Positions 1-64,000 of a stretch of 64,000 nucleotides of DNA are shown piece after piece. The first letter of the stretch is position 1. Each line of letters begins with the position of its first letter. A model generated the notes under the pieces. That model saw only the letters and a list, made by a program, of their open reading frames with translations, was not told the origin of the DNA and did no database searches. Both the position numbers and the translations under genes were made by a program. The stretch lies in NCBI RefSeq assembly GCF_017310035.1, contig NZ_CP022296.1, forward strand, positions 4,685,523-4,749,522. The letters run 5' to 3'. The stretch comes from Nocardioides sp. S5 (GTDB lineage Bacteria; Actinomycetota; Actinomycetes; Propionibacteriales; Nocardioidaceae).

Positions 1-1616
<1,616 letters not shown>

Positions 1617-1733
1617 CGAGCAACTCGTGCCTGTACCCACCCGACCCCCGTCAGATGCGCTCTCGGGCCGAAATGTGGAAGGGTCTATGGCTCTGTGACC
1701 GAGACCGACCGATCCACCAGTGAGGAAAGAAAC

Positions 1734-3446
1734 GTGTCCAGCTCCCCCGACAGTCCCCCTTCGCCGCCCCTCGAGGCGGACGTCCCCGTCCAGAAGGGCC
1801 TCCGCCCCGACGCCGCGATCACCGCGCCGCGGGTCTTCTGGCCCGCCGCGGCGATCATCCTCGTGTTCGTCGGCCTCGCCGTGGCACTGCCCCAGCGCCT
1901 CGGCGACACCCTCAGCAGCCTCAACAGCACCGTCATCGGTGACCTCGGCTGGTTCTACGTCCTGCTCGTGAGCTCGTTCATCGCCTTCTCGCTGTGGGTG
2001 GCCTTCTCGCCGATGGGCCGCGTGGTGCTCGGCAAGGACGACGAGGAGCCCGAGTTCGGCCTCAAGTCGTGGTTCGCGATGCTCTTCGCCGCCGGCATGG
2101 GCATCGGCCTGGTGTTCTGGGGCGTTGCCGAGCCGCTGAACCACTTCGCCTCACCGCCGCCCGGCACCGCCGACGGCGACGCCGCGGCCGCCCGGGCTGC
2201 GATGGACACCACCTTCCTGCACTGGGGCCTGCACGCGTGGGGCATCTACGTGGTCGTCGGCCTGGCGGTCGCGTACGCCGTGCACCGCAAGGGACGACCG
2301 ATCTCGATCCGCTGGGCGCTCGAGCCGCTCCTCGGCGACCGGGTCAAGGGAACGCTCGGTGACGTGATCGACGTGATCGCCATCATCGGCACGCTCTTCG
2401 GTGTCGCGACCTCGCTGGGCTTCGGCGTCAGCCAGATCAGCGCCGGCCTGGCCTACCTCGGCTTCGTCGACGAGGCGTCGACCACCCTCAAGGTCGCCCT
2501 CATCGTCGGGATCAGCGTCATCGCGATCGTCTCCGTGGCCACCGGCGTCGACAAGGGCATCAAGTGGCTCTCCAACATCAACATGGGCCTGGCCGCCGCG
2601 CTCCTCCTCGTCGTGGCGATCCTCGGCCCCACCGTGTTCATCCTGGGCGACTTCGTCCAGCAGCTCGGCTCCTACGGCCGCAACTTCCTCGAGCTGTCGT
2701 TCCGCACGATGAGCTTCCAGGGTGAGGACGGAAGCGCCTGGCTGTCCGGCTGGACGACCTTCTACTGGGGCTGGTGGATGAGCTGGGCGCCGTTCGTCGG
2801 CGTCTTCATCGCCCGCATCTCCCGCGGCCGCACCGTGCGCGAGTTCGTCACCGGCGTGCTGCTGGTGCCGACGCTCGTGACCTTCCTCTGGTTCTCGGTC
2901 CTGGGTGGGTCGGCCATCTACCGCGAAATGTTCGGCGAGGGCGGACTGGTCGGTGAGGACGGCGCGGTCTCGACCGACGCCGCGCTGTTCCAGTTCCTCG
3001 AGGGGCTGCCGGCCTCGGGCCTGCTCAGCGTCGTCGCGATGATCCTGGTGGTCGTCTTCTTCGTGACGAGCTCCGACTCCGGCTCGTTCGTCGTCGACAT
3101 GCTCGCCAGCGGCGGCAACCCCCAGCCGCCGGTCTGGTCGCGCGTGTTCTGGGCCGTGTTGCAGGGTCTCATCGCGGCCACGCTCATCATCGCCGGCGCC
3201 GTGACCGGTCAGGACGGCCTCGGCGCCCTCCAGACCATGGCCATCCTGCTGGCGCTGCCGTTCAGCATCGTGATGATCGGGATGATGGTGGCCACGGCCA
3301 AGGCGCTGCTGCACGAGAACTGGCTCATCGAGCGCGCCGAGCGGCGCCTGCTCGCGGCCGAGGTGGCCGGCGAGGTGGCGCGCGTCAACGGCACCACGCC
3401 CGGTCCGATCCGCGACGAGCGACCGCCGCGACGTACGAAGGTCTGA
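1734..3446 (+). CDS. BCCT-family betaine/choline/carnitine transporter
   Basis: Secondary transporter for quaternary-ammonium osmolytes, 570 aa, about 12 membrane helices. Family signatures are present: the glycine-rich GMGIGLVFWGVAEP segment and the WWMSWAPFVGVFIARISRGRTVREF region with the conserved Trp cluster. The C-terminal tail is short and charged, unlike the long sensory tail of BetP. GTG at 1734 follows GAGGAAAGA with good spacing; GTG at 1695 in frame is possible but less well placed. It stands alone, convergent with the following GNAT gene, and the REP-like repeats lie in its 5' region. Substrate and coupling ion (Na+ or H+) cannot be read from the sequence. Confidence 0.93.
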   Translation: MSSSPDSPPSPPLEADVPVQKGLRPDAAITAPRVFWPAAAIILVFVGLAVALPQRLGDTLSSLNSTVIGDLGWFYVLLVSSFIAFSLWVAFSPMGRVVLGKDDEEPEFGLKSWFAMLFAAGMGIGLVFWGVAEPLNHFASPPPGTADGDAAAARAAMDTTFLHWGLHAWGIYVVVGLAVAYAVHRKGRPISIRWALEPLLGDRVKGTLGDVIDVIAIIGTLFGVATSLGFGVSQISAGLAYLGFVDEASTTLKVALIVGISVIAIVSVATGVDKGIKWLSNINMGLAAALLLVVAILGPTVFILGDFVQQLGSYGRNFLELSFRTMSFQGEDGSAWLSGWTTFYWGWWMSWAPFVGVFIARISRGRTVREFVTGVLLVPTLVTFLWFSVLGGSAIYREMFGEGGLVGEDGAVSTDAALFQFLEGLPASGLLSVVAMILVVVFFVTSSDSGSFVVDMLASGGNPQPPVWSRVFWAVLQGLIAATLIIAGAVTGQDGLGALQTMAILLALPFSIVMIGMMVATAKALLHENWLIERAERRLLAAEVAGEVARVNGTTPGPIRDERPPRRTKV

Positions 3447-3452
3447 CCACGG

Positions 3453-3496
3453 CGAGTGGTCCGGTCTACCGCCGAGGCGGGAGGCCGGACCACTCG
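3453..3496. terminator. Bidirectional terminator hairpin
   Basis: A perfect 12-bp inverted repeat, CGAGTGGTCCGG (3453-3464) with CCGGACCACTCG (3485-3496), lies between the convergent BCCT and GNAT genes. The right arm and loop reach into the GNAT 3' coding end. There is no T-tract, as is common in high-GC actinobacteria. Confidence 0.7.
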
Positions 3497-4026
3497 CGGG
3501 ACAGGATCGCCCACACCTCGAGGTCCTGGCGCTCCTCGCGCACGGGGAACACCTCGCGGAGGGTGCCCTCGTGGGTGAAGCCGAGGCGCTCGGCGACGCG
3601 TCTGCTGGCGAGGTTGCCCGGGGCGCAGCGCCACTCGACGCGGTGCAGCCCGCGCTCGGCGAACGCCCAGTCGAGCATGGCCGCGACGGCGCGGGTGACG
3701 ATGCCGCGACCGCGGGCCGAGGCGGCGAGGAAGACACCGACCTCGGCGATCCGGGAGCGTGCGTTGATGCTCGGGAAGAGCGTCCCGCCCACCAGCTCGT
3801 CCCCGATCCAGATGCCGTACAGGCGGCGGGTGCCCTCGCCCCGGCCCCTGGTGAAGCTGTCGATGAAGCCGCGGGCACCCTCGACGTCCTCGAAGCCCTC
3901 CCACGGCAGCCAGTCGTAGAAGTCCTCGCCGTGCGCTCGGAACAGCCCGGCGAGCTGCTCGGCGTGCCACGTCTCGAGGTCGGACAGGCGGGCGTCGTCG
4001 ATCTGCAGGCTCAGCACCCGCGCCAC
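3466..4026 (-). CDS. GNAT acetyltransferase, RimJ/RimL-like
   Basis: 186-aa GCN5-related N-acetyltransferase. The acetyl-CoA loop region reads ARGRGIVTRAV, followed by the typical tail RVEWRCAPGNLASRRVAERLGFTHEG. This pattern (NxxSrrVaEklGF.hEG) is that of the RimJ/RimL subfamily, which acetylates protein N-termini or small amines. The target cannot be read from the sequence. The gene is single, with its 3' end inside the terminator hairpin shared with the BCCT gene. Confidence 0.88.
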   Translation of the reverse strand: MARVLSLQIDDARLSDLETWHAEQLAGLFRAHGEDFYDWLPWEGFEDVEGARGFIDSFTRGRGEGTRRLYGIWIGDELVGGTLFPSINARSRIAEVGVFLAASARGRGIVTRAVAAMLDWAFAERGLHRVEWRCAPGNLASRRVAERLGFTHEGTLREVFPVREERQDLEVWAILSREWSGLPPRR

Positions 4027-4041
4027 CCTAGGGGTCGCCGC

Positions 4042-5004
4042 TCAGCCCAGCCCGGCGGCCTCGGTGAGCCACAGCCACGCGCGCGCCCGGGCATCCGGGT
4101 TCGGCCGCGTGGTGGGCAGGATGCTGGTGGGCCGCTCGACCCGGTCGTGCCAGAAGCGACCCGTGGGCGGTGCCGGCTCGACCGCGGCGAGCCACACGCT
4201 CGTGTCGGCGCCCTGGGCGTCGTCGCGCAGCACCGGCCGGGTGATCGAGCGGAAGCGCGGCAGCGACTCCTGCACGCCGGGGGTGTCGGCCCAGCCGGGG
4301 TGCATCGTGGCCACGGTGATGCCGTCGCCGGCCCACCGCTCGCCGAGCAGCGGCCCCATCTCGACCTGCATCCGCTTGGACCGCGCGTACGCCGTCGTGG
4401 GTGAGTAGTCGCCGGTGAGGTAGCCCGGGTCGTCGGCGCGCAGCGCCTGGCCGTACATCCCGCCGCTGCTGACCAGCACCACCCGACCGCCCACCAGCGG
4501 CCCACGCAGCGCCTCGGTCATCACGACCGGCCCGAGGACGTGCACCGCCATGCTGAGCTCGTGGCCCTGCGCGGACTCGGTGCGCGTCGGCGGCATCACG
4601 CCGGCGTTGTGCACGATCGCGTGCAGCTCGGGGACCTCCTCTGCGAAGTCGGCGGCAAAGCGGCGTACGTCGTCGAGGTCGCCGACGTCGCAGCGCCACA
4701 GCAGCAGCTCGGTGCCGGGCAGCACCGCCCGCAGCCGGTCCGCGACACCGGCGCCCTTCTCCTCGTCACGCACGAGCATGTGGACCGTGGCGCCCAGCCG
4801 GGCCAGGCCCTCCACGGTCGCGATGCCGAGCCCGGAGCTGGCGCCGGTGACGAGCACGTGGCGACCGGCCAGCGCACCCGCGGGCGGGTCCGCCGGCCAG
4901 CCGGGCAGCGTACGCCGCACGGCGAGGCCGATCGTGGTGTAGCCGAGGACCAGGGAGCGGTCCATCGCCGCGTCGACGGCGCGGGCGAGCAGCGGTCGTG
5001 CCAC
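4042..5004 (-). CDS. Short-chain dehydrogenase/reductase
   Basis: SDR oxidoreductase, 320 aa with GTG 5004 as start. The Rossmann motif is VTGASSGLG and the NAG motif is HNAGVMPP. The catalytic Ser lies in VVLVSSGGM and the Tyr-x3-Lys region reads TTAYARSKR, so the YxxxK lysine is present as YARSK. A 45-residue N-terminal extension precedes the Rossmann fold. The start lies 5 nt after the aldo-keto reductase stop, so the two genes probably share a transcript; ATG 4965 is a shorter alternative. It resembles the dehydrogenase/reductase (retinol dehydrogenase-like) group; the substrate is unknown. Confidence 0.87.
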   Translation of the reverse strand: MARPLLARAVDAAMDRSLVLGYTTIGLAVRRTLPGWPADPPAGALAGRHVLVTGASSGLGIATVEGLARLGATVHMLVRDEEKGAGVADRLRAVLPGTELLLWRCDVGDLDDVRRFAADFAEEVPELHAIVHNAGVMPPTRTESAQGHELSMAVHVLGPVVMTEALRGPLVGGRVVLVSSGGMYGQALRADDPGYLTGDYSPTTAYARSKRMQVEMGPLLGERWAGDGITVATMHPGWADTPGVQESLPRFRSITRPVLRDDAQGADTSVWLAAVEPAPPTGRFWHDRVERPTSILPTTRPNPDARARAWLWLTEAAGLG

Positions 5005-5009
5005 CTGCG

Positions 5010-5879
5010 TCAGCTCGCGTCGAGGCGGGCGACCTCGTCGGACGTCAGCTCGATGTCGGCCGCAGCCGCCGAGTCGGTGATGGACGAGGGCCGCTTGGCG
5101 CCGGGGATCGGGATGACGACCGGCGACTGCGCGAGCTCCCAGGCCAGCGCCACCTGCTGGGCGCTCACCCCGCGCTCGGTGGCGATCTCGGCGAAGGCCG
5201 GATGCTTCTCGGCCAGCTCCTTGGCGTCGCCCAGGCCGCCGAGCGGGCTCCACGGCAGGAACGGGAGGCCGAGCTCGTCGCACACGTCGATCTCGGGCTT
5301 GCTGCTGCGGAACTTCGGGCTGAACTGGTTCTGCACGCTCGCCAGCGCGTCACCGAGGACGGCGTGCGCGGCGCGGATCTGGTCGGGGTCGGCGTTGGAC
5401 AGCCCCACGCGGGCGACCTTGCCGCTGCCGGCGATCTCCTTCAGCGTGCCGATGACCTCGTCGTAGGGGACCTTCGGGTCCGGCCGGTGGTGCTGCCACA
5501 GCGCGATCTGCTCGACCCCGAGCCGTTGGAGGCTGGCGTCGACGGCGCTGCGGAGGTGCTCGGCCGAGCTGTCGGTGTCCCAGCCGCCGCCGTCGGTGCG
5601 GACGTGGCCGCCCTTGGTGGCGAGCAGCACGCGGTCGCGGACGCCGAGCTCGTCGAGGATCGAGGCGATCAGTCGCTCGTTCTCACCCTGGGCGCCCGCC
5701 CCCTTCTCGTCGCCGGGCCCGTAGGCGTCGGCGGTGTCGAACAGCGTGACGCCGGCGTCGAGCGCGGCGGTGACGGTGTCGAGGAGCTGCTGGCGCGGCT
5801 GGGTGCCGGTCTGGTCGAAGGTCATCAGGCCCAGGCCGATGGCGCCGACCTGCTGGTGTCCGATGGTGCGAGTCTGCAT
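5010..5879 (-). CDS. Aldo-keto reductase
   Basis: NADPH-dependent (alpha/beta)8 aldo-keto reductase, 289 aa. Seen are the DTADAYGPG motif carrying the catalytic Asp and Tyr, the Lys in LLATKGG, and a His in ALWQHHRPD. The NADPH-binding tail is VVIPIPGAKRPSSITDSAAA. An upstream in-frame start exists (5915), but ATG 5879 gives the normal family N-terminus (MQTRTIG). It is upstream of and close to the SDR gene, suggesting a two-gene carbonyl-reducing unit. The physiological substrate is unknown. Confidence 0.9.
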   Translation of the reverse strand: MQTRTIGHQQVGAIGLGLMTFDQTGTQPRQQLLDTVTAALDAGVTLFDTADAYGPGDEKGAGAQGENERLIASILDELGVRDRVLLATKGGHVRTDGGGWDTDSSAEHLRSAVDASLQRLGVEQIALWQHHRPDPKVPYDEVIGTLKEIAGSGKVARVGLSNADPDQIRAAHAVLGDALASVQNQFSPKFRSSKPEIDVCDELGLPFLPWSPLGGLGDAKELAEKHPAFAEIATERGVSAQQVALAWELAQSPVVIPIPGAKRPSSITDSAAAADIELTSDEVARLDAS

Positions 5880-5942
5880 GGATCCGACCCTACGGCGCGC
5901 CGCGAAACCCCTCACCGCCCGTCGAGGTGGGTCCGGCGACGC

Positions 5943-6392
5943 TCAGACGGCGTTGACGCGGAAGGTGTCGAGCAGGCTGAAGGCCGCCACCGCGTGGGCG
6001 CTGAGGTCATCGCCGACGGACTCGCGCGCGAACGCGGTGAAGTCCTGGAGCTCGGCGACCTCGCGGGCGCTGATGTTGCGGAAGCCCATCGACCAGGAGG
6101 TGAAGGCGCGCTCGTCGGCGAGTCGCCTGTCCACCACGCGTACGCCGCTGTGGCGCGCGTCGGCACGGATGGCGTCGAAGACCGACTCGACCGACGACGT
6201 GTCACCCTCGAGCGTCTGGATGACGTTGCCGCCGCTGTAGAGCAGCAGGCCGGTCACGCCGAGGCGCTCGTTCTTGGGGCGGATCTGCTCGATGAGCTCG
6301 ACCAGCTGGCCGACGGAGAGCAGGCGCGTGGCCGCGCTGGTGTAGGTGAGGCTGAGGACGCGCCCGTCGTGGACGCCGGAGTGGGAGCTCAT
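5943..6392 (-). CDS. Stand-alone BLUF-domain blue-light receptor
   Basis: 149-aa protein consisting of one BLUF domain (sensor of blue light using FAD). All the photocycle residues known from AppA are present at a constant offset: Tyr17 (SLTYTSA), Asn41, Gln59 (NVIQTLEG), Trp100 and Met102 (FTSWSMGF). No output domain is fused, so it must act by protein-protein contact, as short BLUF proteins such as PixD do. It lies downstream of fgd1 on the same strand, separated by a hairpin. The partner is not evident in the neighbourhood. Confidence 0.93.
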   Translation of the reverse strand: MSSHSGVHDGRVLSLTYTSAATRLLSVGQLVELIEQIRPKNERLGVTGLLLYSGGNVIQTLEGDTSSVESVFDAIRADARHSGVRVVDRRLADERAFTSWSMGFRNISAREVAELQDFTAFARESVGDDLSAHAVAAFSLLDTFRVNAV

Positions 6393-6439
6393 CGCCGAAG
6401 GACCATAGGCACGTCCGCGGACGCGCCACCACACCCGTT

Positions 6440-6457
6440 CGGGCCCTGCTGGGCCCG
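6440..6457 (-). terminator. Hairpin after fgd1
   Basis: A 7-bp perfect stem CGGGCCC with loop TGCT and CGGGCCC complement begins 6 nt beyond the fgd1 stop codon. It separates fgd1 from the BLUF gene. There is no T-tract; it is a likely factor-assisted or L-shaped terminator. Confidence 0.6.
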
Positions 6458-6462
6458 GTGGC

Positions 6463-7479
6463 CTACGCGCCGAGCTCGCGCAGGCCCGGCAGCACCTCGG
6501 CACCGAAGGATGAGAGGAACGCCTCCTGCTCGTGGCCCGGGGCGTGGAAGACGAGGTGGTCGAAGCCCGCGTCGACGTAGGGGCGCACGGCGTCGACGAC
6601 CGCCTCGGGCGAGGTCTCGACGATCCAGCGCGAGGCCACCTGCTCGATCGGCAGCCGGTCGGCGGCGGCGGCCATCTCCACCGGGTCGTCGAGCTGGTGC
6701 TTCTGCTCCGCGCTCAGCGACAGCGGCGCCCAGAAGCGGCAGTTCTCGAGCGCCTCCTCGCGGGTGGGGGCGTAGGACAGCTTGATCTCAATCATCCGCG
6801 CGATGTCGCCGGAGGCCCGGCCCGCTGCCTCGAGGCCCTCGGCGACCGCGGGTAGCAGCTTGTCGGTGTAGAGGTCCATCCCCTTGCCGCTGGTGCAGAT
6901 GAAGCCGTCGCCCACGCGACCGGCGTACTTCGCCATCTGCGGGCCGCCGGCCGCGACGTAGATCGGCACGCCGCCGTGGGGGCGGTCGTAGATCGTGGCG
7001 TCGACGGTGCGGTAGTAGTCGCCGTCGAAGGTGACCCGCTCACCGGCCCAGAGCTCGCGCATCAGCCGCACCGACTCGCGCAGGCGCGCCCAGCGCTCCT
7101 TGAAGTCCGGCCACTCCCCGAGCCCGACGGAGACCTCGTTGAGCGCCTCGCCCGTGCCGACACCGAGCACCACCCGGCCGGGGTCGAGCAGCGCGAGGGT
7201 GGCGAACTGCTGAGCCAGGACGGCCGGGTTGTAGCGGAAGGTCGGGGTGAGCACGCTGGTGCCGAGCACCACGCGGTCCGTGCGCTCACCGAGGGCCGCG
7301 AGCACCGCGAGCGCGTTGGGGGCGTGGCCGCCCTCGTGGCGCCAGGGCTGGAGGTGGTCGCTGAGCCACACGCTGTCGAGGCCGACCTCCTCGGCGCGGG
7401 TGCCGAGCCCGACGAGCTCGCGGGGGCCGAACTGCTCGGCCGAGGCCTTGTAACCGATGGTGAGCGGCGAGGTCGTCAT
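6463..7479 (-). CDS. fgd1: F420-dependent glucose-6-phosphate dehydrogenase
   Basis: Oxidises glucose-6-phosphate to 6-phosphogluconolactone while reducing cofactor F420, and so supplies F420H2 to the other flavin/deazaflavin enzymes of the island. The 338-aa protein begins [16 protein letters not shown] and carries the Fgd-typical segments [32 protein letters not shown] and [10 protein letters not shown]. It also has [10 protein letters not shown] and [13 protein letters not shown]. Length and motifs match mycobacterial Fgd1 (336 aa) and differ from generic luciferase-like monooxygenases. ATG 7479 has only a weak ribosome-binding site. The divergent neighbour is another F420 enzyme gene. Confidence 0.95.
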
Positions 7480-7550
7480 GAGGAGATGTTGTCCTTGCGT
7501 CGGGTGGCGGCGACGGCGCGGGAGCCGCCGGGAGTGGCATCGTGCGAGGT

Positions 7551-8549
7551 GTGAGCGATCTTCCCCTGCTGGGGTTCGGTCTGCCGGTGTCGGGCAGCTG
7601 GGCGACCCCCACCACGATGATCCACCTCGCCCGCAGGGCCGAGGAGCTGGGCTGGGCGTCGCTGTGGACCTTCCAGCGTCTGCTCCAGCCGCTCGACGGC
7701 GAGCCCGACGCCGCGCACAACCCGGGCACGAGACCGGTCGGCGACCCGGCGTACGCCTCGGTGCACGACGCCGTGCTGCCACTGGCCTTCGTCGCCGCCC
7801 ACACCAGCACGATCGGCCTCGGCACCGCCACGGTGTGTGCACCGTTCACGCCGCCGGTGGTGCTGGCCAAGGCGATGTCCACCCTGGACCACCTCAGCGG
7901 CGGCCGCGTGACCACCGGGATCGGGATGGGCTGGCTGCCGCAGGAGTACGTCGCCGCCGGCGTGCCGTTCCAGCGGCGTGGTGCCCGCATGGAGGAGTAC
8001 GTCCGCTGCCTGAAGGCCGTGTGGACGCAGGACCCGGTCCAGTTCGACGGCGAGTTCTACACCGTGCCGCGCTCCCACGTCGGCCCGCGCCCGGTCCAGC
8101 GACCTCACCCGCCGGTCCTCGTCGGTGGAGCCGCGGAGCCGGCGCTGCGCCGGGCCGGGCGCCTGGCCGAGGGCTGGATCGGCAGCACCCGCACCGACCT
8201 GGAGTCCCTCGCCCGCTCCGTCGCACTCGTGCGGGCCGGTGCCGAGGAGGCCGGCCGCGACCCCGACGCCGTACGCATCCTGGTGCGGACGGTGGTCGAC
8301 CTGGTCGCCGAGGATCCCGGCCACGGTCGCCGTCGGGGGCACGGGACGCGGCAGCAGGTCCTCGGCGACCTGGCCGACCTGGCGAGCCACGGGGCCACCG
8401 AGGTCCTCGTGGACCTCAACTTCTCCCCGCGCGTCGGCTCGCCGGACGTGGACGCCGATGGAGCGACGGCGGAGGCCGAGCGTGTGCTGGACGCGCTGGC
8501 CCCGCCTCAGCCGCCGCCCCACCTCAGGAGGCCTCCACCTTCGGCATGA
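7551..8549 (+). CDS. Luciferase-like F420-dependent oxidoreductase
   Basis: 332-aa TIM-barrel enzyme of the luciferase-like (bacterial luciferase/F420 reductase) superfamily. Recognisable are the N-terminal beta strand ([11 protein letters not shown]), [21 protein letters not shown] (cofactor phosphate region) and [28 protein letters not shown]. Next to Fgd1 and the F420 genes it is more likely F420- than FMN-dependent; its substrate is unknown. GTG 7551 is chosen; GTG 7542 is three codons upstream. Its last 26 bp overlap the end of the convergent oxidoreductase gene. Confidence 0.88.
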
Positions 8550-9510
8550 TGTCGTACTTCAGGCGCTTGAGGTCGTCGAGCGTCTTCGACACCGGGACGT
8601 CGGAGAAGGGCGGCCACAGCAGCGGCATCGTGAGCCCGGCCTCCTGGTACTGCTTGAGCCGGTCGACGATCTGCTGCTCGGTGCCCACCAGCAGGTTGGA
8701 CACCTTGCGGTTGTCGGTCTGGTCGGTCTCGGTGTCGGTGATGGTGAACCAGATCATCGAGCACATGTCGAGGTCGTCGATCGACTTGCCCTTCTCCTCG
8801 AGCTCGCGCGCGATCGCCGTACGCCACTCGGTGAGCTCGGCCGGGGAGTCCTGGATGCCGATCCAGCCCGACAGGCCGTACTTCGCGACCCGGTTGGCCG
8901 AGCGCTTGGGGTCCTTGAGGCCACTGAAGTAGATCGGCGGGTGCGGCTTCTGCACCGGCTGGTGGCCGAAGCCCGCGGGCTCGAAGTCGGCGAACTCGCC
9001 GTGGTACTCGAAGATCTCGTTCTGCCAGATGCCCAGGCAGATCTCGATGGTCTCGCGGACGTGGGCGTGGCGACGCGGGAAGAGGTGGGTGGCGCTCGCG
9101 GCGGCGAACTCCTCGGGCATCCAGCCGGCGCCGACGCCGACGTTGAGGCGGCCGTTGGAGAGGTGGTCGATGGTGGCGCACTCGGCGGCGAAGACGCCCG
9201 GGGAGCGGTAGGGGGTGTCGGTGATGCTCATGCCGATACGCACCTTCTCGGTGCGGGCGGCGAGCCAGGGCAGGATCGGCCAGCCCTGGAACCACTTGCC
9301 CTTCGACTCCACCGGCATCTGCAGGGGGAACTGGTCCATCATCCCGAACGGGTACTGCATCTCGGCGCGGTCCGAGGCCTCCGGGACGATGATGCGGTCG
9401 AGGGTCCAGACGGAGTCGAAGTCGAGCTCCTCCGCCAGGTCGGTCAGGTCCGCGAGCTCCTGGACCGTGACGTGGTTGCGGAACGTGGGCAGGTAGAGGG
9501 CGAGCTTCAT
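8524..9510 (-). CDS. Luciferase-like F420-dependent oxidoreductase
   Basis: 328-aa member of the luciferase-like superfamily, only distantly similar to its convergent neighbour. The barrel signatures are LALYLPTF at the N-terminus, HLSNGRLNVGVGAGWMPEEF, and KPHPPIYFSGLKDPKRSANRVAKYGLSGWIG broken over the usual positions. ATG 9510 follows GAGGAGATTCCCG, a strong ribosome-binding site. The acyl-CoA ligase gene lies 147 nt upstream on the same strand, so both may act on a CoA-activated or carboxylated compound. That link is inference only. Confidence 0.88.
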   Translation of the reverse strand: MKLALYLPTFRNHVTVQELADLTDLAEELDFDSVWTLDRIIVPEASDRAEMQYPFGMMDQFPLQMPVESKGKWFQGWPILPWLAARTEKVRIGMSITDTPYRSPGVFAAECATIDHLSNGRLNVGVGAGWMPEEFAAASATHLFPRRHAHVRETIEICLGIWQNEIFEYHGEFADFEPAGFGHQPVQKPHPPIYFSGLKDPKRSANRVAKYGLSGWIGIQDSPAELTEWRTAIARELEEKGKSIDDLDMCSMIWFTITDTETDQTDNRKVSNLLVGTEQQIVDRLKQYQEAGLTMPLLWPPFSDVPVSKTLDDLKRLKYDIMPKVEAS

Positions 9511-9657
9511 CGGGAATCTCCTCGGGAGCGGTCTCGGCCCACGGCCGGCGCTGGTCACGTCCCGGACGGGCCCTTGTGTCGTATCTCACAATCGGGCGCC
9601 GATGCTCCGCAAGGGAGCGGGTGCTCATGGTTTCCTCAACGCGCGCGGGCGGGAGCG

Positions 9658-11181
9658 TCAGAGCCGCTCGCGCAGCTCCCGCTTCAGCACCTTGCCGTAG
9701 TTGTTGGTCGGCAAAGCGTCGAGGAAGACGTAATCCTTGGGCCGCTTGAACCGCGCGATCCGGTCCAGGCACGTGCGGTCGAGATCCTCGATCGGCACCT
9801 GCGTGCCGTCGGTGACCACGAAAGCCACCACCGACTCCCCCCACTCCGGGTCCGGTCGCCCGACGACGGCCGCCGCCTCGACGTGGGGGTGGACCAGGAG
9901 GGCCTCCTCGACCTCGCGCGGATAGATGTTCATCCCGCCGCTGATGATGAGGTCCTTGGACCGGTCCCGCAGGGTCAGGAAGCCGTCGTCGTCGAAGCTG
10001 CCGACATCGCCGGTGTGCAACCAGCCGCCGCGCAGGGTCTCCGCGGTCGCCTCCGGCTGCTCCCAGTAGCCGGCCATCACCACCGAACCGCGTACGACGA
10101 TCTCGCCGGCCTCCCCGGCCGGGAGCGGGCGGTCGTCCTCGTCGACGACGCGCACCTCGACGTCGGTGCGGGGGAAGCCGACGCCCTGCATCCGCTCGCG
10201 CCACCGCGGGTGGTCGCGGTCGGCGTGGTCGGCCTTCGACAGCCCGGTGATGGTCATCGGGGTCTCGCCCTGGCCGTAGATCTGGGCCAGGCGGGGACCG
10301 AAGGTCGCGAGCGCGTCCTCGAGGTCGGCGAGGTACATCGGCGCTCCGCCGTAGATGATCGTCTTGAGACCCGCCAGCTCCCCGGGACCCGCTGCGACGA
10401 GGACCGGGTCGGAGGCCAGCCGCCTGATCATGATCGGCGCGGCGAAGAACGACATCCCGGGCCAGCGCGCGAGCAGCGCGAGCAGCTCCTCGCCACCGAG
10501 GGTGGGCCCGGAGGGGAAGACGCTCACCGCCCCGCGTGCCAGGTGCGGCAGGCCGTAGAGCCCCGAGCCGTGGGACAGCGGCGCGGCGTGCAGCACGCTG
10601 TCGGTCGCCGCCACCGGGTCGATGTCGGCGAAGTAGCTGAGCGAGGCCATCAGCAGGTTGCCGTGGGTGAGGGTGGCGCCCTTGGGTCGCCCGGTCGTGC
10701 CGCTGGTGTAGAAGAGCCAGGCCGGGTCGTCGCGGTGACGGTCGGTGAGCGGCAACGGGTCGCTGGTCCGCAGCGCGTCCCACTCCGGGCCCGGCACTCG
10801 CACGACCCGGCGCAGGCAGGCCACGGTGTCGAGCAGCGACTCGACGTCCTCGGCGTGCGCGTCGTCGGTGAGCACGACCCCGGTCGTGGAGCTGTCGAGG
10901 ATGAAGGCGATCTCCTCGCGGTGCAGGCGCGCGTTGACCGGGACCGCGACCAGGCCCGCGTGCCAGGCGGCGAGCTGCGCCTCGAGGTACTCCGGCGCGT
11001 TGGCCATCACGATCGCCACGCGGTCGCCGGGCTCGAGGCCGAGCCCGCGCAGTCCGGCGGCACCGCCCGCCACCCGCGCGGCCAGCTGACCCCACGTGGC
11101 TCGTACCTCGTCGCCCGCGGCCAGCGCCGGCCGCTCACGGAGCCGCCGTCCGTTGCGCTCCACCCAGGAGGCCAGGTTCAT
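9658..11181 (-). CDS. Acyl-CoA/AMP ligase (ANL superfamily)
   Basis: 507-aa adenylate-forming ligase that activates a carboxylic acid as acyl-AMP and passes it to CoA. ATP-binding loop LFYTSGTTGRPKG is near residue 165; the other core motifs are YGQGE and the hinge region HTGDVGSFDDDGFLTLRDRSKD. The C-terminal lobe has GGMNIYPREVEE and the catalytic Lys in NNYGKVLKREL. Length and motifs fit fatty-acid or aryl-CoA ligases; specificity cannot be called. ATG 11181 gives the standard N-terminus (MNLASWVERNG); longer upstream extensions lack homology-like features. Confidence 0.92.
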   Translation of the reverse strand: MNLASWVERNGRRLRERPALAAGDEVRATWGQLAARVAGGAAGLRGLGLEPGDRVAIVMANAPEYLEAQLAAWHAGLVAVPVNARLHREEIAFILDSSTTGVVLTDDAHAEDVESLLDTVACLRRVVRVPGPEWDALRTSDPLPLTDRHRDDPAWLFYTSGTTGRPKGATLTHGNLLMASLSYFADIDPVAATDSVLHAAPLSHGSGLYGLPHLARGAVSVFPSGPTLGGEELLALLARWPGMSFFAAPIMIRRLASDPVLVAAGPGELAGLKTIIYGGAPMYLADLEDALATFGPRLAQIYGQGETPMTITGLSKADHADRDHPRWRERMQGVGFPRTDVEVRVVDEDDRPLPAGEAGEIVVRGSVVMAGYWEQPEATAETLRGGWLHTGDVGSFDDDGFLTLRDRSKDLIISGGMNIYPREVEEALLVHPHVEAAAVVGRPDPEWGESVVAFVVTDGTQVPIEDLDRTCLDRIARFKRPKDYVFLDALPTNNYGKVLKRELRERL

Positions 11182-11318
11182 GCCGACAACCTCGCCGGGA
11201 ACCCGGCGGGGGGTCAAGGCTCGGGCGGCAACGTTGAGAATGGCGTGATGGTCCGCCGGGGCCGCATCGGCGAGGCTGGCTGGGTCCCGCACCCGACACC
11301 CGAGAGGTGGAGCCAGCG

Positions 11319-11744
11319 ATGAGGTTGTCCGAGGAAGCCGCCCGAGCCCGTCTCGAGGAGCACGTCCACGGGGTGTTCGCCACGCTCCACCCCGAGCGCG
11401 GGCCCGACCCGCAGCCGGTGGTCTACGCCGTTCACGACGGCCACGTCGGCGTACCGATCGACCGGGTGAAGCCCAAGGCCTCCTCGCGCCTGCAGCGCGA
11501 GGACAACCTCGACGCGGACCCGCGCGGCTCGCTGCTCGTCGAGCACTGGGACGCCGAGGAGTGGTCGCGGCTGTGGTGGGTGCGCACCGACGCCGAGCAC
11601 GTCCCCGACCCCGACGAGGCGCTGGTCGAGGCGCTCGCCGACCGGCTCGCGACGACGGTTCCGCAGTACGCCGACAAGCCGTTCCACCGGGTGCTGGTGT
11701 GCCGCATCGTCCGGGTGACGGGCTGGGCCGCCAGCGACGACTGA
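11319..11744 (+). CDS. PPOX-class split-barrel protein, Rv0121-like, probable F420-binding
   Basis: 141-aa protein of the pyridoxamine-phosphate-oxidase-like split beta-barrel fold. The pattern VFATLHPERGPDPQPVVYAV, then VGVPIDRVKPKASSRLQRE (phosphate-binding basic patch), then GSLLVEHWDAEEWSRLWWVR matches the subfamily typified by mycobacterial Rv0121. Members are predicted F420-dependent reductases. ATG 11319 is preceded by AGAGG about 11 nt away. It converges on cofC with 2 nt between the genes, another sign of the F420 theme of this region. Confidence 0.85.
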   Translation: MRLSEEAARARLEEHVHGVFATLHPERGPDPQPVVYAVHDGHVGVPIDRVKPKASSRLQREDNLDADPRGSLLVEHWDAEEWSRLWWVRTDAEHVPDPDEALVEALADRLATTVPQYADKPFHRVLVCRIVRVTGWAASDD

Positions 11745-11746
11745 GC

Positions 11747-12427
11747 TCAGCCCGCGCCGACGCGGGTGCGGGGTCCGAGGACACCACCGGCCGCCGTGAC
11801 AGCGGCGCGGGTCCTCGGTCCGACGCCGTGGTCGCAGCCGGCGGAGAGGTCGTCGACGGTGTCGATGTCGTGGCGCGCACCCCACGGCGCGTCGTCGAGC
11901 GCTCGCAACCCGAGGGCGCGGTGCCGGGCCGCCGACGCCGCGCCGTACCTGGTGCGGACCTCCGTCCCCGGGGCGTGCACGACGAAGGTGGTGCCCGTGC
12001 CGGCACGGTCGGGCACGAAGGCTCCCCGGTCGGACCCGGCGGCCACCGCGCGGAGGACCCCGCCGACGTCGTCCACGGTCAGGCACGGCAGGTCTCCCGG
12101 CACGACCGCCACACCGGTGCCCGGGAGCCACGACGACGCGACGCGGGCCCCGTCACGGACGGCGGCGTCGAGTCCGGCACCCCGGTCCGCGGCGACCCGT
12201 GCACCGAGACGGCGTACGCGGCGCGCCACCTCGGCGTCGGAGGTGACCACGAGCACCCCGGCGACAGCCGGGGTGCCGGCGAGCGCGGCGACCGTGTCGA
12301 GCGCGAAGGCCAGCGCCAGCGCACGGCGGTGCCCGGCCGGCAGGGCGAGCCGGGACTTCGCGAGGGCCAGCGGCTTCACCGGCACGACGGCCGCCACCGG
12401 CAGCGGGCCCCGTCCCGTCCCCGGCAC
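11747..12427 (-). CDS. cofC: Phospho-lactate/phosphoenolpyruvate guanylyltransferase (F420 biosynthesis)
   Basis: Transfers GMP from GTP to 2-phospho-L-lactate or, in actinobacteria, to phosphoenolpyruvate (then called FbiD). This gives the side-chain donor for F420 assembly. The 226-aa MobA-like nucleotidyltransferase fold shows AAVVPVKPLALAKSRLALP at the N-terminus and VPGDLPCLTVDDV around the metal site, then FVPDRAGTGTTFVV. GTG 12427 starts 2 nt after the histidine kinase stop codon, making cofC the third gene of an RR-HK-cofC operon. A GTG at 12397 is a shorter option. Confidence 0.92.
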   Translation of the reverse strand: MPGTGRGPLPVAAVVPVKPLALAKSRLALPAGHRRALALAFALDTVAALAGTPAVAGVLVVTSDAEVARRVRRLGARVAADRGAGLDAAVRDGARVASSWLPGTGVAVVPGDLPCLTVDDVGGVLRAVAAGSDRGAFVPDRAGTGTTFVVHAPGTEVRTRYGAASAARHRALGLRALDDAPWGARHDIDTVDDLSAGCDHGVGPRTRAAVTAAGGVLGPRTRVGAG

Positions 12428-12429
12428 CC

Positions 12430-13761
12430 TCAGGCCCCCACCGCGTCGGCCCGCGGCAGGAGCAGCCGCATCGAGGTGCCCGACGGCCCCGACCGAGCCA
12501 CATCCAGGTCGCCGCCCATCGCCCGCGCCAGCCCGTGGGCCAGCCCCAGGCCGAGCCCGATGCTCTCCTCCTGGGCGCCCTCGTCCGCGGCAGCGGTCGG
12601 CGTACACCGTGGCGCGGCGCCGCGGGCGAACGGCGTGAAGATCCAGCCGAGGAGGTCGGACGGGATGCCCGGGCCGTCGTCGTCGACGAGGACCACGACG
12701 GCGTCGGCGTCGGACGGGCCGACCCGCACCTCGACGCGACCACCGGTGTGGCCGTGGCGGATCGCGTTGGCGACGAGGTTGAGCACGACCTGGCGCAGAC
12801 GCCGACGGTCGGCCAGCACAACCTCGTCGCCGAGGTGGTGCTCGAGGGTGACCCGGCGTTGCGCGGCCTTGGTGGACAGCAGGCCGAGGACCTCGACGAC
12901 GACGTCGCGGACCAGCACCGGCTCACGGCCCAGCGGCAGCGCGTTGGCCTCGAGACGACTCATGTCGAGGACGTCGGACAACAGGTCCATGACGTGCCCG
13001 GCTGCGGCGCCGATGTGGGCCAACGCCTCACGACGGCGGGCCTCGTCGAGGTCCATCGTGCCGAGCAGCTCGGCGAAGCCGACGATGGCCTGGATCGGCG
13101 TACGCGCCTCGTGGCCGACGGCAGCGAGCAGCTCGGACTTCGCGTGCGAGAGCTCCTCGGCCGTGCGGCGGGCCGTCTCGGCCTCCAGCCGTGCGCGGCC
13201 GTCCTCGAGCAGGTGGGCGTGGCCGATCGCGATCGAGGCGAGATGGGTGAAGCGGTCCACGAGGAGCTGCTCCCGGCTCGAGGGACCGTGTGGGCGGCTG
13301 TGGTAGACCGCGAACGTGCCGACCGGTCGCCCGTCGCCGCCGTCGATGGGCGTGGACCAGCAGCTGCGCAGGCCCGCGGCGACGGCGATGTCGCGATAGC
13401 GGACCCACCGCACGTCGGTGAGCACGTCGGTGGCCACGACCGGCGCGTTGAGGGCCGCGGCGGTCCCGCAGGATCCGGCTCCCTCGCCGATGGCGATCCC
13501 GTCGATCGCAGCGACGTAGGCGGGCGGGAGGCTCGGCGCGGCTCCGTGGTGCAGGGTGCCGTGCTCGTGGTCGAGCAGGAGCACCGAGCAGCGGGCGCCC
13601 GGCATCAGGTCCTCCAGCGAGGTCAGGATGCCGGTGAGCACCTCGGCCAGGGGGGCCGCGCGGGCGATGAGCTCGAGCACCGCGGTCTGGCGGTCCATCA
13701 GCTCGCGCACGTCCTCGGGCCTTAGCTCGGCGTACGGCGGTCCCGGCTCGAGCGCGATCAC
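12430..13761 (-). CDS. GAF-domain sensor histidine kinase
   Basis: 443-aa soluble histidine kinase. A GAF domain spans about residues 25-185. HisKA carries the phosphoacceptor His217 (AAVGHEARTPIQAIVGF). The ATPase domain has an N box (LNLVANAIRHG), DDDGPGIP, and a GLGLGLAHGLARAMGG G2 box. An Ala/Asp/Glu-rich insertion sits between the F and G2 boxes. There are no transmembrane helices, so the signal is cytosolic, bound by the GAF domain. GTG 13761 overlaps the response regulator stop (GTGA), and cofC follows immediately. No known F420-regulating kinase is available to compare with from memory. Confidence 0.93.
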   Translation of the reverse strand: MIALEPGPPYAELRPEDVRELMDRQTAVLELIARAAPLAEVLTGILTSLEDLMPGARCSVLLLDHEHGTLHHGAAPSLPPAYVAAIDGIAIGEGAGSCGTAAALNAPVVATDVLTDVRWVRYRDIAVAAGLRSCWSTPIDGGDGRPVGTFAVYHSRPHGPSSREQLLVDRFTHLASIAIGHAHLLEDGRARLEAETARRTAEELSHAKSELLAAVGHEARTPIQAIVGFAELLGTMDLDEARRREALAHIGAAAGHVMDLLSDVLDMSRLEANALPLGREPVLVRDVVVEVLGLLSTKAAQRRVTLEHHLGDEVVLADRRRLRQVVLNLVANAIRHGHTGGRVEVRVGPSDADAVVVLVDDDGPGIPSDLLGWIFTPFARGAAPRCTPTAAADEGAQEESIGLGLGLAHGLARAMGGDLDVARSGPSGTSMRLLLPRADAVGA

Positions 13762-14492
13762 GGCTCGTCCACGAGCTGGTAGCCCACCCCGCGCACCGTG
13801 CGCAGGAGCCGGGGGTGTGACGGGTCGGCCTCGAGCTTGAGCCTGAGCCGGTGGACGTGCTCGGTCACCGTCGCCTCACCGAGCCACTCCGAGGAGGAGT
13901 TCCAGACCCGGTCGAGGAGCTGGCCGCGGGTGAACACGTGGCGCGGGTGGGTGGCCAGGAAGGCGAGCAGGTCGAACTCCTTGGGCGTGAGGTCGACGTC
14001 GGTGTCCCCGAGCACGACGCGACGGCTCGCGGGCTCGATGCGCAGCTCGCCGACGGTGATCGCCTCGTCGGCGAGCTCCGGCGAGGCGCGACGCAGCACC
14101 GACCGCACCCGGGCCGCGAGCTCGCCGGGCGAGAACGGCTTGACGAGGTAGTCGTCGGCACCGAGGTCGAGGCCGACGATGCGGTCGGTCTCGCCGTTGC
14201 GGCCCGACAGCACGATGATCGGGGTGTCCGAGCGGCCGGTCTTCCCACCACGCACCGAGCGCAGCACGTCGAGGCCGCCGAGGCCGGGCAGCGAGAGGTC
14301 GAGCACGACGAGGGTCGGGTGGTCGTCGCGGATGCGACGCAGCGCCGTCGGGCCGTCGTCGGCCTCCACCACCTGGAAGCCGGCGTCGTCGAGCTGCCAG
14401 CGCACCACGGTGCGGATCGCCTCGTCGTCGTCGACCACGAGCACGACCGGCGCCTTCGCGTCGACGACGCGCTCGGCAGCGGGCTGGCTCAT
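13758..14492 (-). CDS. OmpR-family response regulator
   Basis: 244-aa regulator. The receiver domain has the acidic pocket (VVDDDE), phosphoacceptor Asp65 (VVLDLSLPG), and Lys118 in DDYLVKPFSPGEL. The winged-helix output domain shows DLTPKEFDLLAFLATHP and the recognition stretch ATVTEHVHRLRLKLE. It is the first gene of the RR-HK-cofC operon. The 132-bp region shared with divergent fbiC contains a perfect 7+7 bp palindrome, a candidate target. ATG 14492 has no strong ribosome-binding site. Confidence 0.94.
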   Translation of the reverse strand: MSQPAAERVVDAKAPVVLVVDDDEAIRTVVRWQLDDAGFQVVEADDGPTALRRIRDDHPTLVVLDLSLPGLGGLDVLRSVRGGKTGRSDTPIIVLSGRNGETDRIVGLDLGADDYLVKPFSPGELAARVRSVLRRASPELADEAITVGELRIEPASRRVVLGDTDVDLTPKEFDLLAFLATHPRHVFTRGQLLDRVWNSSSEWLGEATVTEHVHRLRLKLEADPSHPRLLRTVRGVGYQLVDEP

Positions 14493-14522
14493 GTGTGAAG
14501 GACACCACACGGGCCTGCGCAG

Positions 14523-14538
14523 GTCACGGGTCCGTGAC
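14523..14538. promoter_or_regulatory. Palindrome in the divergent RR/fbiC promoter region
   Basis: GTCACGG-GT-CCGTGAC, a perfect inverted repeat with 2-bp spacer, lies 31 bp upstream of the response regulator ATG and 87 bp upstream of fbiC. A second perfect palindrome, GTGCATGCAC, is at 14601-14610 just before the fbiC ribosome-binding site. These are candidate operators tying both F420 biosynthetic operons to one regulator; binding is not demonstrated. Confidence 0.5.
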
Positions 14539-14624
14539 GACTCGTTGTGGCCCTGTTGAGAATCCGTTGGCCGCTCAGTGAGGGCCCACCCCCACACTGG
14601 GTGCATGCACCCCGGGGAGACCGC

Positions 14625-16973
14625 ATGACCGCGCTGACCGAGCTCTCGACCGCCGAGCTCCTCGACCGTGCCTCGCAGCGCCGCGACGCGCTCTTCGGCA
14701 CCCGCGTCACCTACTCGCCGAAGGTCTTCATCCCGCTGACGAAGCTGTGCCGCGACCGCTGCGGCTACTGCACCTTCGCCGAGTCCCCCCGCACCGCCAC
14801 CGCGCCCTACCTCTCGCTCGACGAGGTGCTGGCGATCGCCCGCCAGGGCGCCGCCGCGGGCTGCCACGAGGCGCTCTTCACCCTCGGCGAGGCGCCCGAG
14901 CTGCGCTACCCCGCGGCTGCCGAGTGGCTCGCCGCCCACGGCCACGCGTCCACGGTGTCCTACCTCGCCGAGGCGAGCGCCCTGGTGCTCGCCGAGACCG
15001 GCCTCCTGCCGCACGCCAACGCCGGGGCGATCGGTCGCGACGACCTCGCCGCACTGCGTACGTCGTGCGCGTCGCAGGGGATGATGGTTGAGAGCCTGCG
15101 GCCCGACCTGGCCGCCCACCGCGGCGCGCCCGACAAGGAGCCGGCCCGCCGCCTCGCCACCCTCGACCTCGCCGGACGCCTGGCGATCCCCTTCACCACC
15201 GGCATCCTGGTCGGGATCGGCGAGACCGAGGCCGACCGCGTCGAGGCGCTGGAGGCCATTGCCGCCGCGCACCTGGAGCACGGGCACGTGCAGGAGGTGA
15301 TCGTGCAGAACTTCCTGCCCAAGCCGGGCACGGCGATGCGCGACGCCGCCCCGTGCCCGCACGAGGACCACATCCGCGCGATCGCGCTGGCCCGCCTGGT
15401 GCTGCCCGACGACGTGCACCTCCAGGCGCCGCCCAACCTCTCCGCGCCCGAGGAGCTCGCGGGACTGCTCGCCGCCGGCATCGACGACTGGGGCGGGGTC
15501 TCGCCGGTGACGGCCGACCACGTCAACCCCGAGCGCCCCTGGCCTTCGCTCGAGACGCTGGGGGCGGCCACCGAGGCGGCGGGCCACGAGCTCGCACCGC
15601 GGCTCACGATCTACCCCGAGCACGCCGCGGAGCCCGAGCGCTGGCTCGACCAGGCCGTGCGCTTCCCGGTGCTCGACCGCGCCGACGCCGAGCTGCTGGC
15701 GCGCGACGACCCCGGCGCGCTGTGGCCCGAGCGCCACCGCGACGCCGCCAACGTCGGCACCGGAGCCGAGGTCGTGCAGGTCGGCCGGCGCTCCACGACG
15801 TGGTTCTCCGGCGCCGGCGTCGACCCCGCCACGCTCGTGCCCGCGCGTGGTAGCGCGGTGACCGGCCGGGTGCGCGAGGTGCTGGACGGCGTACGCCTCG
15901 GGCAGGACCCGGGTGCCGAGGAGCTCGAGGTGCTCTTCGCCGCGCGCGGGCGCGAGGTCGGCGCCGTCGCGGAGCTCGCCGACGAGGTCCGCCGGCGCGT
16001 GGTCGGCGACGAGGTGACCTACGTCGTCAACCGCAACATCAACTACACCAACGTCTGCACCTACAAGTGCACGTTCTGCGGCTTCTCCAAGGGACCGCTG
16101 TCGCTGAACCTGCGCGGCAAGCCCTACCTCCTCACCCTCGACGACGTCGCCGACCGCAGCGAGGAGGCGGCGGCGCTCGGCGCGACGGAGGTGTGCCTCC
16201 AGGGCGGCATCCACCCGAGCTTCGACGGCAACTTCTACGTCGACGTCACCCGCGCCGTGCACGAGCGGGTCCCCGACATCCACATCCACGGCTTCACCGC
16301 GCTGGAGGTCCTCGAGGGCTCGCGGCGCCTCGAGGAGCCGCTCGAGAGCTACCTGCTCCGGCTCAAGGACGCGGGCCTGCGGTCACTGCCGGGCACCGCC
16401 GCAGAGATCCTCGACGACGAGATCCGTGCGGTGCTGTGCCCCGACAAGGTCACCACCGAGGAGTGGCTCGACGTGCACCGCGTCGCCCACTCCGTGGGGC
16501 TGCGCAGCAACGTGACGATGATGTTCGGCTCGGTCGAGCACCCGCGCCACTGGGTGCGCCACCTGCTCCGCACCCGGGCGCTCCAGCGCGAGACCGGCGG
16601 CTTCACCGAGTTCGTCGGGCTGCCCTTCGTGCACATGGCGGCCCCGATCTACCTCAAGCGCGGTGCTCGTCGCGGTCCGACGTGGCGCGAGACCGTCCTC
16701 GTGCACGCGGTGGCCCGCATCGCGTACGCCGACGACATCGACCACGTGCAGGCGTCGTGGGTCAAGCTCGGTCCGGTCGGCGCCGGGCAGCTGCTGACCG
16801 CGGGCGTGGACGACCTCGGGGGGACGCTCATGGACGAGAACATCAGCCGCGCCGCGGGCGCGAGCCACGGCCAGGGGCTGACGCCCGACGACCTGGCCGC
16901 GATCGCCCGCGAGGCCGGGCGTCCGCTGCGCCAGCGCACGACGCTCTACGGCGAGGTGGCGGTGCCGGCGTAG
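14625..16973 (+). CDS. fbiC: FO synthase (fused CofG-CofH radical SAM enzyme)
   Basis: Makes 7,8-didemethyl-8-hydroxy-5-deazariboflavin (FO), the F420 chromophore, from tyrosine and a pyrimidine. The 782-aa fusion contains two radical-SAM halves. The first [4Fe-4S] motif is Cys42-x3-Cys46-x2-Cys49 (CRDRCGYC), CofG-like. The second is Cys478-x3-Cys482-x2-Cys485 (CTYKCTFC), CofH-like. Total length is slightly under mycobacterial FbiC (856 aa), mostly from a shorter N-terminus and linker. ATG 14625 follows GGGGAGA. It is transcribed divergently from the RR-HK-cofC operon. Confidence 0.97.
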   Translation: MTALTELSTAELLDRASQRRDALFGTRVTYSPKVFIPLTKLCRDRCGYCTFAESPRTATAPYLSLDEVLAIARQGAAAGCHEALFTLGEAPELRYPAAAEWLAAHGHASTVSYLAEASALVLAETGLLPHANAGAIGRDDLAALRTSCASQGMMVESLRPDLAAHRGAPDKEPARRLATLDLAGRLAIPFTTGILVGIGETEADRVEALEAIAAAHLEHGHVQEVIVQNFLPKPGTAMRDAAPCPHEDHIRAIALARLVLPDDVHLQAPPNLSAPEELAGLLAAGIDDWGGVSPVTADHVNPERPWPSLETLGAATEAAGHELAPRLTIYPEHAAEPERWLDQAVRFPVLDRADAELLARDDPGALWPERHRDAANVGTGAEVVQVGRRSTTWFSGAGVDPATLVPARGSAVTGRVREVLDGVRLGQDPGAEELEVLFAARGREVGAVAELADEVRRRVVGDEVTYVVNRNINYTNVCTYKCTFCGFSKGPLSLNLRGKPYLLTLDDVADRSEEAAALGATEVCLQGGIHPSFDGNFYVDVTRAVHERVPDIHIHGFTALEVLEGSRRLEEPLESYLLRLKDAGLRSLPGTAAEILDDEIRAVLCPDKVTTEEWLDVHRVAHSVGLRSNVTMMFGSVEHPRHWVRHLLRTRALQRETGGFTEFVGLPFVHMAAPIYLKRGARRGPTWRETVLVHAVARIAYADDIDHVQASWVKLGPVGAGQLLTAGVDDLGGTLMDENISRAAGASHGQGLTPDDLAAIAREAGRPLRQRTTLYGEVAVPA

Positions 16974-17134
16974 GACGCCTGCACCGGTGGTCGTGGCGGG
17001 TGCGAGCTCGTCCTCGACGTCCTCCCTGAGGGTGGTCCTACCCCGAAGTGCGCCAGATATGTCGTCCGTCGGGAGGTGTTGGGAGGGCTGGCCTGCGACC
17101 AAAGTCGGAGGTACCGAACGAAAGGACACCCCCC

Positions 17135-18010
17135 ATGGACATCGGTGACAGCTTCCAGAACGCGACCGACGGGTTCTTCGACTTCCTGCCCAACCTGCTG
17201 GGATTCGTCGTCATCCTGCTGGTCGGCTACATCGTGGCGAAGGTCGTCGCCGGCGTGGTCGGCAAGCTCCTGGAGAAGGTCGGCATCGACCGGCGACTCC
17301 ACGAGAGCTCCGCCAACCGCTACGTCGACGCGGTCCTGCCGGGCGCCTCCGCGGCCAACGGCATCGCCCGCGTCGTCTTCTGGCTCATCTTCATCTTCTT
17401 CATCACGACCGCGATCGGGGCGCTCGGCATCCCGGCCGCCACCGGCTTCATGAACGACGTCCTGGCCTACCTGCCCAACGTCATCGTGGCCATCGTGATC
17501 TTCATCGTCGCCGCGCTGCTCTCCGGCGCGATCGCCGGCGCCGTCGCCCGCTTCATGGGTGACACCCCCACCGGCAAGGTGGTCGGCGCCGTCGCTCCGG
17601 CGGTCATCATGACGATCGCGTTCTTCATGATCCTCGAGCAGCTCCAGATCGCTCCCGAGATCGTGCGGATCGCCTTCACCGCCATCATGTTCGCCCTGGC
17701 CCTGGGCCTCGCCCTGGCCTTCGGCCTCGGTGGTCGCGACATCGCCGCCGACCTGCTGCGCCAGGCCCGCGACAAGGGTTCGAACGCCGCGAGCCAGGCC
17801 AAGCAGGACGCTCGTGTGGGCGCCGACCGTGCCCGCGACGAGGTCGGCCAGCACACCGGCTCCGGCACGGGCAACGGCTACAGCACCAGCAGCACCGGCA
17901 GCAGCACCGGCACTGACTGGACGTCGACGTCCACGGCCAACACCACCGGTTCGTCGTACGACCCCGAGGCCACGCAGCACATGCCTCCCCCGGCCTCGCC
18001 GAACCGCTGA
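17135..18010 (+). CDS. Membrane protein with conserved TM-helix repeats (MscS-like N-terminal type)
   Basis: 291-aa integral membrane protein. Five hydrophobic segments are seen: about residues 18-42 (LLGFVVILLVGYIVAKVV), 75-100, 108-135, 150-170 and 178-200. They include the glycine-punctuated conserved TM-helix repeat found in CmpX-like and mechanosensitive-channel-related proteins. The C-terminal 85 residues are hydrophilic: Ala/Arg/Asp-rich, then Ser/Thr/Gly-rich low complexity. There is no MscS beta domain, so channel function is uncertain. ATG 17135 has AAAGGA upstream. Confidence 0.8.
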   Translation: MDIGDSFQNATDGFFDFLPNLLGFVVILLVGYIVAKVVAGVVGKLLEKVGIDRRLHESSANRYVDAVLPGASAANGIARVVFWLIFIFFITTAIGALGIPAATGFMNDVLAYLPNVIVAIVIFIVAALLSGAIAGAVARFMGDTPTGKVVGAVAPAVIMTIAFFMILEQLQIAPEIVRIAFTAIMFALALGLALAFGLGGRDIAADLLRQARDKGSNAASQAKQDARVGADRARDEVGQHTGSGTGNGYSTSSTGSSTGTDWTSTSTANTTGSSYDPEATQHMPPPASPNR

Positions 18011-18023
18011 CACACTGGCGGGC

Positions 18024-18614
18024 ATGACCGGACTTCCGGTGCTCCGCCACCTCGAGACCGCACGCCTCGTCCTCCGGCCCCGGTTGGAGGGCGAGGCGTC
18101 GGTCTATCGCCAGCTGTGGGTCGAGCGCGACCCACGCGTCCCGGCCCGCCGGCGCGTCGACGCCGACGACCGCCCGACCGTCGAGGACATCGCCGCACAG
18201 CTGCGCGACGAGGCCCTTGCAGCCGGCCTCACCGTCCTCGCCGTCGAGGTCCGCGGGACCGGAGAGGTCGTCGGCTACTGCGGGCTCTTCGCCGTCCACG
18301 GCCGACCCCCGGACGAGCCCGAGCTCGCCTACGAGCTCCTCGCCGCCGCTCACGGGCGGGGCTACGCCACCGAGGCGGCCCAAGCCGTCGTCGACTGGGC
18401 CCGCGAGAACGGCTACCCCCGACTGTGGGCCGACGTGTGGGACTGGAACGCCGCATCGCGCCGCGTGCTCTCGAAGCTCGGCTTCACCGAGGTCGAGCGG
18501 CAGGAGCCCGGGCCCCACGGAGCGAACATCACGACCGTCCTCGAGCTCGGAGCGCGACACCCGGGACAACCTGGTTCCGGAGGCAGGCCCACGCCGTCGA
18601 GGATCCGGCCGTGA
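18024..18614 (+). CDS. GNAT acetyltransferase, RimJ/RimL-like
   Basis: 196-aa acetyltransferase with the RimJ-type start (LETARLVLRPRLEGEA) and acetyl-CoA loop AHGRGYATEAAQAVVDWARE. The RimJ-like tail reads NAASRRVLSKLGFTEVER. The last 20 residues are Gly/Pro/Arg-rich and probably disordered. Its stop overlaps the GTG start of the next acetyltransferase, so the two are co-translated. Substrate unknown. Confidence 0.87.
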   Translation: MTGLPVLRHLETARLVLRPRLEGEASVYRQLWVERDPRVPARRRVDADDRPTVEDIAAQLRDEALAAGLTVLAVEVRGTGEVVGYCGLFAVHGRPPDEPELAYELLAAAHGRGYATEAAQAVVDWARENGYPRLWADVWDWNAASRRVLSKLGFTEVERQEPGPHGANITTVLELGARHPGQPGSGGRPTPSRIRP

Positions 18615-19030
18615 CGATCGAGACCTCCACAGCGCAGATCCCCGGCCGCGACGAGCTCGCCGGCCTGTACGACGCCGTCGGGTGGGCGGCCTACACCCGC
18701 GACCTCGACACCCTCGAGCGGGCGGTGCGAGGCTCCGCACACGTGGTCACCGCCCGACGCGAGGGCCGGCTCGTCGGGCTCGCCCGCGTGGTCAGCGACG
18801 GGGCGACGATCGCCTACCTCCAGGACGTGCTGGTCCACCCCGAGGAGCAGGGCGGTGGCCTGGGCAAGCGCCTGGTGACCGAGGTGATGGCGCCCTTCGA
18901 GCAGGTGCGCCAGAAGGTGCTGCTGACCGACGACGAGCCTGGTCAGCGCGCGTTCTACGAGTCGCTCGGCTTCGCGGAGGTCCGCGACCTCGACCACGGG
19001 TCGCTGCGGGCCTTCGTCAGGTTCGACTGA
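18611..19030 (+). CDS. Small GNAT acetyltransferase
   Basis: 139-aa single-domain acetyltransferase of the short GNAT type. Core motif A is LQDVLVHPEEQGGGLGKRLVTEVM and the C-terminal beta bulge is AFYESLGFAEV. GTG 18611 overlaps the previous stop (GTGA). Tandem non-paralogous GNATs suggest a small operon, but no target is evident. Confidence 0.87.
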   Translation: MTIETSTAQIPGRDELAGLYDAVGWAAYTRDLDTLERAVRGSAHVVTARREGRLVGLARVVSDGATIAYLQDVLVHPEEQGGGLGKRLVTEVMAPFEQVRQKVLLTDDEPGQRAFYESLGFAEVRDLDHGSLRAFVRFD

Positions 19031-19086
19031 GCTGACACGACCGAGAGGTAGGCCGAGCACGACGGAACCGCGGGTGTCGATCGCGT

Positions 19087-19314
19087 TCATCCCGCACGGT
19101 GGCAGTCCGCGGGGCGCACCAGGGCGGCCGACACCCACGACTGCGACAGGAGCACCTCGGACCCCGTGCCGGTCGAGTACGACTCGACGCGCACCACCCA
19201 CGCCTCCCAACCTCGGCGATCAGAGTGCCTCCAGGCAAGCAGTACGCCAGGCGCTGGCACAGACCACCGACCGGTCAGGTCCACCCACACGTGGAACGGG
19301 GGCTGTCGGGGCAC
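19087..19314 (-). CDS. Small conserved actinobacterial protein under a LexA-like box
   Basis: 75-aa protein of unknown function: HVWVDLTGRWSVPAPGVLL, then WRHSDRRGWEAWVVRVESY and SQSWVSAALVRPA. I recognise the general pattern (VWVDLxxxWxxPxPGLLLxWR, Trp-rich, ending LRPA) as a small actinobacterial family often found near error-prone polymerase genes; this is from memory and unverified. GTG 19314 has a TATTCT hexamer 6 nt upstream, so the message is probably leaderless. A near-perfect SOS box overlaps that hexamer. A short secondary-site remnant rather than a gene is possible. Confidence 0.6.
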   Translation of the reverse strand: MPRQPPFHVWVDLTGRWSVPAPGVLLAWRHSDRRGWEAWVVRVESYSTGTGSEVLLSQSWVSAALVRPADCHRAG

Positions 19315-19324
19315 CGGTCAAGAA

Positions 19325-19340
19325 TAGAACACCTGTTCGA
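19325..19340 (-). promoter_or_regulatory. LexA/SOS-box-like operator
   Basis: TAGAAC-ACCT-GTTCGA matches the actinobacterial SOS consensus TCGAAC-N4-GTTCGA at 11 of 12 half-site positions. It overlaps the TATTCT -10-like element (19321-19326) of the 75-aa gene, the right place for LexA repression. Confidence 0.6.
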
Positions 19341-19442
19341 CCATGCGGGCAGCGAGGATCTCCCGCACACAGACGTCTGCAGACGATGAGCCAACGTGCA
19401 ATCCAGCCGTCGCTCAGGCGCTGTGCTTCGCAACCGCTTTCG

Positions 19443-20414
19443 TCAGGCAACTACCTTGGGCGTGGCACGGGTCATGACGGTCCGCGGCGGAGCACCGGGC
19501 ACCGTCGCGGTCACGCGTACTTGGAGTCGCTTGCCCTTCACCACTCGGGAGACTGTGAACGTGGGCTTCGTGGCCCTCCTGATCTTCTTGCCGTTGGCAA
19601 GCCACTGGTACTTCAAGGTCACGCCCGATGCGGGTGACCAAGTGCCTTTCGAGACTTTCAACGTGCGACCGACCTGAGCCTTTCCGCGGATCTTGGGACG
19701 GGTCGAGTTGACCGGCGACGTCGGCCCAACGGCGGCCGCCAGGACCGGCCCAACAGCCGCTGAGGTTGCTTCGCCATTGCTCCAGCCCGGAGCCGAGGTG
19801 AAGACACGCACGCGGACGGAAATGTTCTTGCCAACGTGCTCCTTGGCAGGTTCGAAAGCACTGTTCGAGCCCAGGCGGACGGCCACACCATCGACCAGCC
19901 AGTCGTAGGACACGTTGTACGTGGTGCTCGGTTCCCAGGTGCCGGGATGTGCCATGAGCACGCCCCCTACGACAGCCGTGCCGCTGATGGTCGGCGGCGT
20001 CAAGTTGGTGAAGCTGCACCCTTTGAAGCGCACGTCCTTGCCGCTCACGGCTTCTCCATCAGCCACTGCGACGACCGGCGACGATTCGTAGGTTCCACCA
20101 CCGAAGTACTCGCCGCGCACAGTCGGGCACTTCTCCTGGAAGTGGAGGCGGTAGGAGTCCGCTTCCAGGCCAGGCACCGTGTAGTTGCCTTGCGCATCGG
20201 ACAGAACGGTCTGAACCCGGTTCCACGAACTTGTCATGGGAACGAAACGCAGAGCCTCCACCGTCACCCCCGCCGCAGGGGATCCGTCCACCGCCGTCAG
20301 CACTCCAGAAATGCTGCCGGGGGTTGCGGCCTGAGCGGGAACGGAGCCGCCGACCCCGAATGCCGCCATCATGAACAACGTGATAGCAGCCGACCAGCGG
20401 CTCTGCCTTGTCAT
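19443..20414 (-). CDS. Secreted protein with carboxypeptidase-regulatory-like and Ig-like domains
   Basis: 323-aa exported protein. The signal peptide ends VPAQA-AT at about residue 30. Then comes a CarboxypepD_reg/Cna-B-like beta-sandwich (ISGVLTAVDGSPAAGVTVEAL ... GNYTVPGLEADSYRL). Two Ig-like repeats follow, each of the form P.I.G.a.VG..L....GTW......Y.WL.DG (about residues 140-225 and 235-320). Basic residues dominate the second repeat. ATG 20414 follows GGAGGAAAC. Codon and base composition are clearly less GC-rich than the neighbours, suggesting acquisition. Probable surface or matrix protein; ligand unknown. Confidence 0.82.
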   Translation of the reverse strand: MTRQSRWSAAITLFMMAAFGVGGSVPAQAATPGSISGVLTAVDGSPAAGVTVEALRFVPMTSSWNRVQTVLSDAQGNYTVPGLEADSYRLHFQEKCPTVRGEYFGGGTYESSPVVAVADGEAVSGKDVRFKGCSFTNLTPPTISGTAVVGGVLMAHPGTWEPSTTYNVSYDWLVDGVAVRLGSNSAFEPAKEHVGKNISVRVRVFTSAPGWSNGEATSAAVGPVLAAAVGPTSPVNSTRPKIRGKAQVGRTLKVSKGTWSPASGVTLKYQWLANGKKIRRATKPTFTVSRVVKGKRLQVRVTATVPGAPPRTVMTRATPKVVA

Positions 20415-20988
20415 GTTTCCTCCATCAAGCGTGTCCGGCCTGCAGACTACGAAACTTCGAGCGCGAGCGTGGTGGAAGACGACGGACGACGGCTCCACGA
20501 CCCGGGACTCGTGGTGCTCGAGAGTCGAGCAGTCAACCGGGGACTCAGCGCCCATAACTTCGTCGAACGCCTCATGGTCGTTGTTGAGGTGTCACACCTC
20601 TAGCCGACTCTCGCCCTGTGGTGACACGGTTGCTGCCCGCGTCGTGTGCTTGGAGAACCATCGGCCCCAGGAAGTGTTGGGGGTACAGGTGGGGCTCTCC
20701 GATCCGGAGGTCATCGACCCGGCGGATGTCCTTCCGCAAAGTCCCACTGCTCGTCTTCCATCCACACGCATGGGCGCTGGAACAGGGAGATGACGAAGTG
20801 CTGCGGAAGGTTGAACAGTTGCATGGGCGTCCGTTTGAAGGTCTCCACCGGGTCATCGTGCCGGAGCACGAGTTCTGCTGGGAGTGCGGTCAATGCAGAA
20901 GTGAGGAAGCGGATGGGTGTCGAAGACCCAGGTCGCGCACCGGTTCGATGCATGATGAGAGTGCAACGTTGTGGAACGTGTGTCGCAG
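20415..20988. other. Lower-GC intergenic stretch without a convincing gene
   Basis: 574 bp between the secreted-protein start and the dnaB stop with unusual composition. Two short minus-strand open frames (20711-20953 and 20572-20856) overlap in different phases and could be one decayed gene. One holds NLPQHFVISLFQRPCVWMED and the other DDLRIGEPHLYPQHFLGPMV, joined only by a frameshift. No family was recognised and no ribosome-binding site supports either. Nothing else is seen here. Confidence 0.4.
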
Positions 20989-23523
20989 TCAGCCCTGAGC
21001 CATGTCCACGAAGCGCGAGTAGTGGCCCTGGAAGGCGACGGTGAGGTCGCGGGTCGGGCCGTTGCGGTGCTTGGCCACGATCAGGTCGGCCTCGCCCGGG
21101 CGGGTCGACTCCTTCTCGTAGACGTCGTCGCGGTGCAGCAGGATCACCATGTCGGCGTCCTGCTCCAGCGACCCGGACTCACGCAGGTCGCTCATCATCG
21201 GGCGCTTGTCGCCGCGCTGCTCGGGACCACGGTTGAGCTGGGAGAGCGCGATGATCGGCAGCTCGAGCTCCTTGGCGAGGAGCTTGATGTTGCGGGAGAA
21301 CTCCGAGACCTCGAGCTGGCGGGACTCGACCTTCTTGCCCGAGCTCATCAGCTGCATGTAGTCGATGACGATGAGCTTGAGGTCGTGGCGCTGCTTGAGC
21401 CGGCGCGCCTTGGCCCGGATCTCCATCATCGTCATGTTGGGGCTGTCGTCGATGAACATCGGCGCCCCCGACACCTGGCCCATCTTGCGGGCCAGCTTCT
21501 CCCAGTCGTCGTCGCGCATCGTGCCGTTGCGGATGTGGTTGAGCGGCACCTTCGCCTCGGCCGAGAGCAGGCGCATCATGATCTCCGAGCGCGTCATCTC
21601 GAGGCTGAAGAAGCAGCTGGTGAGGTTGTTGTGGATCGACGCCGCGCGGCAGAAGTCCAGAGCCAGGGTCGAGTTGTGCGTGGGGATCATCGATCGCCCG
21701 GCGAGGTAGAGGTGATCCTCGTTGTCGACCTGCACGCACCGGACGGGCACGGACTCGATGCGCTGCACGGATGTGATGTAGCGCTTGCCGATGCGGACGG
21801 TGGACGTCGGACGCTCCTCCTTGTGGAGCAGGGCCTTGCGCTCCAGCTTGAACACGTCATCGACCGTCGAGAAGTTGAGGATGTGACACGTGGAGGACTC
21901 TTCCGAGCGCCCCTTCACCCGCTTCGTCGTACGTCCGCACCGGTAGCCCAGGCTCACGACGAGCTCGTGGACGGTGTCGGCCAGCCGCTCGCTGGTCACC
22001 GCGAACTGCACGGAACCCACCCCCTTGACCACGGTGCCGTCGGTGTCGAGCAGCCCGGCGAGCAGGTCCCGGCGGGCCTCCTCGGAGGCGCGCAGGTAGA
22101 CGCTTGGAACGTGCTTGTCGTTCAGCACGCCGACCGTGCGCAGGAGAGCAGTGAAGGACCCGTGGTCCTGCTGGCACGGGCTGCAGAGATAGGTCCCGTG
22201 CATGACACCGCTGCAGTCGGGGCACACGCCTGGCTCCGGAGCTGCGGACCGAGACGTCCGGATGCTGTAGAGCATGTTGCCCTGCGACGTGACGACGTAG
22301 CCGCGGCCCTCGATCCGCATCGGGATCTCGGGGGTCTCGCAGGTGATGCGGCCGCCGGCGCTGTGACCATCACCCAGCCATGCCCCGAGGACGTAGGGGT
22401 CGATCGGGAGACGGCCGTCGTGGCCCGTCAGGGCACCCGCGTTGAGCACGGCGTGGTTGGCGCGCTGCTCCGCCCCGACTCGCACCGTGCGGGCGATCTC
22501 CTCCGTGGTCACCACGGAGGCGTGGATGCGCTGATTCTTCGACCGGTTGTAGTGGTGGTCCGCCGCCCAGCGTGACTTCCTGGCCGCGCGCGTCTCGGTC
22601 AGCCACTGGTGCTCGCCGTCGGCGACGATCACCGAGCCGTCGGAGAAGGTGACCTCGTAGCACGGTCGATCGAGCATGACGTCGGTCGCGGCCACGACCC
22701 GGGTGGGACGACCGTCTGCGTCGTAGAGCTGGTCGCCGACCCGGACCTCGCCCATGGTGGTCCAGCCGGTCGGCGTCGGGAGGGGCGTGTCGAGCGCCAG
22801 CGCCTTCCCCATGGCAGGACGCGCCGCGACGATGATCATCTGCCCCGAGTGCAGGCCGTTGGTCAGGTCGTCGAGGTCGGCGAAGCCGGTGGGCACGCCG
22901 TAGAGGCCGGCCTCGCGGTTGCCGATCGCCTCGATCTCGTCGAGGACGCCGCTCATGATGTCGCTCAGCGGCGCGTAGTCGACGGCTGCACGCCGGTCGG
23001 TGACCTTGTAGACCTCGGCCTGGGCGTGGTCGACCACGTCGTCGATCTGGCCCTCGCCGGCGTAGCCGAGGGCGGCGATGCGGGTGCCGGCCTCGACGAG
23101 GCGGCGCAGGATCGCCTTGTCGCGCACGATCTCGGCGTAGTAGCCGGCGTTGGCCGCGATCGGCACGTTGGCCGACAGCGTGTGGAGGTAGGGGGCGCCA
23201 CCGATGCGCTGGAGCTCGCCGCGCTTGGTCAGCTCCGCAGCCACGGTGATCGGGTCGGCCGGCTCACCGCGGCCGTAGAGGTCGATGATCGCGTCGTGGA
23301 TGATCTCGTGGGCGGGGCGGTAGTAGTCCACGCCCTTGATGACGTCGACGACGTCGGCGATCGCGTCCTTGGAGAGCAGCATCGAGCCGAGCACGCTCTG
23401 CTCGGCGGCGTTGTCCTGCGGGGGCGTGCGGTCGCCGGCGGAGCGCGGCGCGTCGCCGGGCTCGTAGGCCGCCGGGCCGTCGCCCCAGGCCTCGTCGGTG
23501 TCGCCCTCGAAGGTGATGCTCAC
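20989..23523 (-). CDS. dnaB: Replicative DNA helicase DnaB with in-frame intein
   Basis: Precursor of 844 aa; removal of the intein leaves a normal 467-aa hexameric 5'-3' helicase that unwinds at the replication fork. The N-terminal primase-interacting domain covers residues 1-160 (PPQDNAAEQSVLGSML). The RecA-like domain starts near 205 (GVPTGFADLDDLTNGL). Walker A is split by the intein between Lys240 (ARPAMGK) and Ser618 (STLALDF), so the helicase should be inactive until splicing. Walker B is LIVIDYMQLM (about 717-726), followed by the DnaB motif LSQLNRGPE. GTG 23523 follows GAGGGGAG. Confidence 0.98.
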   Translation of the reverse strand: MSITFEGDTDEAWGDGPAAYEPGDAPRSAGDRTPPQDNAAEQSVLGSMLLSKDAIADVVDVIKGVDYYRPAHEIIHDAIIDLYGRGEPADPITVAAELTKRGELQRIGGAPYLHTLSANVPIAANAGYYAEIVRDKAILRRLVEAGTRIAALGYAGEGQIDDVVDHAQAEVYKVTDRRAAVDYAPLSDIMSGVLDEIEAIGNREAGLYGVPTGFADLDDLTNGLHSGQMIIVAARPAMGKALALDTPLPTPTGWTTMGEVRVGDQLYDADGRPTRVVAATDVMLDRPCYEVTFSDGSVIVADGEHQWLTETRAARKSRWAADHHYNRSKNQRIHASVVTTEEIARTVRVGAEQRANHAVLNAGALTGHDGRLPIDPYVLGAWLGDGHSAGGRITCETPEIPMRIEGRGYVVTSQGNMLYSIRTSRSAAPEPGVCPDCSGVMHGTYLCSPCQQDHGSFTALLRTVGVLNDKHVPSVYLRASEEARRDLLAGLLDTDGTVVKGVGSVQFAVTSERLADTVHELVVSLGYRCGRTTKRVKGRSEESSTCHILNFSTVDDVFKLERKALLHKEERPTSTVRIGKRYITSVQRIESVPVRCVQVDNEDHLYLAGRSMIPTHNSTLALDFCRAASIHNNLTSCFFSLEMTRSEIMMRLLSAEAKVPLNHIRNGTMRDDDWEKLARKMGQVSGAPMFIDDSPNMTMMEIRAKARRLKQRHDLKLIVIDYMQLMSSGKKVESRQLEVSEFSRNIKLLAKELELPIIALSQLNRGPEQRGDKRPMMSDLRESGSLEQDADMVILLHRDDVYEKESTRPGEADLIVAKHRNGPTRDLTVAFQGHYSRFVDMAQG
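21673..22803 (-). mobile_element. DnaB intein, class 3 type (Ala1, W-C-T), with LAGLIDADG endonuclease
   Basis: 377-residue intein, DnaB residues 241-617, between GK and S of Walker A. It starts with Ala, not Cys/Ser, so the standard N-terminal acyl shift is impossible. It has the class 3 signature instead: Trp67 in block B (DGEHQWL), Cys356 in block F (VRCVQV, at the position usually Asp) and Thr375 in the terminal PTHN, followed by extein Ser. A homing endonuclease is inserted with two LAGLIDADG helices (VLGAWLGDGH and LLAGLLDTDGT). Between them lies CPDC...CSPC, a zinc-ribbon-like pair. Both splicing and homing functions appear intact. Confidence 0.93.
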
Positions 23524-23995
23524 CGGTGCTCCCCTCAGCTGTGACTGCCCACGACGCTAGGCGCGACCACCGACATCCACGGTCGACGACGCACGTGCGG
23601 GACCCCAGCTCGAATCACTGGTCGCGCGAGACCGTACGTCGTGCCGGGCGTCCGGGGGAAGCCGACGGAGGCCCGTTGTCCACAGGCTCTGTGGAGAACA
23701 TGGGCACAGACGTGGAGGACACGCCGACCGCGGTGCACAGACCGTGGACAGGCCTGTGGAGAAAGTCGGCCCGCCGATCCTCACCAGCGCTCTGACCTGC
23801 GAAGACGTCGTGCACACGCTGTGCAGGAAAACAATCTGCCCGACCTGTGTGTTCACCTGTCCGCCATCTGGGAGACGCCTGTTGCTTTGTCGACACGGCG
23901 CCGTGACGCAGAACCACGACGCCCTCATCCACACCGCCATTCACAGGTAGCCCGAACGAGCTATGTACACGCGGTGGCACTCGATCGTATGGGCC
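23524..23995. promoter_or_regulatory. Intergenic region upstream of dnaB with DnaA-box-like sites
   Basis: 472 bp without a credible gene. It contains TTGTCCACA (23676-23684), the actinobacterial DnaA-box consensus, two copies of TGTGGAGAA (23690-23698 and 23755-23763, reverse of TTCTCCACA) and GTGGACAGG (23744-23752), all within 90 bp. The grouping suggests DnaA control of dnaB or DnaA titration. The remaining 230 bp toward the NicO gene show only scattered CTGTG/CACAG motifs. Confidence 0.5.
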
Positions 23996-25495
23996 TCAGA
24001 GCTGCAGCAGCGTGCGGACCACGACGCCGAGGCCGACCGCGCAGATACCCAGCGCGGCGCCGTACCTCAGGTAGGTGCGCACCTGGCCGCCGAGGAAGCC
24101 GCGGCGCAGGGCCAGGCCCTCGAGCCGCAGCACCAGGTCGCGGGCGAGCAGACCGACCGCGGCGAGCGCGACGGCCATGCCGACCCCGAAGGCCAGCACC
24201 AGCACGAACCCGAACCACGGACGCCCCAGGGCGACGGCGGCCAGGAGCAGCAGCAGGGCCGAGGGGCTCGGGACGAGACCGCCGACCAGGCCCATCACCC
24301 ACACGCCCCCGCGGCCGGGCGTGGCCTCGGGCTCCACCGCGGCCGGGGCCTCGACGACCGTCGCGGTGGCGGTCGTCGTCCCGGCGGGAGCGGCCGGCGC
24401 GTGCTCGTCGTGCCCGTGCCCGTGGCCGTGCCCGTGGCCGTGTCCGTGCCCGTGCCCGTGCCCGTGCCCGTGCCCGTGCCCGTGGCCGTGGCCCCCGCCC
24501 GAGCGCAGCTGGGCCAGCAGGTAGAGCCCGAGGCCCACGATCAGCAGGCCGGTGGCGAGGGTGAGCCAGGGATAGATCCGCGCCGGCACGAACGCACTGC
24601 TGAGCGAGACCAGCAGGCCCAGCAGCAGCACCGAGCCGGTGTGCGCCACCGTCACCGCGCTGCCCACCGCGAGCGCCGAGCGGACCGAGGAGTCCCCGCG
24701 CTGGGTGAGGTAGAACGCCATGACGGTCTTCCCGTGCCCGGGCGAGAGCGCGTGCGTCGCACCCAGGGCGAGCGCCGCGAGGACGGCCAGGCCCGCGGCC
24801 AACCATCCGTTGTCACCGAGCAGGCCGGTGGCCCGCGACGACAGCCAGGAGCCGTCGGAGGCACCCGGCCCGTCGTCCCCGGTGCCGGGCAGCTCGCCCG
24901 CGGGACCGCCGGTGGCGACGACGAGCGTCGCGGAGGTGACGTCCAGCGGGGACTCGAGCAGGTCCTCGGGGTAGGACGTGAGGCGTTCGCTGGCGCTGAC
25001 CGACGGGACGTCCGCGCTCGTGAGCGTCATCCGGTCACCGACCGCGGTGACCTCGCGCCAGCCCACGGAGCCCGGGGCGGTCGAGTCCTCGAAGGTGACC
25101 TCGCCGGCGCCGATGTCGGCGGCGCCGGAGTAGCGGCAGGTGATGCGGGTGACCGGCAGCCCGCCCTCGCCGTCGGAGACCGACGCGGTCACGTCCTCCA
25201 CCTCGAGGCGTACGCCGTCGCCGCCGGCCGTGACGGCCAGCCCGTCGGTGGTCGTGGCGCACTCGCGTGCGGCCAGCGCCGGCAGGTCGTCGATCGCGTC
25301 GCCGAGCTGGGCCGTCGGGATCTCGGCGAGGTCGACCACGTGATCCACCTCGACGCCGTCGGGTGAGACGAGGATGCCGGTGTAGCGGTTGACGGTGAAG
25401 TTGCCCAGCGGGTGGGCCGAGGCCGGCGCCGCGGTGACGACCAGGCACGCGAGGAGCGCGCCCAGGGCCAGCAGCACACGTACGAGCGTCCTCAT
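23996..25495 (-). CDS. NicO-family nickel/cobalt transporter with extracytoplasmic domain and His-Gly run
   Basis: 499-aa membrane protein. A signal peptide is cleaved after PASA27, giving a mature N-terminus HPLGNFTVN, then about 190 extracytoplasmic residues, then 6-7 helices of the NicO/RcnA type. The family metal site is THALSPGHGKTVM (His248, His254). A cytosolic or lumenal loop at about 336-361 is an uninterrupted His-Gly alternation of 13 His, an obvious Ni/Co/Zn-binding tail. ATG 25495 overlaps the stop of the TPR gene (ATGA). Direction of transport (uptake or efflux) is not decided by sequence. It ends a DUF4331-TPR-NicO operon. Confidence 0.87.
   Translation of the reverse strand: MRTLVRVLLALGALLACLVVTAAPASAHPLGNFTVNRYTGILVSPDGVEVDHVVDLAEIPTAQLGDAIDDLPALAARECATTTDGLAVTAGGDGVRLEVEDVTASVSDGEGGLPVTRITCRYSGAADIGAGEVTFEDSTAPGSVGWREVTAVGDRMTLTSADVPSVSASERLTSYPEDLLESPLDVTSATLVVATGGPAGELPGTGDDGPGASDGSWLSSRATGLLGDNGWLAAGLAVLAALALGATHALSPGHGKTVMAFYLTQRGDSSVRSALAVGSAVTVAHTGSVLLLGLLVSLSSAFVPARIYPWLTLATGLLIVGLGLYLLAQLRSGGGHGHGHGHGHGHGHGHGHGHGHGHGHGHDEHAPAAPAGTTTATATVVEAPAAVEPEATPGRGGVWVMGLVGGLVPSPSALLLLLAAVALGRPWFGFVLVLAFGVGMAVALAAVGLLARDLVLRLEGLALRRGFLGGQVRTYLRYGAALGICAVGLGVVVRTLLQL
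24411..24492 (-). repeat. Hexanucleotide tandem repeat coding His-Gly
   Basis: About 13-14 tandem copies of TGCCCG/TGGCCG (period 6) encode the (Gly-His)n run of the NicO protein. Near-identical units make the tract prone to slippage in multiples of one His-Gly pair, so run length may vary between strains without frameshift. Confidence 0.85.
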
Positions 25496-26811
25496 CGGCG
25501 CGGCTCCGGTCCCGGGTCCAGACCGGCCAGCACCGACTCGGCCTCCGCGCGCTGCCACGGGGACAGGCCCGGGTCGAGGTCCAGCCCGCGGCGCAGATGG
25601 GTGCGGGCGTCGGCAGTCATCCCGAGGCCGGCCTCGATCGTGCCGCGGTGGATCCAGAACCGCGCCTCGGGCGAGCCGAGCCGGGTGGCCTGCCGGGCGA
25701 TCGGGAGTGCCTCGCGGTCGCGGCCGCTGCGGTGCAGCGCCCAGGCCAGGGCGTCGGCGACGTGGACGCTTCGGCGCTGGTCCCACTCCGCCTGCGCCTG
25801 GGTCAGCGCCCGCTCGGCGGACCCGTGGTCGGCCTCGAAGAGCGCGGTCTCCAGGTCGGTGCCCACGCCGCTCGCGGAGAGCAGGTCGATGGTGGTGCGG
25901 ACGACCGCGAACTGCGCGTCGGCCTCGTCGGTGCGGCCCAGGTGGAGCAGGAGCTCGCCGAGCTCGGTGAGGTACTCCGGCAGCGGCTGGCGCGCGGCCA
26001 CCTCCTGCCAGGTCGCGACGGCAGCCTCCAGGTCTCCCTGCGCGACCTGGAGGCGGGCGGTCGAGACGAGGGCGGGCAGGTGGTCCGGCACGGCCTCCTG
26101 CGCGACGGCGAGACGACGAGAGGCCTCGGCGAGGCGGCCCTGCTTGCGCAGGATGTCGGCGTAGAGGGTGAGCGTGTAGGCCTGGTCGGCACGCGAGCCG
26201 ACCTGGGCCGTACGCCGCAGCAGCGCGCCGGCCCGGTCGAGGTCGCCGCGCAGCTCGAAGGCGTAGGAGTAGCGGGCCGAGACGGCCGTGCTGGGCTGGA
26301 GCCGGTCGGCGGTGCGCAGCGCCTGCATCTGCTCGTCGTACCTGCCGAGCTCGTTGAGGGCGTCGACGCGCACGGCGAGGGCGCCGAGGTCGCGCGGGTT
26401 GACCGCGAGCGCCTCGTCGGCGCTGGCCAGCGCGTCGGTGAAGTCGTGGCGGGCAGCGGAGATCGCGGCGCTGGCAGCCAGGGCGGTGAAGTTCTCGTCC
26501 GGCTCGAGCTCGAAGGAGCGTGCGACGGCCTCGTCGGCCTTGTCGTAGAAGGTGGCGTTGCCGGACACGCGGGCCTGCTCGACGTACGCCACGGCGAGGT
26601 TGGCCCACGAGACGTGGTCGGCCGGCACCCGGCGCAGGGTGTCCTGCAGCGCGGCGATGCTGGCCTCGAGGTCCTGGCCGGAGTCGGGGACCACGCGCGG
26701 GACGGCCGCTGCCGGCGGGGCGGTCGACGGCGACGACGTGGTGGCCACGCCGATGCCGCCCGAGACACCCAGGACGAGTCCGACGCCGATGACGATCAGG
26801 CTCCTGCGCAC
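25492..26811 (-). CDS. Tetratricopeptide-repeat membrane-anchored protein
   Basis: 439-aa protein with an N-terminal signal anchor (RSLIVIGVGLVLGVSGGIGVA) and a short Pro/Ala/Ser linker. Then follow roughly ten TPR helical pairs, for example VSWANLAVAYVEQARV, GALAVRVDALNELGRYDEQM, TLYADILRKQGRLAEASRRL and ARTHLRRGLDLDPGLSPWQ. TPR scaffolds mount protein-protein contacts, here probably outside the membrane. GTG 26811 lies 78 nt after the DUF4331 stop, and its stop overlaps the NicO start. Its role is presumably to hold the DUF4331 protein and transporter together; that is inference. Confidence 0.85.
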   Translation of the reverse strand: MRRSLIVIGVGLVLGVSGGIGVATTSSPSTAPPAAAVPRVVPDSGQDLEASIAALQDTLRRVPADHVSWANLAVAYVEQARVSGNATFYDKADEAVARSFELEPDENFTALAASAAISAARHDFTDALASADEALAVNPRDLGALAVRVDALNELGRYDEQMQALRTADRLQPSTAVSARYSYAFELRGDLDRAGALLRRTAQVGSRADQAYTLTLYADILRKQGRLAEASRRLAVAQEAVPDHLPALVSTARLQVAQGDLEAAVATWQEVAARQPLPEYLTELGELLLHLGRTDEADAQFAVVRTTIDLLSASGVGTDLETALFEADHGSAERALTQAQAEWDQRRSVHVADALAWALHRSGRDREALPIARQATRLGSPEARFWIHRGTIEAGLGMTADARTHLRRGLDLDPGLSPWQRAEAESVLAGLDPGPEPRR

Positions 26812-26846
26812 GGGGACGTCCTTTCGGTGGGAGCGGTGGTGCGGCC

Positions 26847-26875
26847 CGGCCGCGCGACGAGTCGCCGCGCGGCCG
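26847..26875 (-). terminator. Hairpin between DUF4331 and TPR genes
   Basis: CGGCCGCGCG (26847-26856) pairs perfectly with CGCGCGGCCG (26866-26875) over a 9-nt loop, in the 78-nt gap between the two genes. It is either a partial terminator that lowers downstream expression or a 3' stabiliser of the DUF4331 message. Confidence 0.55.
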
Positions 26876-26889
26876 AGCCGGTGGTGCGG

Positions 26890-28377
26890 TCAGTCCTTGC
26901 GGGTGCGTCGCGCAGCGCCGCCGATGCCACCGATGAGGGCCAGGAGGCCCACACCGATGAACGCGACGGAGCTCTTGCGACCCGGGACGACGCTCTGCAG
27001 CAGGCCCTCGGTCGAGGACTGCTTGTTCGCCGAGCCGCCCGCGGACGGGTGCGGGTCGGCGTTGCTGCCGCTGGCCGGGAGGGCCAGGTAGGGGAACGTC
27101 CCGCTGAACGCGGCGTCGTTGGCGTCGACGCCGTCACCGAGGTCGTTCGCCGAGCCCACGAGCTCGCCCTCGACGACCTGGAGCGCGATGTCGATGACGT
27201 CGTCACCGAGCCGGCGGCCGTTGGGGAAGCCCTGCGTGTCGCCACCGATCACGCCGAGCCGGTTGGGCTCCGCGGTGACCGGGGTCGACATGTTCAGGCG
27301 CAGCTGCTCACTGGGCGTGACCTTGCCCTTGGCCTTGTTGAGGCCCTTGACGCCCGTGAGGAACACCGACACGAGGTCGTTGCGCGGGGTCGCCGGCGCG
27401 TCGATGCCGTAGACGGCCTCGACGAGCTTGGGCAGCTCGGGGTTGGTGACGTACTTCAGCGCGGCGCCGTCCTGCGTGGGCTTGGAGGCGTTGAACGCGT
27501 CCTTGAGCTTCAGTGGGATGACGACCTCGTTGACCAGCGGGTTGCCCAGGCGCGAGACCTGCTGGAACCTGCCGTTGGCGCCCTTCTTCTGCGTCGTGGT
27601 CCAGGTGCCGATGACCGGGTTCTTCTTCGCGTCCTGGTTCTTCGCGATCCACCTCTGGGGCACCTGGAGCGCGACCGACTGGACGTTGAAGCCGGCGAGC
27701 GTGTCGTCACCGGACTCGGAGAGGTCACCGCCGTAGAGCAGGTCGAAGACCCGCAGGTCGAGGAAGAACGGGTCCTCGGCCTGGCCGGCGAAGGACTTGA
27801 CGTTCTTCACCGGGCTCGTGGTGGCCTGCTCGCGCAGCGCCTCGTAGTCGGGCATGGACGCCTTGCCGATGTTCGACGGGGCGACCCGCTTCTTCTTGAC
27901 GATGACCTTCGTCTTGCCGGACTTGTTGATCCGGACCAGGCGGTAGGTCTGGTAGTAGTTCAGGTCCTTGTCGGCCAGGGACGTGACCGGGCCGGTGGCG
28001 GCGAGGAACGTGTCCTTGGTGACGTAGTGGTCCTTGAACGTCCACCGGAAGGTCACGTCAGGCTTGGCATCGGCGTTGTTGTCGACGTGGATGTCGTACT
28101 GCGCGTCGGTCGCGAAGCTGTAGAAGTTCGGACCGCCGGCCGGCTCCTCGAAGGGCAGCCAGTTGGCGACCAGCGTGACGCTGTTCTGCTTCTCCGGGCT
28201 GCGGAAGGCGTACAGGTCCGTGCCGTCGTACTGCGGGGTGCCCGAGATGAGCGGCGCCTCGCGGTGGCTGGACGCGCTGGCGCCCAGCGGGCCTACGCCG
28301 GCGAGGCCGACCGTGGTCAGCAGGCCTCCGGCGCACGCCAGGGCCACAGCCCCGTGCCGCTTGGTGGGTCGTGTCAT
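26890..28377 (-). CDS. DUF4331 secreted/membrane-anchored protein
   Basis: 495-aa exported protein of the DUF4331 family, function unknown. After the signal peptide (GLAGVGPLGASA) the mature protein begins SSHREAPLISGTPQYDGTDLYAF, given here only as the hallmark SSHREAP...D.TDLYAF. The central domain is beta-rich (residues 40-440). The C-terminus has a hydrophobic helix (SVAFIGVGLLALIGGIGG) followed by ARRTRKD, a membrane anchor with positive stop; there is no LPxTG. ATG 28377 follows AAGGAG. It is the first gene of the operon with the TPR and NicO genes, which points to a metal-related role. Confidence 0.9.
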   Translation of the reverse strand: MTRPTKRHGAVALACAGGLLTTVGLAGVGPLGASASSHREAPLISGTPQYDGTDLYAFRSPEKQNSVTLVANWLPFEEPAGGPNFYSFATDAQYDIHVDNNADAKPDVTFRWTFKDHYVTKDTFLAATGPVTSLADKDLNYYQTYRLVRINKSGKTKVIVKKKRVAPSNIGKASMPDYEALREQATTSPVKNVKSFAGQAEDPFFLDLRVFDLLYGGDLSESGDDTLAGFNVQSVALQVPQRWIAKNQDAKKNPVIGTWTTTQKKGANGRFQQVSRLGNPLVNEVVIPLKLKDAFNASKPTQDGAALKYVTNPELPKLVEAVYGIDAPATPRNDLVSVFLTGVKGLNKAKGKVTPSEQLRLNMSTPVTAEPNRLGVIGGDTQGFPNGRRLGDDVIDIALQVVEGELVGSANDLGDGVDANDAAFSGTFPYLALPASGSNADPHPSAGGSANKQSSTEGLLQSVVPGRKSSVAFIGVGLLALIGGIGGAARRTRKD

Positions 28378-28480
28378 GAGCGATAACTCCTTGATGTCGA
28401 CCCGGGGCCTTCGGAAGGTGCTCCACCCGGGCAGCCCAGGCTCCAGACGGGGCCGGGGTGAGGTGTGTTCGGGGTCACTC

Positions 28481-28494
28481 CCCATCCGGATGGG
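28481..28494. promoter_or_regulatory. Perfect palindrome upstream of the DUF4331 operon
   Basis: CCCATCCGGATGGG, a 14-bp perfect palindrome, lies in the 185-bp divergent region between the DUF4331 operon and the MATE gene, 104 bp from the DUF4331 ATG. It is followed by TATTT, an AT-rich patch rare in this genome. It is a candidate operator for an unlinked, possibly metal-sensing, regulator. Confidence 0.45.
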
Positions 28495-28562
28495 TATTTC
28501 CACCCCCGGGAGGGTGCGGACCGTTCGGGCGCCCGCTCCGGTGCGCACCTACCCTGTGCTGC

Positions 28563-29888
28563 GTGAAGGCCGTCGACCGGGAGATCCTGCGCCTGGCCGT
28601 TCCGGCGTTCCTCGCCCTCGTCGCCGAGCCGCTCTTCCTGCTCTCCGACGCAGCTGTCGTCGGCCACCTCGGCACCCCCGAGCTCGCCGGCCTCGGGGTC
28701 GCGGCGGTGATCCTCCAGACCGTGGTCGGCCTCTGCGTCTTCCTCGCCTACGGCACCACTGCGAGCGTCGCGCGCCACCTCGGCGCCGGCGACCTGCGCG
28801 CCGCCCTCGCCCAGGGCGTCGACGGGGTCTGGCTGGCCGTCCTCATCGGGACCGTCGCCACGGTCGGCGGCGTGCTCCTCACCCCGGCGCTCGTCGGCGC
28901 CTTCGACACCGGCGGAGAGGTGGCCGGCCACGCCGAGACCTACCTGGCCATCGCGTTCCTCGGCACCACCCCGCTGCTGGTCATGCTGGCCACGACCGGC
29001 GTGCTGCGCGGGCTGCAGGACACGCGTACGCCGCTGAAGGTGGCCGTCGCCGGCAACGCGCTCAACATCGTCCTCAACGTGTTCCTCGTCTACGGCCTCG
29101 ACCTCGGCATCGCCGGCTCGGCGATCGGTTCGGTGATCGCCCAGGTCCTCTCCGCCGCCTGGCTGGTGGCCGTGGTGGTGCGCGCCGCCCGCGAGCACGA
29201 CGCCCCGCTCAGCCCGGACCGCGCGGGGATCCTCGCCTCCGCGCACGCCGCGATCGCACTGGTGGTGCGCACCCTCGCGCTGCGCGCCTGCCTGCTCGTC
29301 GGGACGTACGCCGTCACCCGGGTCGGCACCCAGGGTGCTGACGTCAGCATCGCGACCCACCAGATCGCCATCACGCTGTGGACCTTCCTCGCCTTCGCCC
29401 TCGACGCCATCGCGATCGCCGCACAGGCGCTCACCGGGCGCGCGCTTGGCAGCGGCGACGTCGACGGCACGCGGCAGCTGACCCGCCGGATGATCCGATG
29501 GGGGTGGGGCAGCGGCATCGTCGCGGGCCTGCTGCTGGCCGCGGTGTCACCCTTCGTCGGCGCGCTCTTCACCAGCGACCCCGAGGTGCGCGCGCTGCTC
29601 GTCCCGGTGCTGCTCGTCGCCGCCCTCGGCCAGCCCCTGGCCGGGGTCGTCTTCGTCCTCGACGGGGTGCTCATCGGCGCCGGCGACGGTGCCTTCCTCG
29701 CATGGGCCGGCCTCGTCGTCCTGGCGGCGTACGCCCCTGCCGCGCTCTGGGCGGCCACGCTCCCGCACGGCCTGGTCGCCGTGTGGGTCGCGATGACCGT
29801 CGTCTTCATGGGCGCCCGCGGGGTGCTGCTGTCGTGGCGCGCCCGCGGGGACCACTGGCTCGTGACCGGGACGCCCGTGCCTCGTTAG
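28563..29888 (+). CDS. MATE-family multidrug/toxin exporter (DinF-like)
   Basis: 441-aa antiporter with 12 helices in two similar halves. Typical features are VDREILRLAVPAFLALVAEPLF at the N-terminus, DAAVVGHLG, and LRGLQDTRTPLKVAV closing the first half. It exports cationic compounds in exchange for Na+ or H+. GTG 28563 has no ribosome-binding site but has TACCCT exactly 7 nt upstream, so the mRNA is probably leaderless. A MATE gene between rplI and dnaB is also the arrangement in Streptomyces. Confidence 0.93.
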   Translation: MKAVDREILRLAVPAFLALVAEPLFLLSDAAVVGHLGTPELAGLGVAAVILQTVVGLCVFLAYGTTASVARHLGAGDLRAALAQGVDGVWLAVLIGTVATVGGVLLTPALVGAFDTGGEVAGHAETYLAIAFLGTTPLLVMLATTGVLRGLQDTRTPLKVAVAGNALNIVLNVFLVYGLDLGIAGSAIGSVIAQVLSAAWLVAVVVRAAREHDAPLSPDRAGILASAHAAIALVVRTLALRACLLVGTYAVTRVGTQGADVSIATHQIAITLWTFLAFALDAIAIAAQALTGRALGSGDVDGTRQLTRRMIRWGWGSGIVAGLLLAAVSPFVGALFTSDPEVRALLVPVLLVAALGQPLAGVVFVLDGVLIGAGDGAFLAWAGLVVLAAYAPAALWAATLPHGLVAVWVAMTVVFMGARGVLLSWRARGDHWLVTGTPVPR

Positions 29889-29917
29889 ACCGAGGACCGA
29901 TGACCTGGGGGGGACCC

Positions 29918-31066
29918 ATGCACCGACACCGCACCGCCGTCCGACTGGCCCTGCTCACGCTGCTGACGGGAGCACTCGTGCCGCTGGCCGCCGCCCCGGC
30001 CGCCGCGACCCCGGGCTGCCTCGACGAGACACCGCCGCCGGGACCGATCCCGGGGCTGCCGCTCTCCGACGGCTGCGACGACTCCACCCCACCCGGGACG
30101 ACGCTCGCCGCCTCGACCACGCCCAACGCCGCCGGCTTCCTGGCCGCGTCCACGATGACCTTCACGGTCGGCGCGCAGGTCTCCGACGGCGACACCGGTC
30201 CCTTCGGTCTCGAGTGCACCCTGGCCGGCCCGGCGCAGGCCCACGACTGGCGCGCGTGCACCAGCCCCGTGACGTACGCCGGCCTGCCGGACGGCTCGTA
30301 CGCCTTCCAGGCCCGCGCCGTCGACCTCGGCGACGCCGCCCGCGACCCCGACAGCCCGCTGGCACTGGGCACCGTGGCCGACACCCCCGACCTGGACCCG
30401 ACGCCCGCGACGCTCGCCTGGACCCAGGACACGTCGACGCCCTTCGTCTTCGTCACGAGCACGGCGTACGACGAGCAGACACCGACCCAGCCGGTGGTCA
30501 CCTCCAGCACGGTGCCGATCCGGATCAACAGCAGCGAGCGCGGCTCGTCCTTCGAGTGCCGCGACAACGACCGGGCGGTCCCGTGCACCGGCGGCCGCTT
30601 CGAGCTGGCGACGCCAGCTGCGGGGCGGCACCGCTTCAGCGCGCGCTCGGTGGACCGCGCCGGCAACGCCAGCGCATGGTCGGAGCCGGTCGAGTTCTAC
30701 GTCCCGACCGAGCTCCGCCGGCAGCGCGGATGGCGGACGGTCCGCGGCGACGACTACGTCCGCGGCGACGCGCTGCGGGCCACCCGCCGCGGGGCGCGCC
30801 TGGTGCTCCCCCGGGCCACGGTCGGCGAGCTGCGGCTGCTCGCCTCGACCGGTCGCGGCTTCGGCAAGGTGCGGCTCCGCGTCGGGAAGCGCGACTGGCA
30901 CGTGGTCAACCTCGCCGGCAAGCCCGCCGCGATGAAGGAGATCACCGTCCTCGACCGCTACTCCGGCGTGCGCAAGGGCAAGGTCGTCATCGAGTCGCTG
31001 AGCAACAAGCCGGTCGTGGTCGACGCGGTGGTGGCGCGGCCGAACAGGTTCCCCGCCGCGCAGTAG
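29918..31066 (+). CDS. Secreted Ig-like-fold protein
   Basis: 382-aa exported protein with signal peptide (LALLTLLTGALVPLAAAPAAA-TP). Two modules show the actinobacterial Ig-like pattern FECxxD...CTSPVTYxGLxDGxYxFxxRAVDxxGN (about residues 80-140 and 205-260). A C-terminal beta domain of about 110 residues follows (YSGVRKGKVVIESLSNKPVVVDAVV). Cys residues occur in disulfide-capable pairs inside each Ig module. ATG 29918 follows GGGGGGACCC; ATG 29900 with GAGG is an alternative. Function unknown, probably cell-surface. Confidence 0.75.
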   Translation: MHRHRTAVRLALLTLLTGALVPLAAAPAAATPGCLDETPPPGPIPGLPLSDGCDDSTPPGTTLAASTTPNAAGFLAASTMTFTVGAQVSDGDTGPFGLECTLAGPAQAHDWRACTSPVTYAGLPDGSYAFQARAVDLGDAARDPDSPLALGTVADTPDLDPTPATLAWTQDTSTPFVFVTSTAYDEQTPTQPVVTSSTVPIRINSSERGSSFECRDNDRAVPCTGGRFELATPAAGRHRFSARSVDRAGNASAWSEPVEFYVPTELRRQRGWRTVRGDDYVRGDALRATRRGARLVLPRATVGELRLLASTGRGFGKVRLRVGKRDWHVVNLAGKPAAMKEITVLDRYSGVRKGKVVIESLSNKPVVVDAVVARPNRFPAAQ

Positions 31067-31132
31067 CACCTACCGCCGGCCCCTTCGTCGTCCGCGGAAC
31101 GCCTGCGGGAGGGGGCGCGTCAGACTGGGGTG

Positions 31133-31519
31133 ATGCACCTGCGCCGACTCGGCCTGCTCCTGGTCGTCCCCGTGCTGGTGGCCGCCTGTGGCGGCACCAC
31201 CCCACCCCCGAACGGCGAGGAGACAGCCGTGGACACCAGCCCGTCGTCGTCCCCGCCGTCGAGCGCGCCGCCCGATGTCGTGCGCGCAGTCGAGGACCTG
31301 TCCACCACCCTCGGCGTGGCCCCCGAGGAGGTGGAGGTGGTCACCACCGAGGAGGTCACCTGGCGCGACGGCAGCCGCGGCTGCGCGAAGCCGGACGAGA
31401 TGTACACCCAGGCCCTCGTCGACGGCCTCCGGATCACGCTCCGCGTGGCCGGGCAGGCCTACGAGTACCACTCGGGCGGGAGCCAGCCGCCCACGCTCTG
31501 CGACGAGCCCACCGAGTAG
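31133..31519 (+). CDS. Small lipoprotein
   Basis: 128-aa predicted lipoprotein: signal peptide LRRLGLLLVVPVLVAAC with the lipobox LVAAC, then a Thr/Pro/Ser-rich tether to about residue 50. A compact domain follows (LGVAPEEVEVVTTEEVTWRD, GCAKPDEMYTQAL) with two Cys. The GCAKPDxMYTQALVDGxRI pattern is typical of small actinobacterial lipoproteins of unknown function. A strong hairpin follows. Confidence 0.78.
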   Translation: MHLRRLGLLLVVPVLVAACGGTTPPPNGEETAVDTSPSSSPPSSAPPDVVRAVEDLSTTLGVAPEEVEVVTTEEVTWRDGSRGCAKPDEMYTQALVDGLRITLRVAGQAYEYHSGGSQPPTLCDEPTE

Positions 31520-31531
31520 CAGACGCACGAC

Positions 31532-31561
31532 GGCCCGCCACCTCCGAGGAGGTGGCGGGCC
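31532..31561. terminator. Strong bidirectional terminator
   Basis: A perfect 14-bp stem GGCCCGCCACCTCC / GGAGGTGGCGGGCC with a 2-nt apex lies between the convergent lipoprotein and rplI genes. Confidence 0.85.
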
Positions 31562-31584
31562 GGCGTGCGTGCGTCAGTCGGAGG

Positions 31585-32031
31585 TCAGGCCGGGACGACG
31601 TTGAGGGCCACCGTGGCGGACACCTCGTCGTGCAGCTTGACCGACACCTCGTGGGCGCCGAGCGTCTTGATCGGGTTCGTCACGACGATCGTGCGGCGGT
31701 CGACCTTCTCGCCGGAGACCTCGGTGATCGCGTCGGCGATCTCCGAGGTGGTGACGGCGCCGAACAGGCGACCGCCCTCGCCGGCACGGACCTTCACGTT
31801 GACCGCGTTGGCCTCGAGCTTGGTCTTGACCTCCTTGGCGTGGTCCGCGTCGCGGACCGCACGGGCGGTGCGGGCAGCCTTGATCGACTCGATGGTCTTC
31901 TCGCCGCCGCGGCTCCAGCGGATGCCCAGGCCACGGGGAACGAGGTAGTTGCGGCCGTAGCCGTCCTTGACCTCGACCACGTCGCCGGGGGCGCCGAGGC
32001 CGTCGACTTCCTGCGTCAGGATGAGCTTCAT
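31585..32031 (-). CDS. rplI: 50S ribosomal protein L9
   Basis: 148-aa bL9 that bridges ribosome domains at the base of the L1 stalk. The N-terminal domain [30 protein letters not shown] is recognisable by its [17 protein letters not shown] core. The central helix ([20 protein letters not shown]) and the C-terminal domain ([16 protein letters not shown]) are present. ATG 32031 follows GAGAGGAG. It is the last gene of rpsF-ssb-rpsR-rplI. Confidence 0.98.
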
Positions 32032-32045
32032 GTCTCGTGCTCCTC

Positions 32046-32282
32046 TCAGCGACCGGTGGACGTGTAGGGCAGCAGGGCGAGCTCGCGCGCGTTCTTGACG
32101 GCGATGGCCACGTCGCGCTGGTGCTGGACGCAGTTGCCGGTCACGCGACGGGCGCGGATCTTGCCGCGGTCGGAGATGAACTTGCGGAGCAGGGTGGTGT
32201 CCTTGTAGTCGACACCGGTCGCCTTCTCCTTGCAGAACTGGCAAACCTTCTTCTTGGGCTTGCGCAGAATTGCCTTGGCCAT
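32046..32282 (-). CDS. rpsR: 30S ribosomal protein S18 (zinc-type, C+)
   Basis: 78-aa bS18, partner of S6 on the small-subunit platform. The zinc-binding Cys residues are kept (CQFC and CVQHQRD), marking it as the C+ paralogue. Zinc-independent C- copies are usually elsewhere in actinobacterial genomes. The basic core [19 protein letters not shown] is standard. It is located between ssb and rplI, as expected. Confidence 0.98.
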
Positions 32283-32380
32283 TGTGGTGCTCCCTTTCAG
32301 TGAGCCCGGCCCTGAGGCAAGTCAGGGACGGAATGGTGATGGATGTCTTGCTCGGTCCCCCCGGGGAACCTGGGCTGAGG

Positions 32381-32472
32381 GGTCTCGATACGCCCATTCA
32401 CGGCTTCGCAAGCTCAGCCGTGCGGGCTACTCGACCTGGCGACTTGTCACTGCCTCGCTTCGCTCGGCAGTG
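32381..32472. repeat. Intergenic palindromic repeat (GGTCTCGAT...CTACTCGACC family)
   Basis: A unit GGTCTCGATACGCCC ... GGGCTACTCGACC (32381-32436) encloses the inner hairpin CGGCT...AGCCG. It is followed by CACTGCC (32448-32454) pairing with GGCAGTG (32466-32472). The same end motifs occur at 58368-58477. It lies between ssb and rpsR, splitting this ribosomal operon by 199 bp, so it probably acts in the transcript (partial terminator or processing site). Confidence 0.75.
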
Positions 32473-32481
32473 GGTCGCTCA

Positions 32482-33081
32482 TCAGAACGGAGGCTCGTCG
32501 TTCCCGCCGGAGACCCCGGGCGTGGCCCACGGGTCGTTCGGCGGGGCGGACTGGCCGCCACCCTGGGGCTGGCCGCCCTGGGGCTGGCCGCCCCAGTTGC
32601 CGCCGCCGCCACCGGACTGCGAGGGCGCAGGGCTGGCCCACGGGTCGTTGCCGGCCGGCGCGGACTGACCGCCACCGCCGCCGCCACCCGAGTAGCCGCC
32701 GCCACCGCCGCCGGACCGGGTCGTCTTGGTGACCTTGGCCGATGCGGAGCGCAGCGACGGGCCGACCTCCTCGACGTCGATCTCGAAGACGGTGCGCTTC
32801 TCACCCTCGCGGGTCTCGTACTGACGCGACTTCAGGCGACCCTGGACGATCACGCGCATGCCCCTCTGGAGGGACTCGGCGACGTTCTCCGCGGCCTGCC
32901 GCCACACAGCGCAGGAGAGGAACAGCGTGTCGCCGTCCTTCCACTCGTTGCTCTGGCGGTCGAAGGTGCGCGGGGTCGACGCGATCCGGAAGTTGGCGAC
33001 GGGTGCCCCCGAGGGGGTGAACCGCAGCTCCGGGTCGTCGACCAGGTTGCCGACGACGGTGATCGTGGTCTCGCCTGCCAT
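32482..33081 (-). CDS. ssb: Single-stranded DNA-binding protein
   Basis: 199-aa SSB. The OB fold covers residues 1-115 ([50 protein letters not shown]). A long Gly/Gln/Ser-rich linker then leads to the conserved acidic tip (NDEPPF) that recruits replication and repair proteins. ATG 33081 follows GAGGAGACC. Between rpsF and rpsR as in most bacteria. Confidence 0.98.
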
Positions 33082-33202
33082 GTCAGGTCTCCTCAGAATG
33101 TCCTGCTGTGCCGGTGGGTCCGGGGGTGCTCCCGGTGCGCTGCCCATCAAACAGGCAGCGACCGACAGCGGGAAGTGTCTTTCCACAGATGCCGTGAGGC
33201 GA

Positions 33203-33493
33203 TCAGTGGGCGTCGGGACGCATGACCTTCGTGCGCAGGATCGACTCGTTCAGCGTGAGCTGGCGGTCGAACTCCTTGACCGTCGCGGGCTCGGCCGTCA
33301 GCTGGACGACGGCGTAGATGCCCTCGGCGTTCTTCTTGATCTCGTACGCCATCCGGCGACGACCCCACACGTCGACGGACTCGACCGAGCCGCCGTCCTT
33401 GCGGATCACGTTGAGGTACTTGTCGAGCGACGGCTCGATGGTGCGCTCGTCGAGACTCGGGTCGAGGATGACCATCACTTCATAGGCACGCAT
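33203..33493 (-). CDS. rpsF: 30S ribosomal protein S6
   Basis: 96-aa bS6 ([21 protein letters not shown] core, [21 protein letters not shown]). Forms a heterodimer with S18 on the ribosome. It is the first gene of rpsF-ssb-rpsR-rplI. ATG 33493 follows GGAGGTGGAG. A hairpin in its leader is a possible S6:S18 autoregulatory site. Confidence 0.98.
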
Positions 33494-33523
33494 AGCGGTC
33501 TCCACCTCCTCTGGGCTAGAGCG

Positions 33524-33542
33524 GCCACGGGCTTTCCGTGGC
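33524..33542 (-). promoter_or_regulatory. rpsF leader hairpin (candidate S6:S18 regulatory site)
   Basis: GCCACGG-AAAGC-CCGTGGC (minus strand), a 7-bp perfect stem 31 nt before the rpsF ATG, with CCG at the 3' side of the loop. S6:S18 complexes of several bacterial phyla bind a leader hairpin with a CCG in the loop or bulge. Whether this one qualifies is unproven. The remaining 33543-33752 stretch holds only the divergent promoters. Confidence 0.35.
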
Positions 33543-33752
33543 AGGAGGGACTGTGCGTTCGCGGCGCAGGTACGACGTTGGGTCGTGGCGCCACGTTTGT
33601 TGCGGGTCGGTGCTGGTGGTGCTGTGTCGCCCGGAGGCAACCGGAGAAAGATACCAGCGGGCGGGCCACCCGTCGGAATCGCTGGGGAGACCGCCCGCAA
33701 GGCCTGTGGACGAGCCCGGCGGAGCGGGCCGGCGAGGCGCTAGCGTCGAACG

Positions 33753-34688
33753 GTGCCAGCACCAGCACCGTCCCGCGCCTCCGCCGTCGTGGCGGGGCGC
33801 TACGTCCTGCTCGACCAGGTCGGCACCGGCGGGATGGGCTCGGTCTGGAGGGCGTACGACGAGCGCACGCACTGCCACGTCGCGGTGAAGGTGCTCGGCC
33901 GGCACAGCTCGGCGCTCCTGGCGCGCTTCGTGCGCGAGCAGGCGGTGCGCGTACGCCATCCGCACGTGGTCGCGCCCCAGGGCTGGGCGGCCGAGGACGA
34001 CCTGGTGGTGCTGGCCATGGACCTGGTGGCGGGAGGCTCCGTCGCCGACCTGCTGCGCGAGCACGGTCCGCTCGACACCGGCACGGTCGCGCTCCTGCTC
34101 GAGCAGCTGCTCACCGGCCTGGCCGCCGTGCACGCCGCCGGACTGGTGCACCGCGACGTCAAGCCCGCCAACCTGCTCCTCGAGGCGACCGGTGACGACG
34201 AGCTGCACCTGCGGCTCGGCGACTTCGGCGTGGCGGCCCCGATCGCCGACCGCCGCTTCACCACGGTCCCCGGGGCGATCGGCACCGACGGCTACATGGC
34301 CCCCGAGCAGGCGCGCGGCGCGCCGCCCGAGCCCACGCAGGACCTCTACGCCGTGGGCCGGGTGGCCCTCGAGCTGATCACCGGCCTGCCGCCGGCCCAC
34401 CAGGGCGACGTCCCGTCCCACCCGCTCCGCCCGCTCGTCGAGCGGCTGCTGGTGCCCGACCCCGAGCAGCGCCTGGCCAGCGCGGAGGCGGCGCTGCGGC
34501 TGCTGCGCCGGCTGCCGGTGCCGGACGCGGACCCGCCGCCGGTCCCCGACCGGCTCGGGCCGGCCCCGCGTCGGCGGCGTACGCCGTCGGCCCGCGCGGA
34601 CGTCGACTGGGCGGGCTGGGCCGCAGTTGCCGGCCTGGTCGGTGTGGTCGTCGGCTGTCTGTGCGTCCTCCTAGGCTGGACACCATGA
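33753..34688 (+). CDS. Ser/Thr protein kinase with C-terminal membrane anchor
   Basis: 311-aa Hanks-type kinase with all active-site parts. Gly loop GTGGMGSVW is near 25, Lys46 in VAVKVLG, HRDVKPANLL with Asp135, and DFGVA with Asp157. GTDGYMAPEQ is the activation-segment end. After about 30 Pro/Arg-rich residues one helix (AAVAGLVGVVVGCLCVLLGW) ends the protein, so there is no extracellular sensor (no PASTA). GTG 33753 has TAGCGT 6 nt upstream and no ribosome-binding site: leaderless. Its stop overlaps the nfo start. Substrates unknown. Confidence 0.94.
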   Translation: MPAPAPSRASAVVAGRYVLLDQVGTGGMGSVWRAYDERTHCHVAVKVLGRHSSALLARFVREQAVRVRHPHVVAPQGWAAEDDLVVLAMDLVAGGSVADLLREHGPLDTGTVALLLEQLLTGLAAVHAAGLVHRDVKPANLLLEATGDDELHLRLGDFGVAAPIADRRFTTVPGAIGTDGYMAPEQARGAPPEPTQDLYAVGRVALELITGLPPAHQGDVPSHPLRPLVERLLVPDPEQRLASAEAALRLLRRLPVPDADPPPVPDRLGPAPRRRRTPSARADVDWAGWAAVAGLVGVVVGCLCVLLGWTP

Positions 34689-35494
34689 GCACCCAGCAGT
34701 CCGCACTCCCCGTCGGGGCCCACGTCGACCAGACCGACCCGGTCGCCGAGGCGGTCGCCCGGGGGACGTCGCTGGTGCAGTTCTTCCTCGGCGACCCGCA
34801 GGGCTACAAGGGTCCCGAGGTGCGATTCGAGGGTGGTCCCGAGGGGCTGCGCGCGGCGGCGGAGGAGGCGGGCGTCGACCTCTACGTCCACGCCCCCTAC
34901 ATCGTCAACGTCGCCACGACCAACAACCGGATCCGGATCCCGAGCCGCAAGCTGCTCCAGCAGCACATGGACGCCGCAGCCGCGATCGGCGCGAAGGGGC
35001 TCATCGTCCACGGCGGCCACGTCAACAAGTCTGACGACCCGGCCGTCGGCTTCGACAACTGGCGCAAGGCGATCGAGGCCACCGACCTCAAGGTCCCCCT
35101 CCTCATCGAGAACACCGCCGGTGGCGACAACGCGATGGCCCGCCACCTCGACCGCATCGCCGGGGTCTGGGACGCGATCTCCTCGGCCGAGGGGTCCGAG
35201 CAGGTCGGGTTCTGCCTCGACACCTGCCACGCCTGGGCCGGAGGCATCGCTCTCGGCGACGCGGTCGAGCGGATCCGTGCGATCACCGGGCGCATCGACC
35301 TGGTGCACGCCAACGACTCCCGCGACGACTTCGACTCCGGTGCCGACCGCCATGCCAACTTCGGCCAGGGCCGCCTGCCCGCCGACGAGTTCGCCGGCGT
35401 GGTCCGCGAGGCCGGCGCTCCGGTGATCTGCGAGACGCCGGGCGGCGCGGCCGAGCACGTCGCCGACTTCGCCTGGCTGCGCGAGCACCTCTGA
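34685..35494 (+). CDS. nfo: Deoxyribonuclease IV (AP endonuclease)
   Basis: 269-aa xylose-isomerase-fold AP endonuclease IV, cutting 5' of abasic sites in base-excision repair. Zinc ligands appear in the usual strings: VHAPYIVN, IVHGGH, LLIENTAG, GFCLDTCHAWA, VHANDS and ADRHANFGQG. ATG 34685 overlaps the kinase stop (ATGA), but TAGGCT lies 7 nt upstream inside the kinase gene, so it may also have its own leaderless transcript. A long hairpin follows. Confidence 0.95.
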   Translation: MSTQQSALPVGAHVDQTDPVAEAVARGTSLVQFFLGDPQGYKGPEVRFEGGPEGLRAAAEEAGVDLYVHAPYIVNVATTNNRIRIPSRKLLQQHMDAAAAIGAKGLIVHGGHVNKSDDPAVGFDNWRKAIEATDLKVPLLIENTAGGDNAMARHLDRIAGVWDAISSAEGSEQVGFCLDTCHAWAGGIALGDAVERIRAITGRIDLVHANDSRDDFDSGADRHANFGQGRLPADEFAGVVREAGAPVICETPGGAAEHVADFAWLREHL

Positions 35495-35582
35495 GGACCG
35501 CACCAAGGGCGCGCAAGAACTTCTTGACAGAATTTCCGCCCGACGTGCAACCGAATGCGTCCCTCGCGCGTCTGTAGTCACG

Positions 35583-35621
35583 AAGGGGCCAGACACGTAC
35601 GGGGGTCGTGCCTGGCCCCTT
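35583..35621 (+). terminator. Long hairpin downstream of nfo
   Basis: AAGGGGCCAG-a-CACG pairs with CGTG-c-CTGGCCCCTT around a 9-nt loop: 14 bp plus one mismatch. It ends in TTGTAG just before the femX -10-like element. The region 35500-35580 in front is AT-richer and includes TTGACA (35524-35529). Confidence 0.75.
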
Positions 35622-35635
35622 GTAGCCTTCTCGGG

Positions 35636-36772
35636 GTGACGACCCCCCTGACGCTGCGCCCGATCTCCGCGCACGAGCACCGCGAGTTCATCGCTGGCCG
35701 GTCGTCCGCCAGCTTCCTCCAGACGCCCGCCTGGGCGAGCGTGAAGTCCGAGTGGCGCTCGGAGTCGGTGGGCTGGTCGCGCGGCGGCGAGCTGGTCGGC
35801 GTCGGCCTCGTCCTCTACCGCCAGCTGCCCAAGGTCAGGCGCTACCTCGCCTACCTGCCCGAGGGGCCGGTGATCGACTGGTCGGGCGACGACCTCGAGT
35901 CCTGGCTCACCCCGCTCGTCGCGCACCTCAAGGCGCAGGGTGCCTTCGCGGTCCGGATGGGTCCGCCGGTGGTGACGCGCCGCTGGTCGGCCGAGCAGGT
36001 CAAGGCCGGCATCGCCGACGAGTCCGTACGCCGCCTCGGTGACGCGCCTCCCCTCGAGCGGTCCCAGGACGGCGCGTGCGTGATCGCCCAGCTCCACGAG
36101 CTCGGCTGGCAGCAGCAGGGCACCGAGGGCGGCTTCTCCGCCGGGCAGCCGCAGTTCAACTTCCAGATCCCGCTGGTCGACGCCGAGGGCGCGCCGCGGA
36201 CCGAGGCCGACGTCCTCTCGGGCATGAACCAGCTGTGGCGCCGCAACATCAAGAAGGCCGACAAGGCCGGCGTCGAGGTCGCCCTGGGCGAGCGCGCCGA
36301 CCTCAAGGCCTTCCACGACCTCTACGCCCACACCGCGGAGCGCGACCACTTCACCCCGCGCCCGCTGTCCTACTTCGAGACGATGTACGACGCCCTGGCC
36401 GCCGAGGACCCCGACCGGATCCAGCTCTGGCTGGCCCGCCACGAGGGCGACCTGGTCGCGGCGACGATCGCGATCCGCGTCGGCACCCACGCCTGGTACT
36501 CCTACGGCGCCTCGTCGACCGAGAAGCGCGACGTCCGCGGCTCTAACGGCGTGCAGTGGGCGATGATCCGCCACGCGCTGGCCGCCGGCGCCCACGTCTA
36601 CGACCTGCGCGGCATCACCGAGACCCTCGACGCCGACGACCCGCACGTCGGACTGATCCAGTTCAAGGTCGGCACGGGCGGCGAGGCCGTGGAGTACGCC
36701 GGCGAGTGGGACCTGCCGATCAACCGGGCGATCTACAAGGCCTTCCAGCTCTACCTCGCCCGGAGAGGGTGA
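35636..36772 (+). CDS. femX: FemX-like peptidyltransferase (lipid II interpeptide bridge)
   Basis: 378-aa FemAB/Fmh-family non-ribosomal peptidyltransferase (double GNAT fold) that uses aminoacyl-tRNA to add the first bridge residue, probably Gly, to lipid II. Family landmarks: FLQTPAWASVKSEW near residue 25, YLAYLPEGPVIDW, and MNQLWRRNIKKADKAGVEV. The second fold has WYSYGASSTEKRDVRGSNGVQW and GLIQFKVGTGGEAVEYAGEWDLP split over the usual acceptor site. GTG 35636 has TAGCCT exactly 7 nt before it (leaderless). It is followed by an alanine racemase-like gene 7 nt downstream, as in Streptomyces. Confidence 0.92.
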   Translation: MTTPLTLRPISAHEHREFIAGRSSASFLQTPAWASVKSEWRSESVGWSRGGELVGVGLVLYRQLPKVRRYLAYLPEGPVIDWSGDDLESWLTPLVAHLKAQGAFAVRMGPPVVTRRWSAEQVKAGIADESVRRLGDAPPLERSQDGACVIAQLHELGWQQQGTEGGFSAGQPQFNFQIPLVDAEGAPRTEADVLSGMNQLWRRNIKKADKAGVEVALGERADLKAFHDLYAHTAERDHFTPRPLSYFETMYDALAAEDPDRIQLWLARHEGDLVAATIAIRVGTHAWYSYGASSTEKRDVRGSNGVQWAMIRHALAAGAHVYDLRGITETLDADDPHVGLIQFKVGTGGEAVEYAGEWDLPINRAIYKAFQLYLARRG

Positions 36773-36779
36773 GGAGCCG

Positions 36780-37865
36780 ATGAGCCTCACCCTGACCGTC
36801 GACGGGGAGCGGTGGCGCGCCCACCTCCTCGCGACCGCGACCAAGAACCCCGGCATCGTCCCGGTGGCCAAGGGCAACGGCTACGGCATGACGCTGGGCC
36901 GTCTGGCGCGCCGCGCCCAGTGGCTCGCCGACCACGCCGAGCAGACCGGCGCCCCCCTCGACCTGCTCGCGGTCGGCACCTACGACGAGGTCGAGCAGGC
37001 CACCAGCCGCTACGACGGTGACATCCTGGTGCTGACCCCCTGGCGTCCCTTCGGCGCCGCGCTCGCCCTCGACCCCCGGATCGCCTCGCGGGTCGTGCAC
37101 ACCGTGAGCCGGCCCGAGGACCTGGCCGCCCTCCGCGCGCACCACCCCCGCGCGCGCTTCCTGCTCGAGCAGCTCACCTCGATGCGACGCCACGGCATGA
37201 CGCGCCGCGAGCTCGCGGCCGCCGCCGAGGCCGTCGGCGACCACGGGCACTCGAGCGGGCTGCGGGGCGTGGCCATGCACCTGCCCCTCAACACGACCTC
37301 CCACCTCGGTGAGGTGAGCCGGCTGATCAACGACATCGTCGCCTCGGGCCTGCCCACGCGCACGGTCTTCGTCTCCCACCTCACCCACGCCGAGCACGCC
37401 CAGCTGGCCGCCACCTATCCCGACTTCACCGTCCGGCCCCGCATCGGCACCGACCTCTGGCTCGGCGACCGCGGTGCGCTGAAGGTAGGGGCCACCGTGC
37501 TCGACGTGCACGAGGTCGAGCGTGGCGACACCTTCGGCTACCGCGGCCGCAGCGCGCCCAAGCACGGCCACATCGTGGTGGTCAGCGGCGGCACCGCGCA
37601 CGGCATCGGCCTCGAGGCGCCGACCGGCGACCAGTCGCTCAAGGCGCGGGCGGCGACCCTGGCCCGCGGCGGCCTCGACGCGGTCGGCTTCGTGCGCTCG
37701 CCGTTCTCCATCGACGGCAAGCAGCGGCTCTTCGCCGAGCCGCCGCACATGCAGGCCTCGATGCTCTTCGTGCCCTCAGGGGCGCGGGTGCCGCGCATCG
37801 GCGAGGACATCGAGGTGCGGGTCCGCTTCACCGCGACCGACTTCGACCGCGTCGTCATCAGCTGA
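36780..37865 (+). CDS. Alanine racemase-like PLP enzyme linked to femX
   Basis: 361-aa fold-type III PLP enzyme. The PLP lysine is in VPVAKGNGYGM (Lys31). The barrel continues through FLLEQLTSMRRHGMT, GVAMHLPLN and VRPRIGTDLWLGDRGAL. The C-terminal beta domain is shortened and does not show the canonical alanine-racemase catalytic Tyr context clearly. It may therefore act on another amino acid or have a non-racemase role with FemX. ATG 36780 follows GAGGAG. It overlaps the convergent membrane-protein gene by 90 bp. Confidence 0.82.
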   Translation: MSLTLTVDGERWRAHLLATATKNPGIVPVAKGNGYGMTLGRLARRAQWLADHAEQTGAPLDLLAVGTYDEVEQATSRYDGDILVLTPWRPFGAALALDPRIASRVVHTVSRPEDLAALRAHHPRARFLLEQLTSMRRHGMTRRELAAAAEAVGDHGHSSGLRGVAMHLPLNTTSHLGEVSRLINDIVASGLPTRTVFVSHLTHAEHAQLAATYPDFTVRPRIGTDLWLGDRGALKVGATVLDVHEVERGDTFGYRGRSAPKHGHIVVVSGGTAHGIGLEAPTGDQSLKARAATLARGGLDAVGFVRSPFSIDGKQRLFAEPPHMQASMLFVPSGARVPRIGEDIEVRVRFTATDFDRVVIS

Positions 37866-39032
37866 GGCGTCGCGCAGCACGGCGACCACCAGCCACACCA
37901 GTCCGGCCACGCGCAGCACGACCGCCAGCCAGTAGGCCCGCGCGTCGTCGGCGATCGTCGGCACGAGCGCCTGCCCGACGTACCACCCGGTGATGACCCA
38001 GCTGAGCAGGTGCAGGGCCTGCCACACCAGCAGGTCGCGCCAGCGGCGTACGGCGATCGCGGCCAGCGGCAGCACCAGCAGCGCTGACTCCGGAGGAGCC
38101 GACGGCGCCACGACGAGCGCCGCGGCGAGCAGCACCAGACCGGCGCGGGCGGCGGTGACCGGGCCCGGACCGGCACGGCGCACGAGGCGCCAGACCGCCC
38201 CTGCAGCGAGCGCGAGCACCAGCAGCTGCACGACCGCACGTGTGGCGCGGGACTCCCCGACGCCCGACTGCTCCAGCAGGAGCCAGATCGAGCCGAGGTC
38301 CGGGTCCTCGGTGGTGCCGCGACCCGGCAGCGTGACCACGACGTACGCCGCCGCTGCCGCGACGAGGGCGTCGACCCGGTCGCGCCACCGCCTCCCGACG
38401 GCGACCACGCCGACGAAGGCCACGGCGACCGGGAGCGCGAACGCCGCACCGATACCGGCGCCGACCCCGGCCACCCAGGCGCGGCCGGTGGTCCAGCCCC
38501 ACAGGAGCACGGCGACGGCGACGGCCGCGACGAGCTCCCACGAGAGCCACTGCACGAGGAGGACCGGGCCCAGGGCCCAGCCGGCCGCGGCCCACGGACG
38601 ACGGGGGTCGACCCGGGTCAGGAGCGCGGTCGTCAGGAGGGCCAGCGCCGCCAGCAGCACGGCGAGCGCGGCGGTGGTCGCGACGGTCCCGGCGCCGGGA
38701 CCGAGGGCAGCCAGGCGCTCGAGCCACGTGGCGACCCGCGGCGGGGTGGAGGCGTCGACCGGTGCGCCGGCCAGGTCGCTCCAGCAGAGCTGGGCGAAGG
38801 GCTGGTCGGCCTTGCTCCATCCCGACGGCACGCACGCGGCCTTGCTGAGCATGCCGGCCGCCAGGACGAAGCCGGTGGCGCCGAGCAGGACCCGCGGGGC
38901 GTCCCACCACCGGTGACCGGCGGCGTGGTCACCGACGGGCCCGCCGACCGCCTCCGACATGGTCGCGACGACCGGGTCGGTGCGACTGGGCGCGTCGCGG
39001 TCCCGGAAGCGGTCGCGGTCCCCGGCGTGCAC
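37776..39032 (-). CDS. Polytopic membrane protein, Rv0051-like (possible GT87/mannosyltransferase relative)
   Basis: 418-aa integral membrane protein with about 9-10 helices, e.g. VLLGATGFVLAAGMLSKAAC, TTAALAVLLAALALLTTALL and WELVAAVAVAVLLWGW. Its place next to the class A PBP matches mycobacterial Rv0051, a DUF2029/GT87-type protein, but this one is shorter. GTG 39032 follows GAGGCCGGCG and lies 8 nt after the PBP stop, so the two are co-transcribed; ATG 38960 is an alternative. The last 30 residues are charged and lie antisense to the end of the racemase-like gene. Confidence 0.7.
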   Translation of the reverse strand: MHAGDRDRFRDRDAPSRTDPVVATMSEAVGGPVGDHAAGHRWWDAPRVLLGATGFVLAAGMLSKAACVPSGWSKADQPFAQLCWSDLAGAPVDASTPPRVATWLERLAALGPGAGTVATTAALAVLLAALALLTTALLTRVDPRRPWAAAGWALGPVLLVQWLSWELVAAVAVAVLLWGWTTGRAWVAGVGAGIGAAFALPVAVAFVGVVAVGRRWRDRVDALVAAAAAYVVVTLPGRGTTEDPDLGSIWLLLEQSGVGESRATRAVVQLLVLALAAGAVWRLVRRAGPGPVTAARAGLVLLAAALVVAPSAPPESALLVLPLAAIAVRRWRDLLVWQALHLLSWVITGWYVGQALVPTIADDARAYWLAVVLRVAGLVWLVVAVLRDASADDDAVEVGRGEADPHLDVLADARHPRP

Positions 39033-39040
39033 CGCCGGCC

Positions 39041-41386
<2,346 letters not shown>

Positions 41387-41458
41387 CGCACAAGCGTACG
41401 GGGACCGGTGGACCATCCTTGATTCGTCACCGACGGATATATCGCTACGATAGGTCGC

Positions 41459-42082
41459 ATGGCACGCCGCGGGGACACCATCGAGCTCGCAGTCCTCGGA
41501 CTGCTGCACGAGGGACCCATGCACGGCTACGAGCTGCGCAAGCGGCTCAACCTGATGCTCGGATGGGGTCGGGTGCTGTCCTACGGCTCCCTCTACCCCG
41601 CACTCAAGAAGATGCTGCGCGCGAACCTCATCACCGAGGTCGCCGCCACCACCACGCCGACCAGCCGCCGTCCGCGGATCACCTACGAGGTCACCGCGGC
41701 CGGCAACGAGCACTTCCAGCGGCTCATGACGGAGGTCGGTCCGACCGCGTGGGAGGACGACAACTTCGACATCCGGTTCGCGTTCTTCTCCTCCACCGAC
41801 ATGGAGATCCGTCTCCGCGTCCTGGAGGGTCGGCGCTCGCGCCTGCAGGAGCGGCTCGCCCGCGTGCAGGGCGAGCTCGAGCGCACCCAGGCGGAGGTCG
41901 ACCGCTACGCCGCCGAGCTCCAGCGCCACGGCGTGGAGTCGGTCGAGCGCGAGGTCCGGTGGCTCTCGGACCTGATCCGTGCCGAGCGCGGCGACGGGGC
42001 AGCGACCCCGCCGAGCCTGCCGCCACCTGCACCATCCACCACCCCACGGGCCGCCGGCGGCGTCCCGTCCAGCAACGACTGA
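41459..42082 (+). CDS. PadR-family transcriptional regulator
   Basis: 207-aa PadR regulator. The N-terminal winged helix shows LAVLGLLHEGPMHGYELRKRL and YGSLYPALKKMLRANLI. The long C-terminal coiled dimerisation helix covers about residues 115-175 (RSRLQERLARVQGELERTQAE), followed by a Pro/Ser tail. ATG 41459 has TACGAT exactly 7 nt upstream (41446-41451) and no ribosome-binding site: leaderless. It sits between ponA and ino1, as mycobacterial Rv0047c does. It may regulate ino1 or itself. Confidence 0.93.
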   Translation: MARRGDTIELAVLGLLHEGPMHGYELRKRLNLMLGWGRVLSYGSLYPALKKMLRANLITEVAATTTPTSRRPRITYEVTAAGNEHFQRLMTEVGPTAWEDDNFDIRFAFFSSTDMEIRLRVLEGRRSRLQERLARVQGELERTQAEVDRYAAELQRHGVESVEREVRWLSDLIRAERGDGAATPPSLPPPAPSTTPRAAGGVPSSND

Positions 42083-42121
42083 TCACCAGCCAGCGAGACA
42101 CGCAGAGAGAAGGAGAGCCCC

Positions 42122-43204
42122 ATGGGTTCGGTACGAGTAGGGATCGTGGGAGTCGGCAACTGCGCGACCTCCCTCATCCAGGGCGTTGAGTACTACAAGG
42201 ACGCGGACCCGGCCGGGACCGTTCCGGGGCTCATGCACGTCGTCTTCGGCGACTACCACGTCAAGGACGTCGAGTTCGTCGTCGCCTTCGACGTCGACGA
42301 CAAGAAGGTCGGCAAGGACCTGTCGGAGGCCATCAACGCCTCGGAGAACAACACCATCAAGATCGCCGACGTCCCGACGCTGGGCGTCGAGGTCAAGCGC
42401 GGCCCGACCCTCGACGGCCTCGGCAAGTACTACCGCCAGACCATCGAGGAGTCCGCGGCCGAGCCGGTCGACGTCGTCCAGGCGCTCAAGGACGCCGAGG
42501 TCGACGTCCTCGTGTCCTACCTCCCGGTGGGCTCGGAGGAGGCCGACAAGTTCTACGCCCAGTGCGCCATCGACGCCGGCGTCGGCTTCGTCAACGCGCT
42601 GCCCGTCTTCATCGCCTCCGACCCGGTCTGGGCCAAGAAGTTCGAGGACGCCGGCGTCCCGATCGTCGGCGACGACATCAAGAGCCAGGTCGGTGCCACC
42701 ATCACCCACCGCGTGATGGCGAAGCTGTTCGAGGACCGCGGCGTCGCGCTGGACCGCACCTACCAGCTCAACGTCGGCGGCAACATGGACTTCAAGAACA
42801 TGCTCGAGCGTGAGCGCCTGGAGTCCAAGAAGGTCTCCAAGACCCAGGCCGTGACGTCGAACCTGACCGGCGAGCTGGCCGACAAGATCGACAGCCGCAA
42901 CGTGCACATCGGCCCGTCCGACTACGTCGCGTGGCTCGACGACCGCAAGTGGGCCTACGTCCGCCTCGAGGGTCGCGCCTTCGGTGACGTCCCGCTCAAC
43001 CTCGAGTACAAGCTCGAGGTCTGGGACTCCCCGAACTCGGCCGGCATCATCATCGACGCCGTCCGCGCCGCCAAGATCGCCAAGGACCGCGGCATCGGCG
43101 GCCCGATCCTGCCGGCCTCGGCCTACCTGATGAAGTCCCCGCCCGTGCAGATGGCCGACGAGGTCGGCCGCGCCGAGCTCGAGAAGTTCATCGCCGGCGA
43201 GTGA
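42122..43204 (+). CDS. ino1: Inositol-3-phosphate synthase
   Basis: Converts glucose-6-phosphate to 1L-myo-inositol-1-phosphate (NAD-dependent, archaeal/actinobacterial short type, 360 aa), feeding phosphatidylinositol and mycothiol synthesis. Rossmann start [18 protein letters not shown]; catalytic regions [22 protein letters not shown] and [17 protein letters not shown] 42122 follows AGAAGGAGAG. Forms a unit with padR and ends at a strong hairpin. Confidence 0.97.
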
Positions 43205-43237
43205 CCCGACGCGTCACCCGACGCCAGCACTGACGCA

Positions 43238-43267
43238 GGCCCCGTCCCCCTCGCGGGGGGCGGGGCC
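43238..43267 (+). terminator. Terminator of ino1
   Basis: GGCCCCG-t-CCCCC, loop TCGC, GGGGG-g-CGGGGCC followed by TTCGT: a 12-bp GC stem 34 nt after the ino1 stop. Confidence 0.85.
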
Positions 43268-43308
43268 TTCGTGCTCCCCGACGACCGTCGGCCCGTACGC
43301 TCGCCGGC

Positions 43309-43938
43309 GTGACCGCTCGCGCCCCGCTCGTCGTCGGATTCGACCTCGACCTCACCCTGATCGACACCGCGGCCGGGTTCCGGCAGGTCCTGGAGGTGCT
43401 GGGTGCCGAGCTGGGCGTGGAGTTCCCGCTGGAGGAGATGACCGCCCGGCTGGGCCCGCCGCTCGACCACCTGCTCGCGCCCTACCTCCTGCCCGAGCAG
43501 GTCGCACCGGCCGGGGACCGGTTCCGGGCGCTCTACCCCGACCACGCGATCACCACGGTCCCCGCGCTTCCCGGTGCGCACGAGGCGTTCGAGGCGGTGC
43601 GCGCCCACGGCGGGCGGGTGCTCGTGGTCACCGGCAAGTACACCCCCAACGCCCAGCTCCACCTCGACCACCTGGGCCTCTCCTCCGACCACCTCGAGGG
43701 ATGGGTGTGGGGCGTGGGCAAGGCCGACGTGCTGCGCCGCGAAGGTGCGCTCGCCTACGTCGGCGACCACGTCCACGACGTCGAGGGGGCCCGGGCCGCC
43801 GACGTGCTCAGCGTGTCGGTGCTGACCGGTGGCTGCACCCGCGAGGAGCTCGTGGCGGCGGGCACCGACGTGGTCCTCGACGACCTGCTGGAGTTCCCGG
43901 ACTGGCTCGACACCGCGGTCCTCGCCCGCGACGCCTGA
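43309..43938 (+). CDS. HAD-superfamily phosphatase
   Basis: 209-aa haloacid-dehalogenase-like hydrolase. Motif I is GFDLDLTLIDT with the nucleophile Asp and the acid/base Asp two residues later. Motif II is VVTGK (Thr) and motif III the Lys in GVGKADVL. Motif IV is YVGDHVHDVEGA. The cap is helical and small, as in phosphoglycolate phosphatase/Gph-like enzymes. GTG 43309 has TACGCT exactly 7 nt upstream (leaderless). Substrate unknown. Confidence 0.9.
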   Translation: MTARAPLVVGFDLDLTLIDTAAGFRQVLEVLGAELGVEFPLEEMTARLGPPLDHLLAPYLLPEQVAPAGDRFRALYPDHAITTVPALPGAHEAFEAVRAHGGRVLVVTGKYTPNAQLHLDHLGLSSDHLEGWVWGVGKADVLRREGALAYVGDHVHDVEGARAADVLSVSVLTGGCTREELVAAGTDVVLDDLLEFPDWLDTAVLARDA

Positions 43939-44050
43939 CGCTCGCGCCCGCCACACCCCGAGGCACCGGGTGCGACAGCGGGGAACTTCGTGCCCGACAT
44001 GTCACGACGATCGTCCCCGTTGACGACTCACAGATCGGGTGGCGGCAGCT

Positions 44051-45499
44051 TCAGCCGCGCTCGGCCCACCACGCGCGGAGCGCGGCCTCGGCCTCCTCAG
44101 GCGACTTCGGGCCCTCCTCCATGCGGAGCTCGAGGAGGAAGGCGTAGGCCTGGCCGACCTCGCGGCCGGGGCCGATGCCCAGGATCCCCATGATCTGGTT
44201 GCCGTCGAGGTCGGGCCGGACGGAGGCCAGCTCCTCCTCCTCACCGAGCCGCGCGATGCGCTCCTCCAGCGAGTCGTAGGTGCGGCGCAGCCGGTCGGCC
44301 TTGCGCTGGTTGCGGGTGGTGCAGTCGGCGCGGGTGAGGATGTGCAGCCGCTCGAGCTGGTCGCCGGCGTCGCGGACGTAGCGGCGTACGGCGCTGTCGG
44401 TCCACTCCCCCGAGCCGTAGCCGTGGAAGCGCAGGTGCAGCTCGACCAGCGTCGACACCGCGTCGATGTCGGAGTTGGAGAAGCGCAGCGCCTTCATCCG
44501 CCTGCGGGTGAGCTTGGCGCCCACCACGTCATGGTGGTGGAAGGTGACGATGCCGCCGGCCTCGAAGCGACGGGTCCGCGGCTTGCCGACGTCGTGCATG
44601 AGCGCGGCGAAGCGGGCGACGAAGTCGGGGCCGCCGCCGAGGCGGTGCTCGAGGTCGATCGACTGCTCGAGGACGGTGAGCGTGTGCTCGTAGACGTCCT
44701 TGTGGCGGTGGTGCTCGTCGCGCTCGAGCGCCAGCGCGGGCAGCTCGGGCAGCACGTGCTCGGCCAGGCCGGTCTCGACGAGCAGCGTGAGGCCGAGCCG
44801 CGGGTGCGGGGCGCAGACCAGCTTGACCAGCTCGTCGCGCACGCGCTCGGCGGAGATGATCTCGATCCGCGCGGCCATCGCGGTCATCGCCTCGACCACC
44901 TCGGGGGCGACGGTGAAGCCGAGCTGGGCGGCGAAGCGCGCGGCACGCATCATCCGCAGCGGGTCGTCGGAGAAGGACTGCTCCGGCGTGCCGGGCGTGC
45001 GCAGCACCCGCTCGGCGAGGTCGACGATGCCGCCGTGCGGGTCGACGAACTCGCGGCTCGGCACCCGCACCGCCATCGAGTTGACCGAGAAGTCGCGCCG
45101 GCCGAGGTCCCCGGCCAGGGAGTCGCCGAACGAGACGTCGGGGTTGCGCGAGGCCGGGTCGTAGGTCTCCGAGCGGTAGGTGGTGATCTCCACCTGCCAC
45201 TCGCCCTTGCGGCACCCGATCGTGCCGAACTCGCGCCCCATGTCCCACACCGCGTCTGCCCACCCGGCCACGAGCCGCTCGGTGACCTCGGGGCGGGCGG
45301 AGGTGGTGAAGTCGAGGTCGTTCTGGAGGCGACCGATCATCGCGTCGCGCACCGGGCCGCCGACCAGCGCGAGCTCCTCGCCGGCGCCGTCGAACAGCGC
45401 GCCGAGCTCGTCGATGACGGAGCCGATGCGCTCGAGCTCCGCGCCGACGCGGCGCTGGATCTCGACGATGGTGAGGGGCTCAAGGACGGCGTCGGACAC
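44051..45499 (-). CDS. cca: CCA tRNA nucleotidyltransferase with HD domain
   Basis: 482-aa class II nucleotidyltransferase that adds or repairs the 3' CCA of tRNA. Head motif LVGGPVRDAMIG...DLDFTTSARP; GRRDFSVNSMAV; DPLRMMRAARFAAQLGF. An HD hydrolase-like domain follows (YEHTLTVLEQSIDL, LMHDVGKPRTR, HHHDVVGAKL). Equivalent to mycobacterial PcnA. GTG 45499 has TAGAGT 8 nt upstream. It is divergent from the murJ operon by 53 bp; the mutT gene seen between them in mycobacteria is absent. Confidence 0.95.
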   Translation of the reverse strand: MSDAVLEPLTIVEIQRRVGAELERIGSVIDELGALFDGAGEELALVGGPVRDAMIGRLQNDLDFTTSARPEVTERLVAGWADAVWDMGREFGTIGCRKGEWQVEITTYRSETYDPASRNPDVSFGDSLAGDLGRRDFSVNSMAVRVPSREFVDPHGGIVDLAERVLRTPGTPEQSFSDDPLRMMRAARFAAQLGFTVAPEVVEAMTAMAARIEIISAERVRDELVKLVCAPHPRLGLTLLVETGLAEHVLPELPALALERDEHHRHKDVYEHTLTVLEQSIDLEHRLGGGPDFVARFAALMHDVGKPRTRRFEAGGIVTFHHHDVVGAKLTRRRMKALRFSNSDIDAVSTLVELHLRFHGYGSGEWTDSAVRRYVRDAGDQLERLHILTRADCTTRNQRKADRLRRTYDSLEERIARLGEEEELASVRPDLDGNQIMGILGIGPGREVGQAYAFLLELRMEEGPKSPEEAEAALRAWWAERG

Positions 45500-45552
45500 G
45501 ACAGGGCACTCTACGTGCCGGTCAGGAACCACCTAACATCTAACATCGGTGC

Positions 45553-47793
45553 GTGCCCCGCCCGTCATCGTTCCGCGCTGCCCTGGCGGGGCTGCTGACC
45601 CTCGGCGCGGCCACGAGCGGCGCGTTGGCACCGGCGTACGCCGCCCCGGCCGAGGAGTCCGACCCGCTCGTGGTGCACATCGACACGATCAGCCCCGAGC
45701 TGCCGCGCACCGGTGACGTGGAGATCACCGGCACCGTCACCAACGTCAGCGACGAGACCTTCACCCGGATCAACCTGCACGCCTTCGCCTCGCAGGCGCC
45801 GATCCCCACCACCACGGCGCTCGCGGAGTCGGTCACCATCGACCCGGCGGAGTACGTCGGCCAGCGTGTGACCGTGCCGGGCACCTTCGACACCGTCGAC
45901 GAGCTCGCGCCCGGCGACACCGCCTCCTTCACCGACACCGTCCCCGTCGAGCTGCTCGAGGTGCCCGACGAGGAAGGCGTCTACTGGATCGGCATCCACG
46001 CCCTCGGCGACAGCTCGGTCCCTCGTGACACCGTGGCCGACGGCCGCGCGCGGACCTTCATCCCGCGCAAGCCCTCCGGCGGGGCCTCCAAGGAGGCGTC
46101 GGTGATCCTGTCGGTGCGCGGACGGGTCTGGTACGACGAGGACGGCAGGATCAGCGGGGTCGAGCGCTGGGCTCGGCGGCTGGAGGAGGGCGGCAGCCTC
46201 GACGCGGCCCTCGACATGGCCGACTCGGCCGGGGACGCGCCGTACAGCTGGCTCGTGGACCCCGCCGTGCTCGTGGCCCTGCGCCGGCTCTCCTTCGGCA
46301 ACCCGACGCGCAGCATCGCGCCGGACGAGAACGTGCCCGGGCAGGAGCCGACGCCCACCGAGACGCCGGCCGAGGAGGACGGGAGCGAGACTCCGGAGTC
46401 CACGCCCGAGTCCGAGGAGACCCTGACCCCGCCCTCGACCGGAGAGGGTCCCGAACCCACCGAGGACGAGGCGCTCCTCGCCGCCGCCGCCACCGCGTGG
46501 CTCGACCGCTTCCGCGACCTGGTGGGCGCGCAGCCGGTGCTCACCCTGCCCTTCGGGGACCTGGACGTCTCGGCAGCGGTGCGCAACGACGCCACGAGGT
46601 ACGACCAGGCGGTCGCGCGCAGTGCCGAGGTGATGACCGCACTCGGCCTGCCCACGCAGCCCGCCGTGGCGCCGGCAGCCGACCGGTTGAGCCCCGAGGC
46701 GATCGCACGGACCTCCACCGACACGGTCGTGCTGCTCGGCGACAACGCCTTCCTCCTCCCTCCGACCACACCGAACTCGGTCGTCCGGCTCCTGGGCCAC
46801 AAGGTGGTGGTCACCAGCACCGGCGCCGAGAGCGGCGGCCCCGCGCCGACCGCCGCCACCGATCCGCTCGCGCTGCGCCAGCGGCTGCTGAGCGAGGCCG
46901 CGCTGCGCCTGGTCGCCGACGACACCGCTCCCCTGGTGGTGACCCTGCCGACGGTGTGGCGCGGGGAGGACGCCGAGTCGTTCTTCGCCGGGCTCGACCG
47001 CCCCTGGCTGGACCTCGTGCCGGTCGCCGAGGTCGCGGAGCGCGGAGCGGTCGGGGTGAAGGCTTCCAGCCTCTCCTACACCGAGGTCGACCGGGAGGCC
47101 GAGCTGGACACGGTGGCCTTCGCCGCGGCCGAGCGCGTGACCGACGCCGCCACCCTGCTCGAGCGGGTGCTCACCCTGCAGACCACGATCGAGCAGCAGG
47201 TCCGCGACGAGGTGTTGGTGACACTGTCGGAGCAGCATCGCCCGCGACCCCGGCTCGCGCTGCGCGCAGCCGGCCGGGTCGAGGAGGCTCTCGAGGACGA
47301 CCTTGCCAGGATCACCGTCGAGGCCCCGACCGCGGTCACGCTGTCCAGCGACGCCGGCCCCTTCCCCACCACCGTGGTCAACGGGCTGGACCAGCCGGTC
47401 ACGGTGCAGGTCCGGGCGACGACGGACGGCGAGCTCACGGTCACCGGCGACGGCGTGCGCGATCTGGGCCCCCAGGCGCGGAGCGTGATCCGCTACGAGG
47501 CCACGGCCGCCCGGGCGGGCGTGCACAGCGTCCGGCTCGTGGTCACCAGCGTCGACGGGGAGCCCCTCGGGTCCAGCGACCTGCTGCCGGTCCGCGCCGC
47601 ACGGGTCAGCGCGCTGATCTGGATCGTGATGGCCGTCGGGGCCCTGGTCCTGTTCGGCATGATCGGCTACCGCCTGCCGGGCCAGATCCGCCAGCGGCGG
47701 GCCGAGCTCGCGGCCGCCGAGGCCGCTGCCGAGCAGCCCGCCGACGGGCAACCCACCACCGCTGGGGCCGACCCGGCCCCGGAGCACGCATGA
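45553..47793 (+). CDS. DUF6049 exported protein upstream of murJ
   Basis: 746-aa envelope protein, counterpart of mycobacterial Rv3909. It has a signal peptide (LLTLGAATSGALAPAYA-AP), a beta-rich adhesin-like N-terminal domain, an acidic Pro/Thr/Glu linker (about residues 260-305) and a large central domain. One C-terminal helix (VSALIWIVMAVGALVLFGMIG) is followed by a cytosolic tail. GTG 45553 has TAACAT 6 nt upstream (leaderless) and a GGAAC at 45525. Its stop overlaps murJ (ATGA), so it is made with the lipid II flippase. Function unknown. Confidence 0.87.
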   Translation: MPRPSSFRAALAGLLTLGAATSGALAPAYAAPAEESDPLVVHIDTISPELPRTGDVEITGTVTNVSDETFTRINLHAFASQAPIPTTTALAESVTIDPAEYVGQRVTVPGTFDTVDELAPGDTASFTDTVPVELLEVPDEEGVYWIGIHALGDSSVPRDTVADGRARTFIPRKPSGGASKEASVILSVRGRVWYDEDGRISGVERWARRLEEGGSLDAALDMADSAGDAPYSWLVDPAVLVALRRLSFGNPTRSIAPDENVPGQEPTPTETPAEEDGSETPESTPESEETLTPPSTGEGPEPTEDEALLAAAATAWLDRFRDLVGAQPVLTLPFGDLDVSAAVRNDATRYDQAVARSAEVMTALGLPTQPAVAPAADRLSPEAIARTSTDTVVLLGDNAFLLPPTTPNSVVRLLGHKVVVTSTGAESGGPAPTAATDPLALRQRLLSEAALRLVADDTAPLVVTLPTVWRGEDAESFFAGLDRPWLDLVPVAEVAERGAVGVKASSLSYTEVDREAELDTVAFAAAERVTDAATLLERVLTLQTTIEQQVRDEVLVTLSEQHRPRPRLALRAAGRVEEALEDDLARITVEAPTAVTLSSDAGPFPTTVVNGLDQPVTVQVRATTDGELTVTGDGVRDLGPQARSVIRYEATAARAGVHSVRLVVTSVDGEPLGSSDLLPVRAARVSALIWIVMAVGALVLFGMIGYRLPGQIRQRRAELAAAEAAAEQPADGQPTTAGADPAPEHA

Positions 47794-49427
47794 CCGAGCA
47801 GCGGATCCTGGCCTCCTCGGCCGTGATGGCCGCGGGCACCGTCTTCTCGCGGGCCTCCGGGTTCATCCGCAGCGCGCTGCTCGTCGCGGCGCTCGGCGCG
47901 GCGCTGCGCGCCGACCTGTTCACCATCGCCAACACGTTGCCCAACATGGTCTACATCCTGCTGGCGGGCGGCATCTTCAACGCCGTGCTCGTGCCGCAGC
48001 TGGTGCGACGGATCAAGGCCGACCCCGACGGCGGCGACGCCTACGCGAGCCGCGTCATCACCCTGTCGGCGCTCTTCCTCGGGGTCGTCACGGCGCTGCT
48101 GGTCGTGCTCGCTCCGCTGCTGCTGCGGGCCTACCTCGACGACCGCATGCTCGAGCCCGACCGTGTCGCACAGCTCGAGACGATCGTCGACCTCACGCGG
48201 TGGTGCCTGCCGCAGGTCTTCTTCTACGGCATGTACGTCCTGGTGGGTCAGGTGCTCAACGCGCGCGGCCGGTTCGGCCCGATGATGTGGGCGCCGATCG
48301 CCAACAACCTCATCGCCGTGGTGATGCTCGTCGGCTACCTCGTGGTGTGGGGCTCGATCGCCGAGGGGCCCGAGAAGTACGAGGCGCTCAGCACCGCCCA
48401 GGAGGTCGTGCTCGGAGTCGGGTCGACCCTTGGCATCGTTGCCCAGTGCCTGGTGCTCGTGCCCTACCTGCGGGCGTCGGGCTTCACCTACCGCCCGCGC
48501 TTCGACTTCCGCGACCCCGAGCTGCGCCACACGCTGTCCCTGGGCATCTGGACCGTGCTCTTCGTGATCGTCACCCAGGCGGCGTACCTCGTGGTCGTCC
48601 GGCTCGCCTCGAGCGGCACCGCCGGCGCCGGTGAGGGCACGGGGATCACCGTCTACAGCAGCAGCCTGCTGATCATGATGGTGCCGCACTCGATCGTCAC
48701 GGTGTCGCTGACGACCGCGATCCTGCCGCGGCTGTCCGCGTACGCCCACGAGGACCGGCTCGCCGAGCTCGGCAGCACCGTTGGCTCGACGCTGCGCACC
48801 GCGCTGGCGCTCGTGCTCCCCTTCGCCGTCGTGCTGCCCGTCGTCGCCGGCGACGTGGCGTCGGTGGCCTTCGGGTGGGCAGGTCCCGAGACGGCCGAGA
48901 GGTTCACCCCGACGCTGGCGCTCTTCGGCCCGGCGCTGGTCTTCTTCACCATCCACTACTTCATGCTTCGCGGCTTCTACGCCATGGAGATGACCCGCCT
49001 GGTCTTCCTCATCCAGGTCGCCGTCTCGCTCACCAACATCGCTGTCGCCGTGGTGCTGGTGCCGAACACTCCCCCGGAGGCGACGGCGCCGATGCTCGTC
49101 GTCGCCTACCTGTCGTCGTACGCCGTCGGCGCGGCACTCAGCTTCGCCGTCCTCCAGCGCACCGTGGGCGGGCTCGAGGCACCGCAGCTCGTGCGCTTCC
49201 TCGTCCGCATGGTCGTCGTCCTGGCCGCCGCGGGCGCTGCCGCTTGGCTGGTCCAGCTGTCGATGGCCGGCCTCGGCGAGCGCCCCGGCCCGCTCCTGGC
49301 GCTGCTGCGCGGCGGGACCAGCGCCCTCGTGGGGGGCGTCGTGCTGCTCGTCGGGGCGAAGCTGATGCGGGTCCGCGAGGTGACCACCCTCGTCGACACC
49401 GTCGCGGCGCGCCTGCGGCGCGGGTGA
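47790..49427 (+). CDS. murJ: Lipid II flippase MurJ (without fused kinase domain)
   Basis: 545-aa MOP-family flippase with 14 helices that moves lipid II across the membrane. Signatures: GTVFSRASGFIRSALLVAALG, ANTLPNMVYILLAGGIFNAVLVPQ and GRFGPMMWAPIANN. In mycobacteria MurJ (MviN) carries a pseudokinase and extracytoplasmic domain in the same chain; here these are on the next gene. ATG 47790 overlaps the DUF6049 stop. Confidence 0.96.
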   Translation: MTEQRILASSAVMAAGTVFSRASGFIRSALLVAALGAALRADLFTIANTLPNMVYILLAGGIFNAVLVPQLVRRIKADPDGGDAYASRVITLSALFLGVVTALLVVLAPLLLRAYLDDRMLEPDRVAQLETIVDLTRWCLPQVFFYGMYVLVGQVLNARGRFGPMMWAPIANNLIAVVMLVGYLVVWGSIAEGPEKYEALSTAQEVVLGVGSTLGIVAQCLVLVPYLRASGFTYRPRFDFRDPELRHTLSLGIWTVLFVIVTQAAYLVVVRLASSGTAGAGEGTGITVYSSSLLIMMVPHSIVTVSLTTAILPRLSAYAHEDRLAELGSTVGSTLRTALALVLPFAVVLPVVAGDVASVAFGWAGPETAERFTPTLALFGPALVFFTIHYFMLRGFYAMEMTRLVFLIQVAVSLTNIAVAVVLVPNTPPEATAPMLVVAYLSSYAVGAALSFAVLQRTVGGLEAPQLVRFLVRMVVVLAAAGAAAWLVQLSMAGLGERPGPLLALLRGGTSALVGGVVLLVGAKLMRVREVTTLVDTVAARLRRG

Positions 49428-49490
49428 GACTCCCTAGAGTGGGTCCGAGCAAGACGACAGACGCCGGACCGGTGGGGAGCGAGGTGAGCG

Positions 49491-51407
49491 ATGCCGACGT
49501 CGATGCAGGCCGGTGACGTCCTCGCCGGGCGCTATCGGCTCGACGACCTGCTCGCCGAGAGCGCCGGCGGGCGGTTCTGGCGCGCCCACGACCAGGTGCT
49601 GCACCGCGCGGTCTCGGTGCACCTGCTGCCCGGCGACGACGAGCGCGCGCCGGCGCTGCTCGAGGCCGCCCGGCGCAGCGGTCCGGTGGTCAACCGTCGC
49701 CTGCTCCGCGTGCTCGACGCGGAGGTCGCCGACGGCCGGTGCTACGTCGTCAACGAGTGGGGCCAGGGCGAGTCGCTCGACATCCTGCTCACCCGCGAAG
49801 GTCCGCTGGCGCCCCGGCGCGCGGCCTGGCTCGTCGGGGAGGTGGCCGACAGCATGGCCGAGGCCCACGACGCCGGCCTCGCCCACGGCTGCCTGACCCC
49901 GGAGAACGTGCTGATCGACCAGCACGGGCAGGTGCGGATCATCGGCTTCGGGGTGGAGGCGGCCCTGCGCGGACTGCCCGCCGGGCGGATCAGCGTCGAC
50001 GAGATCGACCTCGCCGGGCTGCTCTACTGCGCGCTCACCGGCAAGTGGGCCGGCGTGTCGGAGTCGGGGGTCCCCGCGGCTCCCGAGGTGCACGGCGACG
50101 TGCTGCGCCCGCGTCGCGTCCGGGCCGGCATCCCGCGGATGCTCGACGCGCTGTGCGACCAGGTCCTCAACCCCGAGCACGCGCCGGGCGAGGCCGGCTC
50201 CGACTACACCGCGCGCCGGCTCCGCGACCTGCTCCACGACTACGTCGGCGACGTCGCCGGGACGCCCCTGCCCGTGGCGCCCGGGGTCCCGCTGGTCACC
50301 ACGCCCACCCCGACACCGACCGTCCCGGACGGCGACGTCGTCGACGCCGACGCGATCGAGCCGGACCCGGAGCCCGCACCCGAGCCCGAGGCCGCACCCG
50401 ACCCTGAGCCCGACCCGCAGCCCGAGCCGGCCCCGACGCCCGTCGTCGACCTCCCCACCCAGGCGGGGATGCCGGTCTTCCACGACGACGACGAGGTCGA
50501 CTGGCTCCGCGCGCGCGCCGACAAGCCCGCTCCCCCGCCGCCGCTCGACGACCCGACCCCGAAGCCGCTCTTCGCCCCCGACCCGCCCGACGGGGAGCCC
50601 GTACGCCGTCCGCGTCCCGGCAGCCGCGCGGCCAACGGCGGCCAGGGCTACTGGCCCTGGGACGTCTCCCAGGACTCCTCGGTCAGCCAGGACTCCGGCG
50701 TCCGGCCGCCGCCCGGTCGTGACACGGGTTCGTGGTCGTCGGGGTCGTGGGCGGGCGACCGCTGGGGCACCGGCGACGGGCTCGACGACACCGGCGAGCA
50801 GGTCCCGGGACGCAGCTGGATCCGGCTCGCGATGATCGTGGGCATCTGCCTGCTGGTGGGTGTCGCGGCCGTCGCGGCCTACCAGCTCGGGCTGAAGCCG
50901 CCCATCCCCGGCGACTCCACGGACGAACCGACCACGAGCGCGAGCCCGACCGCGACCGAGCCGACGCCCTTCACCGACCTCGTCGCCGACGACTTCGACC
51001 CGCAGGGCGCGCCGCCGCGCGAGGAGAACCCCGAGCAGGTCCCCAACGTCGTCGACGGCGATCCCGCGACCGCGTGGACCACGTCGACCTACGAGCAGAA
51101 CTTCGGTCCCGGCGGGCTCAAGAGCGGCGTCGGCGTCGTCATCGACCTCGGCACCACCCGCGCGGTGCGCCGGGTGGTCGTGACCACCTCGGGCGGCCAG
51201 ACCGCCCTGGCGGCGTACGTCACCTCCGAGGCGCCCACGGGCGTCGCGGGCCTCACCCCGGTCGACACCGCCTCCGCCGACGGCCCGGTCACGATCGAGC
51301 TCGACGAGGCGGTCTCGGGCCGCTACGTCACCGTCTGGCTGACCCTGATCCCGGCGGTCGACGGCGGGTTCCGCGGCACGATCTCCGAGGTGCAGGTGCT
51401 CGGATGA
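49491..51407 (+). CDS. Membrane pseudokinase with discoidin-like outer domain
   Basis: 638 aa. The kinase fold (residues 10-250) lacks catalysis: the ATP Lys is replaced (AVSVHLLP, His44), the catalytic loop reads HGCLTPENVLI instead of HRDxKxxN, and DFG is GFG (152-154). A Pro/Glu/Asp linker (280-435) precedes one helix (LAMIVGICLLVGVAAVAAY, about 445). The outside domain (about 500-638) is a beta-sandwich of F5/8-type-C appearance (VVDGDPATAWTTSTYEQ, RYVTVWLT). It matches the C-terminal part of mycobacterial MviN, a scaffold for phospho-dependent FhaA binding. Located between murJ and sigM; stop overlaps sigM. Confidence 0.88.
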   Translation: MPTSMQAGDVLAGRYRLDDLLAESAGGRFWRAHDQVLHRAVSVHLLPGDDERAPALLEAARRSGPVVNRRLLRVLDAEVADGRCYVVNEWGQGESLDILLTREGPLAPRRAAWLVGEVADSMAEAHDAGLAHGCLTPENVLIDQHGQVRIIGFGVEAALRGLPAGRISVDEIDLAGLLYCALTGKWAGVSESGVPAAPEVHGDVLRPRRVRAGIPRMLDALCDQVLNPEHAPGEAGSDYTARRLRDLLHDYVGDVAGTPLPVAPGVPLVTTPTPTPTVPDGDVVDADAIEPDPEPAPEPEAAPDPEPDPQPEPAPTPVVDLPTQAGMPVFHDDDEVDWLRARADKPAPPPPLDDPTPKPLFAPDPPDGEPVRRPRPGSRAANGGQGYWPWDVSQDSSVSQDSGVRPPPGRDTGSWSSGSWAGDRWGTGDGLDDTGEQVPGRSWIRLAMIVGICLLVGVAAVAAYQLGLKPPIPGDSTDEPTTSASPTATEPTPFTDLVADDFDPQGAPPREENPEQVPNVVDGDPATAWTTSTYEQNFGPGGLKSGVGVVIDLGTTRAVRRVVVTTSGGQTALAAYVTSEAPTGVAGLTPVDTASADGPVTIELDEAVSGRYVTVWLTLIPAVDGGFRGTISEVQVLG

Positions 51408-52069
51408 CCGCTCCGGTGAGCGACCGGTCCGACCAGGCGCTCCTCCAGGCGCACGTCGACGGGGACGCCGACGCCTTCGGCGAGCTCTTCGCCCGCCACC
51501 GCGACCGGCTGTGGGCGGTCGCGCTGCGCACCATGGGCAACCCCGAGGACGCCGCTGACGGCTTGCAGGACGCGATGGTCGCTGCGTTCCGCCGCGCCGG
51601 CTCCTTCCGGGGAGAGGCCGCCGTGACCACCTGGCTGCACCGCGTCGTGGTCAATGCCTGCCTCGACCGGATCCGCGCGTCGAAGATCCGCCGGCTCGAG
51701 GCGCTGCCCGACGACGTCGAGGACCGGGGCACGCTCGTCGCGACCGCGGTGCACGACGACCGCCCCGAGGAGGCGGCCGAGGACAACGAGCGGCGCCGGC
51801 GCGTGCTGGCCGCCCTCGCGACGCTCCCGGCCGACCAGCGCGCGGCGCTGGTGCTGGTCGACATGGAGGGCTACCCGGTCGCGGAGGTGGCGCTGATGCT
51901 CGACTGCGCCGAGGGCACCGTGAAGTCGCGCTGCTCGCGGGGTCGTACGCGCCTGGCCGGCCTCCTGGCCGACCTGCACCACCCGGCCGGTGACCCGCCT
52001 CACGGGAACCCGCCCCCCGACGGGCCCGTCCAACCCACCGTGCGGCCCCGCGGGCCACCACGCGCCTGA
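51404..52069 (+). CDS. sigM: ECF sigma factor SigM
   Basis: 221-aa extracytoplasmic-function sigma-70. Region 2 is ADAFGELFARHRDRLWAVALRTMG ... DGLQDAMVAAFR; region 4 is LPADQRAALVLVDMEGYPVAEVALMLDCAEGTVKSR. A Pro-rich tail follows. Position between the pseudokinase and the anti-sigma/trxB genes is that of sigM in mycobacteria and Streptomyces, where it serves envelope and disulfide stress. ATG 51404 overlaps the pseudokinase stop. Confidence 0.93.
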   Translation: MTAPVSDRSDQALLQAHVDGDADAFGELFARHRDRLWAVALRTMGNPEDAADGLQDAMVAAFRRAGSFRGEAAVTTWLHRVVVNACLDRIRASKIRRLEALPDDVEDRGTLVATAVHDDRPEEAAEDNERRRRVLAALATLPADQRAALVLVDMEGYPVAEVALMLDCAEGTVKSRCSRGRTRLAGLLADLHHPAGDPPHGNPPPDGPVQPTVRPRGPPRA

Positions 52070-52113
52070 GCCCACTCACCCGCCCGACCGCCGATCCTCG
52101 AGGAGGTGACCCG

Positions 52114-52830
52114 ATGACCGATTCCCCCCGCCCGAGCCCCGAGCAGGAGGCCGTACGCCGCCTCCTGGCCGAGTCGCGCCACGACGGGCCCACTCCTCCG
52201 GAGGTCGTCGCCCGCCTCGACGACACGCTCGCGTCCCTGGTGGCCGAGCGCGGCGCCGCACCCCTGGCGTCCGAGGAGCCCGTGCCCGCACCGGTGACCG
52301 ACCTCGGTGCCCGCCGCCGACGCCTGGCGGGCGTCGGGCTGCTCGCAGCGGCCGCCGTGGTGGTCGCGGGCGTCGCCCTCGGCCAGGCGCTGCCGCGCTC
52401 GGGTGACGACACCGCCGCCGGTGGTGACGCCGCCACCGCCGACCGCGAGAGCTCGCTCGCCGAGTCGGCCCAGCCGGACGCCGAGGACGACAGCTCCGCC
52501 GGGTCCGCCGAGACCGCGCCCGAGTCCTTGAAGAGCACGATGGTCGCCCCTGACGCCGGCCTCCCGACGCTGTCGTCGGCCGACCCGTCGCTCGACCAGC
52601 AGGTGCAGGACCTCCGTGAGGACCTCGCGCGCTTCCAGCTCGGCTCGACCGACGCGCTCGGGCGGTGCGAGCTGCCCGCGACCGGCTCCGTACGTCGCCT
52701 CGCAGCGCAGGTCGACGGCCAGGCCGGGGCACTGGTCTTCCAGCGCCCGGACGGCGCGGCCCAGCAGGTCGCGGTCTACGTCTGCGGCGTGGCCGAGCCC
52801 GTGCGTACGCTCACGCTCCCCGCTCCCTGA
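52114..52830 (+). CDS. Membrane-anchored putative anti-SigM protein
   Basis: 238 aa. An N-terminal cytosolic helix bundle of about 70 residues (PEQEAVRRLLAESRHDGPTP) precedes one helix (AGVGLLAAAAVVVAGVALGQ). An acidic Ser/Asp linker follows, then an outside domain with two Cys (RCELP, VYVCG). There is no zinc anti-sigma HxxxCxxC motif. Position and topology match Rv3912, the proposed anti-SigM. ATG 52114 follows GAGGAGGTGACCC. Confidence 0.8.
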   Translation: MTDSPRPSPEQEAVRRLLAESRHDGPTPPEVVARLDDTLASLVAERGAAPLASEEPVPAPVTDLGARRRRLAGVGLLAAAAVVVAGVALGQALPRSGDDTAAGGDAATADRESSLAESAQPDAEDDSSAGSAETAPESLKSTMVAPDAGLPTLSSADPSLDQQVQDLREDLARFQLGSTDALGRCELPATGSVRRLAAQVDGQAGALVFQRPDGAAQQVAVYVCGVAEPVRTLTLPAP

Positions 52831-52872
52831 GGAGCTCGTCGCCGGGGTGGGGTCCGCATCACCCCCGGCGCG

Positions 52873-52898
52873 GGAAGAACGCTGGCCTACGATCGGTT
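52873..52898 (+). promoter_or_regulatory. ECF-type promoter of trxB (GGAAG-N18-GTT)
   Basis: GGAAG (52873-52877) and GTT (52896-52898) with 18 nt between, 46 nt before the trxB ATG. This fits the SigR/SigH thiol-stress consensus GGAAT-N18-GTT and the related SigM -35. The same pattern precedes trxA. An overlapping TACGAT (52889-52894) could serve the housekeeping sigma. Confidence 0.55.
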
Positions 52899-52943
52899 GA
52901 GCACGTAGGAAGACACCCGACCCAGCAGGAGTGACACAGCCCC

Positions 52944-53957
52944 ATGAGCGAGACCACCGGCACGCGCAACGTGATCATCATCGGCTCGGGGCCCTCGGGC
53001 TACACCGCCGCTGTCTACGCGGCCCGTGCAGCGCTGGAGCCGCTGGTGTTCGAGGGATCGGTCACCGCCGGCGGTGCGCTGATGAACACCACCGAGGTGG
53101 AGAACTTCCCCGGCTTCCGTGACGGCATCATGGGCCCCGCACTGATGGACGAGATGCGTGCGCAGGCCGAGCGCTTCGGCGCCGAGCTGGTCTCCGACGA
53201 CGTGGTCGAGGTCGACCTGACCGGTGACGTGAAGGTCGTCAGGACCGCCACCGACACCTACACCGCGCGCTCGGTGATCCTGTCCACGGGCTCGGGCTAC
53301 CGCAAGCTCGGCCTGCCTCGCGAGGACGAGCTGTCCGGTCGCGGTGTGTCGTGGTGCGCGACGTGCGACGGCTTCTTCTTCCGGGAGCAGGCCATCGCCG
53401 TCGTCGGTGGCGGCGACTCGGCCATCGAGGAGGCGACCTTCCTCACCCGCTTCGCCTCGAAGGTCTACCTCATCCACCGCCGCGACGAGCTGCGTGCCTC
53501 CAAGATCATGCAGGAGCGTGCCTTCGCCGACCCGAAGCTCGAGATGGTGTGGAACTCCGAGGTCGCCGCGATCAACGGCGCCGACAAGCTCGAGTCGATC
53601 GACCTGCGCGACACCGTGACGGGCGAGGAGCGCCGGCTCGACGTCACGGGCCTCTTCATCGCGATCGGGCACGACCCCCGCTCGGAACTGCTGACCGGCC
53701 AGGTCGACCTCGACGACGACGGCTACGTCCTCGTCGAGCACCCCTCGACCAAGACCAACCTGCCGGGCGTCTTCGCCGCGGGTGACCTCGTCGACCACCA
53801 CTACCGCCAGGCGATCACCGCTGCCGGCACCGGCTGCGCGGCCGCCCTCGACGCCGAGCGCTTCATCGCAGCCCTCGACCACGAGGCGTCCACCGCGGGT
53901 GACGCGGCGGCTACCGTCGAGGCGATCGCCGAAGAGGTGCAGACCGCCGGCGCCTGA
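52944..53957 (+). CDS. trxB: Thioredoxin reductase
   Basis: 337-aa low-Mr FAD/NADPH thioredoxin reductase. FAD site [19 protein letters not shown]; redox pair Cys138-Ala-Thr-Cys141 (WCATCDG); NADPH site [12 protein letters not shown]; closing FAD motif [23 protein letters not shown] split over the usual turn. Reduces TrxA. ATG 52944 follows GCAGGAG. Its partner trxA is 1.26 kb downstream rather than adjacent because of an inserted minus-strand marR-PH operon; trxB overlaps the PH gene by 47 bp. Confidence 0.97.
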
Positions 53958-54561
53958 GCACCTCAGCCACCTCGCGCGGCTCGTCGACCCACAGACCCAC
54001 CCGGGTCACGGTCGACGAGCCGTGCGGCGTCCGGAGCGTCGTCGGTCCGGTGAGCACCAGCTCGAGGTTCGTGCGGCTGCCGACACCGATCAGCAGCATC
54101 GCGCCCTCGCCCTCGCCCTGGACGTGCACGGACCTCAGCAGGCCCGGGAGCTCGTGGTCGACGGTGCGCACGCCGGCGATGCGCTCCAGGGGTACGTCGA
54201 CGCGGGCGTGGATGCCGTCGCGCACCTGCAGCATCGCCTCGCCCAGCAGGTGCGGGCGCACGCGGTAGGCCGCGAGCATCCCCAGCATCCACACCAGGCC
54301 CCAGACGCCGAGCACCAGCAGCGGGATCCGCAGCGGCGTCCACCACCGGCTGAGCACCACGTCGAGCACCACGACCTCGACGGCGGAGCCGAAGATCCAC
54401 AACCAGAGCATCGGGGCGACGAGCCGCGAGTAGCCGATGGGTGTCGCGCCGGCCGGCACGTCGGGTCGGCGTACGAGCCAGCGCCCCAGCGCCCGGTAGA
54501 GCGTGATCTCCAGCCTCAGCGCCTTCCAGGCCAGGGCCAGGCCGCGGCGTACGGCGTCCAT
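53911..54561 (-). CDS. Membrane protein with bacterial PH domain
   Basis: 216 aa. A basic N-terminal helix, two membrane helices ([37 protein letters not shown]) and then a bPH-like beta domain ([36 protein letters not shown]). Similar PH-domain membrane proteins have unknown roles. ATG 54561 overlaps the marR stop by one base (TGATG), so the two are coupled. It converges on trxB. Confidence 0.75.
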
Positions 54562-54998
54562 CACGCCTCCTCCATCAGCCGGGCGAACCGGCCGGTCGTG
54601 TCGTCGAGCACCTCGCTGAAGACCGCGAGGCGCTCCGGCGGGACGTCCCCGAACAACCGTCCTGCCAGGTCGGTGTGGGACGCCACGAGGTCGTCCACGG
54701 TGCGCGTGCCCAGCTCCGTCAGCGTGACGAGGGTCGCCCGACGGTCCGTGGGGTGGTCCTCCCGCGTCACGTGCCCGCTGGCGACGAGTCCGTCCACCAG
54801 GCCTGTGACGTTGCGAGGGGTGACGCCGAGCGCCTGCGCCAGCGCCTGCTGGGTGCTCGGTCCGCCCGCACCGACCACCCACAGCACGTGCACGCGCGAG
54901 GTCGTGAGGCCCTGCTCGCGCTCGAAGCGGGCCAGGTCGGCCTGCACAAGGGTGGCCAGGTGCAGGACCCGGTCGAGGACGTCGGTGGGCGTGGTCAT
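54561..54998 (-). CDS. MarR-family transcriptional regulator
   Basis: 145-aa MarR winged helix. DNA-binding part: STQQALAQALGVTPRNVTGLVDGLVASGHVTRE, with the wing Asp-Arg pair in HPTDRRATLVTLTE. C-terminal dimer helix around LFGDVPPERLAVFSEVLDDT. ATG 54998 has TAGATT 6 nt upstream and no ribosome-binding site (leaderless). The interleaved CTAC/GTAG operator covers that -10. It regulates itself and PH, possibly trxA, and may respond to a phenolic or oxidant ligand. Confidence 0.92.
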   Translation of the reverse strand: MTTPTDVLDRVLHLATLVQADLARFEREQGLTTSRVHVLWVVGAGGPSTQQALAQALGVTPRNVTGLVDGLVASGHVTREDHPTDRRATLVTLTELGTRTVDDLVASHTDLAGRLFGDVPPERLAVFSEVLDDTTGRFARLMEEA

Positions 54999-55023
54999 GT
55001 AGTGAATCTACTTCATGATGTAG
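54999..55023 (-). promoter_or_regulatory. MarR operator overlapping its own -10
   Basis: Two interlocked inverted repeats share a half-site: GTAG-TGAAT-CTAC (54999-55011) and CTAC-TTCATGAT-GTAG (55008-55023). They cover the TAGATT -10-like element of marR and touch its ATG, the expected geometry for autorepression. Confidence 0.65.
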
Positions 55024-55041
55024 GTGGTGCACCACTGGTGC

Positions 55042-55133
55042 GCGGTAGTCCACCGTGAAGTGGCGTGTAGTCCACCGGGAAGTGGCTGTCCCGAGGGCCC
55101 CTGCGCAGCCAGAAGCCGGTGGACTACCGGGAC
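55042..55133. repeat. REP-like palindromic repeat cluster near trxA (three units)
   Basis: Two plus-strand copies beginning GTAGTCCACCG (55046 and 55068 regions, 22 bp apart) and one minus-strand copy (CCGGTGGACTACCGG, 55116-55130). The second and third pair as a hairpin: GTAGTCCACCGG stem, symmetrical GAAG/GAAG internal loop, TGGCTG/CAGCCA stem. Unit sequences match the cluster at 1518-1616; one pair is identical at 21 of 22 positions. The third copy ends 15 bp upstream of the trxA ECF-type promoter. Confidence 0.8.
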
Positions 55134-55145
55134 TGGGCGAGGGCG

Positions 55146-55171
55146 GGAACAACTGTCCGGGGGGTGGTGTT
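55146..55171 (+). promoter_or_regulatory. ECF-type promoter of trxA (GGAAC-N18-GTT)
   Basis: GGAAC (55146-55150), 18 nt, GTT (55169-55171), located 49 nt before the trxA GTG. Same spacing as the trxB signal. Fits SigR/SigH/SigM-type thiol-stress promoters. Confidence 0.65.
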
Positions 55172-55219
55172 GGATTGATCGACACCCCACCGACCTATCC
55201 CGATGAAAGGGGCACACCC

Positions 55220-55543
55220 GTGGCCAACATCGCCGCTGTGACCGACGCCGAGTTCGAGGCGCAGGTCCTCAAGTCCGACAAGCCCGTCCTCGTGGACTTC
55301 TGGGCGGAGTGGTGCGGTCCGTGCCGCCAGGTCGCCCCGATCCTCGACGAGCTGAACGCCGAGCACGGTGAGAAGCTCACCTTCCTCAAGATGAACGTCG
55401 ACGAGAACCCGGTGACCCCCTCGTCCTACCGCGTCACCGGCATCCCGACCATCAACGTCTACCAGGGCGGCGAGGTCGTGAAGTCCATCGTCGGCGCCAA
55501 GCCCAAGGCCGCGCTCCTCAAGGAGCTCGAAGGCATCATCTGA
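55220..55543 (+). CDS. trxA: Thioredoxin
   Basis: 107-aa thioredoxin with active site Cys32-Gly-Pro-Cys35 (WAEWCGPC), cis-Pro loop GIPTINVY, and the usual beta-alpha fold. Cytosolic dithiol reductant recycled by TrxB. GTG 55220 is preceded by GAAAGGGG. It has its own promoter region with the REP-like cluster; its last 8 bp overlap the convergent GNAT. Confidence 0.97.
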   Translation: MANIAAVTDAEFEAQVLKSDKPVLVDFWAEWCGPCRQVAPILDELNAEHGEKLTFLKMNVDENPVTPSSYRVTGIPTINVYQGGEVVKSIVGAKPKAALLKELEGII

Positions 55544-56195
55544 GACGTCCCCAGTCGCCGGAGGCGGTCCGCACCGATCCGATCGGGCGGGCCGCCTTGT
55601 GCGTGGGGCGCACGACGCCCCACATGCGCTCGAGCGCCAGCTCCACCTCGTCCTTCCAGCTCAGCGCGGTGCGCAGCTCCATCCGCATCCGCGGCGTCGT
55701 CGGGTGCGCTCGCTGGGTCTTGAAGCCCACGCTGCCGAGGAAGTCCGCGGGCAGCACGCAGCCGTCCGGTCGCCCCCGTGTGTCGCCGTACGCCTCCACG
55801 GCCGTGTGGCCGCGCTCCACCAGGTCGGCCGCCATCGCCTGCACCAGCAGCCGTCCGAGCCCACCGCCCCTCAGCTCGGGCTCGATCCACGCCGTGGCCG
55901 CGACCACGGCGTCCGGCGAGGACGGCGCGGTGGGCAGCGACGCAGCGCCCGGGAACCGGGGTGCGGGGGCGTAGATGATGAGCCCGACGGTGCGCCCGTC
56001 GACGCGTACGACCCGCCCACACGAGCCCCAGTCCCGCAAGACGCCGGAGACCCAGCTCTCCTTCTCCGCGATCCGCTCGTGCTCGTCGAGCCGGGAGCGG
56101 TCCACCGGCGTGAGCTCCCAGAACAGGCACGCGCGCACCGGGTCGGCCAGCTCCGCGAGGTGGTCGACCGTGAGGCGTGCGGTCTTGCGGGACAC
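55536..56195 (-). CDS. GNAT acetyltransferase (Rv3916c-like)
   Basis: 219-aa GNAT with WIEPELRGGGLGRLLVQAMAADL as the acetyl-CoA motif and DFLGSVGFKTQRAH as the C-terminal beta part, then about 50 extra residues (KDEVELALERMWG). The same type of gene lies between the trx genes and parB in mycobacteria. GTG 56195 has TAGCAT exactly 7 nt upstream (leaderless). Substrate unknown. Confidence 0.87.
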   Translation of the reverse strand: MSRKTARLTVDHLAELADPVRACLFWELTPVDRSRLDEHERIAEKESWVSGVLRDWGSCGRVVRVDGRTVGLIIYAPAPRFPGAASLPTAPSSPDAVVAATAWIEPELRGGGLGRLLVQAMAADLVERGHTAVEAYGDTRGRPDGCVLPADFLGSVGFKTQRAHPTTPRMRMELRTALSWKDEVELALERMWGVVRPTHKAARPIGSVRTASGDWGRLR

Positions 56196-56237
56196 GACAC
56201 CGATGCTAGCCCCGCGGGGCGCCTGAGAGGATGAGTC

Positions 56238-57452
56238 GTGCGCCCGATCCGACAGAGCAAGAAGCTGCAAGGTGTCCGCTACGACGTCCGCGGCCCGATC
56301 CTGGTCGAGGCCCAGCGCCTCGAGGCCGAGGGCCACCGCATCCTCAAGCTCAACATCGGCAACACCGCGCCGTTCGGCTTCGAGGCCCCCGAGCAGATCC
56401 TCGCCGACATGATCCACCACCTGCCCGACGCCCAGGGGTACGCCGACTCGCAGGGCATCTGGTCGGCGCGCACCGCCGTCATGCACTACTACCAGTCCCA
56501 CGGACTGCGCGACGTCGGCGTGGAGGACATCTTCATCGGCAACGGTGTCTCCGAGCTGATCTCGATGGTGCTCCAGGCCTTCGTCGACGACGGCAACGAG
56601 ATCCTCGTGCCGGCCCCGGACTACCCGCTGTGGACGGGCGCCGTCACCCTCGCCGGCGGCATTCCCGTGCACTACCGCTGCGACGAGGACGACGACTGGA
56701 ACCCGGACCTGGCCGACATCGAGGCCAAGATCACCGAGAACACGCACGCGCTGGTGATCATCAACCCGAACAACCCCACCGGGGCCGTCTACAGCGAGGA
56801 GACGGTCAAGGGGCTCGTCGACATCGCGCGGCGGCACCAGCTGGTGGTCATGGCCGACGAGATCTACGAGAAGATCCTCTTCGAGGACGCCCAGCACCAC
56901 CACGCGGCGACGTACGGCGGCAACGACGTGCTGTGCCTGACGTTCTCCGGGCTCTCGAAGGCCTACCGCGTCTGCGGCTACCGCGCCGGCTGGGTCATGA
57001 TCTCGGGGCCGAAGGAGATCGCGACCGACTTCCTCGAGGGCCTCACGCTGATCGCCAACATGCGCATGTGCGCCAACGTGCCCGCACAGCACGCGATCCA
57101 GACCGCGCTGGGGGGCTACCAGTCGATCGAGGAGCTGATCGGGCCGGGAGGACGCTTCTACGAGCAGTCGATGCTCGCTCACCGGCTGCTCAACGAGATC
57201 CCCGGCGTCTCCAACGTCAAGCCGCGTGGCGCGCTCTACTGCTTCCCCCGGCTCGACCCCGATGTCTACGCCATCGAGGACGACCAGGAGTTCGTCATCG
57301 ACCTGCTTCGGGCCAAGAAGATCCTCGTCACGCACGGCACCGGCTTCAACTGGCCCACCCCCGACCACTTCCGGCTGGTGACGCTGCCGGAGGCGAGCGT
57401 GCTGGAGGAGGCGATCGGGCGGATCGCGGACTTCCTCGCGACCCGCCGTTGA
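56238..57452 (+). CDS. Alanine/aspartate-type aminotransferase (AlaA-like)
   Basis: 404-aa fold-type I PLP aminotransferase. It begins IRQSKKLQGVRYDVRGPI, the AlaA-type N-terminus. PLP Lys lies in FSGLSKAYRVCGYRAGW; INPNNPTGAVY and DEIYEKILF are the cofactor-binding strings. Probably makes alanine from pyruvate and glutamate. GTG 56238 is the start; no ribosome-binding site is obvious. Divergent from the GNAT by 42 bp. Confidence 0.9.
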   Translation: MRPIRQSKKLQGVRYDVRGPILVEAQRLEAEGHRILKLNIGNTAPFGFEAPEQILADMIHHLPDAQGYADSQGIWSARTAVMHYYQSHGLRDVGVEDIFIGNGVSELISMVLQAFVDDGNEILVPAPDYPLWTGAVTLAGGIPVHYRCDEDDDWNPDLADIEAKITENTHALVIINPNNPTGAVYSEETVKGLVDIARRHQLVVMADEIYEKILFEDAQHHHAATYGGNDVLCLTFSGLSKAYRVCGYRAGWVMISGPKEIATDFLEGLTLIANMRMCANVPAQHAIQTALGGYQSIEELIGPGGRFYEQSMLAHRLLNEIPGVSNVKPRGALYCFPRLDPDVYAIEDDQEFVIDLLRAKKILVTHGTGFNWPTPDHFRLVTLPEASVLEEAIGRIADFLATRR

Positions 57453-57526
57453 GCGCGCGGGACGACGCGTGAGTCGCCTGTCACGAACGCTCGCCGCGCC
57501 GCGGCGCTGACCCTAGGCTTCGGCCC

Positions 57527-58306
57527 ATGCGCGACGTGACCTACCCCCCGATCATCGTGACCGCCAAGACCGCCTTCCGGGCGCTCGGCCAGCGCTTCCA
57601 GATGACGGGCACCGACAACGTCCCGCGCACCGGCGGGGTGCTGCTGGCCTACAACCACATCGGCTACGTCGACTTCGTCTACGGCGGTCTCGCCGCCAAC
57701 CCCTCGGGCCGCCTCGTGCGCTTCATGGCCAAGCGCGAGCTCTTCGACCACCGCTGGGTCGGGCCGCTCATGCGCTCGCTGCACCACATCGAGGTCGATC
57801 GCGGCGAGGGCGTGGCCAGCTTCCACACCGCGGTCGACCACCTGCGCCGGGGCGAGGCGGTCGGGATCTTTCCCGAGGCCACGATCTCGCGGGCGATGGA
57901 GCTCAAGGAGTTCAAGACCGGAGCCGTACGCATCGCGGCGGCGGCCGGCGTACCTCTCGTGCCGGTCATCATGTGGGGCACCCAGCGGATGATTACCAAG
58001 GACCACCCGCGCGACTTCTCCCGTGGCAAGACGATCGCCATCAAGGTCGGTGAGCCGATGCACGTGACCGGCGCCGACCCCGTGGGCGAGACCGCAGAGC
58101 TGCACGCCCGGATGTCGAGGCTCCTCGACGAGGTCATCGCCGAGTACCCCTCGGCCGAGCAGCCTCCCGGCTCCTGGTGGCTGCCCGCGTCGAAGGGCGG
58201 CAGCGCTCCCACGCTCGAGGAGGCGGCCGTCCTCGACGCCTCGGAGAAGCGGGAGCGCGCCCGCAAGCGTGCCGAGAAGCGGACGAAGCGACAAGGCAAC
58301 AAGTAG
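57527..58306 (+). CDS. 1-acyl-glycerol-3-phosphate acyltransferase-like (PlsC family)
   Basis: 259-aa acyltransferase. The H-x4-D motif is in LLAYNHIGYVDFVY, motif III is VGIFPEATISR and motif IV is VPLVPVIMWG. Basic, Lys/Arg-rich C-terminus (EKRERARKRAEKRTKR). Likely transfers acyl chains to lysophospholipid on the inner membrane face. ATG 57527 has TAGGCT exactly 7 nt upstream (leaderless). A hairpin with T-rich tail follows. Confidence 0.9.
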   Translation: MRDVTYPPIIVTAKTAFRALGQRFQMTGTDNVPRTGGVLLAYNHIGYVDFVYGGLAANPSGRLVRFMAKRELFDHRWVGPLMRSLHHIEVDRGEGVASFHTAVDHLRRGEAVGIFPEATISRAMELKEFKTGAVRIAAAAGVPLVPVIMWGTQRMITKDHPRDFSRGKTIAIKVGEPMHVTGADPVGETAELHARMSRLLDEVIAEYPSAEQPPGSWWLPASKGGSAPTLEEAAVLDASEKRERARKRAEKRTKRQGNK

Positions 58307-58312
58307 ACCTGT

Positions 58313-58330
58313 CGACAGATCTATCTGTCG
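58313..58330 (+). terminator. Terminator of the PlsC-like gene
   Basis: CGACAGAT-CT-ATCTGTCG, perfect 8-bp stem, then CTTTGTGGTTTT. A rare classical hairpin-plus-T-tract in this window, 7 nt after the stop codon. Confidence 0.85.
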
Positions 58331-58367
58331 CTTTGTGGTTTTGTCGACTTATCGCCCCGCTGTCGGT

Positions 58368-58477
58368 GGTCGAGTAGCCGGCGAGGAACGAGCCGGCGTG
58401 TCGAGACTCGGGTTCCACGTGAGATCTCGATATGGCCTCGACGCGCCTTGTTCCTCAGGCGCGGGGCCTACTCGATC
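58368..58477. repeat. Intergenic palindromic repeats (two units)
   Basis: Unit one: GGTCGAGTAGCC ... GTGTCGAGAC (58368-58407). Unit two: GATCTCGATATGGCC ... GGCCTACTCGATC (58422-58477). Ends match the element at 32381-32472. The inside of each unit is itself an imperfect hairpin. Such units are widespread in Nocardioides-type genomes to my knowledge. They lie between the PlsC-like gene and parB 3' ends. Confidence 0.75.
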
Positions 58478-58525
58478 TGGCCGAGCGCACGCGCCGACCT
58501 CGTTCCTCGGTCGTCGCTGCTCGTC

Positions 58526-59530
58526 TCAGATCGGGCGGTCGTCGCGGTTGCGCGGGTCCATGACGTCGACGATGCGACGCAGGTCGTCGAGGCTGGCGAA
58601 CTCGACGGTGATCTTGCCCTTGGCCTTGCCCAGGTCGACCTTCACCCGGGTCTCGAACCGGTCGGAGAGCCGGTCCGCGAGGTCGGCGAGCCCGGGGGCG
58701 GTCGGCTTGCGGCGCACCACACGGGGGGAGTCGTCCTCGGAGACGCCGACGGACACGATCTCCTCGAGGCCGCGCACGGAGATCCCCTCTGCGGTGACCC
58801 GTCCGGCCAGCCGGTCCTGCAGGCCCGGGTCGTCGACGCTCAGCAACGCACGGGCGTGGCCCGCGGACAGCACTCCGGCTGCCACGCGTCGCTGCACGGC
58901 CGGGGAGAGCTTGAGCAGGCGCAGGGTGTTGGAGATCTGCGGACGCGAGCGCCCGATGCGCTGGGCGAGCTCATCATGGGTGCAGCCGAAGTCCTCGAGC
59001 AGCTGGCCGTAGGCAGCCGCCTCCTCGAGGGGATTCAGCTGGGAGCGGTGCAGGTTCTCCAGCAACGCGTCGCGCAGCATGTCGTTGTCGTCGGTCTCCC
59101 GCACGATCGCGGGGATCGTGTCGCGACCGGCCTCCTGGGAGGCTCGCCAGCGACGCTCTCCCATGATCAGCTCGTAGGAGTCCTCGCCGCTCTTCCGGAC
59201 GACGACCGGCTGGAGCAGGCCGACCTCGCGGATGGAGTGCACCAGCTCGGCCAGCGCCTCCTCCTCGAAGACCTGACGGGGCTGGCGCGCGTTCGGGCGC
59301 ACCTGGGTGATCGGCAGCTCGGCGAAGTAGGCACCAGCGACGGAGCCGTCGCTGACCTGGTCCGGCCCGCCCGAGCCGTTGTTCGACGTGGAACCGGCCA
59401 CAGGTGCGCCGTTCGCGGCTCCGCCCCCATCCCCTGACCCGGAGGCAGATGCGGGCGGCGCACTGGGGGAGGTGGGGATCAGCGAGCCCAGGCCACGGCC
59501 GAGGCCGCGCCGCGGGGGGGTGGTGTTCAT
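58526..59530 (-). CDS. parB: Chromosome partition protein ParB
   Basis: 334-aa CTPase/clamp that loads at parS and spreads. The N-terminal ParA-contact motif is [13 protein letters not shown]. After a Gly/Ser/Ala linker come [15 protein letters not shown], the CTP-binding [19 protein letters not shown] and [14 protein letters not shown]. The helix-turn-helix is TQ-like [22 protein letters not shown]. The C-terminal dimer domain ends [22 protein letters not shown] 59530 overlaps the parA stop (ATGA). Confidence 0.98.
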
Positions 59531-60687
59531 GCGGGGGCTCCCTTGCTGGCGATCTCGCGGGCAGCCTCCAGGTAGGACAGCGCACCCGCCGACGCAGGAT
59601 CGTAGGTCATCACCGTCTGCCCGTACGACGGCGCCTCGGACACCCGGACCGAGCGCGGGACCGCCGTCTTGAGGACCTGGTCGCCGAAGTGGCTGCGCAC
59701 CTCCTCCGCGACGCCGGCAGCGAGTCGGGTGCGGGCGTCGTACATCGTCAGCAGGATCGTGGACACGACGAGCTGGGGGTTCAGGTGCTGGCGCACCATC
59801 TCGACCGTCTCGAGCAGCTGGCCGAGGCCCTCGAGCGCGTAGTACTCCGCCTGGATCGGGATGAACATCTCCCGCCCGGCCACGAGCGCGTTCAGGGTGA
59901 GCAGGCCGAGCGAGGGCGGGCAGTCGACGAAGACGTAGTCGAACCGCTCCTCCCCGACGTCGGCGGCGGTACCGACCAAGGGATGGGCGTTGATCGCGCG
60001 GACGAGGCGCTGCTCGCGGGCCACGACGCTCACGAGCTCGATCTCTGCTCCGGCGAGGTCGATCGTCGCCGGCACGGCCCAGAGCCCCGGCAGGTCGGTG
60101 CACTCGGTCATCACGTCGGCGAGGGGCTCGCCCTCGACGAGCATGTCGTACGTCGACGGGGTGCCCCGGTGGTGCTCCACACCCAGGGCGGTGGACGCGT
60201 TGCCCTGGGGATCGAGGTCGATCACGAGGACCTTCTGGCCGAGCTGCGCCAGCCCGGCAGCGACGTTGACCGTCGAGGTCGTCTTGCCGACGCCGCCCTT
60301 CTGGTTGGCGACGACCATCACCCGCGTGGCCTCCGGACGCGGGACGCCCTGCCGCCGCAACCCGCCCGACCGCGCCAGGACGGAGTGCTGGGCCGCCTGG
60401 GCGAGGGGGGTGCCGTGGTCGGGGAAGTCGTTGTCCTGGGCGGCGATGTCGGCGGCGGTACGGACGTGCCACGCGGGTCGTGTTTCACGTGAAACACCGT
60501 CCGCTGCGGTTTCACGTGAAACGTCGTCCGGCACGCCGGCGTCCGTACCTCCCTGTGGAGAAGTAGGTCCGGCCTGTGGATAGCCCCGCTCAGCAGGCGC
60601 ACCGCGGCCGGTGGAAAACTCTGTGCGCGCCTCGGAGCTCGGGTCCGCGCTCGTGGTGTCGCTGGGACGGTCCGGCACTCGGGCCAC
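59527..60687 (-). CDS. parA: Chromosome partition ATPase ParA
   Basis: 386-aa Walker-type ATPase. Deviant Walker [26 protein letters not shown]; Walker [10 protein letters not shown]. It has an unusually long, disordered N-terminal extension of about 120 residues before the ATPase domain. This extension contains VSRET twice, encoded by two parS sites. GTG 60687 is 3 nt after the rsmG stop. Confidence 0.97.
60481..60496. promoter_or_regulatory. parS site 1 (inside parA)
   Basis: TGTTTCACGTGAAACA, a perfect match to the bacterial parS consensus, in the parA coding sequence, where it encodes VSRET. Confidence 0.97.
60508..60523. promoter_or_regulatory. parS site 2 (inside parA)
   Basis: GGTTTCACGTGAAACG, 14-bp core perfect, 27 bp from site 1 and in the same codon phase, again encoding VSRET. 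Confidence 0.96.
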
Positions 60688-60690
60688 CTC

Positions 60691-61419
60691 TCACTTCGGT
60701 GCGCGCGGGCTGCGCTTGGTACGGCGACGCTTGGCGTCGCGGGCAAGGGGCCAACCTATCTGCGCCGGGTCGGCCCACGGAACCCGGACCACGGTCGTCG
60801 GTGGATCAACGATGCCGACGCCCACTTCGGACACCTCAGGAGCACCGCACTTCCACTTCACGAGGAACGCGGCCGCTGAGTCGATCTCATCCTGCACGGT
60901 CCGTCCCTTCATGGCCACCGTCGCGCCTGTCGCCGCGACCAACGGCATGGACCATTCCAGCAGCTTCTCCAGCGGAGCGACCGCGCGTGAGGTCACCACG
61001 TCGAACACGTGCTCGCCATGGAGGTCCTCGGCCCGCCCACGACGCACGGTGACGTGGGAGAGGCCGAGCTCCTCGACCACCTCGTCCAGGAACGTCGTAC
61101 GCCTGAGCAACGGCTCCACGAGCATCACCTCCAGGTCTGGGCGCGCGATCGCCAGCACGAGCCCAGGCAGTCCCGCGCCGGTCCCGACGTCACACACGGT
61201 CGATCCCTCGGGGATCGCCTCAGCGAGGACCGCGGAGTTGAGCACGTGCCGATCCCACAGCCGCGGTGCCTCACGGGGACCGATCAGTCCCCAGAGCACA
61301 CCTTCGGTGGCGAGCAGCTCGGTGTACCTCTCGGCCAGGGGGAGTCGCTCGGACGCGAACACCCTCCGCGCCACATCGGGCGCAGAGGGTGCTGTTTCAC
61401 GTGAAACGTCGTCGCTCAC
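60691..61419 (-). CDS. rsmG: 16S rRNA m7G527 methyltransferase RsmG
   Basis: 242-aa SAM methyltransferase (GidB). SAM motif VCDVGTGAGLPGLVLAIARPD; RWDRHVLNS-type region reads LWDRHVLNSAVL; TSRAVAPLEKLLEW near the active site. The N-terminus [11 protein letters not shown] is shaped by an embedded parS. A Lys/Arg-rich tail follows. GTG 61419 overlaps the jag stop. Confidence 0.97.
   Translation of the reverse strand: MSDDVSRETAPSAPDVARRVFASERLPLAERYTELLATEGVLWGLIGPREAPRLWDRHVLNSAVLAEAIPEGSTVCDVGTGAGLPGLVLAIARPDLEVMLVEPLLRRTTFLDEVVEELGLSHVTVRRGRAEDLHGEHVFDVVTSRAVAPLEKLLEWSMPLVAATGATVAMKGRTVQDEIDSAAAFLVKWKCGAPEVSEVGVGIVDPPTTVVRVPWADPAQIGWPLARDAKRRRTKRSPRAPK
61393..61408. promoter_or_regulatory. 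parS site 3 (inside rsmG)
   Basis: TGTTTCACGTGAAACG, at codons 4-9 of rsmG, again encoding VSRET. About 0.9 kb from sites 1 and 2. Confidence 0.97.
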
Positions 61420-61994
61420 GCGGGAAGGATCACCACGTGGCGCTTCGGCTCGGCGCCCTCGGACTCCGACGTCAGGCCGGCCGCAGCCACCACGTCGTGG
61501 ACGACCTTGCGCTCGAAGGCACTCATCGGCTCCAGCGACATCGCCTCGCCGGACTCCTTCACCTCGGCGATGGACTTCTCGGCCAGGGCGACGAGACGGG
61601 TCCGCTGCTGGGCACGGTGGCCGCCGACGTCCAGCATCAAGCGCGAGCGCTCGCCGGTCTCGCGGTAGACGGCCAGGCGGGTCAGCTCCTGGAGTGCTTC
61701 CAGCACCTCGCCGTTGCGGCCCACCAGCAGGCTCAGGTCCGCTCCGCCGATCTGCACGCTGGCACGGTCACCCTCGACGTCCATGTCGAGGTCGCCGTCG
61801 AGGTCCGCGATGTCGAGCAGCTCCTCCAGGTAGTCGGCGGCGATGTCGCCCTCGTGCTCGAGGCGCTGGACCTTGGTCAGGCGGGGCGTCCCGGACTCGT
61901 CGGTGCCGGACTCGTCGGTCCTGGACTCCTCGGTGCCCGAGTCCTCGGGGACCTCGGTTCCTGCGGCGTCCGCGTCGGTCATCTGCTCACTCAC
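61416..61994 (-). CDS. jag: KH-R3H RNA-binding protein Jag/KhpB-like
   Basis: 192 aa: acidic N-terminal tail (Glu/Asp/Thr/Ser, residues 1-40), then a KH domain with GRNGEVLEALQELTRLAVYRE. The R3H domain is RLVALAEKSIAEVKESGEAMSLEPMSAFERKVVHDVV. Binds RNA; paired with YidC in most bacteria. GTG 61994 follows AGGAGACACAC. Confidence 0.95.
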   Translation of the reverse strand: MSEQMTDADAAGTEVPEDSGTEESRTDESGTDESGTPRLTKVQRLEHEGDIAADYLEELLDIADLDGDLDMDVEGDRASVQIGGADLSLLVGRNGEVLEALQELTRLAVYRETGERSRLMLDVGGHRAQQRTRLVALAEKSIAEVKESGEAMSLEPMSAFERKVVHDVVAAAGLTSESEGAEPKRHVVILPA

Positions 61995-62053
61995 GTGTGT
62001 CTCCTGCTTCCTTCGGGGTGCGACGCCTCATCGGGCTCGCAGAGAACTGTGGG

Positions 62054-63007
62054 TCAGCGCTTCTTCTTCTGGTTGCGCTGTGCCTTGGTCTGCCGCTGCG
62101 GCTGCTGGCGCGGCTGCTTCACCTCGGTGACGACAGGGGCCTCGGTGGCCTCGGGCTCGATGGCGATGCCCTTCTTCGCCGCCTTCGCGCGGTCGCGGTC
62201 CTCCTTGGCCTTGAAGGCCGGGGTGCCGGGCGCGGGGTTGTTGCGGATGACGTAGAACTGCTGCGCCATCGTCCACAGGTTCGAGGTGGTCCAGTAGAAG
62301 AGGACACCGACCGGGAACGCGATACCGCCGACCGCGAATACCACGGGGAGGACGTAGAGCAGCATCTTCTGCTGCTGGGCGTAGGGGCCGGACAGTGCGT
62401 CGGCCGGCATGTTCTTGCTCATCAGCTGGCGCTGCGTGAGGAACGTGGTGAGCGTCATCGCCAGCACCAGCACGGCGGCCAGCACCCGGACCTCGACGCC
62501 GTCGGCGTTCAGGAACGTGTCCGAGATCTTGCCGCCGGCGAAGACGGCCGCGCTGAGCTGCTCGTTGAGCTCAGGGGTCATCAGGCCGCGCTTGGTCTCC
62601 GGGTTGCGTGCCGCCTGGTCGAGGATGCGGAAGAGCGCCAGGAAGATCGGCATCTGCAACAGGATCGGCAGGCAGGACGCGAACGGGTTCGTGCCCGAAT
62701 CCTTGTAGAGCTTCATCGTCTCCTGCGCGAGACGCTCCCGGTCGTGGCCGTACTTCTTCTGCAGCTCACGCACCTTGGGCTGGATGAGCTGCATGTTGCG
62801 GCTGGACTTGATCTGCTTCACGAACAGCGGGATCAGCGCCGCACGGACCACGAGCGTCAGTCCGATGATCGACAGCACCCACGCCAGGCCGGACGTCGGC
62901 CCGAACAGGTCCCCGAAGACGTTGTGGAAGCCCACCAGCACGAACGAGATCACGTAGTAGAGCGGCGTCATGATGGCGCTGCCGATGGACACGAAGAAGT
63001 CGATCAC
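62054..63007 (-). CDS. yidC: Membrane protein insertase YidC
   Basis: 317-aa YidC/Oxa1 insertase, five helices. The hydrophilic-groove Arg lies in LTLVVRAALIPLFVKQIKSSRNMQ; YKDSGTNPFASCLPILLQMPIF is the third conserved segment. The C-terminal tail is Lys/Arg/Gln-rich (QTKAQRNQKKKR) for ribosome contact. GTG 63007 directly follows the yidD stop. Confidence 0.97.
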   Translation of the reverse strand: MIDFFVSIGSAIMTPLYYVISFVLVGFHNVFGDLFGPTSGLAWVLSIIGLTLVVRAALIPLFVKQIKSSRNMQLIQPKVRELQKKYGHDRERLAQETMKLYKDSGTNPFASCLPILLQMPIFLALFRILDQAARNPETKRGLMTPELNEQLSAAVFAGGKISDTFLNADGVEVRVLAAVLVLAMTLTTFLTQRQLMSKNMPADALSGPYAQQQKMLLYVLPVVFAVGGIAFPVGVLFYWTTSNLWTMAQQFYVIRNNPAPGTPAFKAKEDRDRAKAAKKGIAIEPEATEAPVVTEVKQPRQQPQRQTKAQRNQKKKR

Positions 63008-63274
63008 TCAAGCTCCCTGGCTCGGGGTGGTGGAGCCCGCGACAGGGGCGCGGGAGGGGACACGGGGCGGAACCGGGTCGTAGCCGCCGTCGGACCACGG
63101 GTGGCAGCGACCGATACGGCGTACGGAGAGCCAGGTGCCGCGTACTGCCCCGTGCTCGGTGACCGCCTCGAGGGCGTACGCCGAGCAGCTCGGGTGGTAG
63201 CGGCAGACCTGGCCGTAGAGCGGGCTGATCGCGAACCGCCACGCGCGGATGAACCCGATCAGGAGGTGCTTCAT
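63008..63274 (-). CDS. yidD: Membrane protein insertion efficiency factor YidD
   Basis: 88-aa YidD ([29 protein letters not shown], with the three conserved Cys; [16 protein letters not shown]). Between rnpA and yidC, with the rnpA stop overlapping its ATG. Length slightly above the E. coli family typical value owing to a Pro/Ser tail. Confidence 0.96.
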
Positions 63275-63624
63275 GTGCCGCTCACCCGGTCGAGCGTACG
63301 GCCCAGGTCGGCACCGAGCGACGCGTAGGACGCCTCAGCGGCCGCCGGGAGCGCACGCACCACGAGAGCAGCACGACCCGGGAGCCCTTCCAGGTCCGGA
63401 AGGCGCTCCCGGGTCAGGTGCCGGAGTCGTCTCTTCACGCGGTTGCGTGTGGCGGCGTTGCCCACGGCCTTGCTGACCGTGAACCCCACCTGCGTCGGTG
63501 CCGCGGGCGCGTCGGCGTCCACCCAGAGGTGGACGACCAGGGTCGCGCAACCGGCACGACGGCCCCCGCGGACAGTGCGACGGAAGTCGTCACTGTCGGC
63601 GAGGCGATGGACAGCGGGGAGCAC
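63271..63624 (-). CDS. rnpA: Ribonuclease P protein component
   Basis: 117-aa RnpA, the protein cofactor that helps RNase P bind pre-tRNA. The RNR signature is [22 protein letters not shown] 63624 lies 24 nt after the rpmH stop codon; the stop overlaps yidD. Confidence 0.97.
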
Positions 63625-63648
63625 GGCGGGAGCCGTGGACTCGGACCG

Positions 63649-63786
63649 TCAGACCGCCAGGCTCTTGCGGCCCTTGCGGCGGCGGCTGGACAGGATCGAG
63701 CGGCCGGCGCGGGTCCGCATGCGCAGACGGAAGCCGTGCACCTTGTGACGGCGACGGTTGTTCGGCTGGTAGGTACGCTTGCTCAC
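63649..63786 (-). CDS. rpmH: 50S ribosomal protein L34
   Basis: 45-aa bL34 ([40 protein letters not shown]). First gene of the rpmH-rnpA-yidD-yidC-jag-rsmG-parA-parB run. GTG 63786 follows GGAGAAATAGCC. Confidence 0.98.
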
Positions 63787-64000
63787 GGCTATTTCTCCGA
63801 AGGTTTCGAGGGATGTCCACTCCACAGCGCGGTCGATGCTTGGCCCAGAATCAGACACTTTCGGCCGGCACCGCCCGCCCACGTGGCCGCCATGAGGCGG
63901 ATCGTGGACATGCGGCACCCGTCGACACGGAGCGACCGGCCAACGGTACGCGGTGGGGAAAGAGGGGGTCAAACCCACGGGCACCGCCCGCGGGGCACCC
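63787..64000. other. Upstream region of rpmH toward dnaA/oriC
   Basis: 214 bp with the rpmH promoter and, by synteny, the start of the rpmH-dnaA intergenic region. Only loose DnaA-box-like words occur (GTGGAC at 63905 and AGTGGAC on the minus strand near 63815). No gene is seen. Confidence 0.6.

Follow-up and report, generated by a model that had tools for sequence, protein, structure and literature searches.

The DUF4331-TPR-NicO operon of Nocardioides sp. S5: a putative envelope metal-acquisition system with proposed SigK/RskA-like control

What might an exported protein of the DUF4331 family be doing beside a TPR protein and a NicO-type permease? The question was raised by a locus in Nocardioides sp. 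S5, within a stretch of 64,000 nucleotides (hereafter the window; G000:C1:4685523-4749522) that forms the final part of a genome consisting of a single contig (4,749,522 bases). An earlier note, made from the sequence alone, had described the three genes as one operon and a candidate metal-handling system. Pfam matches and open reading frames confirmed the positions and the minus strand given there for all three genes (Table 1), and the ATGA overlap by which the TPR and NicO genes are coupled is real; the gap between the DUF4331 and TPR genes is 78 nt. The spacing, the common strand, and the conserved order of the genes suggest that they form a single transcript. Hydropathy was in agreement with the topologies proposed earlier: DUF4331 carries an N-terminal hydrophobic segment (residues 9-29) and a C-terminal one, as in an exported and C-terminally anchored protein; the TPR protein has a sole N-terminal segment (residues 3-25), with the TPR repeats after it, as in an anchored protein; and the NicO product has an N-terminal segment and a membrane core. 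The operon neighbors a divergent MATE gene, and dnaB lies downstream. Between its DnaB parts, the dnaB gene (window 20989-23523) is interrupted in frame by an insertion that matches LAGLIDADG and looks like an intein. Near the chromosome end, GTTTCACGTGAAAC, which we take to be the parS site bound by ParB, occurs in three copies (window 60482, 60509, and 61394).

Table 1. Features of the operon and its upstream region (window positions).
Feature	Position	Strand	Details and basis
DUF4331 gene	26890-28377	-	495 aa; Pfam PF14224, 547.1 bits, above the curated cut-off of 27
TPR gene	25492-26811	-	439 aa; TPR families, best TPR_16, 66 bits
NicO-type permease gene with outer domain	23996-25495	-	499 aa; PF03824, 31.7 bits, above the cut-off of 27.7
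C-terminal hydrophobic anchor of DUF4331, residues 468-490	26908-26976	-	Hydropathy
Ser-Ser-His codons, DUF4331 residues 36-38, predicted mature N-terminus, ATCUN-type	28264-28272	-	AxA cleavage motif directly before; His +3 kept across the family
Outer domain of permease, mature residues 1-188, anglerase-like fold	24851-25414	-	Structure model
His28 codon, predicted mature His1 (HPLGNF)	25412-25414	-	Conservation among NicO ORFs
HALSPGHGK membrane signature, residues 248-256	24728-24754	-	Alignment
His-Gly run, 14 His, residues 336-362	24410-24490	-	Residue count
SigK-type ECF promoter of the operon, CCCATCC-N16-CGAAC	28467-28494	-	Motif counts and alignment of relatives
Palindrome CCCATCCGGATGGG	28481-28494	.	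Overlaps the -35 box; right half not conserved in L091-L093

A DUF4331 match, short or divergent in some cases, was found in 58 of 296 sampled Actinomycetota genomes. NicO genes with an outer domain, defined by a match starting within the first 25 residues, were counted in 37 of the 296, which is a lower bound because only 5 candidates were scored in most genomes. DUF4331 was also present in 35 of these 37 (Fisher p = 1.3e-27), at a distance from NicO of at most 6 kb in 30 genomes and on different contigs in the other five. A P0002 match was found in 35 of the 47 genomes with a near full-length DUF4331, two of these matches being weak and partial, which counts against the linkage. Among 80 named loci, which are best matches and hence a biased sample, TPR was found in 73 and NicO in 67. 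Where at least 3.5 kb was available downstream (67 named loci), both partners were present in 64, and the order DUF4331-TPR-NicO was kept on one strand in 60. The named loci closest to the window operon belong to Nocardioides; within that genus, 27 of 88 genomes had a DUF4331 match (two weakly), and the 23 loci read contained all three genes (6), DUF4331-TPR only (4), or DUF4331 alone (13), counts that also weigh against it. The association across genomes is nevertheless far beyond chance. A lack of conserved linkage, named in the earlier note as a refuting outcome, was not observed; a conserved three-gene system is supported, and the operon is real and widespread.

Similar modules were observed in other phyla, where 16 of the 34 matched plasmid records were read. 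DUF4331 and a TPR-like gene were accompanied by HupE/UreJ in Marinobacter, Lichenicola, two Pseudoalteromonas, a Comamonadaceae strain and, by sequence, Variovorax, so that in Pseudomonadota HupE/UreJ occupies the NicO slot. The TPR Pfam cut-off was exceeded in Marinobacter and Pseudoalteromonas CF6-2 and not reached in Lichenicola and Comamonadaceae, and most HupE/UreJ-type modules have a small or Ig-like gene after DUF4331. Nostoc carries DUF4331, a TPR protein over the cut-off, and a NicO with HPLGNF, while Miltoncostaea and Adhaeribacter have DUF4331-TPR. On four Rhodobacterales plasmids (L175, L237, L238, and L239), DUF4331 adjoins a type II secretion cluster; neither NicO nor HupE was seen in the stretch shown. 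An A24 (prepilin) peptidase gene precedes DUF4331 in 3 of these 4 plasmids.

The N-terminus of DUF4331 is highly regular. The predicted cleavage site of exported members lies directly before x-x-His. SSH or ASH was found in 47 of 50 sampled ORFs (>300 bits), the others being two proteins with an M-SSH start and one truncated by the end of its contig; in 83 of 84 proteins of the named loci, the remaining one starting M-SSH; and in all of the 120 nearest database proteins. Ala occupies position -1 in 44/47, 83/83, and 117/120 cases, respectively; the three sets overlap. In the 16 plasmid loci, Ala precedes SSH in 13, ALA precedes SDH in Nostoc, and LES precedes SSH in two Adhaeribacter. Short members without a signal peptide begin at the same point as the mature exported members. 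Among seven short or divergent DUF4331 loci, L082, L083, L084, and L088 start M-SNH or M-SHH, and PDH and ADH are possible starts of L086 and L087, respectively. Among the 120 relatives of L084 that were listed, 110 have SHH as the three residues following the first, and SNH, LSH, and VSH occur in one each, all with His at that position. The other 7 have no His there: six, which are probably start miscalls, have SHH 2-27 residues inward, and one is without an N-terminus. The same end is therefore predicted to arise through signal peptidase cleavage in one branch and through removal of Met in the other, and [S/A/P]-x-His is the mature N-terminus predicted in nearly all cases. An ATCUN site is defined as x-x-His at a free N-terminus, and this predicted end of DUF4331 fits an ATCUN-type Cu/Ni site, at which metal might be bound. 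The AlphaFold model of DUF4331 is weak exactly at the N-terminal x-x-His. A role of residue 1 as an Ntn-type nucleophile is unlikely because this residue varies (Ser, Ala, perhaps Pro).

A surface location of DUF4331 is suggested by its C-terminal hydrophobic segment, by a sortase gene in locus L241, and by the adjoining type II secretion genes elsewhere. The L241 gene (L241:8785-9528), of sortase class F, is located between DUF4331 and TPR and hints at wall anchoring of DUF4331. DUF4331 might instead be a surface adhesin or a glycan-binding beta-sandwich, in which His +3 would be structural and the linkage to the permease would come from shared envelope regulation; we consider this very unlikely. 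As stated in the earlier note, no function appears to have been assigned to the family: neither DUF4331 nor PF14224 was found in the 5.39 million papers searched, among which the control term DUF1007 was found in 4.

The outer domain of the permease points to metal binding. HPLGNF is present in 92 of 97 NicO ORFs, with Ala at -1 in 90 of the 92, placing a His directly after the predicted signal peptide. The best solved match of the outer-domain model is PDB 9GCE, a Cu-bound anglerase domain described as having three helices that separate strands 2 and 3, a feature also seen in the model; the domain is modeled as an Ang-type beta-sandwich. Both the predicted His1 and this match support a metal-binding type for the outer domain pointed out in the earlier note. 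The anglerase permeases Ang-1/Ang-2-HupE/UreJ-2 (PMC12537917; PDB 9GCE) similarly combine a signal peptide, a mature His1, and a beta-sandwich outer domain on a multi-helix metal permease. However, their membrane part is HupE/UreJ-2, whereas here it is NicO (PF03824): no HupE/UreJ_2 membrane domain was found in the window permease, in which NicO was the sole Pfam match at E <= 0.001. The permease may therefore work like an anglerase but is not filed as one. The words NicO, TPR, and DUF4331 are absent from the main text of PMC12537917. As far as searched, the anglerase-like domain on NicO is a combination unnamed in the anglerase paper, and the DUF4331 and TPR partners are undescribed.

The membrane core itself resembles RcnA and the NicO nickel-cobalt transporters, with which it shares a His-rich loop. 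The HALxPGHGKT signature is presumably close to that of RcnA, and His248, Ala249, Pro252, Gly253, His254, Gly255, and Lys256 are invariant in 20 aligned rows. Together with the long His run, in which 14 His were counted instead of the 13 reported earlier, and with the sole NCBIfam match, the nickel/cobalt efflux model NF007454 (98.1 bits), the signature could indicate metal efflux or tolerance, with NicO exporting Ni/Co like RcnA while DUF4331 and TPR buffer or sense the outside metal. However, the score of this RcnA-like model is under its cut-off of 195, and the window permease, in contrast to RcnA, has a large exported N-terminal domain. The promoter type and, in some relatives, the location are common with the importer CbiMNQO, and the corresponding slot in Pseudomonadota is filled by HupE/UreJ proteins, which PMC12537917 terms nickel permeases. 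We consider efflux fairly unlikely, and transport would rather be in the direction of uptake.

The upstream region suggests that the operon belongs to a SigK/RskA-type regulon. The palindrome CCCATCCGGATGGG reported in the earlier note is present, but it does not stand as an element of its own. It is unremarkable as a palindrome because the window holds 19 perfect 14-nt palindromes, this one included, and its right half is not conserved in the close relatives L091-L093; it was rejected as an operator on both grounds. The left half corresponds to the predicted -35 box of a SigK/RskA-type ECF promoter, whereas chance accounts for the right half. Aligned upstream regions of DUF4331 genes contain CC(A/C)ATCC, 16 or 17 bases, and CG(A/T)A(C/T). 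The motif CCMATCC-N13-18-CGWAY, read off 21 aligned regions and counted over all 133 with those 21 included, was found in 61 (shuffles: mean 0.1, maximum 2), with a spacer of 16 in 44 and of 17 in 17. After three identical pairs were merged, it was present in 59 of 130 distinct regions, and in 40 of the 109 distinct regions left out of the motif reading. A strict SigK motif, CYATCC-N14-19-CGAAY, was found in 6/133 regions (0.5 expected) and a looser one in 15/133 (5 expected).

The genome of strain S5 has 8 sites of this motif, compared with 1 in the reversed control. Six of them precede DUF4331, a fasciclin-sigma-RskA-type anti-sigma cluster, a molybdopterin oxidoreductase, a CHRD-domain protein, a TPR paralog, and CbiM; the other two are doubtful. 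In 12 other genomes of the genus, 63 sites were found against 6 in the reversed control. Forty sites were read in ten such genomes: 22 precede a homolog of these genes, namely fasciclin-sigK-rskA (10, one per genome), DUF4331 (4), the oxidoreductase (3), CbiM (2), CHRD (2), and the TPR paralog (1), and 18 precede none of them. In strain S5, the RskA_C match (94 bits; genome 4537268-4537672) follows a fasciclin gene (107 bits) and a sigma-70 gene, so that an ECF sigma factor, an RskA_C anti-sigma factor, and a shared promoter motif are found in one genome. This gene order, with the ECF promoter motif in front, was seen in this genome and in 10/10 relatives read, and it is like that of the mpt83-sigK-rskA cassette of the SigK regulon (PMC7509140); here, in contrast, the motif also precedes CbiM and the DUF4331 operon. 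PMC7509140 describes the SigK signal as unknown. SigK control is proposed here and is not described for anglerases in the section of PMC12537917 consulted. SigK-like and RskA-like matches occur together at 53 of 147 loci scanned, and sigma and anti-sigma factors lie upstream of DUF4331 in two Pseudoalteromonas plasmids; where scanned, the anti-sigma factor matched RskA_C. Passages of the SigG1 paper PMC7730460 and of PMC4821874 had no bearing on the operon.

Several further motif sites were observed. Eleven of the genus loci read (L258-L268) carry a divergent stand-alone DUF4331, 36-40% identical, with a same-strand upstream SigK-type motif in 5 of the 11. The molybdopterin oxidoreductase domain gene L189:4896-6437 (PF00174) has the motif in front, likewise in three relatives. 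The TPR paralog L191:3997-5310 has its own SigK-type promoter and lies near a gene that, by eye, is cation diffusion facilitator-like; no DUF4331 or NicO gene was seen near it in the stretch read. Another match, at window 50901-50928, is upstream of a region that by eye encodes an ECF sigma-like protein, and it may be due to chance.

The promoter type and the gene neighborhood also support the nickel/cobalt link proposed in the earlier note. CbiMNQO genes lie beside DUF4331 on six related contigs (L250, judged by length, being the same contig as L091). In L091, L092, L244, L252, and L254, NicO is followed by genes for CbiM, a PDGLE protein, CbiQ, and CbiO, at a distance of about 1 kb in L254; in L094 these genes are divergent to DUF4331, with the contig ending inside TPR. 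The motif precedes cbiM in each of L244, L250, L252, and L254. In strain S5, the single CbiM is located elsewhere with CbiQ, PDGLE, and ABC genes and has the same SigK-type motif. Outside Nocardioidaceae, no CbiM was seen beside DUF4331 (157 loci). In some relatives, CbiMNQO, a cobalt/nickel ECF transporter, thus lies next to the operon and has a matching promoter, but it is a separate, ATP-driven transporter. The S5 genome encodes Ni-SOD and CobN, indicating that it uses nickel and probably cobalt; urease was discarded as a nickel user, as no urease alpha match was found in the genome.

Copper is the alternative cargo. ATCUN and His-brace sites favor Cu(II), and both N-termini could be copper sites, with the permease importing copper and CbiM merely co-regulated. 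According to PMC12537917, Cu2+ is the ion bound most tightly by Ang-1 and Ang-2 (Kd 73.6 and 62.3 nM, respectively), but Ang-1 also binds Ni2+ (220 nM). The adjoining CbiMNQO genes and the NicO-class membrane core also argue against a copper system, which we regard as unlikely; nickel/cobalt is the most likely cargo.

Taken together, we consider the chances a little better than even that the operon is an envelope metal-acquisition relay that feeds an anglerase-like NicO permease and is under SigK/RskA-like control with CbiMNQO. DUF4331 would be exported and surface-anchored, and its freed Ser-Ser-His would serve as an ATCUN site for ions of the Cu(II)/Ni(II) type. The anchored TPR protein would be an adaptor that holds DUF4331 against the permease. 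The metal would be handed from DUF4331 to His1 of the anglerase-like outer domain, which would take the ion and feed the NicO channel. In the genus, a SigK/RskA-like ECF sigma factor would turn on both the operon and CbiMNQO. The ZevAB zinc system likewise pairs a periplasmic partner with a NicO-like permease. A wider reading is tentative and rather doubtful: DUF4331 might represent a new and large class of metalloproteins of the ATCUN type, with exported and cytosolic members that depend on a free [S/A/P]-x-His N-terminus for their function; with TPR it might hand metal inward to anglerase-like permeases of the NicO and HupE/UreJ families, and the SigK/RskA-type signal might be nickel/cobalt (or copper) status.

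If true, this interpretation would provide a first function for the DUF4331 family, which comprises at least 7,996 proteins. The recently described anglerase permeases would gain soluble partners that are common to two permease families, and SigK/RskA-type sigma factors would become connected with metal supply.
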